Positions 1 through 49,315 of a stretch of DNA of 49,315 bases are shown here, piece after piece. The translations under genes were made by a program, and so were the position numbers. The notes beneath the pieces were generated by a model. The model did no database searches and was not told where the DNA came from. It saw only the letters and a program-made list of their open reading frames with translations. This DNA is from Spirochaetales bacterium (lineage in GTDB: Bacteria; Spirochaetota; Spirochaetia; DSM-2461): positions 1 through 49,315 of the forward strand of contig JAQQAM010000178.1 of the NCBI GenBank assembly GCA_028532905.1. The letters run 5' to 3'. Every line of letters begins with the position of its first letter. Positions within the stretch are counted from its first letter, which is position 1.

Positions 1-102
1 TATCTGGCTATTGAGCAGGCCTCCAGGAAATGGTCTATGCCGCTTCGAAACTGGAAGCCTGCCATGAATAGGTTCGCCATCGAATACGACGGGCGATTTT
101 AA
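1..102 (+). CDS. IS256-family transposase, C-terminal fragment (cut by window edge)
   Basis: Frame 1 is open from the first base to a TAA at 100-102. The 33 visible residues include AIEQASRKW, MPLRNWKPAMNRF and a final YDGRF. This matches the conserved tail of IS256-family (mutator-type) DDE transposases, in which a KWxMPxxNWxxxxNxFAI block precedes a short acidic or aromatic end. The catalytic DDE core lies upstream of the window, so activity cannot be judged. It reads in the same direction and frame as the following membrane gene, which is a consequence of the insertion. Confidence 0.75.
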   Translation, partial: YLAIEQASRKWSMPLRNWKPAMNRFAIEYDGRF

Positions 103-142
103 TTTGGAAATGAGCTTTACACAGAAAAATTTACAGGCTCTC
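1..142 (+). mobile_element. Right end of an IS256-family insertion sequence
   Basis: The window opens inside an insertion sequence. It contains the last 33 codons of a transposase (1-102) and about 40 bases of terminal DNA. The stretch near 116-142 reads TTTACACAG, AAAAATTTACA, GGCTCTC, which resembles the terminal inverted repeat of IS256-family elements (a TTTACACA core a few bases after the transposase stop). The exact outer boundary is inferred to lie near base 142, give or take a few bases. The other end, and therefore the inverted-repeat match and the 8-9 bp target duplication, lie outside the window. Confidence 0.7.
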
Positions 143-162
143 CTATTGCAGTCTGTTTTGTA

Positions 163-672
163 ATGCTTCTGATAATTGCCTGTGTCCAGGGCTTAGTGTC
201 GGGTATTCTCAACAGGGATGAACTGGGTATCTTAAATATGCTGATTACAGCTCCTTTTAACCTGGGACTGGCATTTTTTATGCTGCGCCTGGCCAAACAG
301 GAAGAGAGGAGTCTCAATGTCCTTTTTGAAGGATTCCAGCATTACCTGCTCTCCCTGGCGGCTACCTTTTTTATGTCTCTCTTTGTGATCCTGTGGATGC
401 TGCTTTTAATCGTCCCCGGAATTATTGCCGGCCTCTCATACTCCCTTACCTATTATATTATTGCCGAAGAACAGAGTATCTCTGCAAGAGATGCCATCAG
501 AAAAAGCAAGGAGATGATGAACGGACATAAGGGGCAGCTTTTTGCCCTTTGCCTGCGCTTCATACTTCTCTCCATCCTCTGTGTGTTTACACTGGGCATC
601 GGATTCCTCTGGCTCATGCCTTATATGAACCTGTGTATGACACACTTTTATCTTGAAGTGAAGGAGTCTTAA
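163..672 (+). CDS. DUF975-like integral membrane protein, probably 5'-truncated by the IS
   Basis: The 169-residue product is strongly hydrophobic, with about four membrane segments. It shows DUF975-type features: a first segment followed by a short polar stretch, LLLIVPGIIAGLSYSLTYYI, an amphipathic AEEQSISARDAIRKSKEMMNGHKG loop around residues 103-125, and a final hydrophobic hairpin. Family members normally begin with a charged helix ending in a L(K/S)G(K/N)W motif before the first membrane segment. Here that part is missing, and the reading frame runs back through ELYTEKFTG into IS terminal DNA. The ATG at 163 therefore lies inside the former first membrane helix and has no Shine-Dalgarno. 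The function of the family is unknown. The gene is probably a remnant, although it could be transcribed from the IS. Confidence 0.65.
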   Translation: MLLIIACVQGLVSGILNRDELGILNMLITAPFNLGLAFFMLRLAKQEERSLNVLFEGFQHYLLSLAATFFMSLFVILWMLLLIVPGIIAGLSYSLTYYIIAEEQSISARDAIRKSKEMMNGHKGQLFALCLRFILLSILCVFTLGIGFLWLMPYMNLCMTHFYLEVKES

Positions 673-1284
673 ATGAATAGACAGATAAACCATAAAAGCA
701 TGCGGGTCATTGTGGGCCTGATTGCTATATTACTGGCTCCCATTGTTGCTTTATTTGCAGGTACTCCTGAACCCTTAAATTCTATAAGTGCTTCGTATTG
801 GACCAATTCTCATGATCTATTTGTCGGCCTGTTGTTTGCCGTTAGTTTTTACCTTTTTGCCTACAATGGGACAGGCGGGAAGAAAGACTGGGAATTCTAT
901 TTAAGCAAGTTTTCCTGTTTGTTTGCAGCCTGTGTTGCCCTGTTCCCGACCAAGGGGTCTGAAAGTGACATTGCACCTTTATGGACAAGATCATTTGCAC
1001 AGGCTTTACGACTGACGCCGGTTAAAATCCATTATGCCTCAGCGGTATTACTGTTTATCTGTCTTATTATAATGATGCTGTTTTTCTCTATCAGGGCGAA
1101 GGAAAAGAATAAGCCGGTTCGCTCTTTTACATACCGTGCCATAAGCATCCTGATGGCAGTTGGGATTCTCTCTATTTTTGTAATAGGAAAGATCTTCGAG
1201 CTTGATAAAACGATTCTATACATAGAGATATGGGGGCTGACTCTTTTCGGGTTGGGCTGGCTTGTTGCCGGATCTTACAAATAA
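673..1284 (+). CDS. Unrecognised six-helix membrane protein
   Basis: This 203-residue protein has about six hydrophobic helices: residues roughly 10-29, 50-65, 80-95, 118-140, 150-172 and 178-200. The segment SISASYWTNSHDLFVGLLFAVSF, followed by a FLF/SxNG turn, SCLFAACVALFPT and KIHYASAVLLF, resembles a conserved but uncharacterised membrane family of marine bacteria in which an ALFPT motif ends the third helix. The start codon directly follows the TAA of the previous gene (670-672), with AAGGAG about eight bases upstream, so the two are translationally coupled. If the upstream gene has been broken by the IS, expression of this gene may now depend on read-through. No enzymatic residues are evident. 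Confidence 0.65.
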   Translation: MNRQINHKSMRVIVGLIAILLAPIVALFAGTPEPLNSISASYWTNSHDLFVGLLFAVSFYLFAYNGTGGKKDWEFYLSKFSCLFAACVALFPTKGSESDIAPLWTRSFAQALRLTPVKIHYASAVLLFICLIIMMLFFSIRAKEKNKPVRSFTYRAISILMAVGILSIFVIGKIFELDKTILYIEIWGLTLFGLGWLVAGSYK

Positions 1285-1306
1285 GCTTCCCTGCTGTGAG
1301 TAAAAC

Positions 1307-1365
1307 AGAATCAAAACCGAAGCATGCACTGTTTGATGGGCTCATCTCTATTCGGTTTTGATTCT
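1307..1365. terminator. Long perfect inverted repeat between convergent genes (possible bidirectional terminator)
   Basis: AGAATCAAAACCGAA at 1307-1321 is perfectly complementary to TTCGGTTTTGATTCT at 1351-1365, giving a 15-bp stem with a 29-base loop. It sits between the end of the rightward membrane gene (1284) and the end of the leftward GH15 gene (1406), where a shared terminator is expected. The uridine tracts after the stem are short on both strands, so intrinsic termination is plausible but not proven. Confidence 0.5.
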
Positions 1366-1405
1366 TTGGATAGTAGATCTTGTCACCCGGCTCCCGGAAT
1401 GAAAT

Positions 1406-2467
1406 TTACTTTATCAGACCCAGCTTCATATAAAGGATTATGTACATGGCATGGGACCAGAGCAGCGGATTGGCAGAAAAGCCCCACTTTTCATTCCAAT
1501 GGGACAGGTAGGAAGGATCATTCATGGCTTCTGACAACTGCTCAGGCAGATGCCCGTCCTCTCCTGCTTTAGAAAGAATCCAGTCCAGTATATGCTCGGC
1601 TTTATCCTGATTCCCTCTTAGTACCTCATTGATTCCCAGCCAGGCTGTGAGAAGTATCCAGATGCCCCCGCCGTAATAGGTATCTGCCCTGTATCTGTGA
1701 AGACCGCCAGACTCCAGAAGATCTGCCTCTATCTGTTTTATGGTGGCATCCATGACAGGATGATCCGGATCAAAAACAAAGCAGGGGAAACCGGCTCCCA
1801 GCAGACTGGAATCGACGGCCCTTATCCCTTCATACTTTACAAGATGCCCCTCAGCACAACCTGATTTTTCAATTCTGTTTTTGACAGCCAGAACGGTCTT
1901 TGAATAGTCTGTTCCCGATATTTCAGATGCGCAGATTAATCCTCTGTATATGGTTGCCAGAGTGTAGATATGCACTTTGTCTTCATTTTCCTCCCAGCAA
2001 TCATAGCAGGGCGTCTGCCACAGAGCCGTGAGGTATCGGGCCACAAGGTTCACAGCCTGAATAAGAGGTCCGTCAGCTTTACTTTCGGATAAACTCAGAT
2101 GTTCCTTCACACTCCACAGCCAGATACCGAAACTGTCCAGCTGAAAGTTTTCCCATTCCTCGGTTCCCTCATCGCCTTCCAGGGTGTAGCGGGTATGAAG
2201 CAGTTCTTTGTAATCTGTTGCCCCTCCGCTGAAGTACTCTTCCAGAGCCTTCTCCCGTGCCAGAATATTACGGACTGCCCAGCTGTGAAAGCGGGCAGCA
2301 CTGTCATGCTCGGACGCCAGATCCATGGCATAGGCAATGTAGGCACTGTCACGGAACCAGGAATAGTTATAGGTAGGGAATGTGGGACAGGCCACATATC
2401 CCCCCGTAGGATGCTGCCCGTCTTTTATAACCTTTATACTCTGTTTGAATAACTGCTCTCTGGTCAT
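1406..2467 (-). CDS. Glycoside hydrolase family 15-like (glucoamylase-type) enzyme
   Basis: The 353-residue protein has an (alpha/alpha)6-barrel pattern with GH15 landmarks: YNYSWFRDSAY (residues 33-43, substrate-binding Trp-Phe-Arg-Asp), CWEENED (157-163, with the probable catalytic acid at Glu159/160), HLPEQ (306-310, with the probable catalytic base Glu309) and PLLWSHAMYI (334-343). Known family members release glucose from the non-reducing ends of alpha-glucans or trehalose. There is no signal peptide, so a cytoplasmic role on imported oligosaccharide is inferred. It is shorter than many GH15 enzymes because it lacks the N-terminal beta domain. Its ATG overlaps the GH31 stop codon by four bases (ATGA), with GAGGTGA as ribosome site, so it is the last gene of the sugar operon. 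Confidence 0.82.
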   Translation of the reverse strand: MTREQLFKQSIKVIKDGQHPTGGYVACPTFPTYNYSWFRDSAYIAYAMDLASEHDSAARFHSWAVRNILAREKALEEYFSGGATDYKELLHTRYTLEGDEGTEEWENFQLDSFGIWLWSVKEHLSLSESKADGPLIQAVNLVARYLTALWQTPCYDCWEENEDKVHIYTLATIYRGLICASEISGTDYSKTVLAVKNRIEKSGCAEGHLVKYEGIRAVDSSLLGAGFPCFVFDPDHPVMDATIKQIEADLLESGGLHRYRADTYYGGGIWILLTAWLGINEVLRGNQDKAEHILDWILSKAGEDGHLPEQLSEAMNDPSYLSHWNEKWGFSANPLLWSHAMYIILYMKLGLIK

Positions 2468-4863
2468 ATTTTCACCTCTGCAGGCAATTCAATACAGTCC
2501 AGCAGAGACTTGTCTCTACTGAAAACGGGAATGTGATTTAAGGGTGTATCTACTTTGATCCTCTGGCCTCCCTCAATGGCTTCTCCTGTAAAAAAGTCAT
2601 ACCACCGGCCTTCAGGCAGGTACACATCACGTTGTGTCTCCCCTTCATAAAGCAGGGGACAGACAAGCAGAGAACGGCCGAACATGTACTGATCCTGTAG
2701 GGACCAGCAGATTTGATCTTCGGGAAAATCCAGAAACATCAATCGCATCAGGGGAGAGCCGCTTGTTCCGCAGTATTTGGCTTCTTTCATGATGTAGGGA
2801 ATCAGCTGCATGCGCAGTTCCGCATAGTATCTGTATATATCAATCACTTCCGGGGCGCCGGTTCTTTCGGCTATGTTCCAGGGGGTTCTGTCCACATGGG
2901 GAGTTCTGTGATCATAGAATTCCGAGTGGTACTGCATGATGGAACCGAAACAGGCAAAAGCAGTGGATCTCAGGTACAGTTCGGCTGTTGGTATCTCACC
3001 GCTGAATCCGCCTATATCCCATCCCATAAAGGGAACACCCGACAGGCCGGCATTCAATACAGCATTCAGGATGGACCGGTGAGCCTCCCAGGTGGAGTCC
3101 TGATCTCCTGCCCAGTGAACAGGTGAGTTTTGAACGCCCATGAATCCAGATCGGCTGAATGTAATGCCCCCGTTTCTCTCATTGATGTATTTGTAGTAAC
3201 TGTTTATATAATGATTGGGATATTCGTTCCAGAGGCGCATGCTGGTTCTGCCGTCTGCAAACTGCAGATCCCGGCCCCACAGGTGTTCTCCCCCGTCTGT
3301 TTTAAATCCGTCAATTTCCAGCTCGTCAATGAGATACCGGCGTTTATCCATCCACCAGTCAGTGGCTTCAGGGTTCGTAAAATCAATAACAAGGCTGTGT
3401 GTGAACCACCAGGGTTTGACCGTATAGGGACTGCCATCCTGATTTTTAACGCAGTAGCCTTTGTCTACCATATATTGTTTATCCACTTCATTCTGACGGC
3501 ATTTCACTCCGTCTTCCAGATGTTTGGAAACGGGGATCTGCCATAAAATCAGTTTTGTACCGTCTTTGTGAATATCTTCCACCATCCCTTTGGGATCGGG
3601 CCACAGTCCCTCTTCCGGAAAGGAGAAATCATTGTAGCAGAAAGATTCGGAAGGATCTTTCACTTCATATTCCGCATCGTTCCAGATGTAGAAGTTCTTT
3701 TCATCACTCCAGGCTTCTATCACTAAAACCGAGACCGGTATATTCAATTCCCGGCTTGTATTCAGCTCTTTCAGGACTCTCTTCTGAGAGTTCCATTCAT
3801 TGCTGCTCATCCAGGGACCAAAGGCCCATTCAGGAGGAAGCACTGGAAAGCCGCTCAGTCGGGCCTGGGACTTCAGTATCTCTTCGGGACGGCCTGTGTA
3901 TACACAGCACTCCATGTCCCATGAATCCAGCTCGGCGCTATAGGACCACGAGGACTGTTCCCGCAGATCATAGGAGACGCGCAGGGGTGAATTGATGCAG
4001 TGTCCCCACCCTCTGGAAGAGAGGAAGAAAGGTATGGGCAGATAGGTTCTGTTGCCTTCATTCTGAGATTTGTATTCCTCATAAACACGGACATCCAGCA
4101 CATTACCCCGCTGATTCAGACTGTTGAACCGCTCTCCGAATCCAAAAAACTGTTCTTCTGTGTCTGCCTTATGACAGACAGTGACAGCCCGTGGATGTCC
4201 CTTCTCATCCACTCGGAATTCCAAAGCCCGGGTCTCCTGATAAAAAACATTCCCCTCAAAGGCCATTCCCAGTGTACCGCTATCGGCATCCACAGTCAGT
4301 TCATAATCTCTGATTGCAGTGGTGAGACATCGGTCCTGTGATAAAAGGGATTCTTCGGTATTCGAACCCGGATTATAATCCTTCACCAGGCGAATCGAAA
4401 TATCACCGCTTTCAGAGATCTTCACAATCCTGAAAAAAGAAAGAGAGGCTGCCTTTGTTTCCAGAATCAGAGAGTCAGCAGTCTTTCTGACGGAGCTTAA
4501 GGATGGGGCAGTCACAAACCCCTCGGCGGTATAGGAAAAGCTCTCCGTTCTGATCTCCTCTTCACTATCTTCATTAAGAACAAAACAGTACTCAACCCGG
4601 TCAAAAGGGTTTACCGAAGGCATGACCACCTGCCAGCGGCTGGTATTTTCTTCGTTACATATCCATTTTGCCTGGGCCTTCCGGCTGTCTTTACCATTAA
4701 TTGTGATTTGGGCTGTAATGTTTAAAGAACTGTCTGCGGGTTCTGTGATCAGGCCGCAGCTGACTTTGTCTCTAAAACTCGGATTACGGGGAGTCCGTTC
4801 TTCGGCTCCCTGAATATAGGGGTTTCCCTTACCCTGGGGATTGTGAGTTATAACTGTTAGCAA
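2464..4863 (-). CDS. GH31 family alpha-glycosidase
   Basis: The 799-residue enzyme has an N-terminal beta-sandwich region (to about 340), a TIM barrel and C-terminal beta domains. GFKTDGGE carries the nucleophile Asp523 and WAGDQDSTW the likely acid/base Asp587. WAFGPWMSSNEWNSQ near residue 346 and WDIGGF are further family marks. GH31 includes alpha-glucosidases, alpha-xylosidases and sulfoquinovosidases; the sequence alone does not decide between them, but pairing with GH15 favours an alpha-glucan or alpha-glucoside. There is no signal peptide, so it should act in the cytoplasm. The start is a TTG at 4863 preceded by GGAG at the right distance. The gene is the fifth of the operon and overlaps the GH15 start. 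Confidence 0.88.
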   Translation of the reverse strand: MLTVITHNPQGKGNPYIQGAEERTPRNPSFRDKVSCGLITEPADSSLNITAQITINGKDSRKAQAKWICNEENTSRWQVVMPSVNPFDRVEYCFVLNEDSEEEIRTESFSYTAEGFVTAPSLSSVRKTADSLILETKAASLSFFRIVKISESGDISIRLVKDYNPGSNTEESLLSQDRCLTTAIRDYELTVDADSGTLGMAFEGNVFYQETRALEFRVDEKGHPRAVTVCHKADTEEQFFGFGERFNSLNQRGNVLDVRVYEEYKSQNEGNRTYLPIPFFLSSRGWGHCINSPLRVSYDLREQSSWSYSAELDSWDMECCVYTGRPEEILKSQARLSGFPVLPPEWAFGPWMSSNEWNSQKRVLKELNTSRELNIPVSVLVIEAWSDEKNFYIWNDAEYEVKDPSESFCYNDFSFPEEGLWPDPKGMVEDIHKDGTKLILWQIPVSKHLEDGVKCRQNEVDKQYMVDKGYCVKNQDGSPYTVKPWWFTHSLVIDFTNPEATDWWMDKRRYLIDELEIDGFKTDGGEHLWGRDLQFADGRTSMRLWNEYPNHYINSYYKYINERNGGITFSRSGFMGVQNSPVHWAGDQDSTWEAHRSILNAVLNAGLSGVPFMGWDIGGFSGEIPTAELYLRSTAFACFGSIMQYHSEFYDHRTPHVDRTPWNIAERTGAPEVIDIYRYYAELRMQLIPYIMKEAKYCGTSGSPLMRLMFLDFPEDQICWSLQDQYMFGRSLLVCPLLYEGETQRDVYLPEGRWYDFFTGEAIEGGQRIKVDTPLNHIPVFSRDKSLLDCIELPAEVKI

Positions 4864-4886
4864 TGATCTGTCTCCGTCAATGGGAA

Positions 4887-4907
4887 CCGGAAGGCTGACC
4901 CCTCCGG
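4887..4907 (-). other. Intercistronic hairpin between binding protein and GH31 genes
   Basis: CCGGA (4887-4891) pairs with TCCGG (4903-4907) and inner GG/CC pairs can extend the stem. It lies in the 56-base gap after the binding-protein stop codon. Such 3' hairpins commonly protect an abundant binding-protein message from exonucleases. The role is inferred. Confidence 0.4.
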
Positions 4908-4919
4908 CTCTCTCTTGTT

Positions 4920-6179
4920 TTATTTTAAGTCTTCCAGTAATTCACGGCACATTTTTAGTGCTTCTTCGGCAGTCATAGAGCCGTATTTTGCTTCAGAAAG
5001 ATACTGACCGATGCCGTCCTGCAGTTCATTCTGCTTTTCAATGACCGGAGGGACGATGGAGTATTTTAAGGAGTTGAATACAGCCTGTCTGTTAGCGGGG
5101 CTGCCGGCAGTCAGATAGGCCGCCACAGCGTCCTGGTTCTGAATGGTGGGAAGTTCCCAACCGGTGCGGATTCTCATTTGGGCAGACTCATCGCTGGAAG
5201 TAAAGAACTTAACCCATTCCCAGGAGGCTTCGGGAGACTCTGTTTTGCTGCTCATGGCCAGAGCATTGGCAAAAAAGTGTGTTGCTTTTGTGCTCATTCC
5301 GGGCTCTACTTCTATGTCCCAGTCAAATTCGGCTTCCCCAAAGGCGCTGAACATCCAGATGCCGCTCACCAGCATACCCAGCTTTCCTGAAACAAAGAGA
5401 TCACCATCGCTGACCCCTGCCAGTTCTGCATCTGTAGGCATGATGCCATGCTTGTTCTGAATATCCAGCATAGTCTGTAGAGCTTCCACATTTTCCCGTG
5501 AGTCAATCACAACATTCCCGTTCTGATCATATACAGATCCGCCGTTCTGAGCTATTTTTTTGTAGAACTCCCAGAACTGGATTCCTGTATACAAGCCCCA
5601 TACATCATTTTCAGGATCTCTGATTTTTTTGGCAGCTGCTATTGCATCATCCCAGGTCCAGCTTTCCTCGGGATAGTCCAGTCCGGCAGCATCAAAAAGA
5701 TCTTTGTTATAATAGAGGACCACGGTTGAAAAGGTTTCGGGCAGTCCGTACTGCACGCCCTTATACTGAAAGGCATTATAGGAACGGGGATAAAAAACAT
5801 CCTCAGAAAAGCTGCTGTCTGATGCGGCAAGGCTGCTCATATCGTACAAAGTGCCTTTTGACGCATAGGTGACAAAGTTTTCATAGTTGAGTTCAAAGAC
5901 ATCAGGGGCAATACCGCCAGCGATATTCACCTGCAGTTTATTGAAATAATCATCCCAACCGGCTGTTTCGACATTGATTTCAGTATCCTTGTTCATCTGT
6001 GTGAATGCTGATATCATTTCCTGTAAATGATCCAAGTGATCAGGGGCTGCGGAAAAGGTAAAGTAAGTTATTTCAGTTTTTTGCGATTCAGAGCTAACTT
6101 CTTTGCCTTGCTGCCCTTTTGCACTCAGCAATGCTGTGATACACAGGAACAGAATCCATACTACGGTAAACTTCTTCAT
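4920..6179 (-). CDS. Sugar ABC transporter substrate-binding protein
   Basis: This is a family 1 extracellular solute-binding protein (MalE/UgpB-like) of 419 residues. It has an N-terminal export signal (MKKFTVVWILFLCITALLSA), then the typical ITYFTFSAAPDHLDHL strand, a VNIAGGIAPDVFELN segment and YGLPETFSTVVLYYNKDLFDAAGLDYP in the first lobe. No Cys follows the signal, so it is probably released by signal peptidase I rather than lipidated. I chose the ATG at 6179 because AGGAGA lies seven bases upstream and the signal peptide begins there; a longer in-frame start at 6227 would place 16 odd residues before the signal. It binds the sugar for the two permeases upstream. No ATPase gene is present, so a shared MsmK/UgpC-type ATPase elsewhere is expected. 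Confidence 0.9.
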   Translation of the reverse strand: MKKFTVVWILFLCITALLSAKGQQGKEVSSESQKTEITYFTFSAAPDHLDHLQEMISAFTQMNKDTEINVETAGWDDYFNKLQVNIAGGIAPDVFELNYENFVTYASKGTLYDMSSLAASDSSFSEDVFYPRSYNAFQYKGVQYGLPETFSTVVLYYNKDLFDAAGLDYPEESWTWDDAIAAAKKIRDPENDVWGLYTGIQFWEFYKKIAQNGGSVYDQNGNVVIDSRENVEALQTMLDIQNKHGIMPTDAELAGVSDGDLFVSGKLGMLVSGIWMFSAFGEAEFDWDIEVEPGMSTKATHFFANALAMSSKTESPEASWEWVKFFTSSDESAQMRIRTGWELPTIQNQDAVAAYLTAGSPANRQAVFNSLKYSIVPPVIEKQNELQDGIGQYLSEAKYGSMTAEEALKMCRELLEDLK

Positions 6180-6199
6180 ACGATTTCTCCTAATATTTT

Positions 6200-6220
6200 T
6201 TACAGAACAACATCCTGTAA
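6200..6220 (-). other. Hairpin in the leader of the binding-protein gene
   Basis: TTACAG (6200-6205) and CTGTAA (6215-6220) form a perfect 6-bp inverted repeat with a nine-base loop. It lies between the permease stop (6224) and the binding-protein ribosome site, so it may mark an mRNA processing or stability point that raises binding-protein yield relative to the permeases. It could also be a small operator. Confidence 0.4.
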
Positions 6221-6223
6221 TTC

Positions 6224-7036
6224 TCAATTTTTAATACCGCTGCGGCTGATTCCCTGAATAAAGTGTTTCTGACTGAACAGGAAAACCACAACGATCGGAA
6301 TAATTGATATAACACCGCCGGCCATAACCATATTCCATTTTGTCTCATACCGTCCCCTCAAAACCGAAAGGCCCACAGGAAGAGTCATCATGTCGTCGCT
6401 TCTTGTGACAATAAGAGGCCAGAGAAACGAATTCCAGGAGGCCATAAAGGACAGAACAAGAAGAGTGGCCACAGACGCTTTGGTCAGAGGGGCGATGATT
6501 CTGGAAAACACCTGCCAATGATTGGCTCCATCCATAAAAGCCGACTCCTCCAGTTCATGGGGAATGGTCATAAGGGCCTGCCTGAGCAGAAAAACACCGA
6601 AAGCCGTATGCAGCAGAGGCACTGTCAGCCCCGGATAGCTGTTCAGCCAGCCGAAAGAACGCATGAGGACGAACAGGGGGATGATGGTGACCTGAAATGG
6701 AACCATCATAGTAGCCAGAAAGACCAGAAATACGGCGTCCTTCCCTTTGAAGCTCATACGGGCAAAGGCATAGGCGGCCATCAGGCTTGTGGCAATCTGC
6801 CCCCCTGTTATGACAATGGAAACCAGTATGCTGTTCATAAGCATCCGCATCATGGGAAATAGATCAAACAGCTTATGGTAACTGTCGAGGGTCGGATCTT
6901 CGGGAATCATACGGGGAGGCATTTGAAACACAAGCTGATTGTTTTTTAAAGACGTGGACACCATCCATAACAAAGGTATGATCATGGATAAAGCGGCCAG
7001 AGTCATCAAAATGTACAGGCTGATTTTTTTAAACAT
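6224..7036 (-). CDS. Carbohydrate ABC transporter permease (MalG type)
   Basis: The 270-residue inner-membrane protein has six predicted helices. The cytoplasmic coupling (EAA) loop is ELEESAFMDGANHWQVFSRI, followed by IIAPL, which contacts the transport ATPase. The N-terminus (a hydrophobic helix, then WMVSTSLKNN) and the C-terminal FSQKHFIQGISRSGIKN are typical of MalG/CUT1 permeases, where FxxGxxxGAxKG is the usual end. It overlaps the other permease gene by eight bases, indicating coupled translation and an obligate heterodimer. Confidence 0.92.
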   Translation of the reverse strand: MFKKISLYILMTLAALSMIIPLLWMVSTSLKNNQLVFQMPPRMIPEDPTLDSYHKLFDLFPMMRMLMNSILVSIVITGGQIATSLMAAYAFARMSFKGKDAVFLVFLATMMVPFQVTIIPLFVLMRSFGWLNSYPGLTVPLLHTAFGVFLLRQALMTIPHELEESAFMDGANHWQVFSRIIAPLTKASVATLLVLSFMASWNSFLWPLIVTRSDDMMTLPVGLSVLRGRYETKWNMVMAGGVISIIPIVVVFLFSQKHFIQGISRSGIKN

Positions 7037-7913
7037 AATGGACCCACAATTTCTGTACCCTGGACTGCAGCACAGTAATGATCAGAATAATCAAAAACAG
7101 AATCAGGGAGATGGCCGAAGCATAACCCATATTGTTATAGCGGAAAGCGTTTTTATAGATCTGCTCCACAAGCACACTGGTGGCTCCCGAGGGGCCTCCC
7201 CCGGTCATGACCCAGACCTGATCAAAAACCTGAAAGGAGTTGATCAGAGAGATCACCAGAATAAAAAATGTGGTGGGTGACAGCAGAGGCAGGGTCACGG
7301 CTGTAAACCGTTTTATGCCCGAGGCGCCGTCAATGGAGGCAGCTTCCAGCAGACTGGCCGGAATATCCTGCAGTCCTGCCAGAAAAAGCATCATGACATA
7401 CCCCGTATCCTTCCAGACACTGGTGATAATAACAGCGGTCATGGCCCATTTTGGATCGTACAGCCAGGCAGGACCGTTAATTCCCACAAGGGCCAGAATA
7501 TAATTGATAAGACCGAACTTCGGATTAAACAGCCAGGTCCATAACAAAGCCACTGCAATCCAGGATGTGACTACTGGAATAAAAAAGGCGGTCCGGAAGG
7601 CACCCCTGCCCTTAATTTTACTATTCATAAGCAGGGCAGTGAGTAATCCAGTCACCAGAACTGCCGGAATATATCCCCCCACAAAACTCAATGTATGGAC
7701 AAGGGATTTCCAGAACTTCTGATCTCCGGAGAGTCTTTTGAAGTTTTCAAGGAGTACAAACTCGGGTATTCCCAGCAGATCCCATGAAAAAAGAGACAGA
7801 ATAAATGAGGAGACTATGGGTAGAACAGTAAAGAGAATGAGCCCGGCGGATGCAGGAAGTAAAAAGAATAGAACCCAAAGGGAATGTTTTGTTCTGCTTT
7901 CGCCTACGATCAT
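7029..7913 (-). CDS. Carbohydrate ABC transporter permease (MalF type)
   Basis: The 294-residue membrane protein has six helices and an EAA loop reading LLEAASIDGASGIKRFTAVTLP, the MalF/CUT1 form. The N-terminus LFFLLPASAGLILFTVLPIVSSF is the usual first helix. It follows the ROK regulator with a 4-bp ATGA overlap and is itself overlapped by the MalG-type gene, so the regulator and both permeases are translated as a coupled unit. Substrate specificity cannot be read from the permease. The downstream glycosidases suggest an alpha-linked oligosaccharide. Confidence 0.92.
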   Translation of the reverse strand: MIVGESRTKHSLWVLFFLLPASAGLILFTVLPIVSSFILSLFSWDLLGIPEFVLLENFKRLSGDQKFWKSLVHTLSFVGGYIPAVLVTGLLTALLMNSKIKGRGAFRTAFFIPVVTSWIAVALLWTWLFNPKFGLINYILALVGINGPAWLYDPKWAMTAVIITSVWKDTGYVMMLFLAGLQDIPASLLEAASIDGASGIKRFTAVTLPLLSPTTFFILVISLINSFQVFDQVWVMTGGGPSGATSVLVEQIYKNAFRYNNMGYASAISLILFLIILIITVLQSRVQKLWVHYV

Positions 7914-9073
7914 ATTTCACGCCTCAAAACGCCTTTGACCACAAGGGTGGCAACCCCTCTGACCCAAAGGTTATCTTCATAAGAAACAGGCCGTATATTT
8001 ATTTCATCGGATAGTCCGTACACTGTATTTTCCAGAAGGGATTTCCTGACCTGATCTTCCATATAGCGGTAGTAGACAATTCCTTCACCGCCAATCATGA
8101 TGGTTTCCGGATCAAAAAGATTTACCAGAGTGGAGATGCCGAAGCCCAGATACCGTCCAGCCCGGGAAAAAGCGTTCAGGGCATGGTGATCTTCTTTTTC
8201 AGCCAATGACACAATCTCAGTTATGCCCGGATTGCGGCCTGTACTTTCTTTATAGTAAAGCTCAATGGCGCTGTCCGAGGCATAGGCTTCCAGACAGCCT
8301 TTTTTACCGCATCGGCATTCCCGGAGAGAATCAACTCCCAGACTCATATGACCGAATTCACAGGCCATATGATGGCTGCCTCTGTACAATGACTCATCAA
8401 TAATGACACCCGCACCGATTCCCGATCCCAGTGAAATACAGAGGAAATTGCTGTAGTCCTGGCCTTCACCAAAGTACTTTTCACCCAGGGTAAAGGCGTT
8501 CACATCATTCTCCAGGAATACGGGGATTCCTGTTTTATCCTGGATCAGATTGCCAATGGGAATGTTCCTGAGATTCAGAATAGAACTCTCAATAAGTACC
8601 CCTTTCTGAAAATCGATCTTCCCGCCGATACCGATACCGATACCGAATATTTTTTTTCTGCTTTTCTTTTCTATCTGTCTGAGAGAATCAATAACCGAAT
8701 GCAGATCATTAATAAGTTCATCTTCTGTAAAACTACTATCCATTTCTTTTGAAATAGTCCCGATAATCTGTCCCTTCAGATCCACAAGGGCTCCTGCTAT
8801 TCTGTTCTGCATCAGCTTGATGCCAATCGCCCTGCCCCCGTCGTTGTCGATTGTAAGCAATATGGCTTTTCTTCCGCCTGAGGATTCATCCTTGCCTGTC
8901 TCACAGATAAGCCCTTCCGAAATAAGCTGATCCACAATAATGGAGCAGGTGGACCGGCTTAATCCCGTGACTCTGGAAAGAGAAGCTCTGGAGATGGGTC
9001 CTTCTGTTCTGACTTTCTCAAGAACAGAAATAGTATTCATATTTTTTATCAGATCCTGATCGCCTTTTTTCAA
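7910..9073 (-). CDS. ROK-family transcriptional regulator (probable operon repressor)
   Basis: The 387-residue protein has an N-terminal winged helix-turn-helix (residues 15-75, with RASLSRVTGLSRSTCSIIV as the helix-turn-helix) and a C-terminal ROK sugar-kinase-like domain. The latter includes the glycine-rich GIGIGIGGKID segment, LENDVNAFTLGE with the sugar-contacting Asn-Asp, and the zinc motif ECRCGKKGCLEAYAS. I keep the TTG start at 9073 because ROK regulators usually open with a KxGDQxLIKxMN segment, which is present here. Proteins of this type (XylR/NagC/Mlc) release DNA on binding sugar. It is first in its own operon, and an inverted repeat overlaps its -10 box, so it probably represses itself and the transport and glycosidase genes. 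Confidence 0.9.
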   Translation of the reverse strand: MKKGDQDLIKNMNTISVLEKVRTEGPISRASLSRVTGLSRSTCSIIVDQLISEGLICETGKDESSGGRKAILLTIDNDGGRAIGIKLMQNRIAGALVDLKGQIIGTISKEMDSSFTEDELINDLHSVIDSLRQIEKKSRKKIFGIGIGIGGKIDFQKGVLIESSILNLRNIPIGNLIQDKTGIPVFLENDVNAFTLGEKYFGEGQDYSNFLCISLGSGIGAGVIIDESLYRGSHHMACEFGHMSLGVDSLRECRCGKKGCLEAYASDSAIELYYKESTGRNPGITEIVSLAEKEDHHALNAFSRAGRYLGFGISTLVNLFDPETIMIGGEGIVYYRYMEDQVRKSLLENTVYGLSDEINIRPVSYEDNLWVRGVATLVVKGVLRREI

Positions 9074-9081
9074 TCGTTCCT

Positions 9082-9136
9082 ACTTTGTTTGTTCGATGGA
9101 TAAACAAAGTGTATATCTGCTTTTTATATCTGTCAA
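9082..9136 (-). promoter_or_regulatory. Promoter and probable ROK operator of the sugar operon
   Basis: On the minus strand TTGACA (9136-9131) is followed 17 bases later by TACACT (9113-9108), a good housekeeping promoter. ACTTTGTTT (9082-9090) and AAACAAAGT (9102-9110) form a perfect 9-bp inverted repeat with an 11-base spacer. One arm overlaps the -10 box and the other covers the early transcribed region. This position and the AT-rich TTTGTTT arms fit a ROK repressor site. Binding by the adjacent regulator is inferred. Confidence 0.72.
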
Positions 9137-9286
9137 TGAAATTATTTAAACTACAGAAAGTTCAATATTTAACTCTGACAGCAAGCTATTGGAAAATGGG
9201 AGACCATACGGCGTAAAATGAAGGAGAAATATGGTGAGTATGACATAGAAAACCTCATACAAGATTGTGATCAAGGAGCTCTCAAT

Positions 9287-9667
9287 ATGTTAGTAACAGT
9301 ATCAGCACAATTATTCACAGGATTAACACTTGCAGTCATATTATTTCAAGCCTGCCTTGCTGCCGGATTACCCTGGGGAGCCGCTTCCATGGGTGGAAAA
9401 TTCCCGGGGAAGTATCCTCCCAAAATGAGGTTGGCTGCTATTCTGAATATTCTAGTATTAACATTCCTGACACTGATAATTTTGTCCCGGGCAGAAATCA
9501 TACTTCCAGAGATGGTCTCGTTTTCAAGAATTGCCATTTGGGTAGTCGTCGTTTTCAATCTGGCTGGAACAATTATGAATACAATAACCCCCAGTAAAAT
9601 AGAACGGATATGGGCCCCTGTCGCACTACTTCAGTTTATAACAAGCATTATAATTGCCTTGAGTTGA
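9287..9667 (+). CDS. Small four-helix membrane protein of unknown function
   Basis: The product has 126 residues from the ATG at 9287, which has AAGGAG nine bases upstream (9273-9278). An earlier in-frame ATG at 9218 would add 23 polar residues and lacks a good ribosome site. Four hydrophobic helices are visible. After the first comes LPWGAASMGGKFPGKYPPKMR, a conserved loop of a widespread uncharacterised family in which PWG, a Gly-Gly pair and a PxxMR motif precede the second helix. The gene is divergent from the ROK operon. Its role is unknown. Confidence 0.65.
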   Translation: MLVTVSAQLFTGLTLAVILFQACLAAGLPWGAASMGGKFPGKYPPKMRLAAILNILVLTFLTLIILSRAEIILPEMVSFSRIAIWVVVVFNLAGTIMNTITPSKIERIWAPVALLQFITSIIIALS

Positions 9668-9786
9668 AGTATGATTACACTGATGCGCCGATATTCTGAA
9701 AAATTTGAAAGATATGATGCGGGAGACTATTCTTAAGAAAACGGGAGTTTTACGATTCCCGATATTTTAATAAGGAAGGAAAAAGA

Positions 9787-9960
9787 ATGGCAAAAAGCAA
9801 GAGTGCAGATCTTCTGCTGATTATCCTGGCAATACTGATTCGCTTTGTGGCAGTGTTTCTGAAGAAGGGAGTGGGAAAAGATCTGCTGATCAATATCATC
9901 CTCTGTATCTTCTTCTACGTTCCGGGTATTATTCACGCCCTCTGGGTCATCCTGAAATAA
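9787..9960 (+). CDS. Pmp3/YqaE family small membrane protein
   Basis: A 57-residue ORF starts at the ATG at 9787 behind AAGGAAGG. It encodes two hydrophobic helices: LLLIILAILIRFVAVFLKKG, then a polar GVGKD turn and LLINIILCIFFYVPGIIHALWVI. The second helix, with the IxxxFxPGxIHAxWxI pattern, is characteristic of the UPF0057/Pmp3 proteolipids, which are induced by salt or cold stress in several organisms and modulate membrane potential in yeast. It lies upstream of two tandem hairpins and may be transcribed with the gene at 9287. Confidence 0.8.
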   Translation: MAKSKSADLLLIILAILIRFVAVFLKKGVGKDLLINIILCIFFYVPGIIHALWVILK

Positions 9961-9962
9961 GC

Positions 9963-9999
9963 AGAAGAGCTGTCCTTGTTGTAGAGAGACAGCTCTTCT
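9963..9999 (+). terminator. Strong hairpin after the Pmp3-like gene
   Basis: AGAAGAGCTGTC (9963-9974) pairs perfectly with GACAGCTCTTCT (9988-9999), giving a 12-bp stem with a 13-base loop starting three bases after the stop codon. It has no long T tract of its own, so it may act with the next hairpin or protect the 3' end. Confidence 0.6.
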
Positions 10000-10017
10000 C
10001 ACTTTAGAAAAAAAAAT

Positions 10018-10049
10018 GCTGTCTCAACATCGTTAAGACAGCTTTTTTT
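10018..10049. terminator. Bidirectional intrinsic terminator
   Basis: GCTGTCT (10018-10024) pairs with AGACAGC (10036-10042). It is followed by seven T on the plus strand and preceded by nine A (T on the minus strand). It therefore fits a terminator for both the rightward Pmp3-like gene and the leftward OmpA-like gene. Confidence 0.75.
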
Positions 10050-10063
10050 ATGAGGGGTATCCC

Positions 10064-10534
10064 CTACTCTTCCATCTGATATCCTACAACATCAATTTCA
10101 ACTCTTCTGTTTTCCTTGGCAGTGTCATCATCACCAATAGGTTCAGAAGCGCCCTTGCCTACAGTAGTGATAGCTTCGGCCTTGAAGGTTTTGTTTTTGA
10201 TAAGATAAGCGGCTACCGCTTCGGCTCTTTCCTTTGAAATGGCCATAATGGCGCTCTCATCACCAACATTGGCTGCATGGCCTGTGATAATGACTTCTTC
10301 TCCGTCATAGTTCTTCAACAGAAGCTTAAGATAGTCCAGGGTATTGGCAGTCTCGGGAGTAATTTCTGCGGAGTTTGCTTCAAACTGCAGATTTGAAAGG
10401 ATGAACTTAGTCTGTCCCTCTTCGTTTACTACAGAAACATTTTCTTTTGCACTCTCAATATCCACTGTTTTGCAGGATGCTGCTGCCACAAGCAGAACCA
10501 GGAGAAATGCGATTGTTTTCATTTTACTTTTCAT
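10064..10534 (-). CDS. OmpA-family lipoprotein (peptidoglycan-binding domain)
   Basis: The 156-residue protein has a lipoprotein signal (MKSKMKTIAFLLVLLVAAAS, lipobox AASC with Cys21) and a C-terminal OmpA-like domain. Domain landmarks are LSNLQFEANSAEITPE, then VIITGHAANVGDESAIMAISKERAEAVAAYL around residues 82-113, and a final TAKENRRVEIDV. The GHA..VG and NRRVEI motifs form the meso-diaminopimelate or ornithine binding pocket. It probably tethers the outer membrane to peptidoglycan. The start at 10534 has AAGGAAG upstream; an alternative Met5 would be equally compatible with the signal. Confidence 0.88.
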   Translation of the reverse strand: MKSKMKTIAFLLVLLVAAASCKTVDIESAKENVSVVNEEGQTKFILSNLQFEANSAEITPETANTLDYLKLLLKNYDGEEVIITGHAANVGDESAIMAISKERAEAVAAYLIKNKTFKAEAITTVGKGASEPIGDDDTAKENRRVEIDVVGYQMEE

Positions 10535-10556
10535 ATAAATGACTTCCTTACTTTAG

Positions 10557-10569
10557 ACCCCGGGGGTCC
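10557..10569. other. GC-rich palindrome in the OmpA-like gene leader
   Basis: GACCCCGGGGGTC is a 6-bp perfect inverted repeat around one base, in an otherwise very AT-rich 290-base intergenic region. It falls in the predicted 5' untranslated leader of the gene ending at 10064. It could be an operator or a stabilising 5' structure. The rest of 10570-10824 shows only AT-rich DNA and the promoter noted above. Confidence 0.45.
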
Positions 10570-10592
10570 GTTGTTTATTATTTACAATAGGA

Positions 10593-10621
10593 TTATAGAA
10601 TAATGGATTATTTTTTTCAAA
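10593..10621 (-). promoter_or_regulatory. Housekeeping promoter of the OmpA-like lipoprotein gene
   Basis: On the minus strand TTGAAA (10621-10616) and TATAAT (10598-10593) are separated by exactly 17 bases, a near-consensus sigma-70 promoter. Transcription should begin near 10586, leaving a leader of about 50 bases that contains the GC palindrome at 10557-10569. Confidence 0.72.
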
Positions 10622-10824
10622 AAATATTTCACTATTTTCTTATATTTATGAATTTATTAAATAACACAAGACCGAGAAGTCCTTCTTAATAATGATTTAA
10701 CCCTGATCGAAGATCTGACCTAATTCTTTTTAAAAAAAATAACACAGTAGTCTGGAGTTTTCCTGTACTATTACAGAAAGTAAAAATATTTAATCTTTTT
10801 CTTATTCACATCTCTGGAGATCCA

Positions 10825-11751
10825 ATGAAATATTTAATAATGACTGCCCTTGCCTTAATCACACTTAATTCTTGTTCAGTTCCTGAAAGCGATAATCCCC
10901 CTGAAAACTTAACTTTTACCAATTTTATAAGTAACGGGACAGAGTCTACCTATTCTACAAATGTTGAATTGTCCATTCATGGTATTGATGATCAGGGGAT
11001 TGTATCAGTGGGTATATCAGAGGATGGATTCTGGGAACATGAAGTATGGTTCAGCATCGATGAGACTATCGAATATAAGGCGGTCCTTCCCTATATAATG
11101 AGCAGTCAATCCGGCTTAAAAGAGATCTCTATTGCTTTTAAAGACAGTCGCGATCAGATGTCACCTATCCTGTCAGATCAGATTACTTTGAACCACTATG
11201 TAACATATAATGACCAGACCAAAGAATATGAGAACTATGATTTAAGTCTGAACGTCAGTTCTTCCACCTACACTTCATTATCTTCCCCCGATACCAATTT
11301 CTCTTCTTCAAATCAACTAAATTGCGGGGGATATCCTGGTTATGATGGAAAACAGAGGATTTACTATTACTTTGATACATCCGGTTTAATATCTGAGATC
11401 AAGTCTGCCTATCTTCGATTTTACATAACCGGCCAGAATGGAAATGTTTCTCCGGATTCTTTCAGAGTCCATAGATTGTCCGAGGATTGGGCTGAAGATA
11501 CATTAACATGGAATAATGCACAGGATTTGGATGAGGATGTTTATTCTATTCTATTAGGTAATAATCTTCAGGCTAAATCAAACAGTTCTCACATATTTAA
11601 CATAACAGAACTGGTAAATTACTGGATATCCAATCCTCAAAATAACAAGGGATTAGTTATAGAATCAGATGATAATTACGGTTATCTCTATTTCCATAAT
11701 GAAACTTCAGATAACATGGATGTCGCAGCCATTTTAATCAACAATAATTAG
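10825..11751 (+). CDS. DNRLRE-domain lipoprotein
   Basis: The 308-residue secreted protein has a signal ending in the lipobox LNSC (Cys17). The middle part (residues 25-120) looks like an immunoglobulin-type beta sandwich (NVELSIHGIDDQGIVSVGIS). Residues 145-308 match the DNRLRE beta-sandwich: SSPDTNFSSSNQLNCGGYPG, then QRIYYYFDTSG, IKSAYLRFYI, FRVHRLSEDWAEDTLTWNN, and NITELVNYWISNPQNNKGLVI. DNRLRE domains occur on cell-surface and polysaccharide-associated proteins, but their binding partner is not established. GGAG lies eight bases before the ATG. The gene is divergent from the OmpA-like gene. Confidence 0.75.
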   Translation: MKYLIMTALALITLNSCSVPESDNPPENLTFTNFISNGTESTYSTNVELSIHGIDDQGIVSVGISEDGFWEHEVWFSIDETIEYKAVLPYIMSSQSGLKEISIAFKDSRDQMSPILSDQITLNHYVTYNDQTKEYENYDLSLNVSSSTYTSLSSPDTNFSSSNQLNCGGYPGYDGKQRIYYYFDTSGLISEIKSAYLRFYITGQNGNVSPDSFRVHRLSEDWAEDTLTWNNAQDLDEDVYSILLGNNLQAKSNSSHIFNITELVNYWISNPQNNKGLVIESDDNYGYLYFHNETSDNMDVAAILINNN

Positions 11752-11772
11752 TTCTTCAAAAAATTATAGTTG

Positions 11773-11802
11773 TTGTCCTCAAGAGGAAACACAGATTATA
11801 CT
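11773..11802 (+). promoter_or_regulatory. Candidate promoter giving a leaderless chemoreceptor mRNA
   Basis: TTGTCC (11773-11778), an 18-base spacer and TATACT (11797-11802) stand only six bases before the ATG at 11809. No Shine-Dalgarno precedes that ATG at normal distance, so the transcript would begin at or next to the start codon. Confidence 0.5.
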
Positions 11803-11808
11803 CATGTC

Positions 11809-14001
11809 ATGAAAAATACATTACATAAGTTTCTTTTTTCGGGGCTTTTTTTCTGCCTGTTCCTTTTACCCGCCGGTGCTTTTGAGTTTCAGTCCATAAG
11901 CGACTGGGAAGCAGTCTCCCTCCAGCAGGCGGATTCATTCCCCCAGTCGGGCTGGATGCCCCAAAGCTTTCCCGGTTCCTTTAAAGGAAACACAAAGCTG
12001 GCAGCCTTCCGAACAGAAACTGTGATTCCCTCCTCCTTAAAAGGACAGCAGATTGTCTTTGAACTGGGCCGTTATGAGGAAGGATGGAGTGTGTATTTAA
12101 ACGGTGTGCAGATAGCCCGGGAAGGATTACTGCATGACAGTACAACACCCTCTCTGAAGACTTTGAAGTTTGCCCTCCTTCCCGAAGAGTTGATTCAATA
12201 TAACGGTAAGAATGTATTTACAGTAGTTCTGTACAGTGACGGGGGCCATTTTTCCCTCGACAGTCCCGGACTGAACAGCTACGACACCCTTTACCCTCTG
12301 GCGCAGCTTTCCAATTTTCTGAATATTCATATTTATATCGCCTTTTTTCTGGTGTCCTTTTTTATATTCATCTACTACCTGATGCGCTTTATTATGAACA
12401 GGAACGACATATCCAGTTTATATTTTGCCATCGCGAATATGGCGTTGTCTGTGTATTTTCTGGAAATGGGTGCCACCTTTCCCACCATTAGCCACCAGTT
12501 TTTCTACAGGCTGTCCAAAGCCTTTCTGCCCCTGTTTTTTGGGTCATTGACTTTGTTCTTTCTGGAATACTTCAAAAAGTTCAATACCAGAATTTTCAGA
12601 ATCATTATCATAGTCACGGCCATTCTCAGTTCAATGAGTATTCTGATCCTTGGCACCACATCTCAGGCGGTGGGAAATCTGTTTAACCTGAGCCTTTTGC
12701 CCGGTGCCCTGGAACTGCTTCTGATGTCCTGGATTGCCGCCAGGTCTGTATTCAAGGGGAACCGTCTGGCCATTCCAATCCTTTTGGGGGTCGTTGCCGG
12801 AATTACGGCTGCTGCCATTGATATTTCCTATGTGGTGAGAGGCATTGCGCCTTTGTTTTATACCCAGGGATTCGGCATACTATTGTTTGATATCGCCATG
12901 TTTATGAGTCTGGCGTATGAGAGCCTGCTGACGGCCCGGAACCTGGATATCACCTCCCGGGATAACAGAATCAAATCGGAACAGCTGCAGAGTTTCCTCA
13001 CAGAGATGGGCAATGTTTCGGAAGTTCTGGCCCAGATGAACAGAGGATTAAGCGAACATGTCATAAATGCGTCCCAGAGAACCGATTTACTGAAACAGGA
13101 GAATGATTCCATAGCCGATTCTGTTGATAATCAGTTCAAACATGTACAGATCAACAGCAATGCCATTAACAGCGTTCTGGAAGATTTCAATTCTGTCAGA
13201 ACCAGTCTTGAGACCCAGGACGGGAATATCAGGGATACCTCACAGATAACCATAGATATGCTTGAAACCTTTGAAAACACCGTGAATGACCTGAAGAAAA
13301 CAACGGAATTTGTAGAATCCCTCCGGGATGAGACAGGGTCTGCAGAAATGCGCCTGGTGGAATCAACAAAGATAATCGGGGATATACAACAAAAGTCCAG
13401 GGATATCACTCAGCTCATAGACGCTATGAACGATATTGCCTCTCAGACCAATCTTTTAGCCATCAATGCATCCATAGAAGCGGCTCATGCCGGGAATGCC
13501 GGAGACGGTTTTGCCGTTGTAGCACAGGAGATCAAGAAACTGGCCAGCAACTCTGCTTCCCGGGCAGATGATGTTATTAAAACAATTGAAGATATCAGCA
13601 AACTGATACAAGCCGGAGTAGAATCCAATGAGGGTGTGAAGAATGCCCTTTTTTCCATCAAGGAAAATACAGAGTCCGCCCTGCAGCAGGTATCTACAAT
13701 TTACGGAGCCACACTGAATGAAAAAGAAGCCGGCCGGAGGATCATATCGGCCATGAATTCTCTTACTGAATTCTCGGCAGAGATTGGAGGGCTGACACAG
13801 AGTCAGACCGAATCCGGGCTGGAAGTACGATCAGGACTGGAAGAACTGGTTCAGCTGTCACAGGAGCTTCGCGGATCTGTTGACAGAAGTGTGGGAAGCA
13901 ATACAGAACTGGTTCAGTTGATTCAGAAAATAGAGAAGGTTGCAGGAGAATCGGCAGAGGAATCAAATAGACTGAACCAGCTCCTTGCCGGTGATAAATA
14001 A
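11809..14001 (+). CDS. Methyl-accepting chemotaxis-type protein with 7TM-DISM receptor
   Basis: The 730-residue product starts with a signal peptide (to about residue 24). A periplasmic beta-jelly-roll domain follows (residues 28-165, including FELGRYEEGWSVYLNGVQIAREG), then seven transmembrane helices of the DISM type (about 172-375), a coiled coil and a methyl-accepting signalling domain. The hairpin tip is near 543-575 (IASQTNLLAINASIEAAHAG, then GFAVVAQEIKKLA), close to the conserved chemoreceptor core that binds CheA and CheW. DISM receptors are thought to sense carbohydrate or other small ligands through the jelly-roll domain. I chose ATG 11809 because the signal begins there; a TTG at 11770 would prepend 13 polar residues. 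The output is probably chemotactic control of the flagellar motor. Confidence 0.88.
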   Translation: MKNTLHKFLFSGLFFCLFLLPAGAFEFQSISDWEAVSLQQADSFPQSGWMPQSFPGSFKGNTKLAAFRTETVIPSSLKGQQIVFELGRYEEGWSVYLNGVQIAREGLLHDSTTPSLKTLKFALLPEELIQYNGKNVFTVVLYSDGGHFSLDSPGLNSYDTLYPLAQLSNFLNIHIYIAFFLVSFFIFIYYLMRFIMNRNDISSLYFAIANMALSVYFLEMGATFPTISHQFFYRLSKAFLPLFFGSLTLFFLEYFKKFNTRIFRIIIIVTAILSSMSILILGTTSQAVGNLFNLSLLPGALELLLMSWIAARSVFKGNRLAIPILLGVVAGITAAAIDISYVVRGIAPLFYTQGFGILLFDIAMFMSLAYESLLTARNLDITSRDNRIKSEQLQSFLTEMGNVSEVLAQMNRGLSEHVINASQRTDLLKQENDSIADSVDNQFKHVQINSNAINSVLEDFNSVRTSLETQDGNIRDTSQITIDMLETFENTVNDLKKTTEFVESLRDETGSAEMRLVESTKIIGDIQQKSRDITQLIDAMNDIASQTNLLAINASIEAAHAGNAGDGFAVVAQEIKKLASNSASRADDVIKTIEDISKLIQAGVESNEGVKNALFSIKENTESALQQVSTIYGATLNEKEAGRRIISAMNSLTEFSAEIGGLTQSQTESGLEVRSGLEELVQLSQELRGSVDRSVGSNTELVQLIQKIEKVAGESAEESNRLNQLLAGDK

Positions 14002-14037
14002 ATTTTCCCTTTAAAAGGGCTGTATGAACTGACAGAT

Positions 14038-14060
14038 TCAGGGTTAATCCTGATTTTTAT
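14038..14060 (+). terminator. Intrinsic terminator after the chemoreceptor gene
   Basis: TCAGGG (14038-14043) pairs with TCCTGA (14048-14053, one G-U pair) around a TTAA loop, followed by TTTTTAT. It lies 36 bases after the stop codon and overlaps the end of the leftward regulator gene. A second tight repeat, CCCTTTAAAAGGG, precedes it. Confidence 0.6.
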
Positions 14061-14982
14061 ATACCCCGGAGAGCCTGTGTATTCTGCGTTTCATCTCCTG
14101 CCTGATGTGCTGCGGTTCCAGGCACTCACACTGGTCTCCGAAGCTGAATAGAATGTTGTAGTAGTAATCGTTTTCTATAAAGGGAAAACGGACGATATAA
14201 TGCTCTTCGTCCTCGGGGGAGAAATAATCAAAGCTGCAGAAATCAAGGACCCGGTTCATAACTGATTTATGAATGCGGATTTTAATTCTTGTCTGCATGG
14301 ATTCCAGCATATCAGTAAACTCCAGCTGTGGTTTTTCATACCCCCGGGGATTAAATGACTCTCCAGAAATCTTCAGATTTGATATGCGGGACAGCTTGAA
14401 TAAACGAAAGTCCTCTCTACTCCGGCAATATCCCTGCCAGTACCAGTGACTGTTTTTCAGAACAAGCTGATACGGTTCAGCAATGCGGGTACTCTTGTTT
14501 CCGAAACGGTCAGAGTACTCAAAGGTCAGAAGCTTGCTCTCCTGTAAAGCTGTTTTGATTATTGTCAGGTAGGACTGTATGTTCCTGTTGGCCATCCAGG
14601 GGCTTAAATCGATATAGATCTGATTGGCTTTTAATTCAATATCCTCAGCCCTGTCGGCAGGAATAAAACTTCTGACCTTGGCAAGAGCGTTTACCAAATC
14701 ATCCCCACGGATCATATTGGAAAGACCCGAAAGCCCCATAAGGATGGCGGAAATATCGGCAGAGGAAAAAACATTCTTTTCTATCTTATACCCGGGCATG
14801 ATTTCAAAGCCGCCCCCTACTCCCGGTATGGAAAGGACAGGAATACCTGCCTGATTAATTGTTTCAATATCCCTGTAGATGGTACGCGGGGCGACTTCAA
14901 ACTGATCGGCTAATTCCTGTGCCCCGACTCTTTCTTTCTCGAGGAGTATCATAATTATGCTGACAAGCCTGTCAATTTTCAT
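14044..14982 (-). CDS. YafY-type HTH and WYL-domain transcriptional regulator
   Basis: The 312-residue protein has an N-terminal DeoR-like helix-turn-helix (KIDRLVSIIMILLEKERVGAQELADQFEVAPRTIYRDIETINQAGIPV). A WYL domain follows from about residue 145 (LLTFEYSD, then AEPYQLVLKNSHWYWQGYCRSREDFRLFKLSRI); the usual W-Y-L triad reads HWYWQGYC here. WYL regulators bind nucleotide or nucleic-acid ligands in the few studied cases. SD AGGAGACAAGG precedes the ATG. It is divergent from the isochorismatase-like gene with 118 bases between them, and a TGTTGTCAACA repeat near 15034 could be its site, so local control is a reasonable guess. Confidence 0.87.
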   Translation of the reverse strand: MKIDRLVSIIMILLEKERVGAQELADQFEVAPRTIYRDIETINQAGIPVLSIPGVGGGFEIMPGYKIEKNVFSSADISAILMGLSGLSNMIRGDDLVNALAKVRSFIPADRAEDIELKANQIYIDLSPWMANRNIQSYLTIIKTALQESKLLTFEYSDRFGNKSTRIAEPYQLVLKNSHWYWQGYCRSREDFRLFKLSRISNLKISGESFNPRGYEKPQLEFTDMLESMQTRIKIRIHKSVMNRVLDFCSFDYFSPEDEEHYIVRFPFIENDYYYNILFSFGDQCECLEPQHIRQEMKRRIHRLSGVYKNQD

Positions 14983-15100
14983 CCTTGTCTCCTCTAAAAC
15001 CGATTTTTAAATTATTTTAAATTGTGGCCATACTGTTGTCAACAATTGGAGTTTATAGTGATAGAGAATAAAAAGAACAGGTATTTTTAGGAGGACATGT

Positions 15101-15592
15101 ATGGAAAAGAAGGCACTGGTTGTTATCGACATTCAGAATGACATCACAAAGAATTACAAGGAAATTATTGGCAGTATTAATAATGCTGTGGACCGGGCTG
15201 CCCATAACAGCCTCCCTGTTGTGTATATCCGGCACGAAAACTTATCTGCTGGTACAAGAAATTTCAAACCCGGTACCCCTGGTTCTGAACTGGCAACAGA
15301 TCTGAATGTGGTTTCCCCCCATATTTTTACCAAATACAAGGCGAATGCTCTGACAAGTGAAGGTTTTACAGACTTTATTCGGGATAATGACATTAAGGAA
15401 TTCTATATAACAGGTGCTGATGCTTCCATTTGTGTAAAATCAACCTGTTTCAATCTTCGGAAAGCCGGATACGCTGTAACCGTTCTTTCAGACTGTATTA
15501 CCAGCTGGGATAAAAAGAAGATCCCCGAGATGATTGAGTATTATGAAAAAAAGGGCTGTCAGATCAGCGACCTGTCAGCGCTGGGCGTATAA
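15101..15592 (+). CDS. Isochorismatase-like cysteine hydrolase
   Basis: The 163-residue protein carries the cysteine hydrolase triad: Asp10 in VVIDIQND, Lys78 in FTKYKANAL and Cys111 in ADASICVKSTCFNLRKAGY, with a cis-peptide Ala-Asp before it. The family includes nicotinamidases, N-carbamoylsarcosine amidases and isochorismatases. The zinc-binding DxHxxxDH of nicotinamidases is not evident, so nicotinamidase is unlikely, and the substrate is unknown. SD AGGAGGA precedes the ATG. The gene is divergent from the WYL regulator, which may control it. Confidence 0.85.
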   Translation: MEKKALVVIDIQNDITKNYKEIIGSINNAVDRAAHNSLPVVYIRHENLSAGTRNFKPGTPGSELATDLNVVSPHIFTKYKANALTSEGFTDFIRDNDIKEFYITGADASICVKSTCFNLRKAGYAVTVLSDCITSWDKKKIPEMIEYYEKKGCQISDLSALGV

Positions 15593-15769
15593 TCCGGTTC
15601 ATCTGCCAAATCTGATTATCACCTGATAAAAAGGAGACAAATACTCGAATAATACATTACTCCATAATGAAATACATTTTTATTAGAATAATTACAAATA
15701 AACACTGATTTATTCTGTTTCTGGATGTACTATAGAATTAATAAGAAATTTAATTAAAAAGAGATCAAT

Positions 15770-15970
15770 ATGGACAAATGTATTCATTTCAAAGAAGAAT
15801 TTCCTTTTCTTCAATCCAGTGGATCTGGTGGTTTTGAGATCGAGATGGTTCCCATTTGTACACGTACAGAAAAAGAAGACTTGGGAATGTCAAACGCGCT
15901 GCTTCCCTGCGGGGGATTTCCGGAAAACTGTCCTTTCAGGGTACAGGAAAACGGTTTTTTCCAATTCTAA
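15770..15970 (+). CDS. Small Cys-containing ORF, hypothetical
   Basis: The 66-residue ORF begins at an ATG with AAGAGA about eight bases upstream and a TATAGA box around 15731. Four cysteines are arranged as an early CxxxF, a central ICTR and a late CGGxPxxCPF. The layout resembles small bacterial proteins with an N-terminal MxxCxHF and a C-terminal C-x6-CPF(Y) pair, which may bind a metal. I cannot name a family. It stands alone in the 517-base gap between the isochorismatase-like gene and the serine hydrolase. Confidence 0.45.
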   Translation: MDKCIHFKEEFPFLQSSGSGGFEIEMVPICTRTEKEDLGMSNALLPCGGFPENCPFRVQENGFFQF

Positions 15971-16109
15971 CTCCAAGAGCTGTCTCAACTCATCGGATTT
16001 ATAAAAAAGAAGCTCCTCAAGACTCTGTAAAATTAATTTTAATTTTTTTTTTTACAATTAAAAATTTGTTCTTTATCCTTTTTCCTATGAGCACAGGAGA
16101 AGAGGTAAA
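15971..16109 (+). other. AT-rich leader region with a T12 tract
   Basis: No gene is seen here. A TTTTAATT/AATTAAAA inverted repeat (16037-16044 and 16057-16064) flanks a run of 12 T (16043-16054). It may be a weak terminator for the small ORF or promoter DNA for the serine hydrolase. The ribosome site GGAGAAGAGG for the next gene is at 16096-16105. Confidence 0.4.
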
Positions 16110-17084
16110 TTGAATAAGAACAGATTTCAGAATTTGACGGATATCATTCAGACGGATTACAGAAATATGGCCGGGCTGATCATTTCAAAGGATCAAAGGG
16201 TTGAATATGAGTACTATGGAGAGGGTTTTTCAGATGTTACCACGATCCATACAGCCTCGGTCACGAAGAGCATTATCTCAATCCTGCTGGGGATTGCCCT
16301 TGGCCAGGGGGGAATCAAAAGCATTGATCAGAAGGTTCTTGAGTTCTTCCCGGAATATACGGTCAAACGGGGAGAAAAGACCATTCAGACAATTACCCTC
16401 AAACATCTTCTGACTATGACAGCTCCCTACAAAACCAGATCAGAACCCTATACGAAAGTCTATTCCAGTAATGACTGGACAATGGCTTCTCTTGATTTAC
16501 TGGGAGGAAAAGGAACCATAGGAGATTTCAGATATTCCACCGTCTGTCTGCAGATTCTCTCTGGTGTTCTTGTCAGGGCAACAGGACAGTCTCTCCTGGA
16601 TTTTGCAAACACATACCTTTTCACACCTCTGGGAATCGAGGCAGTACAGAGCACAAGAGTTCAAACGAAAGAGGAACATCTCGCTTTTATGAAAAGCAGC
16701 AGCCCTGCCGGTTGGGTTGCCGGTCCTGAAGGAGTGAACACTGCCGGATGGGGTTTATGCCTCAAAACAACAGATATGCTGAAGATCGGCAGTCTCTATC
16801 TGAACCGGGGTGAGTGGAAGGGCAGACAGCTTCTTTCCTCCGACTGGATACAGGAGAGTACATCCAAACACAGTCAGTGGGGGCATCTGGAATACGGATA
16901 CCTGTGGTGGGTATTGAGTGACATTGGTCCCCATTGCTATGCAGCTCTCGGGGATGGAGGCAATGTCATTTTTGTTCATCCTGAAGAACATGTCGTCATT
17001 GCCGTCAGCTCCACCTTTATGCCCCGGGCCAAAGACAGGATTGAACTGATCAGAAATACGATTTTACCTTTACTGGGAATCTAA
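16110..17084 (+). CDS. Serine hydrolase of the beta-lactamase/PBP-like family
   Basis: The 324-residue protein has the SxxK motif at Ser50 to Lys53 (ASVTKSI), a tyrosine motif Tyr142-Ser-Thr in place of the usual YxN, and a C-terminal LGDGGNVIF in the position of the HxG/KTG box. These are the marks of class C beta-lactamase-like esterases and peptidases. There is no signal peptide, so it is likely cytoplasmic and more probably an esterase than an antibiotic hydrolase. It starts at a TTG (16110) behind a strong GGAGAAGAGG. It stands alone, so the substrate is unknown. Confidence 0.82.
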   Translation: MNKNRFQNLTDIIQTDYRNMAGLIISKDQRVEYEYYGEGFSDVTTIHTASVTKSIISILLGIALGQGGIKSIDQKVLEFFPEYTVKRGEKTIQTITLKHLLTMTAPYKTRSEPYTKVYSSNDWTMASLDLLGGKGTIGDFRYSTVCLQILSGVLVRATGQSLLDFANTYLFTPLGIEAVQSTRVQTKEEHLAFMKSSSPAGWVAGPEGVNTAGWGLCLKTTDMLKIGSLYLNRGEWKGRQLLSSDWIQESTSKHSQWGHLEYGYLWWVLSDIGPHCYAALGDGGNVIFVHPEEHVVIAVSSTFMPRAKDRIELIRNTILPLLGI

Positions 17085-17175
17085 AAAACTCAACATAAGA
17101 GCTCCGTTTCAAAAGAAATGTTGTTATTTTCTGCAAATCATGTAAGTTAACAGACAAAGGAAGAAGACACAGATC

Positions 17176-18072
17176 ATGACTAAAATAACTCAGACAGCCC
17201 TGACAATGACCTTGTATACGGTCTTTCTCCTGACCCTTGTTTCATGCAGTAATCTTTTCAGCAGTTCTGAGAATCAGCCGTTTCAGCATGATCCTGTGAG
17301 TGAAGAATTTGATGATGCTGAGATGCCTGTCTACACAACTGAGAGTTATAACGATAACGGAACACTCCGTACCTATGAACTTATGCTCCCCTGGAACTAC
17401 AATAAAGATTACAACGCAGAAAGATATTATCCTCTGATGATCAATGTCCACTACTCGGGAAGTCTTGTGGCAGGGAATACAGAAAGGATGAAGGACTATC
17501 CCTGTTTCTGCCTGAATGCAGCACAAATCAGTGACTGGACGTATAGTATGATTGCAGAACTTGTAAACAGCTACAGAATTGATATAAACAGAATTTACCT
17601 GTCCGGATTTTCTGCCGGAGGTTCGGGTTCCTACCCTTTTGCGTCCAACCTGGAAGCTGCTCAAGGATTAACTGCTGCCGGAATTGTCCGTTGCGCCGGC
17701 GGGAGCAATACCGCTTTATCCGATTCCATAGCAGGGAAAACCTCAGTCTGGTACCATGTGGGTCTCAGTGACTCCTATGACTTCGGATATGGTAACGGCT
17801 TATTAAGCGAAGACCCCGATGATGACAGGCGAATATCCAACCAGGCCTACGCGTATGTCAAGAACCTGACCAGCAGTAAGGGTGCATATGAATATGTTAA
17901 AACAGTGACCGTATCCGGGTATGAACGAACCACAACCTCACTGAACATGGCTGGGGTTGATATCTTTAAAAAAAGCCATTACGCCGGAATGGGACATACA
18001 GGATCTCCAGCATACAATGATCCTGAAGTGGTTCAATGGCTGTTCAACCAGCATCTGTCAAACAGGAAATAA
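17176..18072 (+). CDS. Lipoprotein alpha/beta hydrolase (esterase or peptidase-like)
   Basis: The 298-residue protein has a lipobox LVSC (Cys24) and an alpha/beta-hydrolase fold. The nucleophile elbow is GFSAGG with Ser146, in NRIYLSGFSAGGSGSYPFA. The central strand PLMINVHYSG carries the oxyanion region, an acidic residue is likely within VGLSDSYDFG, and the catalytic His is in GMGHTG near residue 272. The arrangement (RTYELMLPWNY followed by YYPLMINVHYSG) resembles PHB-depolymerase or feruloyl-esterase-like lipoproteins. The substrate is unknown. The ATG lies 15 bases after an AAAGG, so the ribosome site is weak. It is followed 38 bases later by another lipoprotein gene. Confidence 0.75.
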   Translation: MTKITQTALTMTLYTVFLLTLVSCSNLFSSSENQPFQHDPVSEEFDDAEMPVYTTESYNDNGTLRTYELMLPWNYNKDYNAERYYPLMINVHYSGSLVAGNTERMKDYPCFCLNAAQISDWTYSMIAELVNSYRIDINRIYLSGFSAGGSGSYPFASNLEAAQGLTAAGIVRCAGGSNTALSDSIAGKTSVWYHVGLSDSYDFGYGNGLLSEDPDDDRRISNQAYAYVKNLTSSKGAYEYVKTVTVSGYERTTTSLNMAGVDIFKKSHYAGMGHTGSPAYNDPEVVQWLFNQHLSNRK

Positions 18073-18110
18073 GACGGAATGACACGGGAATAAAAAATCC
18101 GGGAGATACT

Positions 18111-19232
18111 ATGAAAAAAATAATTTATATCCTGATAGTCTTGAGCCTGATGGCTTGTGAGAAAAAGGCTGAACAGGAGGACTATCCGGTAGCAGGTATT
18201 CAGGAAGCAGAAACAATCATCCCTGAGGCAATCGTGATTACCGGAACAAGTACAACGGATCATCTGCGTATAAGAGAACTCCCCTACCTTGATGCCGGAA
18301 AGGTTGGGTCACTGATGGATGGGGAAGAAGTGACAATTCTCTCTCAATCGGCATGGACGGAGTCCATTGACAGCTTTAACCAGCCCTGGTATGAGATAGA
18401 CTACAAGGGAAAGAGTTACTGGGTCTATGGCGGTTATATTGAAACCACTGCGGATGAAATCCCTCTCAACGATACTGTTGAACAGAGAGTCTTTACCTCT
18501 TTTCCGGATTCCCATGGAGAGATTGGTACAGATGGTTTCAGTGATTTCAGGATACCCCATATCTCTATTTATCCGGAATTTGACGACTCTGATCCGGATA
18601 ACCAGAGCATCCTGATCAATGAAGACTACCTGTACCTTCTGAACAGTCCTGATCCTCAATATGAAGTTAAAGTCACCCTCCGGTCTGAAGGGGGTGATGT
18701 GTTTCAAAAAAAATATATCAGCCAGGAAATAGATCCGCTTCTAATCAATCCCTACGCCGAATATGGGAACCTTCCCAACCTGGCTCTTTTTATCCCCTTT
18801 AACAGAAATGCCACACTCAATAAGGGTATCTGGGAAGCCAGCATTGAAATAGACTATAACTACTCTGTATCAAAAACGTTTCCTATGGTCATGAAGAAAA
18901 TGACCACCTCTTTATCCGAAGAGATTGATGTTTTTTCAAAGCTTGAGAATGTATCGGCGGGGTATAAAGACAAGGTGTACATTTATTTAAATGATCTGAA
19001 GCCCAATGAGGACTATTATATTGCCCTGTACAGCAAATCCGGAGAAGAGGTGGGAGAGTCTATCTACTCAGCTGTGTATGCAGCAGAGTTTAGCTCTGAT
19101 TCAAAGGGTAAGATCAGCACAAGTCTGCTGATCGGATATGATTTGAAACCGGAGACCTACAAACTGACCTATGGATCTTCGAAAGAAGATATGAACTACT
19201 TTCTGTTTGAGAATGAGATAACCGTAAAATAA
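18111..19232 (+). CDS. SH3-domain lipoprotein
   Basis: The 373-residue lipoprotein has a short signal and lipobox LMAC (Cys16). A bacterial SH3 domain spans about residues 40-110 (HLRIRELPYLDAGKVGSLMDGEEVTIL, then WYEIDYKGKSYWVYGGYI), a fold that binds cell-wall peptides in several enzymes. The rest (120-373) is an unrecognised, probably beta-rich region with YEVKVTLRSEGGDVFQKKYIS. I chose ATG 18111 because GGGAG is six bases upstream and the signal peptide starts there; an upstream in-frame start at 18036 overlaps the previous gene. It probably sits on the periplasmic face of the envelope. Confidence 0.72.
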   Translation: MKKIIYILIVLSLMACEKKAEQEDYPVAGIQEAETIIPEAIVITGTSTTDHLRIRELPYLDAGKVGSLMDGEEVTILSQSAWTESIDSFNQPWYEIDYKGKSYWVYGGYIETTADEIPLNDTVEQRVFTSFPDSHGEIGTDGFSDFRIPHISIYPEFDDSDPDNQSILINEDYLYLLNSPDPQYEVKVTLRSEGGDVFQKKYISQEIDPLLINPYAEYGNLPNLALFIPFNRNATLNKGIWEASIEIDYNYSVSKTFPMVMKKMTTSLSEEIDVFSKLENVSAGYKDKVYIYLNDLKPNEDYYIALYSKSGEEVGESIYSAVYAAEFSSDSKGKISTSLLIGYDLKPETYKLTYGSSKEDMNYFLFENEITVK

Positions 19233-19282
19233 TTAAAATGGTGAAGGATGGAATCCCGACCCGCCTCAATGGAAGGATAACA

Positions 19283-20065
19283 ATGAGCTCTTATCAGACT
19301 AAAAACATACCCCTCTCCCGGCTGGCCACATTTGATGTGGGAGTGATCGGGAACAAAAAGCATCATGTGACAGGGTTAATAGAAATAGATATCACTGAAG
19401 GCAGAAAAGAGATCCGCTCAAGAATCAGAAACGGTGAGAATCTCAGCCTTAATGCCTGGATTTTAAAGTGTTTTGCAGATGCCATAGCAGAAAATCCTCA
19501 GGTTCAGGGAATGCTCTATGGTAAAAAAAGAATTGTCTCCTTTGAGGATGTTGATCTCTCCATAATGATTGAACGGAGTTATAAGGAGGAACTGGTTCCT
19601 CTGGTTGCCGTCATAAAGAAGGTAAACTGTAAATCAATTGAACAGATCCACAACGAAATTGAAGTACTTAAAAAGAAAGAAATACAGACTGAAAAGGATT
19701 TTGTTTTAAGCGATACAAACTATGCCGGGCAGTGGCTGTATTACAGACTTCCTGCTTTTCTGAGAGTTAAAATCATGGAAAAGATTATGCAGAATCCTTT
19801 CAAACGAAAAGATATGATGGGTACGGCGCTGGTCACAAATGTAGGAGGCCTGAGCAGCATGTCCGGCTGGATTATTCCCAAAAGCATTCACAACCTGAGT
19901 TTCGGGATCGGTTCGATCAATAAAAAACCAAAGGTTATTGGGAATGAAATACAGATACGGGATATAATGCATCTGACGGTTTTACTGGATCACAATGTAC
20001 TGGACGGAGCCCCGGCAGCCCGGTTTACTGCCAGTCTGGCCAGAAAGTTTGAATGGAGGCAATAA
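19283..20065 (+). CDS. Stand-alone E2-like acyltransferase (2-oxoacid dehydrogenase catalytic domain)
   Basis: The 260-residue protein matches the catalytic domain of dihydrolipoamide acyltransferases and chloramphenicol acetyltransferase: SRLATFDVGVIGNKKHHVTGLIEIDIT, a TNVGGLSSMSGW segment and the catalytic LDHNVLDGAPAARF (HxxxDG) near the C-terminus. It has no lipoyl or E1/E3-binding domain, so it cannot be an ordinary E2 subunit; it may transfer an acyl group from CoA to an unknown acceptor. I chose ATG 19283 (AAGGAT upstream) over 19238, since the family usually opens near SxxxxxIPLSRLA. It follows a lipoprotein gene and overlaps the next gene by one base (TAATG), so the two are coupled. 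Confidence 0.75.
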   Translation: MSSYQTKNIPLSRLATFDVGVIGNKKHHVTGLIEIDITEGRKEIRSRIRNGENLSLNAWILKCFADAIAENPQVQGMLYGKKRIVSFEDVDLSIMIERSYKEELVPLVAVIKKVNCKSIEQIHNEIEVLKKKEIQTEKDFVLSDTNYAGQWLYYRLPAFLRVKIMEKIMQNPFKRKDMMGTALVTNVGGLSSMSGWIIPKSIHNLSFGIGSINKKPKVIGNEIQIRDIMHLTVLLDHNVLDGAPAARFTASLARKFEWRQ

Positions 20066-20559
20066 TGAATCAGCAATTTGACTTTGACCTGGCAAAAACT
20101 GATTTTAATTATTCTTTAAGGGGATACCTGTCATCACTGGATTCTCTCATGGACCTGGTCTCGGATCTGTCTGATGATGTCTATCAGTTTGTGCCTCCCC
20201 TTCAGGATTCCTGGAGTATCAAAAAACAGATACACCACCTGCTGGAGAAAGAAACTAATTCTTTTGTCCTTCCCAATCGTGATCAGCTTCAATTGACCCC
20301 GGGAAAGGTCAGGGAATATAAAATGGACGGGGATGGGTTGAGTCCTGAACAGGTATTTGATGAACTTAAAAGATTAAGAACAATTGTTTCCGCACAATTA
20401 CAGATAACTAAAATTTCCGGAAATGAGACCTGTTCACTCATTTCCGGATCTCAGGGAACCATCGAGATGTCCTGGAATAACGGACTGATAGCCATTGTAA
20501 ACCATCAGTATTTTCATGAAGCCCTGATAGAAAGGAATATTGAATTAATACAAGAGTGA
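20065..20559 (+). CDS. DinB-like four-helix metal-binding protein
   Basis: The 164-residue protein is predicted to be an all-alpha bundle with DinB-superfamily histidines: SWSIKKQIHHLLEKE (His57/58) and NHQYFHEALIERN (an H-x3-H pair near residues 146-150). Members bind a metal and some are thiol transferases. The alternative start at 20053 is less likely, since GGAGG lies just before ATG 20065. The gene overlaps the preceding acyltransferase stop by one base, suggesting a shared role, but the substrate is unknown. Confidence 0.7.
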   Translation: MNQQFDFDLAKTDFNYSLRGYLSSLDSLMDLVSDLSDDVYQFVPPLQDSWSIKKQIHHLLEKETNSFVLPNRDQLQLTPGKVREYKMDGDGLSPEQVFDELKRLRTIVSAQLQITKISGNETCSLISGSQGTIEMSWNNGLIAIVNHQYFHEALIERNIELIQE

Positions 20560-20592
20560 ATATCAACAGAAGTTGAGAATGCCATAATGCAT

Positions 20593-20889
20593 TCAGCTGT
20601 TCTGAGATATAAGTATTGTATCGCACTGGGCAGCAGAGAGCCGGTATTGGAGGATATCCTTATATTCGGGAGAACTGTACCAGCGATTAAATTCAGCCCT
20701 GTCAGGGAACTCTATGAGAACGGCTCTGGAGTAATCCCATTCACCTTCAAGGACTTCCGGATCTTCATCAACAGACAGATATTTGCCTCCGTATTTGGAA
20801 AAGATCTCACTGCAACTGTTCAGGTATTTCCTGTATAGATCTTCATCTGTGATTCTGATATTGGCGATAAAATAGACCGGTTTTTTCAT
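20593..20889 (-). CDS. DUF1330 family protein
   Basis: The 98-residue protein begins with VYFIANIRITDEDLYRKYL, continues with KYGGKYLSVDEDPEVLEGEW, and has the FPDRAEFNRWYSSPEYKDIL motif. This is the dimeric alpha/beta barrel family DUF1330, of unknown function. GAGAGG precedes the ATG. It follows the OsmC gene with about 40 bases between, so they may form one unit. Its end converges on the DinB-like gene. Confidence 0.85.
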   Translation of the reverse strand: MKKPVYFIANIRITDEDLYRKYLNSCSEIFSKYGGKYLSVDEDPEVLEGEWDYSRAVLIEFPDRAEFNRWYSSPEYKDILQYRLSAAQCDTILISQNS

Positions 20890-20929
20890 ATTACCTCTCT
20901 TTTAATCAATCATTATAATCTATTTTGTT

Positions 20930-21379
20930 TCAGAGCATTATCAGGGGTCCGGTTCCTACCTGATATTGCATCTCCAGAACGACATTTCCCCTGATCATAT
21001 CAGCCACAGGACAGAGTGATTCCTCTGCAGCGGACAATACGGATGCCGCTTCTTCTGCGTTCATATCAGGAGAATCAATTCTTAAGAAAAGGCGGATGGT
21101 TTTAAAGGAAGCAGGATGACCTTCCTTTCTGTCCCCTTCCGAATGTATTACTAAAGAGTCAATCTGTTTTTTCATTCTTCCTCTTGCGACTGCACAGAAA
21201 GTTGTTCCCAGACAACTGCTCAAACTAAAGAGCAGCAGTTCCAGGGAGGTACTGCCTTTTCTGTTTCCAAGGGGAGGAAAGTAATCAACCATTACCGGTT
21301 GCTGTCCCTCTACTACGCATTCAAACTGAACATGTGAATCCTTTAATCTGATCTTTGCACTTAATTGATTCGTATTCAT
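20930..21379 (-). CDS. OsmC-family peroxide-reducing protein
   Basis: The 149-residue protein has the two conserved cysteines of the OsmC/Ohr family: Cys56 (SLSSCLGTTFCAVAR) and Cys123 (EESLCPVADMI), which form the peroxidatic pair in studied members. The QxxxxP/GSTSLELLLFSLSSC run is also typical. Family members reduce organic hydroperoxides using lipoylated or small-thiol partners. AGGAGGT precedes the ATG. The gene is divergent from the ECF sigma factor gene, so it could belong to its regulon. Confidence 0.88.
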   Translation of the reverse strand: MNTNQLSAKIRLKDSHVQFECVVEGQQPVMVDYFPPLGNRKGSTSLELLLFSLSSCLGTTFCAVARGRMKKQIDSLVIHSEGDRKEGHPASFKTIRLFLRIDSPDMNAEEAASVLSAAEESLCPVADMIRGNVVLEMQYQVGTGPLIML

Positions 21380-21459
21380 TGTTATACCTCCAGTATTTTC
21401 TCCCTTAGATATAAACTATCTGAATTGGTTACAGTTTTATTTTCATTTTTCCAATGATA

Positions 21460-21489
21460 TTGACAATAAGTGAATACGGGTTTTATATT
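21460..21489 (+). promoter_or_regulatory. Promoter of the ECF sigma factor gene
   Basis: TTGACA (21460-21465), an 18-base spacer and TATATT (21484-21489) give a housekeeping-type promoter. Transcription would begin near 21496. This rules out the in-frame ATG at 21470 as start and supports ATG 21524, which has GGAAGG seven bases upstream. Confidence 0.62.
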
Positions 21490-21523
21490 CTCAAGCATTA
21501 ACGTTCTCCTGGAAGGCAAATGT

Positions 21524-22339
21524 ATGTGCTGTGAAAAAATTAATAATGAGTTCGAAATTATTTTCAGAGAACATTACCAGAGACTCTATAATTATGCTTT
21601 TCGAATGTCCGGCAGTGTGGAAGATTCAGAAGATCTGATTCAGGAGTGTTTTGAAAAGGCTTACAAGGCCTACCCTGCTTTCAGAAAAGAATCCGCTGTG
21701 TACACCTGGCTCTACCGGATTCTTGTCAACCTTGCGAAAAAACGTCATATCCACTGGAAAAAAATGCCCGTTGTAGCCATAGCAGATACTGAAGGAATCC
21801 ATCAGGCGGAAATATTTAATACCATAAATAAATCCGGAGAATCTGAAGATATCGCCCTTACATCAATGGTTCGGGAAACCTGTCTCCAGATGTTTTTAAA
21901 CTGTATGCCCCCCCGATACAGATCAGTCTTCACACTGCGTATTATATCCGGATTTTCAGTGGAGGAAACATCTGTAATCCTGGGAATAAAGCCATCCAGT
22001 GTAAAGGTATATCTGCACAGAGCCAGGAAAATAGCACAAAACCATATGACAGGGAAATGCTCTTTAATTAAAGATCAGTCCCTATGCAACTGCCGGTCTT
22101 TCGCTTCCTACCTTCAGGAGAACGGCTTATGTGATAAAGTGATCTGGATAAAGGATATAGTAACTGTAGAAGAAAAATCAGCTGAAACATTCTCCAGGGA
22201 AGTCTCTGAAATCAGGAAAATCGAATCTCTTTATAGAAGTGACTTTTCTATTAAAATGTCTGACGCAATGCTGACTTCCTTCAGAAGGGATATACTTCAG
22301 AAAAATCTGACTCTAATTCCCGAGGAATCATTTTCTTAA
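21524..22339 (+). CDS. ECF-type RNA polymerase sigma factor with Cys-rich C-terminal extension
   Basis: The 271-residue protein has sigma region 2 (FREHYQRLYNYAFRMSGSVEDSEDLIQECFEKAYKAYP) and region 4 (PPRYRSVFTLRIISGFSVEETSVILGIKPSSVKVYLHRARKI). A tail of about 85 residues follows, beginning KCSLIKDQSLCNC. The Cys-x8-Cys-x-Cys layout matches the short zinc-binding type motif seen after region 4 in some ECF groups. It directs transcription of an unknown regulon. No gene with an obvious anti-sigma fold is nearby; the next gene is an HXXEE membrane protein, 51 bases downstream. ATG 21524 was chosen from the ribosome site and the promoter position. Confidence 0.88.
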   Translation: MCCEKINNEFEIIFREHYQRLYNYAFRMSGSVEDSEDLIQECFEKAYKAYPAFRKESAVYTWLYRILVNLAKKRHIHWKKMPVVAIADTEGIHQAEIFNTINKSGESEDIALTSMVRETCLQMFLNCMPPRYRSVFTLRIISGFSVEETSVILGIKPSSVKVYLHRARKIAQNHMTGKCSLIKDQSLCNCRSFASYLQENGLCDKVIWIKDIVTVEEKSAETFSREVSEIRKIESLYRSDFSIKMSDAMLTSFRRDILQKNLTLIPEESFS

Positions 22340-22390
22340 TAAAATTCCCTTTCCAGATGCAGATATTTACATAAATAGAGGAGAAACAAG

Positions 22391-22864
22391 TTGCTGGCAA
22401 TATTATTCCTTTTTGGTTTCAGTCTTCATAATATGGAAGAAGCCCTCTGGTTACCGGCATGGTCCGAAAAAGCTGAAAAATATCAGACAGCTGTAAATGA
22501 AACTGAATTCAGATTTGCCCTGATTATTGTCACTGCTGTAGGATATCTATTAACATTTCAATACATCCTGTTTTCTGAGACGAATTCCCTATCAGGATTT
22601 CTATATTACAGTTTCATACTAATGATGATTTTAAATGTTATTTTTCCTCATCTGGCAGCTACAATTGCATTACGAACATATGCGCCGGGTTTACTGACCG
22701 GATTGTTACTGATTATGCCTTTTGGACTTGCTATTTTGATAAAGAATATACACAGTCCTAAAGAAGCAGGGATTCTGATTGTTTCAACGATTATCCTGTC
22801 TGTCATCATGATACTTTTTATAAAAGTGTTATTCCGAATTGGAAGAAATATCCTCCCGGAATAA
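22391..22864 (+). CDS. HXXEE-domain integral membrane protein
   Basis: The 157-residue protein has four or five hydrophobic helices and the motif His-Asn-Met-Glu-Glu (residues 13-17, in LHNMEEALWLP) near the end of helix 1, the signature of HXXEE membrane proteins. A second mark is HLAATIALRTYAPGLLTGLLL. The start is TTG at 22391 behind AGGAGA. The family is uncharacterised, but the conserved His and Glu residues suggest a metal site. It follows the ECF sigma gene closely and may be in its operon. Confidence 0.8.
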   Translation: MLAILFLFGFSLHNMEEALWLPAWSEKAEKYQTAVNETEFRFALIIVTAVGYLLTFQYILFSETNSLSGFLYYSFILMMILNVIFPHLAATIALRTYAPGLLTGLLLIMPFGLAILIKNIHSPKEAGILIVSTIILSVIMILFIKVLFRIGRNILPE

Positions 22865-22995
22865 ACTGAAAAATCCCGGAAAGGGATTGGAGGGATGCGT
22901 GGCAGACTCTGCCCCGACAGTGGCCGGAGCAGAAGAGGTGTCCCGGAAAGCACAGTCCCTGGGGATGAAATCTGCAGGGATTTACAGACTCCTAT

Positions 22996-23988
22996 TTATT
23001 CTTTTTCCTCGGGATACACCAAATTGATTTCATCCCGTATCCGGTCCATGGTTTTCATAATGGACAAGGTGCCAGCCAGGGGCATTACAGAACTGTCTGT
23101 TTTCCCGGCTGCCAGGCAGGATTCCACTTCCTGCGCCTGATACTGCATGCCCCGCCCTTTAATAGTGTCCTCATAGCGCTCGATGACCCGGCCGTCTGCA
23201 TCCAGATGGGTGAAGGAAGTTTGCGTATACCACACAGGGTCAATCTCTATTCTTCCTTTCGTTCCCACCAGAACAGCCTTGTTGGACCCGGGAGTCATAA
23301 ATCCGCAGTGAAGCACCGCCTGGGCCCCATTGGCATAACGGAACAGCATAGCCGTCATTTCATCCACACCCAAATCTGTCATGGTTCCTTCAACGCTCAT
23401 TTTTTCCGGTTCCCCCAGCATAAAATCGGCCAGGGAAATGACATATATGCCCAGATCCAGCAGAGCCCCTCCTCCCAGAGCAGGATCATGCAGGCGGCGG
23501 GCCTTTTCCATGGGGATGTACTGGTCGTGATCGGCCAGAATCAGGCGCAGCTCTCCGATTCCTCCTGAGGATACAATCTCCTTTATTCTCTGCATGGACG
23601 GAAGGAAACGGGTCCACATGGCTTCCATCACAAACAGATTCTTTTTCTGTGCCAGGTTGATTATCTCTTCTGCCTGACGGCTGTTGATGGTAAAAGCCTT
23701 CTCCACAAGAAGGTGTTTTCCCTTTTCCAAAGCCATCATGGCATTTTCATAATGAAAGGTATGGGGTGTGGCAATATAGATGACATCCACTTCCGGGCTG
23801 TCGCATAGTTCTTCGTAGGAACCGTAGCGATAGGGAATATTAAACTCATCACCGAATTTTTCAGCTGATGACAGTGAACGGGACCCTACGGCCTCAACCC
23901 GGCTGCCGTTGGTGATCAGATCTGCTGTCTGCAGACGAGCGATGCCCCCTGTTGCCAGGATTCCCCATCGAATATTCTGTTTGTCCAT
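22996..23988 (-). CDS. Gfo/Idh/MocA family NAD(P)-dependent oxidoreductase
   Basis: The 330-residue protein has an N-terminal Rossmann fold (RWGILATGGIARLQTADL, residues 6-23), then VDVIYIATPHTFHYENAMMALEKGKHLLVEKAF with the catalytic Lys of the EKP motif (here EKA). A C-terminal beta-sheet domain holds HDPALGGGALLDLGIYVISLADFMLG. The pattern is that of dihydrodiol or sugar dehydrogenases. The polyol or sugar substrate cannot be read from the sequence. GGAGATAATATG gives a clear start. The 22865-22995 gap before its end holds no convincing gene. Confidence 0.9.
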   Translation of the reverse strand: MDKQNIRWGILATGGIARLQTADLITNGSRVEAVGSRSLSSAEKFGDEFNIPYRYGSYEELCDSPEVDVIYIATPHTFHYENAMMALEKGKHLLVEKAFTINSRQAEEIINLAQKKNLFVMEAMWTRFLPSMQRIKEIVSSGGIGELRLILADHDQYIPMEKARRLHDPALGGGALLDLGIYVISLADFMLGEPEKMSVEGTMTDLGVDEMTAMLFRYANGAQAVLHCGFMTPGSNKAVLVGTKGRIEIDPVWYTQTSFTHLDADGRVIERYEDTIKGRGMQYQAQEVESCLAAGKTDSSVMPLAGTLSIMKTMDRIRDEINLVYPEEKE

Positions 23989-24064
23989 ATTATCTCCTTT
24001 TCACAATTCTCACCTATAAAGGCGTAGGTCCGGGACAACCGATATGAAGTACATATGAATTGCT

Positions 24065-25279
24065 CTAGAAATCCAGTCCCAGTCTGCCGGCCAGGGCGAT
24101 CAGGAACAGCCCCACATCACTGACAATGCCCACAGCCTGTCCTGTGCCTCTGTCTGCCAGTTTTGTCACCACAGCGGGGTTGATATCGATACACACAGTC
24201 TTGACCCAGGAGGGAGTCATATTGCCTGTACCGATGGAGTGAAGCATGGAACTGAGCATCAGAATCATATCCGTGTCCTTGATGATCTGTGCATACTGGG
24301 CCTGGGCTTCAATCATATCATTTACGGTTTCAGGCAGGGGTCCGTCATCCCGGATGGAACCGGCCAGACAATAGGGAATGTCCGACTTGACCACCTGATA
24401 CATGAGGCCGTCTTTCAGGTCTCCTGCCTCCACGGCAGCCTTGATGGAGCCGAATCCGTTTATCTTATTGATGGCTCTCATATGATGGTTGTGGCCCCCG
24501 TGGGTGGGTTTCCCGTTCTTCATATCCACCCCTAAAGAGGTGCCGTAGTAGTAGGTCTCCAGATCGTGTACGGCAACAGCATTTCCACCGAGGAATCCCT
24601 GGATATACCCTTCCCGGATGAGGGCGGACAGGGCGGGGGCGCCTCCGGTATGGATCACAACAGGTCCGCAGACCACAACTGTCTTGCCCCCTTTGGCTTT
24701 GATCTGCCGCAGTTCTTCGGCAATGGTATCCACGGCCACATCGTAGCTGCGCTCGGAGGAGACCTCGTTGGTCATAAAGGCAAAACCGTGATCCTTCTTT
24801 TCGGCAGCGGGGGGATAGACTCTCACAGAATCGCTGCCGCAGAGAACGGCATCTCCCTTTTTTATATCCCTTATCTTGGTACAGATGAAGCGGTTTCCCT
24901 TTTTGATGATGACCGCATCCATCCTCTGTTCTTCAACGGGGTTCCAGATATTGCCTGAGTAGACTTCTGTCCTGTGATTGGTGGAGGAATAGAATCCTTC
25001 AGGTGCATGGGAATCTCTGCTTGAGAGTTCAAAATGAGCGTTTACGGCTCCTTTTTCATAGGCTCCCAGAGGAATGAGCTTGGAGAGAACCAGTTCCAGA
25101 GACTCCGTATCTTCGGCAAATATTTTAATTTCCGCCCGGGAAGGTTCAAAGGCTTTTTTTCCGATATCGATTTTTTCAATTCTGTAGTCCAGCTCTTCCG
25201 AAGTAATGAGATTCAGGATCTCCGAGAGGAGACCGGAGTCCATAAGATGCCCTTCTGAGATGATTGTAATGTCTTTCAT
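24065..25279 (-). CDS. LOR/SDH-type protein (TIGR00300 family, ornithine cyclodeaminase-like)
   Basis: The 404-residue protein matches the archaeal and bacterial family annotated LOR/SDH bifunctional enzyme conserved region. Marks are the opening TIISEGHLMDSGLL, EVYSGNIWNPVEEQRMDAVI, VVVCGPVVIHTGGAPALSALI, GGNAVAVHDLE, THGGHNHHMRAIN and SMLHSIGTGNMTP. In methanogens a member has ornithine cyclodeaminase activity, and in cyanobacteria the same domain is fused behind an arginine dihydrolase; that N-terminal dihydrolase is absent here. A Rossmann-like NAD site is expected in the second half. It follows the DJ-1 gene with a 25-base gap, and AGGAAG precedes the ATG. Ornithine or lysine/saccharopine metabolism is inferred only. 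Confidence 0.78.
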   Translation of the reverse strand: MKDITIISEGHLMDSGLLSEILNLITSEELDYRIEKIDIGKKAFEPSRAEIKIFAEDTESLELVLSKLIPLGAYEKGAVNAHFELSSRDSHAPEGFYSSTNHRTEVYSGNIWNPVEEQRMDAVIIKKGNRFICTKIRDIKKGDAVLCGSDSVRVYPPAAEKKDHGFAFMTNEVSSERSYDVAVDTIAEELRQIKAKGGKTVVVCGPVVIHTGGAPALSALIREGYIQGFLGGNAVAVHDLETYYYGTSLGVDMKNGKPTHGGHNHHMRAINKINGFGSIKAAVEAGDLKDGLMYQVVKSDIPYCLAGSIRDDGPLPETVNDMIEAQAQYAQIIKDTDMILMLSSMLHSIGTGNMTPSWVKTVCIDINPAVVTKLADRGTGQAVGIVSDVGLFLIALAGRLGLDF

Positions 25280-25304
25280 AATTCTTCCTGTAAATTAATA
25301 TGTA

Positions 25305-25859
25305 TCAGTACCCTGACTGCAGGGTGGCTTTCATCACCTGGTTTGCCGCGTCTTCCCCGATGAGGGCCGCTATGACTTCTCTGGAGAACTCGGCCGCTCC
25401 CCCGACTCCGCATCCGGTTATGATATTGCCGTCTTTCACGACACGCTCTCCGCTGTAGTCTCCGTAGGGTCCCGCCTTGTCTTCAAAACCGGGATAACAG
25501 GTATACTGCTTATCTTTCAGTACTCCAGCGGTTCCCAGAACCAGGGAGGGTGCGGCGCAGATTGCGGCAATCAGTTTATCATGAGTATGAAAGTCTTTCA
25601 CCAGATTTATCACCCTTTCATCTGCGGCTATATGGGCAGAACCCGGCATGCCTCCGGGAATCAGCAGGGCGTCGGCGTCACGGGGGAACTCTTCGAGAGG
25701 CACGTCGGCTTCAAGATTGATGCCGTGTGAACCTTTGACCAGCAAATCTTTCAGGGCCACCGTCACCACATCAATTCCGGCACGTCTCATAAAATCGATA
25801 GGGGTTATGGCTTCCACTTCTTCCAGGCCGTCGGCCAGAATTACAGCGACTGTTTTCAT
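25305..25859 (-). CDS. DJ-1/PfpI family protein
   Basis: The 184-residue protein has the DJ-1 fold: opening KTVAVILADGLEEVEAITP with the conserved Glu16, LLIPGGMPGSAHI, and the nucleophile elbow AAICAAPSLV with Cys101, followed by GCGVGGAAEFSREVIAALIG. DJ-1/YajL members are linked to protection against oxidative or glyoxal stress, and the enzymatic role is debated. ATG 25859 was chosen because AGGAGA is six bases upstream; an upstream in-frame start would add 11 basic residues. It heads a two-gene unit with the LOR/SDH gene. Confidence 0.9.
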   Translation of the reverse strand: MKTVAVILADGLEEVEAITPIDFMRRAGIDVVTVALKDLLVKGSHGINLEADVPLEEFPRDADALLIPGGMPGSAHIAADERVINLVKDFHTHDKLIAAICAAPSLVLGTAGVLKDKQYTCYPGFEDKAGPYGDYSGERVVKDGNIITGCGVGGAAEFSREVIAALIGEDAANQVMKATLQSGY

Positions 25860-25919
25860 TATTATTCTCCTAAAACTATGAGTCCTCTTCATACTATGAT
25901 ATTAAAATTGGGATTAGTC

Positions 25920-25951
25920 AAAAAAAAAGGGAAGCCCCCATTCGGACTCCC
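25920..25951 (-). terminator. Terminator downstream of the acyl-CoA synthetase gene
   Basis: On the minus strand a GC-rich hairpin (bases 25951-25929, GGGA pairing with TCCC plus inner CC/GG) is followed by eight or nine T. The stem has mismatches, so strength is moderate. It stands between the acyl-CoA synthetase end and the DJ-1 promoter. Confidence 0.5.
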
Positions 25952-26009
25952 CCCATTTATTGGCTCAATCGCACAGCCAAGGCAGTTCAGTTTTAGCTGT
26001 GAAACCTCG

Positions 26010-26062
26010 GAGGCTCAGCCTCAGTGTCTCAGCCTCAGCAACTCAGCCTTAACGGCTCAGCA
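26010..26062. repeat. Short CTCAGC-type repeat tract
   Basis: CTCAGC or CTCAG recurs about six times (for example GGCTCAGCCTCAG, TCTCAGCCTCAG, ACTCAGCC, GGCTCAGC) in roughly 50 bases. It overlaps the last codons of the acyl-CoA synthetase gene, ending in a LLSR tail. It is too short and irregular for CRISPR. It looks like simple-sequence expansion at a gene end. Confidence 0.5.
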
Positions 26063-27953
26063 GCTCTTCCATCTCTTTTTCATAGAGCTCATAAATCTTT
26101 GGTCTGAGAAGCTCCATCTTGGCAGACAGTTCCCGTCCGACCTCAAAGTGGTTGTGGAGAATGGAGAACTGATAGATTCTCTCAAAACTGGAAAAACCGT
26201 TGGCCGGGCAAACCAGGTCGGCAATCTCTTTGTTAATCAGTTCCTTCAGCTCGGGTGTTTCACCTATAAGGGTTCTGTTTTCATACATGACATTGTTCTT
26301 TTTGGCATACTCTTCCAGAGCATCAAAATCGGGAACAATCAGAGCGGAAAGGTATTTCTTATCCTGACCGATTACAACGGCATTTTCGATGTAGGGGGAT
26401 TCCTTGATCTTGGATTCAAGGGGAACAGGTTCCACATTTTCTCCGCCCAGGAGGACGATGGTGTCCTTGGCTCTTCCCACTAGGGAGATCTCATTGTTGC
26501 GGGAAATCACTGCGATATCTCCTGTATTGAGCCATCCGTCTTTGGACAGAACTGAGTCTGTCAGTTCCTGATTGTTGTAGTACCCTTCCATCACCTGGGG
26601 ACCTTTCACATAAAGAACCCCGCGTTCACCGGGTTTCACTTCCTTTCCGTCCGCATCCAGAGCCTTGATCTGTGTACCTATAAAGGCGGGACCGACTGTG
26701 TTTACCACAGGATGGGCTTCTTCCCGGACAGAGATAACGGGTCCTGACTCAGTCAGACCGTATCCTTCCAGAATTTTAACTCCGATGGCTCCGAAGAAAT
26801 TGTCCACATCCCTCTGCAGGGCGCCTCCTCCGGAGATTCCGGCTCTCAATCGGGGGAACATTTTACCCACAACTTTGGAGAAGAGAATTTTGTCTCCTGC
26901 AGCCCTCAGGGGTGCAGTATGCAAGCGGCCCAGAGCGGCTCCCAGTTTCTTCATTCCATTGGACTGGCCGCTGTAGTCGGGATAGCGGTCCTGCAGAACA
27001 CAGCGGTAATGTTCGTCGGCTATGGACTTTTTCAGGAAGAAGCGGAACATTTTCTCCACCTTCTCTCCCTTGGCTTTAATATTGCGGTTGATACCGGCAT
27101 ACAGGGCTTCCCAGAGCCGGGGAACCGCTGTCATCAGGGTGGGTTCGATTTCCTGAAGATCCATCAGAAGGGTTTTACCCACGGGTTTGGAGTAAGCCAG
27201 ACAGGCACCGTTCAGACAGGAAACATACTGGATAATCCGTTCAAAGGAGTGCCAGACGGGCAGAATGGTGAGCCATGTATCTTTTTCGGAAACAGGAATG
27301 TACTCCAGCATGGCTGTGGCCTGATAGATATAACTTCTGTTGCTGAGCATAACCCCTTTGGGAACACCGGTGGTTCCGGATGTAAAGATGATTGTGGCGA
27401 TATCATTCTCTTCTCCCAGGGCGATCTCTTTTTCGATCATCCCGGGATCTGAGGCCAGAAGGTCCTCACCCTTTTTCATAAGGTCAGAGAAGTTGATGAT
27501 GTCGTACTTTTTGGCTTTGGCGGCTGTTTCGGCCTCTGCCTCTTCCATCATGATGATCTGTTTCAGGGCTGGCAGTTCATCCTGAACTTCCAGAACCTTT
27601 TCCAGCTGCTGCGAGTTTTCCAGGACTGTGGTTTCACAGGAAGGGATGCTGATGATATGGGCCAGTATCTTGGATGTGATATCACAGCCCCGGGGGGCGT
27701 CATTGGCGCCCAGAGCCAGGAGACCCAGGTCACAAAGGAGCCATTCCTTCCTGTTATCTGCAATAATACCTACAGTATCTCCTCTTTTAATTCCAAGAGA
27801 CTGGAATCCGGCGGCACAGTGCTGCACTTCTTTATAAAGCTGGGCATAGGAAGTGGGCTGGTAAACGCCCTCACTGTCTTTACTCTTCTGAGCTGTGGCT
27901 TCGGGAAATTGCTGCACTATTTTCTGCAGCTGTTTCATAATTGTCGGTTCCAT
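26049..27953 (-). CDS. AMP-dependent long-chain acyl-CoA synthetase
   Basis: The 634-residue enzyme shows the adenylate-forming family motifs: TIIFTSGTTGVPKGVMLS (ATP loop, residues about 188-205), GISGGGALQRDVDNFFGAIGVKILEGYGLTESGPV (motif A4/A5), DGWLNTGDIAVISRNNEISLVGRAKD (A7/A8), and EPVPLESKIKESPYI. It activates a fatty acid with ATP and CoA. The length and the VGRAKDTIVL(L)GGENV form match FadD15/FAA-type ligases common in spirochaetes and bacteroidetes. GGAGG precedes the ATG. It probably serves fatty-acid uptake or phospholipid recycling. Confidence 0.9.
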   Translation of the reverse strand: MEPTIMKQLQKIVQQFPEATAQKSKDSEGVYQPTSYAQLYKEVQHCAAGFQSLGIKRGDTVGIIADNRKEWLLCDLGLLALGANDAPRGCDITSKILAHIISIPSCETTVLENSQQLEKVLEVQDELPALKQIIMMEEAEAETAAKAKKYDIINFSDLMKKGEDLLASDPGMIEKEIALGEENDIATIIFTSGTTGVPKGVMLSNRSYIYQATAMLEYIPVSEKDTWLTILPVWHSFERIIQYVSCLNGACLAYSKPVGKTLLMDLQEIEPTLMTAVPRLWEALYAGINRNIKAKGEKVEKMFRFFLKKSIADEHYRCVLQDRYPDYSGQSNGMKKLGAALGRLHTAPLRAAGDKILFSKVVGKMFPRLRAGISGGGALQRDVDNFFGAIGVKILEGYGLTESGPVISVREEAHPVVNTVGPAFIGTQIKALDADGKEVKPGERGVLYVKGPQVMEGYYNNQELTDSVLSKDGWLNTGDIAVISRNNEISLVGRAKDTIVLLGGENVEPVPLESKIKESPYIENAVVIGQDKKYLSALIVPDFDALEEYAKKNNVMYENRTLIGETPELKELINKEIADLVCPANGFSSFERIYQFSILHNHFEVGRELSAKMELLRPKIYELYEKEMEELLSR

Positions 27954-28051
27954 CGATTAGACTCCTCCGGATGCGTGTTAACGGCCGTGTTTCCGGCAGA
28001 ACGGGAACGTCCCCTGCCCTTTAAACCGTTTTTAAGACCATTTTTTTTACT

Positions 28052-28080
28052 AGTATATATACACTATGTGGTTATGGTAA
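28052..28080 (-). promoter_or_regulatory. Candidate promoter of the acyl-CoA synthetase gene with an imperfect palindrome
   Basis: On the minus strand TTACCA (28080-28075), 17 bases and TATACT (28057-28052) are spaced correctly. The -10 region lies in AGTATATATACACT, which is nearly palindromic and could be a regulator site. A closely similar motif recurs at 28604-28620. Confidence 0.48.
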
Positions 28081-28119
28081 GAATATTACAGCCCTTCGCT
28101 TCGGTCAATCCATTCAATG

Positions 28120-28148
28120 TTGATTGAAATTCCCTGTTTCTGTATTCT
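28120..28148 (+). promoter_or_regulatory. Candidate promoter giving a leaderless GNAT mRNA
   Basis: TTGATT (28120-28125), a 17-base spacer and TATTCT (28143-28148) precede the ATG at 28156 by seven bases. No ribosome site is present between, so transcription would start at or next to the codon. Confidence 0.5.
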
Positions 28149-28155
28149 TTTGTGT

Positions 28156-28608
28156 ATGAGTAAGATAGACGTACGCCTGGCAGACTGGAACTCTGATTCA
28201 CAGGATATCATTCACGTAAGAAAGGAAGTCTTTGTTAAAGAACAGAATGTCCCCCCTGAACTGGAGCAGGACGGCAGAGACCCGGAGCTGATCCATGTTC
28301 TGGCCCGCAGCGGCTCGGAGGCAACAGGAACGGCCCGGATGACCCGGGACGGGCATATCGGCCGGGTGGCGGTTCTGAAGGCCATGAGAGGAAAGGGTGT
28401 GGGTGTTCTGATGATGAAAGCATTGGAAGAAGAGGCACGGGAGCTGAAGATTCCCGAAGTTCACCTGAATGCCCAACTCAGCGCCAAAGGTTTTTACACC
28501 GCTTTAGGGTATAAGGAAGAGGGTGAAATCTTTGAAGAAGCCGGCATTTCTCATGTGCATATGAGAAAAAAAGTGAGCATTTCCCCTGAGAATATTGATT
28601 CTAAGTGA
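28156..28608 (+). CDS. GNAT-family acetyltransferase
   Basis: The 150-residue protein has the YjcF-like opening IIHVRKEVFVKEQNVPPELEQDGRDP, then GTARMTRDGHIGRVAVLKAMRGKGVGVLMMKALEEEA, whose RGKGVG is the acetyl-CoA pyrophosphate loop (motif A). The final KGFYTALGYKEEGEIFEEAGISHVHMRKK is the usual C-terminal block. The substrate is unknown. I use ATG 28156 rather than 28117 because the family begins near DVRLADW and the earlier codon lies upstream of the predicted promoter -35 box. No Shine-Dalgarno is visible. Confidence 0.85.
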   Translation: MSKIDVRLADWNSDSQDIIHVRKEVFVKEQNVPPELEQDGRDPELIHVLARSGSEATGTARMTRDGHIGRVAVLKAMRGKGVGVLMMKALEEEARELKIPEVHLNAQLSAKGFYTALGYKEEGEIFEEAGISHVHMRKKVSISPENIDSK

Positions 28609-28623
28609 TATATACGCTATTTT
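28595..28623 (+). promoter_or_regulatory. Candidate promoter of the ferredoxin gene
   Basis: TTGATT (28595-28600) and TATTTT (28618-28623) are 17 bases apart, overlapping the end of the acetyltransferase gene. The spacer contains AGTGATATATACGC, similar to the element at the acyl-CoA synthetase promoter. Confidence 0.45.
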
Positions 28624-28656
28624 GGTAATTAATCAAAACTGTTATGGAGGATTCCC

Positions 28657-28830
28657 ATGGCCTATGTAATTACAGCTGAAGACTGTGTAAACTGTGCTGC
28701 CTGTGAAGGCGAATGTCCCGTAGACGCAATCAGCGAAAAAGATGATGCAAGAGTCATCGATGCTGATCTGTGTACCAGCTGCGGCGCCTGTGCGGATGTA
28801 TGTCCCACTGAGTGTATCGCTGAAGCATAA
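28657..28830 (+). CDS. Two-[4Fe-4S] bacterial-type ferredoxin
   Basis: This is a 57-residue protein with two clusters of the clostridial type: CVNCAACEGECP (Cys10, 13, 16, 20) and CTSCGACADVCP (Cys39, 42, 45, 49), plus an extra Cys53. Each C-x2-C-x2-C-x3-CP set, with one Cys exchanged between the halves, ligates a cubane cluster. It serves as a low-potential electron carrier in anaerobic metabolism. GGAGG precedes the ATG, and a strong terminator follows, so it is a monocistronic, probably highly expressed gene. Confidence 0.92.
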   Translation: MAYVITAEDCVNCAACEGECPVDAISEKDDARVIDADLCTSCGACADVCPTECIAEA

Positions 28831-28846
28831 GTTTTTGCTTTAATAA

Positions 28847-28876
28847 AAAAGCCGTCTCACCGGACGGCTTTTTTTT
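28847..28876. terminator. Strong intrinsic terminator after the ferredoxin gene
   Basis: GCCGTC (28851-28856) pairs with GACGGC (28863-28868), extended by an A/T tract on both sides (AAAAAA before, eight T after). It fits a bidirectional Rho-independent terminator. Confidence 0.85.
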
Positions 28877-28909
28877 ATTAATCCCCTGTAGAATAACGGG
28901 AGCCCTTAT

Positions 28910-29896
28910 TTGAATCCTTCCTTTAAAAAAATAAAAACAAGAGCCGCTCTTATGACCGGTATACGCCAGTTTTTCACAGAGCGCCATTTCCTGGAGGTGG
29001 AGACCCCCCTCCTCTCTCCCCACCTGATTCCCGAATCCTCCATTGAAAACTTTGCATCCTCCCTGATCAGTCCTTATAAAGGGAATACTCCTTTGTACCT
29101 GACCCCTTCTCCGGAAATCTGGATGAAGCAGCTGCTGGCGCAGGGATCGGGAGATCTGTTTCAGATCTGCAAGAGTTTCCGGAATAACGAGCAGTTCAGT
29201 CCGGTGCATAATCCGGAGTTCACCATGCTGGAGTGGTATAAAACCGGAATCAATGCGGAACAGAATATCAGGATCTGCGAGGAGCTGGTCTCCTCCCTGG
29301 TTCTGCCTGAAACTCCCCAAAGCTGCCGTCCCCCTTTTCGGGAAATGACCATGGAAGAAGCCTTCCGGGAGTTTGCCGGTTTCTCGCTGGAAGAGAATAT
29401 GGATAGCCCGTCCCTCTTCTGGCAGCTGGAAAAAGCGGGTATACCGGCAGAAAAAGAGGAGAGCTGGGAAGTTCTGTTCCACAAACTCTTTTTAACCCTG
29501 GTGGAGCCCGAGCTCCCCTCAGACCGTCCTCTTGTGCTGAAGGATTACCCTTCCCGCCTGGCAACCCTGGCTGCCGATAAAGCCGGTACCCCCTGGTCTG
29601 ACCGCTGGGAACTGTATATGGACGGCACCGAAATAGCCAACTGCTACACGGAAGAAACTGATCTTGAGAAAATCAGAACCTATTATGACCAGGAGGGACG
29701 GGAAAAGGAGAAACAGGCCCTGGTTTCTGTAACAGCATCCTCCTCCTGGGTGGAGGGAATGAAGAATTTTCCCTCCTGTTCCGGTACAGCTGTGGGAGTG
29801 GATCGATTAATTGCTGCTCTGTTGGGAGATAAGAGTATTCAGGGGGTGATTTTATTTCCCCTTGATGCTATACTCCCGGAAGCAAAAAACAGCTGA
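28910..29896 (+). CDS. epmA: EpmA: EF-P lysine (beta-lysine) ligase, lysyl-tRNA synthetase-like
   Basis: The 328-residue protein corresponds to the catalytic domain of class II lysyl-tRNA synthetase without an anticodon-binding domain. Class II motifs are visible: motif 1 (FFTERHFLEVETPLLSPHLIPE), motif 2 (LFQICKSFRNNEQFSPVHNPEFTMLEWY) and motif 3 (GTAVGVDRLIAALLGD). The family (EpmA/PoxA/GenX) attaches lysine or beta-lysine to EF-P, and the EF-P gene follows 49 bases downstream, which supports the call. The start is TTG 28910 with GGGAG upstream. EpmB, the 2,3-aminomutase, is not in the window, so the amino acid used cannot be told. Confidence 0.9.
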   Translation: MNPSFKKIKTRAALMTGIRQFFTERHFLEVETPLLSPHLIPESSIENFASSLISPYKGNTPLYLTPSPEIWMKQLLAQGSGDLFQICKSFRNNEQFSPVHNPEFTMLEWYKTGINAEQNIRICEELVSSLVLPETPQSCRPPFREMTMEEAFREFAGFSLEENMDSPSLFWQLEKAGIPAEKEESWEVLFHKLFLTLVEPELPSDRPLVLKDYPSRLATLAADKAGTPWSDRWELYMDGTEIANCYTEETDLEKIRTYYDQEGREKEKQALVSVTASSSWVEGMKNFPSCSGTAVGVDRLIAALLGDKSIQGVILFPLDAILPEAKNS

Positions 29897-29908
29897 ACCG
29901 GGTTTCGG

Positions 29909-29922
29909 GTTCATGCATGAAC
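29909..29922. promoter_or_regulatory. Perfect 14-bp palindrome before efp
   Basis: GTTCATGCATGAAC (29909-29922) is perfectly palindromic. It lies just upstream of a TATAGT box (29923-29928) and 24 bases before the EF-P start. It may be an operator on an internal efp promoter. The -35 position does not match consensus. Confidence 0.45.
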
Positions 29923-29945
29923 TATAGTATTAAAGGATAATTAAA

Positions 29946-30515
29946 ATGGGACAGATTAAAGCAGGCTCTATTGCCAAAGGTACTTTTCTTCTGGAAAAGG
30001 ACATTCCCTATATCGTAGTGGAAAGAGAATTCGTCAGCCCCGGTAAAGGATCTGCCTTTGCCAGACTGAAACTTAAAAACCTCAGAACCGGTGCGGTTCT
30101 CAAGGTGACACACAAGACACAGGATATTGTGGAAGAAATTGATGTAGAGGATGTAAACTCCCAGTTTCTCTATGCCGACGGCGAAAGCTACCACTTTATG
30201 AATGCAGATACCTACGATCAGTATGAGATTCCCATGGTTTCCATGGAGGATATGCAGTACTTCCTGAGAGAGGGAGAAAGCTACAAGGTTGTCCGCTGGG
30301 GTGATGAATCTCTGGATATAAAACTCCCCCCTAAAATGGACCTGATTGTTACGGAAGCCGAAGAGGCTGTAAAAGGCGACACCGTTCAGGGAGCCACCAA
30401 ATACGTAAAGGTTGAAACCGGTCTCACCGTAAAAGTGCCTATTTTTATCAAAGAAGGCGAAAAGATCAGAATCAACGTGGAAACAAAAGAATACCAGGAA
30501 AGAGTTAACAGTTGA
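29946..30515 (+). CDS. efp: Elongation factor P
   Basis: The 189-residue protein has the three-domain EF-P form. Domain I carries the modification loop SPGKGSAFARLKL with Lys34 in the PGKG position used by EpmA-type enzymes. Domain II has DTYDQYEIPMVSMEDMQYFL, and domain III has KGDTVQGATKYVKVETGLTVKVPIFIKEGEKIRINVETKEYQERV. EF-P rescues ribosomes stalled on polyproline. AAGGA precedes the ATG. Position after epmA fits a shared modification pathway. Confidence 0.96.
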   Translation: MGQIKAGSIAKGTFLLEKDIPYIVVEREFVSPGKGSAFARLKLKNLRTGAVLKVTHKTQDIVEEIDVEDVNSQFLYADGESYHFMNADTYDQYEIPMVSMEDMQYFLREGESYKVVRWGDESLDIKLPPKMDLIVTEAEEAVKGDTVQGATKYVKVETGLTVKVPIFIKEGEKIRINVETKEYQERVNS

Positions 30516-30521
30516 TTTCCC

Positions 30522-31730
30522 ATGAAATATAAGGCCGATCCCAGACTTAAAAAACTTGTCAATAAACAGGTAGGATTTCAGTTTCACGGAGAGAAGCTCA
30601 AATTTGATCTCTCCATGGGGCTGTTCAGCAGCTTTGATGTGGATGCCGGCTCCCGGCTTTTACTGAAAACACTGGCGAAGGAAGCTCCCCTGCAGGAGTA
30701 TTCAGACGCTCTGGATACGGGCTGCGGCACAGGAGTTCTGGGATTAAGCCTGAAAAAGAAATACCCTGGCCTGCATATGAAATTTCAGGACAGGGATGCC
30801 CTGGCTGTTCACTTTACCGCCCATAATGCCGGTCTCAACGGCATATCCCTTGATCAGGCCGACCTGGAAACAGGGCTTCTTCTGGATAACACGGAAAAAG
30901 AGTCCCTTGATTTGATTCTCTGTAATATTCCGGCAAAAGCCGGTGACCATGTGATCCGGGATTTTATCTTTAAAGCCTCCCGTACCGTCAAAGCCGAAGG
31001 CCGTGTGGCGGTAGTTATTGTGGATACCCTCAAGGATGTGGTGGCTCAGGCCATCTCAGACTGCGGTGCCCGGGTGCTCCACACGGAAGCCACCAAGATG
31101 CACAGCGTTTACCATTTCTCTCAAGGAACAAAAGACAAGGATCTTGATTTTAACAGATATATCCGCCACACAGGCAGTTTCAAGCTGGTGGAGGATACAT
31201 ATGAGCTTTCTACGGTCTATAATCTGCCGGACTTTGATCAGCTCAGTTTCTGGCTTCATGTTTCAGGAGAGCTTTTATGCCACAGCTCATTTTCCGGCCG
31301 GGCTCTGTTCTGGAACCCCGGACAGGGACATCTGCCTGTATGGCTGAACAGCAGAAACAATAATCACTTCAAATCCATAGAACTGGCTTCAAGAGATTCT
31401 CTGCAGACCAAAATTACAGCCCACAACCTCGCCGGCAGTTTCAAGGGTGAGGTAAAGGCCGCAACCCTGCCTGATGAATCCTGGCTGATTGAGACATACG
31501 GGAAAGACGGGTTTGACTGTATTTTTCTCAACCTCAACCCCATTCCCAAAGTAAAATGGCATGAAGATCTGGCCCGGACAGCTCTGGAGCTCACAAGAAA
31601 GGGCAAGTTCTGCTTTATAATGGGACGGAGCTCTGATATGTCACAGCTGGACAGGCATCTGCAGGGATTCAAAACCCTTCAGGATGACAGATTCAAAGGG
31701 AACAGAGGAATTCTTCTCAGAAAAAACTGA
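30522..31730 (+). CDS. Class I SAM-dependent methyltransferase (RlmG/RsmC-like) with a long C-terminal domain
   Basis: The 402-residue protein has motif I DTGCGTGVLGLSL (residues 65-77) and motif IV LCNIPAKAG (133-141), where rRNA N-methyltransferases of the RsmC/RlmG type carry NPPY/F. The C-terminal 200 residues resemble no domain I know and may bind substrate or be a degenerate methyltransferase. It starts six bases after the EF-P stop codon and may be co-transcribed with it, so a role in translation (rRNA or EF-P related) is an inference. No good ribosome site precedes the ATG. The gene ends three bases before the convergent MscS gene. Confidence 0.7.
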   Translation: MKYKADPRLKKLVNKQVGFQFHGEKLKFDLSMGLFSSFDVDAGSRLLLKTLAKEAPLQEYSDALDTGCGTGVLGLSLKKKYPGLHMKFQDRDALAVHFTAHNAGLNGISLDQADLETGLLLDNTEKESLDLILCNIPAKAGDHVIRDFIFKASRTVKAEGRVAVVIVDTLKDVVAQAISDCGARVLHTEATKMHSVYHFSQGTKDKDLDFNRYIRHTGSFKLVEDTYELSTVYNLPDFDQLSFWLHVSGELLCHSSFSGRALFWNPGQGHLPVWLNSRNNNHFKSIELASRDSLQTKITAHNLAGSFKGEVKAATLPDESWLIETYGKDGFDCIFLNLNPIPKVKWHEDLARTALELTRKGKFCFIMGRSSDMSQLDRHLQGFKTLQDDRFKGNRGILLRKN

Positions 31731-31733
31731 GGT

Positions 31734-32969
31734 TTATGAATCTTCCGTCCCTTCGGGCAGGTTATTCTCTTCATCAGAATCGGAATTAGAATCAGATACA
31801 GACAGTTCATCACCCGGTTCAATGGATTTTCCGGCTCCCGGCATGGATTCAATATGAACCACCCGCTGGGGAAAGGGAATCTCGATCCCTTCTTCCTTGA
31901 ATGACTTCCATATCTCCATATTGGTCCAGGAAAAGGCATCCGCCTTGAAGGCTACATCCTTGACGAGGGTACGGAGAGCCACATTGATACCGCTGTCTCC
32001 GAAATTGAGTATCCGCACCACATTTTCAGGACCCGTAATCTTATAGGGGTTCCTTTCATTTATCTCTTCAAGGACAACCCGAACCTGCTCCAGGTCGGCA
32101 TTATAGGAAACCCCCACTTCATTAACAATGACCACTTTTCTGTCGGTGTAGGAGTAGTTATGTACCGCATTGTCCACAAAAAAGGAGTTGGGGATAATGA
32201 TGTTTTCATTCTGGAAGGTCCGGATGTCGGTTGAGATAAACCGGATATTCTGTACGATTCCGTCATATCCGTTAACCAGTACCCTGTCCCCCTCTTTTAT
32301 GGGCCGGGTGGAAATAATCATGATGCCCGCAAAGAAGTTGGCAACAATGCTCTGCAGACCGAAACCGAGACCAATACCGAGAACACCGAGAATCACACTC
32401 AGAGCCGACAGGTCAATACCCACGATAGACAGACCGAAGAGGAAGACCAGAGACATCACCAGATACCGGGTCAGACTACCAATGGAGAACCGTTTGGCTT
32501 CATCCAGGCCGAACTGGGCAAACAGGGATGATTCCAGAAATTTCCGGGCATATTTTCCCGACCAGGACGCCAGATAGAAAACAGGTATGAGCATCAGCAG
32601 GGTGACAACAGAAATCCGGGTGTTCCCCGAAACAAAGAAAGGCTGGTTCAGAACACCCAGAAAGCGGCTGAACCAGTAGTAGATTTCCTTTTCCAGCAGG
32701 CTGCCGATGGAGGCGACAAATCCTGCCAGAACAAGAACTTTTAGAATGAGTTTTGTATACTTCAAAACCCTGTCTTTTATCTCATCCTTCAGTTTGGTCA
32801 GAGCCAGTATCTTTCTGGTTCCCCATAAAAGAATGTGATATCCCAGTATCATCCCGATCATGGGAAGCACGACCCGGGTCACAAGACCCAGTATGCTGAA
32901 AGGCAGATTCACAGGGCCGACAGCAATATCCTGAGTGAGAATGTCGATCAGAGTTTTGAAGAATTCCAT
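31734..32969 (-). CDS. MscS-family mechanosensitive ion channel
   Basis: The 411-residue protein has four to five transmembrane helices. The pore helix GIGLGFGLQSIVANFFAGIMI (residues about 197-217) is followed by the beta domain (RPIKEGDRVLVNGYDGIVQNIRFISTDIRTFQNENIIIPNSFFVDN). The cytoplasmic cage region follows (VGVSYNADLEQVRVVLEEI), then an acidic Ser/Asp-rich tail (DSNSDSDEENNLPEGTEDS). It releases solutes during hypo-osmotic shock. It lies two bases downstream of the PyrF-PyrE gene, so they form one operon. Confidence 0.9.
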   Translation of the reverse strand: MEFFKTLIDILTQDIAVGPVNLPFSILGLVTRVVLPMIGMILGYHILLWGTRKILALTKLKDEIKDRVLKYTKLILKVLVLAGFVASIGSLLEKEIYYWFSRFLGVLNQPFFVSGNTRISVVTLLMLIPVFYLASWSGKYARKFLESSLFAQFGLDEAKRFSIGSLTRYLVMSLVFLFGLSIVGIDLSALSVILGVLGIGLGFGLQSIVANFFAGIMIISTRPIKEGDRVLVNGYDGIVQNIRFISTDIRTFQNENIIIPNSFFVDNAVHNYSYTDRKVVIVNEVGVSYNADLEQVRVVLEEINERNPYKITGPENVVRILNFGDSGINVALRTLVKDVAFKADAFSWTNMEIWKSFKEEGIEIPFPQRVVHIESMPGAGKSIEPGDELSVSDSNSDSDEENNLPEGTEDS

Positions 32970-32971
32970 AT

Positions 32972-34396
32972 TTATTCCTGTGCAGCGTATTCCAGCATGT
33001 CTTTCAGCTGGGTGTCGTCAATCAGCCCCAGATCGTGACAGGGCTGGAGCAGCTCTTTCACATGGGCATAGCTGTGGAGATTGACACCGGCAGCTTCCAT
33101 ATCCTTGCGTCCCTGAGCTCCCCGCTCCAGAAGGACGATCAGGTCTTCTACAACCAGACCGGCGCCTCTGAGGATCTCTATGGCTTCCACCTTGGACTTT
33201 CCAGTGGTAATCAGATCGTCCAGAAGAAGAACTCTTTCCCCTTTCTTGTATTCCCCTTCGATTCTGTTACCCGTTCCATGTTCTTTCATGGTCATCCGGG
33301 GATAGATCATGGGAATGCCGGCTTCCAGAGAGACGGCTGTGGCCAGGGGCAGTGCCGCCACAGGGATTCCGGCGATTCTGTCGTATTTGAGATCCTTGAT
33401 CAATTCGGCATAGGCTTTGGCTACTTCCGCCAGAAGTGCAGCATCCGATGACGTGCGGCGCACATCAATATAGAAAGGTGATTTTTTCCCGGATTTCAGG
33501 GTAAACTCCCCTACTTTGAAACATTCGGTTTTAATCAGCCCCTTCATGACCTTGTCCTTGCGGAGATCTTTCAGGCTCACACCGGAAACGCTGTTTCTTT
33601 TGGCCCTGGCATCATTCAGTTTGTCTCTGAACTCTTTAGCCGCCTTTCCGGGTTCTTCGGCACCGGCTACGGAACGGGAGACATTGGGGAGAATACCCAG
33701 ACCGTCGGCCCGGCATCCGGCGGATACGGCTTCCAGCATGTCACCGCCCTGTGTACCGATTCCGGGAGTCAGGAACCATGTGTCAGGACAGGCGGCTCTG
33801 ACTTTCTTCAGGGCCTCTGTATCGTTACCGGCCACAACAAGTCCCACCTGGGATCCCCAGCTGATACATTCTCTGGCAGTGGCAATATAAAGGTCTTCTG
33901 ATCCGCCGCCGGGAAGTTTGACCTGCAGATCCTGTATGGCTCCGGCACCGGGATTGGTGGTCCGGCACAGAAGGAATACGCCATGGTTGTCCCCTTTTTC
34001 CAAAAAGGGGTCAACCGCATCCCGGCCCATATAGGGGGACAGGGTGACAGCATCGGCTTTGTAAAAATCTATGAGAGAGTCGGCATAAGCCTGAGCGGTT
34101 GATCCGATATCATTTCTTTTAGCATCTATGAGGACAGGCACTTCTCTGGGTATAAGAGAAAGGGTTTCATTCAGGGCCTTCAGTCCTTCGGGGCCGTATA
34201 CTTCGTAAAAAGCAATATTGGGTTTGTAACAGGCTGTGTAGGGAAGTGTTTCTTCTATAATCCGTCTGTTCTGCTCCACAATAGCCTTCAGGGCTTTTCC
34301 GCTTCCTTTCTTGGCATCCACACGAGGGTCCAACCCGACACAAAGGAGAGAGTCTTTCTCTCTGCAGACTGCTTCCAGTTTTTCAAAAAATGTCAT
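32972..34396 (-). CDS. pyrFE: Fused orotidine-5'-phosphate decarboxylase / orotate phosphoribosyltransferase
   Basis: The 474-residue bifunctional enzyme has its OMP decarboxylase N-terminal (residues 1-270: LCVGLDPR, LIDAKRNDIGSTAQAY with the catalytic Asp91/Lys93/Asp96 set, TPGIGTQGGD) and its orotate phosphoribosyltransferase C-terminal (about 285-474: KSGKKSPFYIDVRRT, and VLLLDDLITTGKSKVEAI as the PRPP loop). Together these carry out the last two steps of UMP synthesis. The domain order is the reverse of eukaryotic UMP synthase. GGAG precedes the ATG. It leads an operon with MscS. Confidence 0.93.
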   Translation of the reverse strand: MTFFEKLEAVCREKDSLLCVGLDPRVDAKKGSGKALKAIVEQNRRIIEETLPYTACYKPNIAFYEVYGPEGLKALNETLSLIPREVPVLIDAKRNDIGSTAQAYADSLIDFYKADAVTLSPYMGRDAVDPFLEKGDNHGVFLLCRTTNPGAGAIQDLQVKLPGGGSEDLYIATARECISWGSQVGLVVAGNDTEALKKVRAACPDTWFLTPGIGTQGGDMLEAVSAGCRADGLGILPNVSRSVAGAEEPGKAAKEFRDKLNDARAKRNSVSGVSLKDLRKDKVMKGLIKTECFKVGEFTLKSGKKSPFYIDVRRTSSDAALLAEVAKAYAELIKDLKYDRIAGIPVAALPLATAVSLEAGIPMIYPRMTMKEHGTGNRIEGEYKKGERVLLLDDLITTGKSKVEAIEILRGAGLVVEDLIVLLERGAQGRKDMEAAGVNLHSYAHVKELLQPCHDLGLIDDTQLKDMLEYAAQE

Positions 34397-34548
34397 TAAT
34401 CATTACTCCGCTTGATTTTCTACCGCTCACAGGCGTTTTCATATTCTAAATTTTAGTCATTATATTGAAAAGGTCCGGGGCTGAACAGTGTGAAAACAAA
34501 GCATATTCCGCCTCTTGTTAAAATTCTTATTGAAAAGTTTTCGTTTAC

Positions 34549-34554
34549 TATAAT
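34549..34554 (+). promoter_or_regulatory. -10 box of an ultra-short-leader promoter for the cyclase gene
   Basis: A perfect TATAAT at 34549-34554 lies 13 bases before the ATG at 34568, implying a leader of about seven bases without a ribosome site. The nearest -35-like hexamers (TTATTG with 16 bases, or TTGAAA with 13 bases) are poor or badly spaced, so an activator may be needed. Confidence 0.45.
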
Positions 34555-34567
34555 AATATTGAGTTAT

Positions 34568-36628
34568 ATGAAAAAGATGTACCTCCTCCTGTCCCTGACG
34601 TTTCTTTTTCTGGCTGTAAATCTGCATGCAGACTACAGCGTCCTCCCTGCTTCAGGCGGAGTCATTGACCTGACGGGCATCGATGATACAGATGCGGTTA
34701 TTCCCTTAAAGGGAGAATGGGGATTCTTCTGGAAACAGCTGACAGCAGAGGATGAGCAACCTGACGCATTCATAAAGGTTCCCGGCAACTGGGCAGAAGG
34801 GAGCAGGTACAGCCCCGGCGGCTATGCCACTTACTATCTGGAGCTGAGGGGTCTCAGCAGAGGGGAACTATACAAGCTCTATATTCCTGAATCGGTTTCC
34901 GCCTATGAACTGTATTTAAGAGGAGACATGATCGCCTCAAACGGGACTGTGGGCACCGGCAGAAAAACATCCCGGCCGGTCTTCCTGCCGAAAACAGTTC
35001 TATTCAAAGCACAGGAAAGCAGTGAAACCCTCTATCTGCAGGTGAGTAATTTCCATTACAGAAAAAGCGGTATATGGAGAGACCTCTACATAGCCCCCCC
35101 CAACGTTCTGTCGTCCTATTATCAGAGGAAGATCCTCCTTGATTCATTCCTTCTCGGGCTGCTTGCCTTTGTGGCAGTGTATCATCTGAGTCTGTATATG
35201 TTCAGAAAAGAGGAGCGTTCAGCCCTCTACTTCGGCCTGATCTGCCTTATACTTTTTTTCCGGCAGATGACCACGGGAGAACAGCTTCTCACCTACATAT
35301 TCCCTGCCTTTCCCTGGGAAATAGCCCGAAGACTGGAATTCCTCCCCTTTTCTGCAGCAGCAGCCTTTTCGGTATGGTATTTCAACAGCCTGTACCCCTT
35401 TGAATACAGCAAAAGATTTCTGAAAGTGTATACCGTGATTGCTGCTCTGATGGGCTGTATTTTTATTCTGCTGCCTGTCAGGATCTCCAATCATTTTATA
35501 ATGACCGGAGAAATGATTATATTTGCAGGACTCTTATATTCCCTTTTTGTGGTTGTCATGGCTTTTACACATAAAAGGAACGGTGCCGCCCTGATTCTGA
35601 TGTCCATCGGCGTTCTGCTGGTCACAGTGGTGAATGACATACTCTACTCCAACCAGATTGTCATGAGTATTTATCTTGTTCCCTACGGGTTTATCTTTTT
35701 TATCTTTACCCAGAGTCTTATGCTTTCCAGACGTTTTGCCTACTCCTTCAGAACCATTGAAGACCTTACCATTAACCTGAAAGACTTTAATAAATCCCTC
35801 TCCCGGTTCGTGCCCTTCCAGTTTCTGGAATATCTGAATAAAAACAGTATCCTTGAAGTGGAACTGGGAGATCAGACTCTTAAGAATATGACCATTCTCT
35901 TTGCGGATATCCGCTCCTTCACCACACTGTCGGAGGTCATGACCCCGGAAGAGAATTTCAAGTTTCTCAACTCCTTTCTGTCCCAGGTTGTTCCTGTGAT
36001 ACGGGAAGGAGGCGGCTTTGTTGACAAATTTATCGGAGACGGGATCATGGCCCTTTTTCCCCAGTCCACCGATGAAGGGCTGAACACAGCCGTCAGCCTG
36101 CAGAGAGCTGTCCATAAGTACAACGAAGCCAGGGCCAGAGCCGGATATATCGATATCTGTCTGGGAATAGGCCTTCATACAGGGGGGCTGATGCTGGGAA
36201 CCATCGGTGAATCAGACAGAATGGAGACAACCGTTATTTCAGATACCGTTAATATTGCCTCCCGGATGGAACAGCTGACCAAGCAGTTTGGCGCCTCCAT
36301 CATCATCAGCGATGAACTGTATCAGAGTCTTGAACACCCTGAGGATTTTGAAACCAGAAAACTGGGATCCACCATCGTCAAAGGAAAACGGCATCCCATT
36401 ATTGTTATTGAAATTCTGGACAGCCTGTCGGAACGGGAAAAAGAACTGAAAATGAAAACAAGAGAGACTTTTGAACAGGGTATTGCCTGCTATGAAACAT
36501 TCAGAATCAAAGAGGCCATAGCCAAATTCCACGAAGTTCTGAATGTGAATCCTTCAGACTCGGCCGCCAGTCTTTTTATATCAAAGTGTCTGGAAGCCGA
36601 GTGTATTGAACCGGAAGATCCTTCCTAG
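34568..36628 (+). CDS. Class III adenylate cyclase with 7TM-DISM receptor
   Basis: The 686-residue protein has a signal peptide (to about residue 21), a periplasmic jelly-roll domain (residues 30-180) and seven transmembrane helices (about 190-390). A linker leads to a class III nucleotide cyclase domain (about 440-620), with metal-binding Asp447 (ILFADIRSFT) and Asp491 (FIGDGIMALF). The SDTVNIASRME block holds the substrate-specifying region, and its Asp favours adenylate over guanylate cyclase. A helical C-terminal tail (GIACYETFRIKEAIAKFHEVLNVNPSDSAASL) resembles one TPR pair. ATG 34568 starts the signal peptide; a GTG at 34490 would precede the promoter. It senses an envelope ligand and produces cAMP, sharing its sensor design with the chemoreceptor at 11809. 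Confidence 0.87.
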   Translation: MKKMYLLLSLTFLFLAVNLHADYSVLPASGGVIDLTGIDDTDAVIPLKGEWGFFWKQLTAEDEQPDAFIKVPGNWAEGSRYSPGGYATYYLELRGLSRGELYKLYIPESVSAYELYLRGDMIASNGTVGTGRKTSRPVFLPKTVLFKAQESSETLYLQVSNFHYRKSGIWRDLYIAPPNVLSSYYQRKILLDSFLLGLLAFVAVYHLSLYMFRKEERSALYFGLICLILFFRQMTTGEQLLTYIFPAFPWEIARRLEFLPFSAAAAFSVWYFNSLYPFEYSKRFLKVYTVIAALMGCIFILLPVRISNHFIMTGEMIIFAGLLYSLFVVVMAFTHKRNGAALILMSIGVLLVTVVNDILYSNQIVMSIYLVPYGFIFFIFTQSLMLSRRFAYSFRTIEDLTINLKDFNKSLSRFVPFQFLEYLNKNSILEVELGDQTLKNMTILFADIRSFTTLSEVMTPEENFKFLNSFLSQVVPVIREGGGFVDKFIGDGIMALFPQSTDEGLNTAVSLQRAVHKYNEARARAGYIDICLGIGLHTGGLMLGTIGESDRMETTVISDTVNIASRMEQLTKQFGASIIISDELYQSLEHPEDFETRKLGSTIVKGKRHPIIVIEILDSLSEREKELKMKTRETFEQGIACYETFRIKEAIAKFHEVLNVNPSDSAASLFISKCLEAECIEPEDPS

Positions 36629-38352
36629 AAGGCAACCCAGCAGACATCATAGGGCTCCAGGATAATTTCCCAGCGCCCCTCTTCTGCTTCTACCACCGAT
36701 CCGCCCTCTGTCAGGCTGTTGCATTCGGCAGGCAGTGCCACCGGACAGTTTCTGCCGTCCAGAACCATATCCAGCCGTCTGCGTGATGTATTCTGCAGAC
36801 AGAGTACAGACTCGCTGCTGTCATAAGCAGTACGGATCAGGGCAAAAACCTCGGGGTCAAGCTTAAGAACAGTCTGGGGAGAAGAGGGATCAAAGGCTTT
36901 ATGCTGTCTTCGTATTTTGAGCAGTCCCTTATAATACCGGTAGATCAGATTCCTGAGAGAATTCTCCTCTTCCAGTTCCCTTACCAGGGTCTGACTGTTC
37001 AGCTTTTCTCTATTGATACGCCGGTTGATGCCGGACTCCTCGACTCCCTGTGTCCAGTTTCCGGAACCGAGAATACTGTGCACATAGATACCCGGGACTC
37101 CCGCCATGCAGAGCATAACAGCCTGGGAGGCAATAAACTGCATGGCCTTGAGATCCACCGGAAGATCCGGATGATTCACAGCGTCTCTGTAATTGATATT
37201 CAGCTCATAGGGGATCTCGCCGTCAGGGGTAGCTTTATAGGAAACCTTGCCTCCCCTTGACTTCACAACTGAAATCAGATTATCCAGCTCTTTCTCATTC
37301 AGATAGCCCCGGGCCGGCAGAACCCCGATGCCGTCATGACTGGACATGAAATTGAAATAGGTATGATCCGGATTCACCTCCGGCAGAGAAGCGGCCCAGT
37401 CTGTCAGATGGGAGGCATTCTCTCTGACAAAGGCGTCCAGTGTCAGGGGCGGAAGGGTAAACTGATACACCATATGGGCTTCATTGTTACCGTCTCCGAA
37501 GTAGGAGATATTTTCCTTGTGGGGAACATTGGTTTCTGTCAGAAGAATAACGTGGGGAGCCACCTCGTTCAATACGGAACGGTAGAGCTGGACCACCGCA
37601 TGGGTTTTGGGATGGTGCATACAGCTGGTGCCGATCTCCTTCCATAGAAACCCGATGGCATCCAGTCTTATGATCTGAGCCCCTTTGGCGGCATACAGAA
37701 GAAAGATATCCAGGAATTCAAGAAGAACATCGGGATTGGAAAAATCCAGATCCACCTGATCGGGACTGAAGGTCGTCCAGATTTGCTCCTTTCCCCGGGC
37801 GGTTTCAAACTCCGTCAGAAGGGGCAGCGCTCTGGGTCTGAAGACCGAAGAGAGATCAGTAGAGGGATCAACAGAATGAAAGTAATGTGTGTATTTCTCA
37901 TCACCTGCCAGAAAGCCCTTGAACCAGTCGCTGGAAGCGCTGCAGTGGTTTAGTACCAGGTCAAACATAAGATTGAACTTCTCGCCCAGATCTTCTACAT
38001 CTTCCCAGCTGCCCAGGTCGGGATTGATCTGTCTGTAATCCACCACAGAGAATCCGTCATCCGACGTATAGGGGGAGAATGGGAGAATATGGATTCCCGA
38101 CAGCATATCTCTGAGCCAGAGATCAGCAAACTCCTTGAGAGCCTGCAGGGGTGTCATTCCCTCTTTTTTAATGGAGTCACCGTAGGTAATCATGACCACA
38201 TCATCTTCACTGAGGGGGAGTTTCCCCTGGGGAACTTTCGGAACCCTGATCAGAGAGGACCACTGATCCATCAGCTGATCAATCCTTTTTTCAACAGAGG
38301 GAGCGGCTTCACTTCCGTAAATAAATTCTATCAGTTCTTTTTTGGTCTTCAT
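36625..38352 (-). CDS. GH13 subfamily 18 sucrose-phosphorylase-like enzyme
   Basis: The 575-residue enzyme belongs to the GH13 TIM barrel, with catalytic residues Asp231 (IIRLDAIGF), Glu273 (LLTETNVPH) and Asp340 (MSSHDGIGV). HILPFSPYTSDDGFSVVDYR and LVLNHCSASSDWF are typical of the sucrose phosphorylase branch (GH13_18), and the length is near glucosylglycerate phosphorylase (YcjM type) rather than the roughly 500-residue bifidobacterial sucrose phosphorylase. It would phosphorolyse an alpha-glucoside, giving glucose 1-phosphate. The acceptor (sucrose, glucosylglycerate or glucosylglycerol) is undecided. Its end overlaps the cyclase end by four bases, convergent. The ATG lacks a ribosome site and follows a -10 box by seven bases. 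Confidence 0.82.
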   Translation of the reverse strand: MKTKKELIEFIYGSEAAPSVEKRIDQLMDQWSSLIRVPKVPQGKLPLSEDDVVMITYGDSIKKEGMTPLQALKEFADLWLRDMLSGIHILPFSPYTSDDGFSVVDYRQINPDLGSWEDVEDLGEKFNLMFDLVLNHCSASSDWFKGFLAGDEKYTHYFHSVDPSTDLSSVFRPRALPLLTEFETARGKEQIWTTFSPDQVDLDFSNPDVLLEFLDIFLLYAAKGAQIIRLDAIGFLWKEIGTSCMHHPKTHAVVQLYRSVLNEVAPHVILLTETNVPHKENISYFGDGNNEAHMVYQFTLPPLTLDAFVRENASHLTDWAASLPEVNPDHTYFNFMSSHDGIGVLPARGYLNEKELDNLISVVKSRGGKVSYKATPDGEIPYELNINYRDAVNHPDLPVDLKAMQFIASQAVMLCMAGVPGIYVHSILGSGNWTQGVEESGINRRINREKLNSQTLVRELEEENSLRNLIYRYYKGLLKIRRQHKAFDPSSPQTVLKLDPEVFALIRTAYDSSESVLCLQNTSRRRLDMVLDGRNCPVALPAECNSLTEGGSVVEAEEGRWEIILEPYDVCWVAF

Positions 38353-38359
38353 ATTCTAA

Positions 38360-38387
38360 AGTATAGAACAAGAGCCGGGGGATTCAA
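38360..38387 (-). promoter_or_regulatory. Candidate promoter giving a leaderless GH13 mRNA
   Basis: On the minus strand TTGAAT (38387-38382), 16 bases and TATACT (38365-38360) precede the ATG (38352) by seven bases. The -35 box overlaps the T tract of the upstream SPOR-gene terminator. Confidence 0.5.
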
Positions 38388-38417
38388 AAAAAAAAGGGAA
38401 GAACCGCGGTTCTGCCC
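38386..38417 (-). terminator. Terminator of the fliS-polA-SPOR operon
   Basis: On the minus strand GGGCAGAACCG pairs with CGGTTCTTCCC (38417-38396, one mismatch). Ten T follow. It ends the SPOR gene transcript. Confidence 0.8.
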
Positions 38418-38443
38418 TTTCATACAACTGTTTTACAGATCTG

Positions 38444-39100
38444 TCAGGAGTTCAAAGGGACCTGTTTTGTAATAGTAGACTGAATAACAAAACTCTCTTC
38501 ATAGCCTTCGAGCCCTTTAACCTGTACAGAAAACTTGTCAGCCTCTTCTTTGGTATTAAAGGCGCCGATTCTGACGCGGTACACTGCTTTTCCGTTGACA
38601 TCTTTGGTCTGTACGGTTGTGGTCAGTCCCTTTTCCTTCATAAAAGAGCCTACTGATTCGGCCTTGCTCAGAGAGCTGTAGGAACCGACCTGAATCCAGA
38701 ACACATCCACGCTGATATTTTTATACTGGGGTTCGGCTTTCACCACTGCCGGTTTTACTTCAACTGCTTTGACCGGTTCAGGTTCTGCAGGAACGGCTTC
38801 AGCTTCTACAGCTTCAGGAGTATCCACAACCTCTATTTCAATGGAATCATCACTAGTGTCTATGAGACCGGGAACTTCTTCATTGTCTCTGGCCATCTCA
38901 ATGGCATCGAAGACTTCCGTTTTTTCAGGGACAGGAGCGGTAGCCGCCAGTACAGGTTTCAGATCTTCCTGGTCCTTGTCAGGTGCAAAAAAGAAAAACC
39001 CGGCGGTCCCTACAATGATCAGGAGACCCAGCGCCGAGAGAAGAACCCACAGTGTATTCAGATTATTATCAACAGAAGTGTTATTTTCTTTATTATCCAT
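38444..39100 (-). CDS. SPOR-domain membrane protein
   Basis: The 218-residue protein has an N-terminal cytoplasmic tail, one transmembrane helix (LWVLLSALGLLIIVGTAGFFFF, about residues 17-38), an acidic Pro/Ala/Val/Glu-rich linker and a C-terminal SPOR domain (about 130-205: FWIQVGSYSSLSKAESVGSFM, VYRVRIGAFNTKEEADKFSVQVK). SPOR domains bind denuded glycan strands at division sites. I chose ATG 39100 with GGAGAG upstream; the longer in-frame start would overlap coaE. It is the last gene of the operon. Confidence 0.82.
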   Translation of the reverse strand: MDNKENNTSVDNNLNTLWVLLSALGLLIIVGTAGFFFFAPDKDQEDLKPVLAATAPVPEKTEVFDAIEMARDNEEVPGLIDTSDDSIEIEVVDTPEAVEAEAVPAEPEPVKAVEVKPAVVKAEPQYKNISVDVFWIQVGSYSSLSKAESVGSFMKEKGLTTTVQTKDVNGKAVYRVRIGAFNTKEEADKFSVQVKGLEGYEESFVIQSTITKQVPLNS

Positions 39101-39105
39101 ACTTT

Positions 39106-39696
39106 TTATCTCTCCGGTGGAAGATCTTTTATCCACTTATCCACCTTTTTGCGCAGAGCCTTTCTGGTGGAGCCGTTTCTTATAATATAAGTATCGACTC
39201 TGGAAAAAAAATATTGAGACTTAAGTTCTCTCTGAGACCGGAATCGGCTTATAAGATCTTTTACAGACCGGCGGTCCCTTTTATACGCCCGGAACAGCCT
39301 GACAGGAAGGGGGGCTTCCACCCATAGAATCCGGTCGCACTTCTTCCAGAAATCCGCCTTCTGCAGAGCCGCAGCATTCACAATCAGGGTTTCCCCCCTC
39401 CTCAGATCCGCCAGAATAGCATCCAGCCTGCGATGGAGTTCGGGATACAGAATATCTTCCAGTTTTTTCAGAGCCTCCGGATTGGTGAACACGATTCTGC
39501 CCAGTTCCACCCGGTCTATCTGGTCCTCTTCATCCAGAATACTGCTGCCGAATGCTGCGGAAAGGGCTGCGGCCAGGGCTCCCAGTGCCTCATGGGCCAT
39601 CAGGTCCATATCGACGGTTTCAAACCCCTTTTCCTGCAGCAGAGCCGCAATCTGATTCTTGCCGGAGCAGCTTTTTCCGGCCAGCCCGATGATCAT
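39106..39696 (-). CDS. coaE: Dephospho-CoA kinase
   Basis: The 196-residue protein has the P-loop GLAGKSCSGKN (residues 4-14) and the CoaE Asp at VDMDLMAH, then ALAAALSAAFGSSIL, a region where the usual LG(x)xVFxxP motif reads LGRIVFTNPEAL, then LHRRLDAIL and LWVEAPLPVRLFRAYKRD. It performs the last step of coenzyme A synthesis. The start is two bases beyond the polA stop codon, so coaE is coupled to polA, an arrangement known in other bacteria. Confidence 0.9.
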   Translation of the reverse strand: MIIGLAGKSCSGKNQIAALLQEKGFETVDMDLMAHEALGALAAALSAAFGSSILDEEDQIDRVELGRIVFTNPEALKKLEDILYPELHRRLDAILADLRRGETLIVNAAALQKADFWKKCDRILWVEAPLPVRLFRAYKRDRRSVKDLISRFRSQRELKSQYFFSRVDTYIIRNGSTRKALRKKVDKWIKDLPPER

Positions 39697-39698
39697 GT

Positions 39699-42392
39699 CT
39701 AGTGGATATCTCCCCAGTTGCTGCCCTCTTCCACATTCACCTTAAGGGGAACATCCATCTGCCAGGCCCCTTCCATAACCTTTTCCAGAAGAAAACGGCA
39801 GTCCTCTACCTCATCCCGGGGAACTTCCAGAATGATCTCATCATGAACCTGCAGGAGCACTGAGGCTTTAAGATTTTTCTGCTTCAGTGCCCAGTCGATC
39901 CCGAGCATGGCCCTTTTGACAATATCAGCCGCAGAGCCCTGTATTCTTGTATTGACAGCCACTCGCACAGCCGCGGATTTTTCCATTTTATTCTTGCTGT
40001 TGATCTCTTTCACGGGTCGGAAGCGGCCCAGAATCGTATGGACACCGCCCTCCTCTTCAGCCAGAGCGACCGTATCGTCCACAAACTGTTTGATCCCGGA
40101 GTACTCTTCAAAATAGGTCTCAATAAAACCGGCAGCCTCCCCCCGTGAGATCTTCAGTTCGTTGGACAGTCTGAAGGCCGACATGCCGTACATAACACCG
40201 AAATTTATGGTCTTGGCAATACGCCTCTGAGACGCTGTTACATCTTCTATATCCACCTTGAAGATGGTAGCCGCCGTTTTGCTGTGAACATCCTCACCGC
40301 TGATAAAGGCATCTTTCAGCCCCTGATCCTGGGACAGATGAGCCAGAACCACCAGCTCTATCTGGGAATAGTCCGCCGAAAGGAAGACACATCCCTCTTT
40401 CGGACGGAAAGCCTGGCGTATCCGTCTGCCGTTATCGTCCTTTACAGGAATATTCTGCAGATTGGGATCTTTGCTGGATATTCGGCCTGTGGCCGTACCG
40501 GTCTGAATAAAGGAGGTATGAATCCGGCCGCTGTCGGGATGCACCATTCCGGGCAGGGTATCCACATAGGTGGATTTCAGTTTGGCCAGGGCCCGGTGAA
40601 TCAGAATCTTTTCAGGAACAGGATCTTCTTTGGCCAGCTGCTTCAGAACCGATGTATCCGTGGAATACCCGCTCTTAGTTTTCTTCACAGGCTGCAGTTT
40701 TCTGTCCACAAACAGAACCTCCTGCAGCTGCTTGGTGGAGTTGATGTTAAACTCCTTGCCGCAGAGCTCATAGATTTCAGTTCTCAGTGCCGTCAGAGCG
40801 TCTTCCAGTTCTTCCCCATAGGCAATCAGCTCCTCCCGGTTCAGAAGGATTCCCCTCATCTCCATATCCGCCAGGATTCTGACCAGCGCCATCTCCAGAC
40901 TGAAATACAGTTCACTCAGATTATCCTCTTCCAGGCGCACACTGAGAACCTCGAAGAGGCGCCAGGTGATATCCGCATCTTCCGCTGCATAGTTGACAGC
41001 CTCCTCCAGGGGAACATCGGAAAAAATGCCCCCTTTGGGGACCACATCCTTGAAATGAACCGTTTTATAGGCCAGATAGCGCTCGGCCAGGAAATCCATA
41101 TTCAGGGGAGATCCGGCATCGATCATCCAGGCGGCAATCATGGTATCAAAATATATATTGGCCGGATTAATGCCCCAGCGCTTCAGAACTTTATAGTCAT
41201 ACTTGATGTTCTGTCCGATGATCTTTACTTTTTCATCTTCCAGAAGCTCTTTCAGGGTACTGCGGATGAGATCTTCGGGAAGGCACTCTGCGCCTTCTGC
41301 CCGGATGGGTATGTAACAGGCTTGTTCATGACCCACCGAGAGGCAGATTCCCACAGGATTGGCCTTCATGGGATCAATACTGTCGGTTTCCGTATCCAGT
41401 GAGACCATCCCCTTGTCCCGGACATCCTTCACCCACTGATCCAGATCCTCCTGTGTCAGAACGGCGCTGTATTCTCCTTTCTCAGCTCTGGGAATATCTT
41501 TGTTCCCGTCGGCTTCCGGAGCACTGAGATCGGGTACCAGCTCAAGGGCCAGACTCTGCATCCCCTCTTTCATCAGAAGCTGTGCGGCTTCTTCGGAATA
41601 AAGATCCTTGATGGTCATGGCCTCTATGGGCATATCCACCGGAACATCCTGACGGATAACAACAAGGTCTCTGCTGAAATAGGCATTCTCCCTGTTATCC
41701 TCCAGTTTCTGTCTCTGGCTTTTACTTTTAATTTCATCCAGATGTTCATAAATGCCATCCAGAGTATTGTACTGCTGCAGCAGTTTGGCAGCCGTTTTGG
41801 GACCGATCCCGGCGACTCCGGGAACATTGTCCGCTGTATCTCCCACCAGAGAGAGGTAGTCCACAATCTGTTCGGGCCAGACACCCCGGTCTTCAAACAC
41901 ATCATCCCGGTCCATCTCAATTGAGCTGCCCTTCTCCAGCTTCATGATTTTTATGCCCTCACCTGCAAACTGCAGAAGATCCTTGTCACCGGAAATGATA
42001 TAGGAGGCCCGTCCCTCTTCCCTGGCTTTTACAGCCAGTGTCCCCATGATGTCATCGGCTTCAAAACCGTCCACGCGGATGGCAGGGATACCCATAAGTT
42101 CCAGAATTTCTTCAATCAGGGGGATCTGTTCAAACAGATCATCGGGAGACTTATCCCTTGTTGCCTTGTATTCGGGAAACATTTCATGACGGAAGGTCTT
42201 TGTCTTTGAGTCCAGGGTGACGGCAAAACGGTAGCCCTCCAGTTTATTCAGAAGGCTGAGGAGTGTACGGAAAAATCCGAAAACAGCAGAGATATTCTTT
42301 CCTTCAGGATTTTTGAGAGGATTCCTGATGAATCCGAAATAGGATCGGTAAATGAGACTGTAACCGTCCAGGAGGTAGAGAGGGTCTTTCAT
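39699..42392 (-). CDS. polA: DNA polymerase I
   Basis: The 897-residue enzyme has the 5'-3' exonuclease (residues 1-290: DSKTKTFRHEMFPEYKATR, EADDIMGTLA, GDTADNVPGVAGIGPKTA). The 3'-5' exonuclease (about 315-500) keeps its motifs intact (DTETDSID, NIKYDYKVLK, YAAEDADITWRL), so proofreading is probably active. The polymerase has motif A (LSADYSQIELVVLAH), motif B (RRIAKTINFGVMYGMSAF) and motif C (LLQVHDEIILEV). The gene overlaps the small ORF upstream by four bases (ATGA). Confidence 0.97.
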   Translation of the reverse strand: MKDPLYLLDGYSLIYRSYFGFIRNPLKNPEGKNISAVFGFFRTLLSLLNKLEGYRFAVTLDSKTKTFRHEMFPEYKATRDKSPDDLFEQIPLIEEILELMGIPAIRVDGFEADDIMGTLAVKAREEGRASYIISGDKDLLQFAGEGIKIMKLEKGSSIEMDRDDVFEDRGVWPEQIVDYLSLVGDTADNVPGVAGIGPKTAAKLLQQYNTLDGIYEHLDEIKSKSQRQKLEDNRENAYFSRDLVVIRQDVPVDMPIEAMTIKDLYSEEAAQLLMKEGMQSLALELVPDLSAPEADGNKDIPRAEKGEYSAVLTQEDLDQWVKDVRDKGMVSLDTETDSIDPMKANPVGICLSVGHEQACYIPIRAEGAECLPEDLIRSTLKELLEDEKVKIIGQNIKYDYKVLKRWGINPANIYFDTMIAAWMIDAGSPLNMDFLAERYLAYKTVHFKDVVPKGGIFSDVPLEEAVNYAAEDADITWRLFEVLSVRLEEDNLSELYFSLEMALVRILADMEMRGILLNREELIAYGEELEDALTALRTEIYELCGKEFNINSTKQLQEVLFVDRKLQPVKKTKSGYSTDTSVLKQLAKEDPVPEKILIHRALAKLKSTYVDTLPGMVHPDSGRIHTSFIQTGTATGRISSKDPNLQNIPVKDDNGRRIRQAFRPKEGCVFLSADYSQIELVVLAHLSQDQGLKDAFISGEDVHSKTAATIFKVDIEDVTASQRRIAKTINFGVMYGMSAFRLSNELKISRGEAAGFIETYFEEYSGIKQFVDDTVALAEEEGGVHTILGRFRPVKEINSKNKMEKSAAVRVAVNTRIQGSAADIVKRAMLGIDWALKQKNLKASVLLQVHDEIILEVPRDEVEDCRFLLEKVMEGAWQMDVPLKVNVEEGSNWGDIH

Positions 42393-42802
42393 AATTCAAT
42401 ATCAATCAGCCTGGGAGCTGTTTCCTTTTTACTGGATTTGGGCAGACGGCCTGTATCAACATTCCGTCTTTCCCGTTCCAATAAGGTTAATCCAGTTTTG
42501 AGAGAGCTTCTACCCTTATTTCTTAATTTGGATGACTGATTTCTCAGTTCCTGCAGGACATTCAGTTCAGATTGAAATTGAACAGCGAAATCAGGAACAT
42601 CCTGAAGCCATTTTGACAGGATTCTCTCTTCATTCAGAATTTTTGAGGATATTTTTTTTTCTTCCATGAAAATCAGCTCAAAGTCCGATTTAAGGGGAGT
42701 TTCACTGAGGTGAATCAGCTTTTGAAGAAGCCGGTTGTATTCACTGTAGTCACTGCAGAGGGTTTTGATCTGAAGCGGGAACCACTGTCCGGCTGCGGAC
42801 AT
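42389..42802 (-). CDS. Hypothetical helical protein next to fliS (possible flagellar chaperone)
   Basis: The 137-residue protein is predicted to be mostly alpha-helical with coiled-coil character (SDYSEYNRLLQKLIHLSETPL, EEKKISSKILNEERILSKWLQ, QSELNVLQELRNQSSKLRNKG) and a basic, Ser-rich tail ending LIDIEL. No family is recognised. Its position between fliS and polA, and the helix length, suggest a FlgN/FliT-like secretion chaperone, which is inference. The start is five bases after the fliS stop codon. Confidence 0.5.
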   Translation of the reverse strand: MSAAGQWFPLQIKTLCSDYSEYNRLLQKLIHLSETPLKSDFELIFMEEKKISSKILNEERILSKWLQDVPDFAVQFQSELNVLQELRNQSSKLRNKGRSSLKTGLTLLERERRNVDTGRLPKSSKKETAPRLIDIEL

Positions 42803-42806
42803 TCTG

Positions 42807-43229
42807 TTATCCGGCTATATTCACACCCATGGGTGCTGCGCCGCCGGCATTCTGGTTCTGACCTTCAATGGAGGCCCAGGCAGTGCGGAGTTCGTCCATC
42901 ATATTACGGATTTCGCTGAGGGATTGAGCAGACTTGTCCATATTGGCCTGGAGAAGCTGCTGATTGAAAAACATATACAGATTATAAAGATTTTTGGCGA
43001 TATCCCCACCCTTCTCAAAATCCAGAGAGGCCATGAGTTCGGTGATAATATCCTGGGTTTTTACAATGTAGTTGTGAACTTTATCCAGTTTGCGGCTGGG
43101 TCTGTTCATCTCTTCAATTCCAAGATCCAACTGCTTGAGAGCTTCATCATACAGCATGACAATCAGACGTCCCTGACTGGCTGTTTTCACTTTAGTCTGT
43201 CGATAGGCGTTTAACGGATTCTTATTCAT
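42807..43229 (-). CDS. fliS: Flagellar export chaperone FliS
   Basis: The 140-residue protein matches FliS: NAYRQTKVKTASQGRLIVMLYDEALKQLDLGIEEM, a four-helix bundle segment, and IITELMASLDFEKGGDIAKNLYNLYMFFNQQLLQANM. It keeps flagellin unfolded for secretion. GGGAGGG precedes the ATG, and a sigma-28-type promoter lies about 34 bases upstream. The family commonly ends with WxxI; here TAWASIE is followed by an unusual Gly/Ala-rich tail. Confidence 0.93.
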   Translation of the reverse strand: MNKNPLNAYRQTKVKTASQGRLIVMLYDEALKQLDLGIEEMNRPSRKLDKVHNYIVKTQDIITELMASLDFEKGGDIAKNLYNLYMFFNQQLLQANMDKSAQSLSEIRNMMDELRTAWASIEGQNQNAGGAAPMGVNIAG

Positions 43230-43262
43230 GTAAGAGAAGCCCTCCCCTGGTTCATCAATTCA

Positions 43263-43289
43263 TTTTCGGCAATAGATCAACGATTCTTA
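43263..43289 (-). promoter_or_regulatory. Sigma-28 (FliA) type promoter for the fliS operon
   Basis: On the minus strand TAAG (43289-43286), a 15-base spacer and GCCGAAAA (43270-43263) match the flagellar sigma consensus TAAA-N15-GCCGATAA at 10 of 12 positions. It starts transcription near 43256, leaving a short leader with a Shine-Dalgarno. The 43290-43458 remainder shows no gene. Confidence 0.75.
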
Positions 43290-43458
43290 AATAAAAATAC
43301 AGAAAAAAAACATTTTTCTCCTGTGGTGTAAAAAACTATATGTCATCTGCAGAATAATCAAGGCTGATTTGGCTCTTATCCTGCAGTCTGATCCAATTTT
43401 AACGCATCAGGAACTCATAGGGTCCAGCCTTCCGGACACATCCGTAAGGCAGAGATTT

Positions 43459-45714
43459 TCAAAAGCGGCTGCTCTTCATCATTTCCTGCAGCTCTACAAA
43501 CTCATAACCCTGTCTGACCAGCTCATCCACAATAGTCGGAAGCATCTGAATCAGATATTCCTTCTGCCCTTCCTCTTCCCCCAGGGTCAGAGTGATAATG
43601 GAACCGGGTCTGACTCTGGCTAAGAGAGTCTCCATTTCCTTAACCGCGTCATATCTGCTGCCGTTCACACGGCTGATTCTGTCCTGAACAGGAATATCCG
43701 TACCAATAAAAACATATTGCATGGAAGCCGAAGTCTCAAGAATATCTGCATTTAAATAATACCCCGGGGTATGCCAGAGCATGGCCATTTCCTTTCCTGT
43801 GGCGATGAAGTAGTCGTCCTCATTTCTGGCGATTCCTTTTTTCAGGAAAGTCTTGTCTATCTGATACTCTCGGGAAGACAGATCAAACCAGGTATGGAAC
43901 AGAGAGCCCACAGTATGACCGCTGTCTGCTATCATTTTTGTTTCCCGGGGATTGGCATGTATAAAATCTCCATTCAGAAAGAATGATGCTGGCAGCTTGT
44001 AGCGTTCCAGGATGTTCAGAAGCCCTCTTGTTCCCTGGGCACTGTCCACCGCATTGATCACAAGGGTAACCTCTTTTGAGTCTGTACTGTGGCCTCTGTC
44101 AAAATACCAGGGATTGGACGCGGTACGGGAGCTGCGCGGAGCAGGACTGTCGATTCCGGATGGCTTGTTGAACAAGGGCAGCAGATCGGATGTGTATAAG
44201 CCCTCCATATTCCTTATTTTCAGGGAAGAGCTGTACCAGCTGCTCCGCAGGGGCTCCAGATAGACTCTGTAATTGCTGTTGGTGTTTCGGGCCGGACGGA
44301 TTTCCTGAGGATCTTCCACAGAGATCCAGCTCAGAGCCTCATTGTATTTGAACTGTCTGTTTCCGATTTCACTGATCAGCTCTCCCCCGGGATTAAAACC
44401 GGCGCCGCTGCTCTGACTCAGAGAAATGATGGTTCCGTCACTGATTGCCGGTGTATAGATCCGGGTCGTACTGCGTCCGGCTGAATAATAGTTGTCCTTG
44501 CCCCAGTGAAACTGAAGGGGACGGTCCTGAGAGAAACTTTGAACCAGAGTGGAATCGGAACTGTTGTGTACAGAGACTCCATCCTCTTTCAGGAGGGCAT
44601 ATCGGCTGCCGTCAGGTGATGCAGACAGGGCTGTGAACCGGCCTTGATCCTGAAGAATGAAGTGTCCCGCCTCTCCGTATCTGTACAGGGAAGAGGTACC
44701 GCTTGTCCGGTTTTTCACTAACACCAGGAGTATTCCCTTATCCAGCCAGAGGGTATCCAGAAGCTCATCATGAATTCCGAGATGAAGAGTCGGAGTCTGT
44801 GCGGTTCCCGTCTCTGTGTCTGTATCGAGAGACAGAACCATCAGATGCTCTTCATTTTTGATAAGAATCAGATTCCCTCCGCTGCTGTCTGTAATGTACC
44901 GGTCAAAAACTGGATTGAAGGGGACCGGCAGGCGTCCCCGGACTGTCCCCTTCCGGAAGGGTTCGGAATAAAAAGAGCGGGTAAAAAACTCGGAGCTGTG
45001 AATTCTATACAGATGCCTGTCTTTAAGAATATACAGATAATTTCCTTTACCCCATTGAACCGACTGTATATCCAGAAAGCCGGTGTTCCTGAAAGACTCT
45101 GCCGGTATCCGGCCGGAGAGATACTGTTCAATGGAAAAATAGTACAGCTCCCGGCCTCTCCGGTAAATGAAATACCGGGAATCGGGAGACCATTTTACTA
45201 TTTTTTCCTGATACTCTCTGTTCAGACGGCTTGTGACGGTGAGGCTGACCTTCATGACCCTGTCATACAGAATAAGAGAGGCCCTGTCTTCCTGATCTTC
45301 CCGGATATAGGCTGCAAACCGCCCGTCGGGGCTCATTTCCAGGAACTGAAGGGCCAGCGGAGAGACCGGCTGACCGGTGGACAGGGAGGGCATGAAGTCC
45401 ATTTCCTGCCAGGTTCCGTTATCTGAGTCATACAGATAACACCCCAGGTGGTTGTGAATCATCAGCTCATTGGGTCCTGGAAAATAGAATGACCTTTCCG
45501 GGTACATGGTAAGAGCTTCCAGTGTGAGAGTATCAGCCCGTCCTCTGAGGAGAGAGGTATAGGCATCTCCCGAGAGTGAGGGAATCCGGACAGTTGTTAT
45601 GATCTCATTTCTGCTGTTTATATCAAAGGATTCAAAATCAAGCCTGCGGTTTTGAGCAGAAACAGACAGGGAAACAGTGAGGATCAGGATTAAAAACGAA
45701 AGTTTGGAACGCAT
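43459..45714 (-). CDS. Exported beta-propeller protein with C-terminal NodB-like (polysaccharide deacetylase) domain, degenerate
   Basis: The 751-residue protein has a signal peptide (MRSKLSFLILILTVSLSVSA). A long beta-propeller-like region (to about 500) shows repeated SPDGR/SPDSR motifs (for example SPDGRFAAYIRED, SPDSRYFIYRR, SPDGSRYALLKED). The C-terminal 200 residues have the NodB fold (SKEVTLVINAVDSAQGT, LPASFFLNGDFIHANPRETKMI, GHTVGSLFHTWFDL, WHTPGYYLN). The metal-binding TFDDG is replaced by INAVDS and the HxxxH pair is not conserved, so deacetylase activity is doubtful. A GATAAT box nine bases before the ATG and the absence of a ribosome site suggest another short-leader transcript, but the -35 is poor. 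Confidence 0.72.
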   Translation of the reverse strand: MRSKLSFLILILTVSLSVSAQNRRLDFESFDINSRNEIITTVRIPSLSGDAYTSLLRGRADTLTLEALTMYPERSFYFPGPNELMIHNHLGCYLYDSDNGTWQEMDFMPSLSTGQPVSPLALQFLEMSPDGRFAAYIREDQEDRASLILYDRVMKVSLTVTSRLNREYQEKIVKWSPDSRYFIYRRGRELYYFSIEQYLSGRIPAESFRNTGFLDIQSVQWGKGNYLYILKDRHLYRIHSSEFFTRSFYSEPFRKGTVRGRLPVPFNPVFDRYITDSSGGNLILIKNEEHLMVLSLDTDTETGTAQTPTLHLGIHDELLDTLWLDKGILLVLVKNRTSGTSSLYRYGEAGHFILQDQGRFTALSASPDGSRYALLKEDGVSVHNSSDSTLVQSFSQDRPLQFHWGKDNYYSAGRSTTRIYTPAISDGTIISLSQSSGAGFNPGGELISEIGNRQFKYNEALSWISVEDPQEIRPARNTNSNYRVYLEPLRSSWYSSSLKIRNMEGLYTSDLLPLFNKPSGIDSPAPRSSRTASNPWYFDRGHSTDSKEVTLVINAVDSAQGTRGLLNILERYKLPASFFLNGDFIHANPRETKMIADSGHTVGSLFHTWFDLSSREYQIDKTFLKKGIARNEDDYFIATGKEMAMLWHTPGYYLNADILETSASMQYVFIGTDIPVQDRISRVNGSRYDAVKEMETLLARVRPGSIITLTLGEEEGQKEYLIQMLPTIVDELVRQGYEFVELQEMMKSSRF

Positions 45715-45761
45715 ATGCTGTTTATTATCGGATTATTCGGGCAATAAGAAAAGGAGGAAAA

Positions 45762-46004
45762 TCAGGTTGAAGATTTTGCCAGAAAGGCATCAATTTCCTC
45801 TTCCAGATGATCAAGGCATGATTCCAGTTTTTCCAGTTCCAGCAGACGGTCTTCCAGCTGGATTTTCTCAATTTTATCCAGAGAATGATTCAGAACATCG
45901 GAGATATTACTTTTATTTTCAAGGCTCTTTCCACACCAGGGACAGTAGCTGTAGGTGGAGCTGGTTAATTTACCGCAATAGGAGCAGAATTTCACTTCAT
46001 CCAT
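45762..46004 (-). CDS. Small zinc-ribbon protein
   Basis: The 80-residue protein opens with a zinc ribbon (CSYCGKLTSSTYSYCPWCGK, with Cys-x2-Cys and Cys-x2-Cys at residues 7-24), then a helical, coiled-coil-like tail (LDKIEKIQLEDRLLELEKLESCLDHLEEEIDAF). No family function is recognised. It sits between the propeller gene and the PhoH partner gene, and GGGGAT lies before the ATG. Confidence 0.7.
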   Translation of the reverse strand: MDEVKFCSYCGKLTSSTYSYCPWCGKSLENKSNISDVLNHSLDKIEKIQLEDRLLELEKLESCLDHLEEEIDAFLAKSST

Positions 46005-46093
46005 AACATCCCCTTCTTCTGGAGAAACAGATCAACCGTTTCATAATCCGGTTCAGACCGCAGGAAAACAAAAAGTTCGACCAGGGTCCTACT

Positions 46094-46420
46094 TTAAATA
46101 TTACTCAGATCAATCAAAATCTCAATAGAATAATATGCTTCTCTGCTTAAATCATCTCTTTTGAGATATCCTCTGTTTAATGCATCGGCAACAGGTATAC
46201 CGGGATCCCCGTCTTCCTGATACTGGCTTTCCAGAATGTCTTTTCTGAATCCTTTATGATTCTCTATGGCAATTTCAAGAGAATCGGCGGATATTCTTTT
46301 CTTTTTCCATTTATCAAATTCCCGGCTCAGGAGTTCCAGTTCCCTGGCCTGGGCGGTTTCAAAGGCCTTTTTTCTGAGTTTGACCAGCTCGGCTTTAACT
46401 TTTTTTGAATACTCAGGCAT
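46094..46420 (-). CDS. Hypothetical helical protein coupled to the PhoH gene
   Basis: The 108-residue protein is mainly helical and highly charged (VKAELVKLRKKAFETAQARELELLSREFDKWKKKRI), ending in ALNRGYLKRDDLSREAYYSIEILIDL. I do not recognise the family. Its ATG overlaps the PhoH stop codon by one base, so it is co-translated and may modify that RNA-binding ATPase. Confidence 0.62.
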   Translation of the reverse strand: MPEYSKKVKAELVKLRKKAFETAQARELELLSREFDKWKKKRISADSLEIAIENHKGFRKDILESQYQEDGDPGIPVADALNRGYLKRDDLSREAYYSIEILIDLSNI

Positions 46421-47745
46421 TACAGCAGCTCCGATGCCAGCTCTGCCAGAGGACTTCTTTCGGAGTGGCCCAGGGTTACATGTCCTGCGATGTCCACATC
46501 CCGAAAGGCCTCAACCAGACAGGTTAATCCGTTTGACTCGGCATCCAGATAAGGATTGTCTATCTGATGGGGGTCGCCGGTTATAACCACTTTAGTCCCC
46601 TCCCCGGCACGGCTGACGATAGTTTTTACTTCATGGGGAGACAGGTTCTGGGCTTCATCTATTATAATATACTGTTTGGGAAGGGATCTTCCCCTGATAT
46701 AGGTTAAAGCCTCTACTTCAATTATTTTGTTGTTCAGAACCTGATCAATACTCTTCAGATTCTGCTTGTGAGCCACTTCTATGATATATTCCAGGTTATC
46801 GAAAAGAGGCTGCATCCAATGGCTCATTTTCTGATTCTTGGCTCCCGGCAGGTAGCCGATATCCTTTCCCATGGGAATTACAGGACGGCTGAGGAGAACG
46901 CGGGTATAATTCTTTTCTTCCATAGTATTCCGCAGACCGGCAGCAAGAGACAGGAGAGTCTTGCCGGTTCCCGCCTTGCCAATCAGGGTCACCAGGTTGA
47001 TATCATTATTCAGCAGCAGATCCAGAGCAATTCTCTGTTCCGGATTCAAGGGTCGGATGCCCAGAATCGGTTCCATTGTAGAATCAACCAGCCGCAGCAT
47101 GCCGTCTTTGGTATCACAGCGGGCAATGATAAAAGCCTTGTCATCGGCGGTTTCCTTGAGAATCAGATACTGATTGGGAAAGACAGTGACTTCGGGAATG
47201 GGGGTTTCTCCCTTCTCCTTCAGCTCGGCAATAGCCTGCTTTTCGCCATGGAGTTCTCTGAAGCCGTCATAAAGATGCTGAATATTGACCTTATGTTTTT
47301 CATAATCAACCGCTTTGATCCCGATGGAAATGGCTTTGATCCGGGCATTAATATCTTTGGAGACAAAAAAGACATCGGGATTTCTCCTCTCCAGACTGCT
47401 GCTCTGCAGATATTTGGCGCAGAGGATAATCTTGTTGTCCATTTTGGATGATGACAGGGACTCTTCCACTGAGCGGTCATAATCCAGAACCACCTTGAGG
47501 GTTCCCCCTGATTCGAGCTTAACCCCCTGCTGAAGATTTCCATGCCGGCTCACTTCATTAAGAAAACGGATAGCGGCTCTGGCGCTTCTGCCCCGGCCCT
47601 CGGCTTCACTTTTCAGCTTGTCCAGTTCTTCGAGAACCCAGATGGGAATAACAACTTCACTGTCACGGAATGATATTAGGGCATCAGGTCTGTGGATCAG
47701 GACATTGGTATCGATCACAAAAGTCTTAACTCTACTTGTACTCAT
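46420..47745 (-). CDS. PhoH family ATPase fused to a PIN-domain nuclease
   Basis: The 441-residue protein has an N-terminal PIN domain (VIDTNVLIHRPDALISF with Asp12, VVIPIWVLEELDKLKS, KIILCAKYL and a final FVSKDINARIKA acid cluster). A PhoH-type RecA-like ATPase follows, with P-loop GKAGTGKTLLSL (residues 258-269), Walker B YIIIDEAQNLSP and sensor KVVITGDPHQID. This architecture (PhoH2, also YlaK) has been associated with RNA unwinding and cleavage. TGAGG precedes the ATG. The 3' neighbour at 46094 is coupled to it. Confidence 0.9.
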   Translation of the reverse strand: MSTSRVKTFVIDTNVLIHRPDALISFRDSEVVIPIWVLEELDKLKSEAEGRGRSARAAIRFLNEVSRHGNLQQGVKLESGGTLKVVLDYDRSVEESLSSSKMDNKIILCAKYLQSSSLERRNPDVFFVSKDINARIKAISIGIKAVDYEKHKVNIQHLYDGFRELHGEKQAIAELKEKGETPIPEVTVFPNQYLILKETADDKAFIIARCDTKDGMLRLVDSTMEPILGIRPLNPEQRIALDLLLNNDINLVTLIGKAGTGKTLLSLAAGLRNTMEEKNYTRVLLSRPVIPMGKDIGYLPGAKNQKMSHWMQPLFDNLEYIIEVAHKQNLKSIDQVLNNKIIEVEALTYIRGRSLPKQYIIIDEAQNLSPHEVKTIVSRAGEGTKVVITGDPHQIDNPYLDAESNGLTCLVEAFRDVDIAGHVTLGHSERSPLAELASELL

Positions 47746-48153
47746 TCTTATGCCTCACAGAAATAACTCATTACAATTAATATTATACAGAAAAAACGAA
47801 AATAAAATTGATAGATTAAAAAAAACAGGGGGAACTGTCCTGAAATCCGGCTTTGAAAAGGCCTGTTTGAAGGGCGGATATAAAGAGAAATGCCCTGAAT
47901 CAGTGTTTTTTAACAGAGGCTTTCAGAAATAAGGGGTTCAGTTTTCTGGAATCCCCTGTTTTGATCAGGGGAATCCTCCAGGGCGATATACCCTTACATA
48001 TAAAGATTTTATTCTATTCAATTCATATTAAAACAACTCAATATTATACCAATTTCTGTGTGAAAAAGTATTATTTGTTTTTTTGAAACACTGTTTTATT
48101 TAAACAGTTCCAAATTGACAAGATACAGATTATGCGAGTATCCTCTTTGCAGT
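47746..48153. other. Intergenic region with hairpins between divergent phoH and trkA
   Basis: No convincing gene is seen in these 408 bases. TCCCCTG (47952-47958) and CAGGGGA (47966-47972) form a perfect 7-bp hairpin. ACTGTTT (48090-48096) and AAACAGT (48102-48108) form another, ending seven bases before the trkA -35 box, and could be an operator. A reading frame across 47618-47932 is mostly antisense to the phoH start and lacks a ribosome site. Confidence 0.5.
48115..48144 (+). promoter_or_regulatory. Candidate short-leader promoter of the trkA gene
   Basis: TTGACA (48115-48120), an 18-base spacer and TATCCT (48139-48144) lie just before the ATG at 48154, with nine bases between. No ribosome site is present, so the message should be leaderless or nearly so. 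Confidence 0.5.
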
Positions 48154-49315
48154 ATGTATATTGTAATATTAGGTGCCGGAAGGGTTGGAACTCAGCTGGC
48201 CAGGCAATTGATACTGGAAAAAAAGGATGTGGCTCTCATCGAAAGAGACCCTGATAAAGCCAGGGATGCAGCCAATAAACTGGATTGTCTCGTTATCAAT
48301 GATGAAGGGAACAATCTGGAAAGCCTCAGTAAAGCCGGTATCCAGAAGGCGGACATTTTTGTAAGTGTCACCGCCAGTGACGAAACAAACCTTATCGCCT
48401 GCGGTCTGGTTTCCGCAGAGTACGAACAGGTCAAAACAATAGCCAGAGTCAGAAACCTCGACTATTCCCGAACCAAAATGATTTCCAACTCCTTTCTGGG
48501 AATCGATCATGTGATAAATCCTGAAATAGAAGCCGCAAAAATCATCAGCTACGCCGTCAGCCACGGTGCCCGCAGTGATATTATGCTTTTTGAAAATACC
48601 AGCCTGCAGATGAGAAATCTCAGCATCAAAAAGGATTCCATCTTTATCGGACAGAGTCTGCGGTCCGTCAGGCAGCATATGGATTTTGCCTTTCTCATCG
48701 CAGCCATTCTCAGGGATGATCACTACCTGATCCCCAGCGGAGAGACTGTGATTCAGGAGGGAGATGTGATCTATATCATCTCCACGGAAAAGGGTTTTGA
48801 AACCATATTCAAACTGGAAGACCTGAGCAAAACCGAGCTTAACCGAATTACACTGATTGGCGGCGGCCATATAAGCGCCTATGTTGCAGAGGAACTGCTG
48901 GATCAGGAGCAAAACGGACAGACGGGAAAAAGCCGTCTGGGCAGACTGCTGAACAAAAAACAGAAAAAATCCCTACAGATTATCGAAAAAGATTATGAGC
49001 GCTGTAAAGAACTTGCCGAACGCTTTCCCCAGGCACTGATTACCCATGCAGATGTCACGGAAGACAGCTTCAATGAAGAGGAATTTCTGGCAGAGACAGA
49101 TCTGATCATTACGGCGACCAACAATCAGGAACTCAATCTGATCACCGGTATTTATGCCAAAACTCTGGGTGTAGACAAGGCCATGGCCCTTGTCATCAGA
49201 AACAGCTACAGAACCATGGCCCATAATCTGGATGTGGATGTAACGGTCTGTCTGAATGATACGGTTGTCAATTCCATACTGAAGATCATCCGCAAGGGCA
49301 ACATCAAGAATGTGC
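48154..49315 (+). CDS. trkA: TrkA: K+ uptake regulatory NAD-binding protein (cut by window edge)
   Basis: The visible 387 residues begin MYIVILGAGRVGTQLARQLI, a Rossmann GxGxxG, followed by DVALIERDPDKARDAANKLD and VTASDETNLIACGLVSA. This is the first RCK-N domain, with an RCK-C region (MRNLSIKKDSIFIGQSLRS, then EGDVIYIIS). A second RCK-N starts near residue 230 (RITLIGGGHISAYVAEELL), with IITATNNQELNLITGIYAKTLG. TrkA gates the TrkH/TrkG potassium channel according to NAD(H) and ATP state. The 3' end lies outside the window; trkH may follow. Confidence 0.93.
   Translation, partial: MYIVILGAGRVGTQLARQLILEKKDVALIERDPDKARDAANKLDCLVINDEGNNLESLSKAGIQKADIFVSVTASDETNLIACGLVSAEYEQVKTIARVRNLDYSRTKMISNSFLGIDHVINPEIEAAKIISYAVSHGARSDIMLFENTSLQMRNLSIKKDSIFIGQSLRSVRQHMDFAFLIAAILRDDHYLIPSGETVIQEGDVIYIISTEKGFETIFKLEDLSKTELNRITLIGGGHISAYVAEELLDQEQNGQTGKSRLGRLLNKKQKKSLQIIEKDYERCKELAERFPQALITHADVTEDSFNEEEFLAETDLIITATNNQELNLITGIYAKTLGVDKAMALVIRNSYRTMAHNLDVDVTVCLNDTVVNSILKIIRKGNIKNV

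Follow-up and report, generated by a model that had tools for sequence, protein, structure and literature searches.

The five-gene cluster that runs from fliS to an FtsN-like SPOR gene is very probably bracketed by two promoters for the flagellar sigma factor FliA (sigma-28), one ahead of fliS, which would serve this gene and a second flagellar chaperone with read-through into polA and coaE, and one lying within the 3'-terminal part of the coaE coding sequence, which would serve the SPOR gene. Sigma-28-type sites are present before both fliS and the SPOR gene, hence the genes at both ends of the cluster look FliA-controlled. The cluster is part of a 4.98 Mb draft genome, whose named relatives are Spirochaeta sp. 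UBA5339 and Spirochaetaceae MAGs, and it lies on a contig of 49,315 nt (about 49 kb) which was analysed as a whole and is referred to below as the window.

An old and nearly gapless gene cluster

The minus strand carries a polysaccharide-deacetylase-like gene and, 229 nt after it, fliS, a 137-aa ORF, polA, coaE and the SPOR gene (Table 1). Only 4 nt separate fliS from the 137-aa ORF, the latter overlaps polA by 4 nt and polA is 2 nt from coaE, which bears out the tight or overlapping spacing described in the initial annotation of this DNA. The SPOR gene is likely to start at ATG 39100, which has GGAG upstream, with GTG 39136 as an alternative, and the terminator-like hairpin that follows it is predicted at −15.8 kcal/mol (z −2.4). 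The same order, which had been suggested as a check in relatives, was found in most of the 60 relatives, as fliS, an ORF of 130–165 aa, polA, coaE and a SPOR gene, and the same five genes are kept in seven Borrelia-like genomes from a family with genomes of 0.9–1.8 Mb. The arrangement is therefore old as well as nearly gapless, and judging by its gaps, overlaps and hairpin this compact, conserved cluster looks co-transcribed from fliS to the SPOR gene.

FliA was not found in any of the eight Borrelia-like genomes searched, and it is this lack together with the genome size that makes them Borrelia-like. At the Borrelia-like loci L189–L195 a CheY-like receiver gene lies directly 5' of fliS, most cluster genes overlap and fliS starts with TTG. 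A further seven genomes without fliS keep polA, coaE and a following membrane-helix gene; six of them are also without FliA and one (G036) has it.

The middle ORF is, from sequence matches within its family and a predicted fold, a putative fast-evolving FlgN-like chaperone. FlgN (PF05130) was matched by nine of 19 aligned family members (best 1.2e-8), the window protein being among those without a match. The predicted structure is a three-helix fold (pLDDT 83) which aligns to Pseudomonas aeruginosa FlgN (2fup) with TM scores of 0.61/0.65, but with a Foldseek E of 1.2 and a low rank. A sequence search of solved structures with a FlgN-like profile was also tried and returned coiled-coil noise only.

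The last protein of the cluster has an N-terminal membrane helix, a linker and a C-terminal SPOR domain. Its match to the NCBIfam ftsN model (E 3.9e-10, 39.8 bits) is below the cut-off of 107.65, hence we call it FtsN-like, and the suggestion that it may work like FtsN rests on this architecture. A SPOR domain was present in the post-coaE protein of all seven FliA-positive relatives scanned and of the one Borrelia-like genome scanned, and was not recognised in the two scanned post-coaE proteins of genomes without fliS and FliA, which keep the membrane helix.

Table 1. Features of the cluster and its surroundings. Coordinates refer to the window unless a locus is named.
Feature	Position	Strand	Remark
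Polysaccharide-deacetylase-like gene	43459–45714	−	
Possible sigma-70-like site	43335–43361	−	TTGATT-N15-TATAGT; block conserved in 5/6 genus members
Putative sigma-28-type promoter of fliS	43263–43290	−	TTAAG-N15-GCCGAAAA
fliS, flagellin export chaperone	42807–43229	−	Pfam FliS E 1.4e-37; ATG at 43229
FlgN-like flagellar chaperone, putative, 137 aa (small ORF of the initial annotation)	42389–42802	−	No Pfam match of its own
DNA-conserved stretch in FlgN-like ORF	42482–42509	−	90–117 nt before polA; 3/5 aligned genus members
polA, DNA polymerase I	39699–42392	−	Pfam DNA_pol_A
coaE, dephospho-CoA kinase	39106–39696	−	Pfam CoaE
Putative sigma-28-type site for SPOR gene, within coaE codons	39191–39217	−	TCAA-N15-GTCGATAC
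FtsN-like SPOR gene	38444–39100	−	Pfam SPOR E 1.3e-15
Intrinsic-terminator-like hairpin and T-run after SPOR gene	about 38385–38421	−	
Post-coaE gene without recognisable SPOR domain	L196, 2861–3661		Membrane helix retained
Post-coaE gene without recognisable SPOR domain	L201, 5441–6430		Membrane helix retained

A conserved sigma-28-type site before fliS

The fliS site, TAAG-N15-GCCGAAAA at 43263–43289, matches the consensus TAAA-N15-GCCGATAA at 10 of 12 positions and lies 33 nt upstream of the fliS ATG. Judged alone in the window it is at chance level, as five matches at 10/12 occur there and shuffles expect 3.28; within the 110 nt before fliS, none of 200 shuffles attained 10/12. The site is convincing because it is conserved across relatives. 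For this comparison we took the 110-nt stretches before fliS of the window and of 60 relatives, which represent the order and, with one or two genomes per family, many families of the class; at least 10/12 was reached in 26 of the 61 sequences versus 0.85 expected in shuffles (maximum 4), and at least 9/12 in 43 versus 6.5. Within the genus, all six members keep THAAG-N15-KCCGARAA before fliS, and few other parts of the intergenic region are as well conserved; the class-wide form is THAAG-N15-NNCGATAA. A weight matrix built from 42 fliS sites outside the genus gave the six genus members 12.5–16.3 bits against a shuffle mean of 2.2 over all rows, a comparison that is informative for these six and circular for the other 55 rows. 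FliA itself is encoded in the genome (TIGR02479, 295 bits, above cut-off). The 10/12 match to the flagellar sigma consensus, first pointed out in the initial annotation, is confirmed by this conservation and by the presence of the sigma factor.

Borrelia-like fliS upstream regions (n = 7, from the family without FliA) reach 8–9/12, near the shuffle means of about 8. In Treponema-like genomes, where fliS is unlinked to polA, the site is still there (9/12 in L136, 11/12 in L135), hence the putative promoter belongs to fliS. Scanning the whole genome for the consensus with up to two mismatches tells little, as 593 sites were found and the reversed pattern gave a near-equal 557. The four MIINHN-type flagellin genes of the genome (L158–L161) have best matches of 9, 9, 9 and 10 of 12 in the 200 nt upstream; with at most 10/12 the flagellins are no strong positive control, and we count this against the FliA reading. 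Most of these flagellin leaders share a GCAAGGATGC-like hairpin, a possible CsrA-type site.

About 105 nt before fliS there is also a CTTGATT...TATA block with a short 15-nt spacer, adjacent to a long hairpin that runs out into a stretch of T. From its sequence this might be a sigma-70 promoter or a piece of the upstream gene's terminator hairpin.

A second sigma-28-type site within the coding end of coaE

A second promoter inside the operon had been envisaged, for example within the small ORF. A clear candidate of the sigma-28 type does exist, located not in that ORF but near the 3' end of the coaE coding sequence, from where the expected leader before the SPOR ATG is about 84 nt. It coincides with a region which stood out in a scan for synonymous conservation across the five genes (window plus two genus members, permutation within amino acids), namely coaE codons 159–178 (p 0.003). 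The window's own copy matches at only 9/12 and alone is not unusual (p 0.59). Among relatives, the fliS-derived matrix scores 8.81 on SPOR upstream regions (40 rows) versus 2.07 in shuffles, and 44 of 46 coaE ends reach at least 9/12 versus 12.3 expected, with a maximum of 19, in synonymous-codon shuffles that preserve the protein. Of the 51 FliA-positive genomes, 47 attain at least 9/12 within the final 180 nt of coaE.

The codon alignment of these 51 genomes reveals how the site is written into the coding sequence. Valine is encoded as GTC in 32/32 cases (22% elsewhere in coaE), glutamine as CAA in 28/28 (39% elsewhere in coaE), alanine as GCC in 14/14, aspartate as GAT in 40/42 and tyrosine as TAT in 31/33, and the preceding codon ends in T in 47/51. 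Ranked by codon invariance, the Val, Gln, Asp and Tyr columns of the block take the first four places among 107 testable coaE columns, and no fliS or polA column has a z-score as extreme as that of the Val column.

It could be argued that the block is kept only for the amino acids of CoaE or through codon preference, without any promoter. Indeed, it overlaps a conserved CoaE segment (Q-x5-VD-x3-I-x-N), and in the FliA-negative clades the CoaE residues at the block are changed too. However, the amino acids do not account for the codon choices, which synonymous shuffles fail to reproduce as a site; most of genus g6 has other residues at the block (K, AE), yet retains TAAA-N15-GCCGAAAT; and FliA-positive genomes whose coaE lacks the site have one in the gap between coaE and the SPOR gene. 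We give very little credence to this explanation, and the codon pattern shows selection on the DNA of the putative promoter, beyond that on the protein.

Another possibility is that the element is the promoter of a different sigma factor, or a site for some other regulator, since TTTCCA-16-TATAAG overlaps it and the TATAAG hexamer could be a sigma-70 −10. The conserved part, however, is the FliA consensus with its 15-nt spacing, it is not kept where FliA is absent, and sigma-70-like scores before the SPOR gene are near shuffle level, making this alternative highly improbable. The coaE element is more readily read as a FliA promoter.

The coaE site is present and absent with FliA

FliA was sought in the genome itself and in sets of 30 and 64 genomes. 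The coaE comparison started from 108 loci, from which 25 without a usable coaE (23 with no hit, two cut) and one duplicate genome were removed. The resulting 82 rows comprise 51 with FliA, 22 in which FliA was not found and nine outside FliA testing (motif present in 7/9). A −10 element in register in coaE was detected in 48 of the 51 FliA-positive rows versus two of the 22 others, figures which are not independent samples because FliA losses amount to about two events. By family, the in-register −10 occurs in 23 of 24 with FliA-positive rows and in two of seven with FliA-negative rows. In the polA tree the FliA-negative rows fall in two clades of eight and 12, both motif-less; of the two FliA-negative genomes with the motif, G017 lies outside these clades and G064 is not in the tree. 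Two rows (G027 and G028) had been scored as motif-less before the FliA search, and FliA was then found to be absent from both.

The exceptions are few. All three FliA-positive rows without the in-register element carry a 10–11/12 site in the coaE–SPOR gap instead: 11/12 in G138 (attained by 1/1000 shuffles), 11/12 in G110 (0/1000) and a weak 10/12 in G153 (47/1000). Among the rows outside FliA testing, G199 likewise has a gap site of 11/12 (0/1000 shuffles) and G120 has 9/12 only, with no clear site. The same stretch in FliA-negative rows is near shuffle level except in G017, G064 and G073, the last with 10/12 out of register. As to the two FliA-negative genomes that keep the motif, G017, at 77% completeness, branches within FliA-positive genomes, and G064, at 94%, carries fliS; in both FliA was likely missed through missing sequence.

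Transcription of polA and coaE

The initial annotation had suggested that polA, coaE and the SPOR gene may share flagellar control through the fliS promoter. The near-zero gaps, the 4-nt overlaps and the single terminator-like hairpin at the cluster end agree with this, as does the failure to detect a sigma-28 site before polA beyond shuffles (fliS matrix, 50 rows, 1.58 vs 1.53); before coaE the matrix gave a slight excess (8 of 47 at a score of at least 6 vs 3.0 expected). The SPOR gene, however, has its own conserved FliA-type site and could hence be expressed independently of the one before fliS, so that this part of the proposal is not supported in its original form. The polA–coaE–SPOR-like order also persists without fliS and FliA. 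Moreover, coaE should be essential, hence sole dependence on FliA would render FliA essential. We regard a fliS promoter acting alone on all three genes as unlikely. What stands of the proposal is the putative FliA-type promoter before fliS, with FliA encoded in the genome, and the compact cluster that looks co-transcribed; for polA and coaE, shared flagellar control may come about by read-through.

An independent sigma-70 supply of polA was also looked for. One reading has polA and coaE served by a sigma-70 promoter inside the FlgN-like ORF, with only the end genes answering to FliA. In the last 240 nt of this ORF, best sigma-70-like scores average 6.89 versus 6.06 (sd 0.23) in synonymous shuffles, and 15 of 46 rows score at least 8 versus 9.2 in shuffles, a modest enrichment that barely exceeds the shuffle maximum of 14 and was obtained with an E. 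coli matrix. The window's own best site, TTGATA-17-TCCAGT, is poor. The ORF also contains a stretch of conserved DNA (Table 1), with synonymous conservation at codons 96–107 (p 0.007, window plus two genus members). Its DNA is nearly identical in the window, G005 and G004, genomes whose proteins are 54–63% identical, it sits in an imperfect inverted repeat (ATAAGG...CCTTAT), and a search of ten genomes detected it in three, with a single copy in each. It is, however, unlike a promoter and missing from two of the five aligned members. An internal sigma-70 promoter is a real possibility, though we place it somewhat below an even chance.

The data do not support a model in which DNA repair and CoA synthesis answer to flagellar control exclusively. 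From the layout of the cluster, polA and coaE are probably read through from the fliS promoter, and most likely they are transcribed from several sources.

Proposed mechanism and implications

In the preferred reading, with a FliA promoter at either end of the cluster, FliA polymerase would use both sites, as their motifs, their conservation and their joint presence and absence with FliA suggest. The first would express FliS and the FlgN-like protein, both export chaperones, its transcript probably continuing through polA and coaE, and the second would place the gene of the FtsN-like SPOR protein in the late flagellar class. Additional sigma-70 transcription of polA and coaE would come from upstream read-through or an internal promoter.

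A wider and more tentative proposal, to which we give rather less than even credence, is that in nearly all FliA-bearing Spirochaetia FliA directly times the FtsN-like protein via the coaE promoter, a septum-binding protein thereby awaiting the finished hook-basal body, and that polA and coaE receive FliA read-through. If true, an FtsN-like peptidoglycan-binding protein would join the FliA regulon of a whole class with periplasmic flagella, and flagellar assembly would be linked to division or wall remodelling. The promoter would be preserved in housekeeping codons while its sigma factor exists, and lineages without this sigma factor lack the site. As the coaE site tracks FliA, this putative intragenic promoter can be tested by comparison alone.

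Comparison with known systems

In the literature covered, mostly outside subscription journals, we found neither the fliS–polA–coaE–SPOR arrangement nor a FliA site in coaE. The promoter type is known; its location, its target and its class-wide tracking of FliA appear to be new. The FtsN-like protein shares the helix-linker-SPOR layout of FtsN, but here it scores below the ftsN cut-off and its gene is apparently under FliA.

Borrelia is described as being without sigma-28 (PMC11607428). The closest spirochaete parallel is Treponema denticola flaB2, for which a mapped start and a sigma-28 promoter (−35 TTAA, −10 CCGATAA) are given in PMC9481697, with FliA binding reported from the authors' preliminary data. 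Its elements match those of the fliS sites described above, but it is intergenic and belongs to a flagellin gene.

The E. coli comparisons draw on a single study (PMC4183435). As in its fliDST class 3 operon, fliS is followed by a small chaperone gene behind a FliA-type promoter; unlike that operon, there is no fliD here, the second gene is FlgN-like and polA–coaE come next. According to the same study, 30 of 52 E. coli FliA sites are inside genes, and FliA acts from within flhC on motAB-cheAW (site TAAA-N15-GCCGATAT). The putative coaE promoter resembles this flhC site in that a FliA-type promoter in the coding DNA of an upstream gene serves the next transcription unit. It differs in that host and target are both flagellar in the flhC case, whereas here the host encodes a CoA enzyme and the target is FtsN-like, and in that the coaE site follows FliA across a class.
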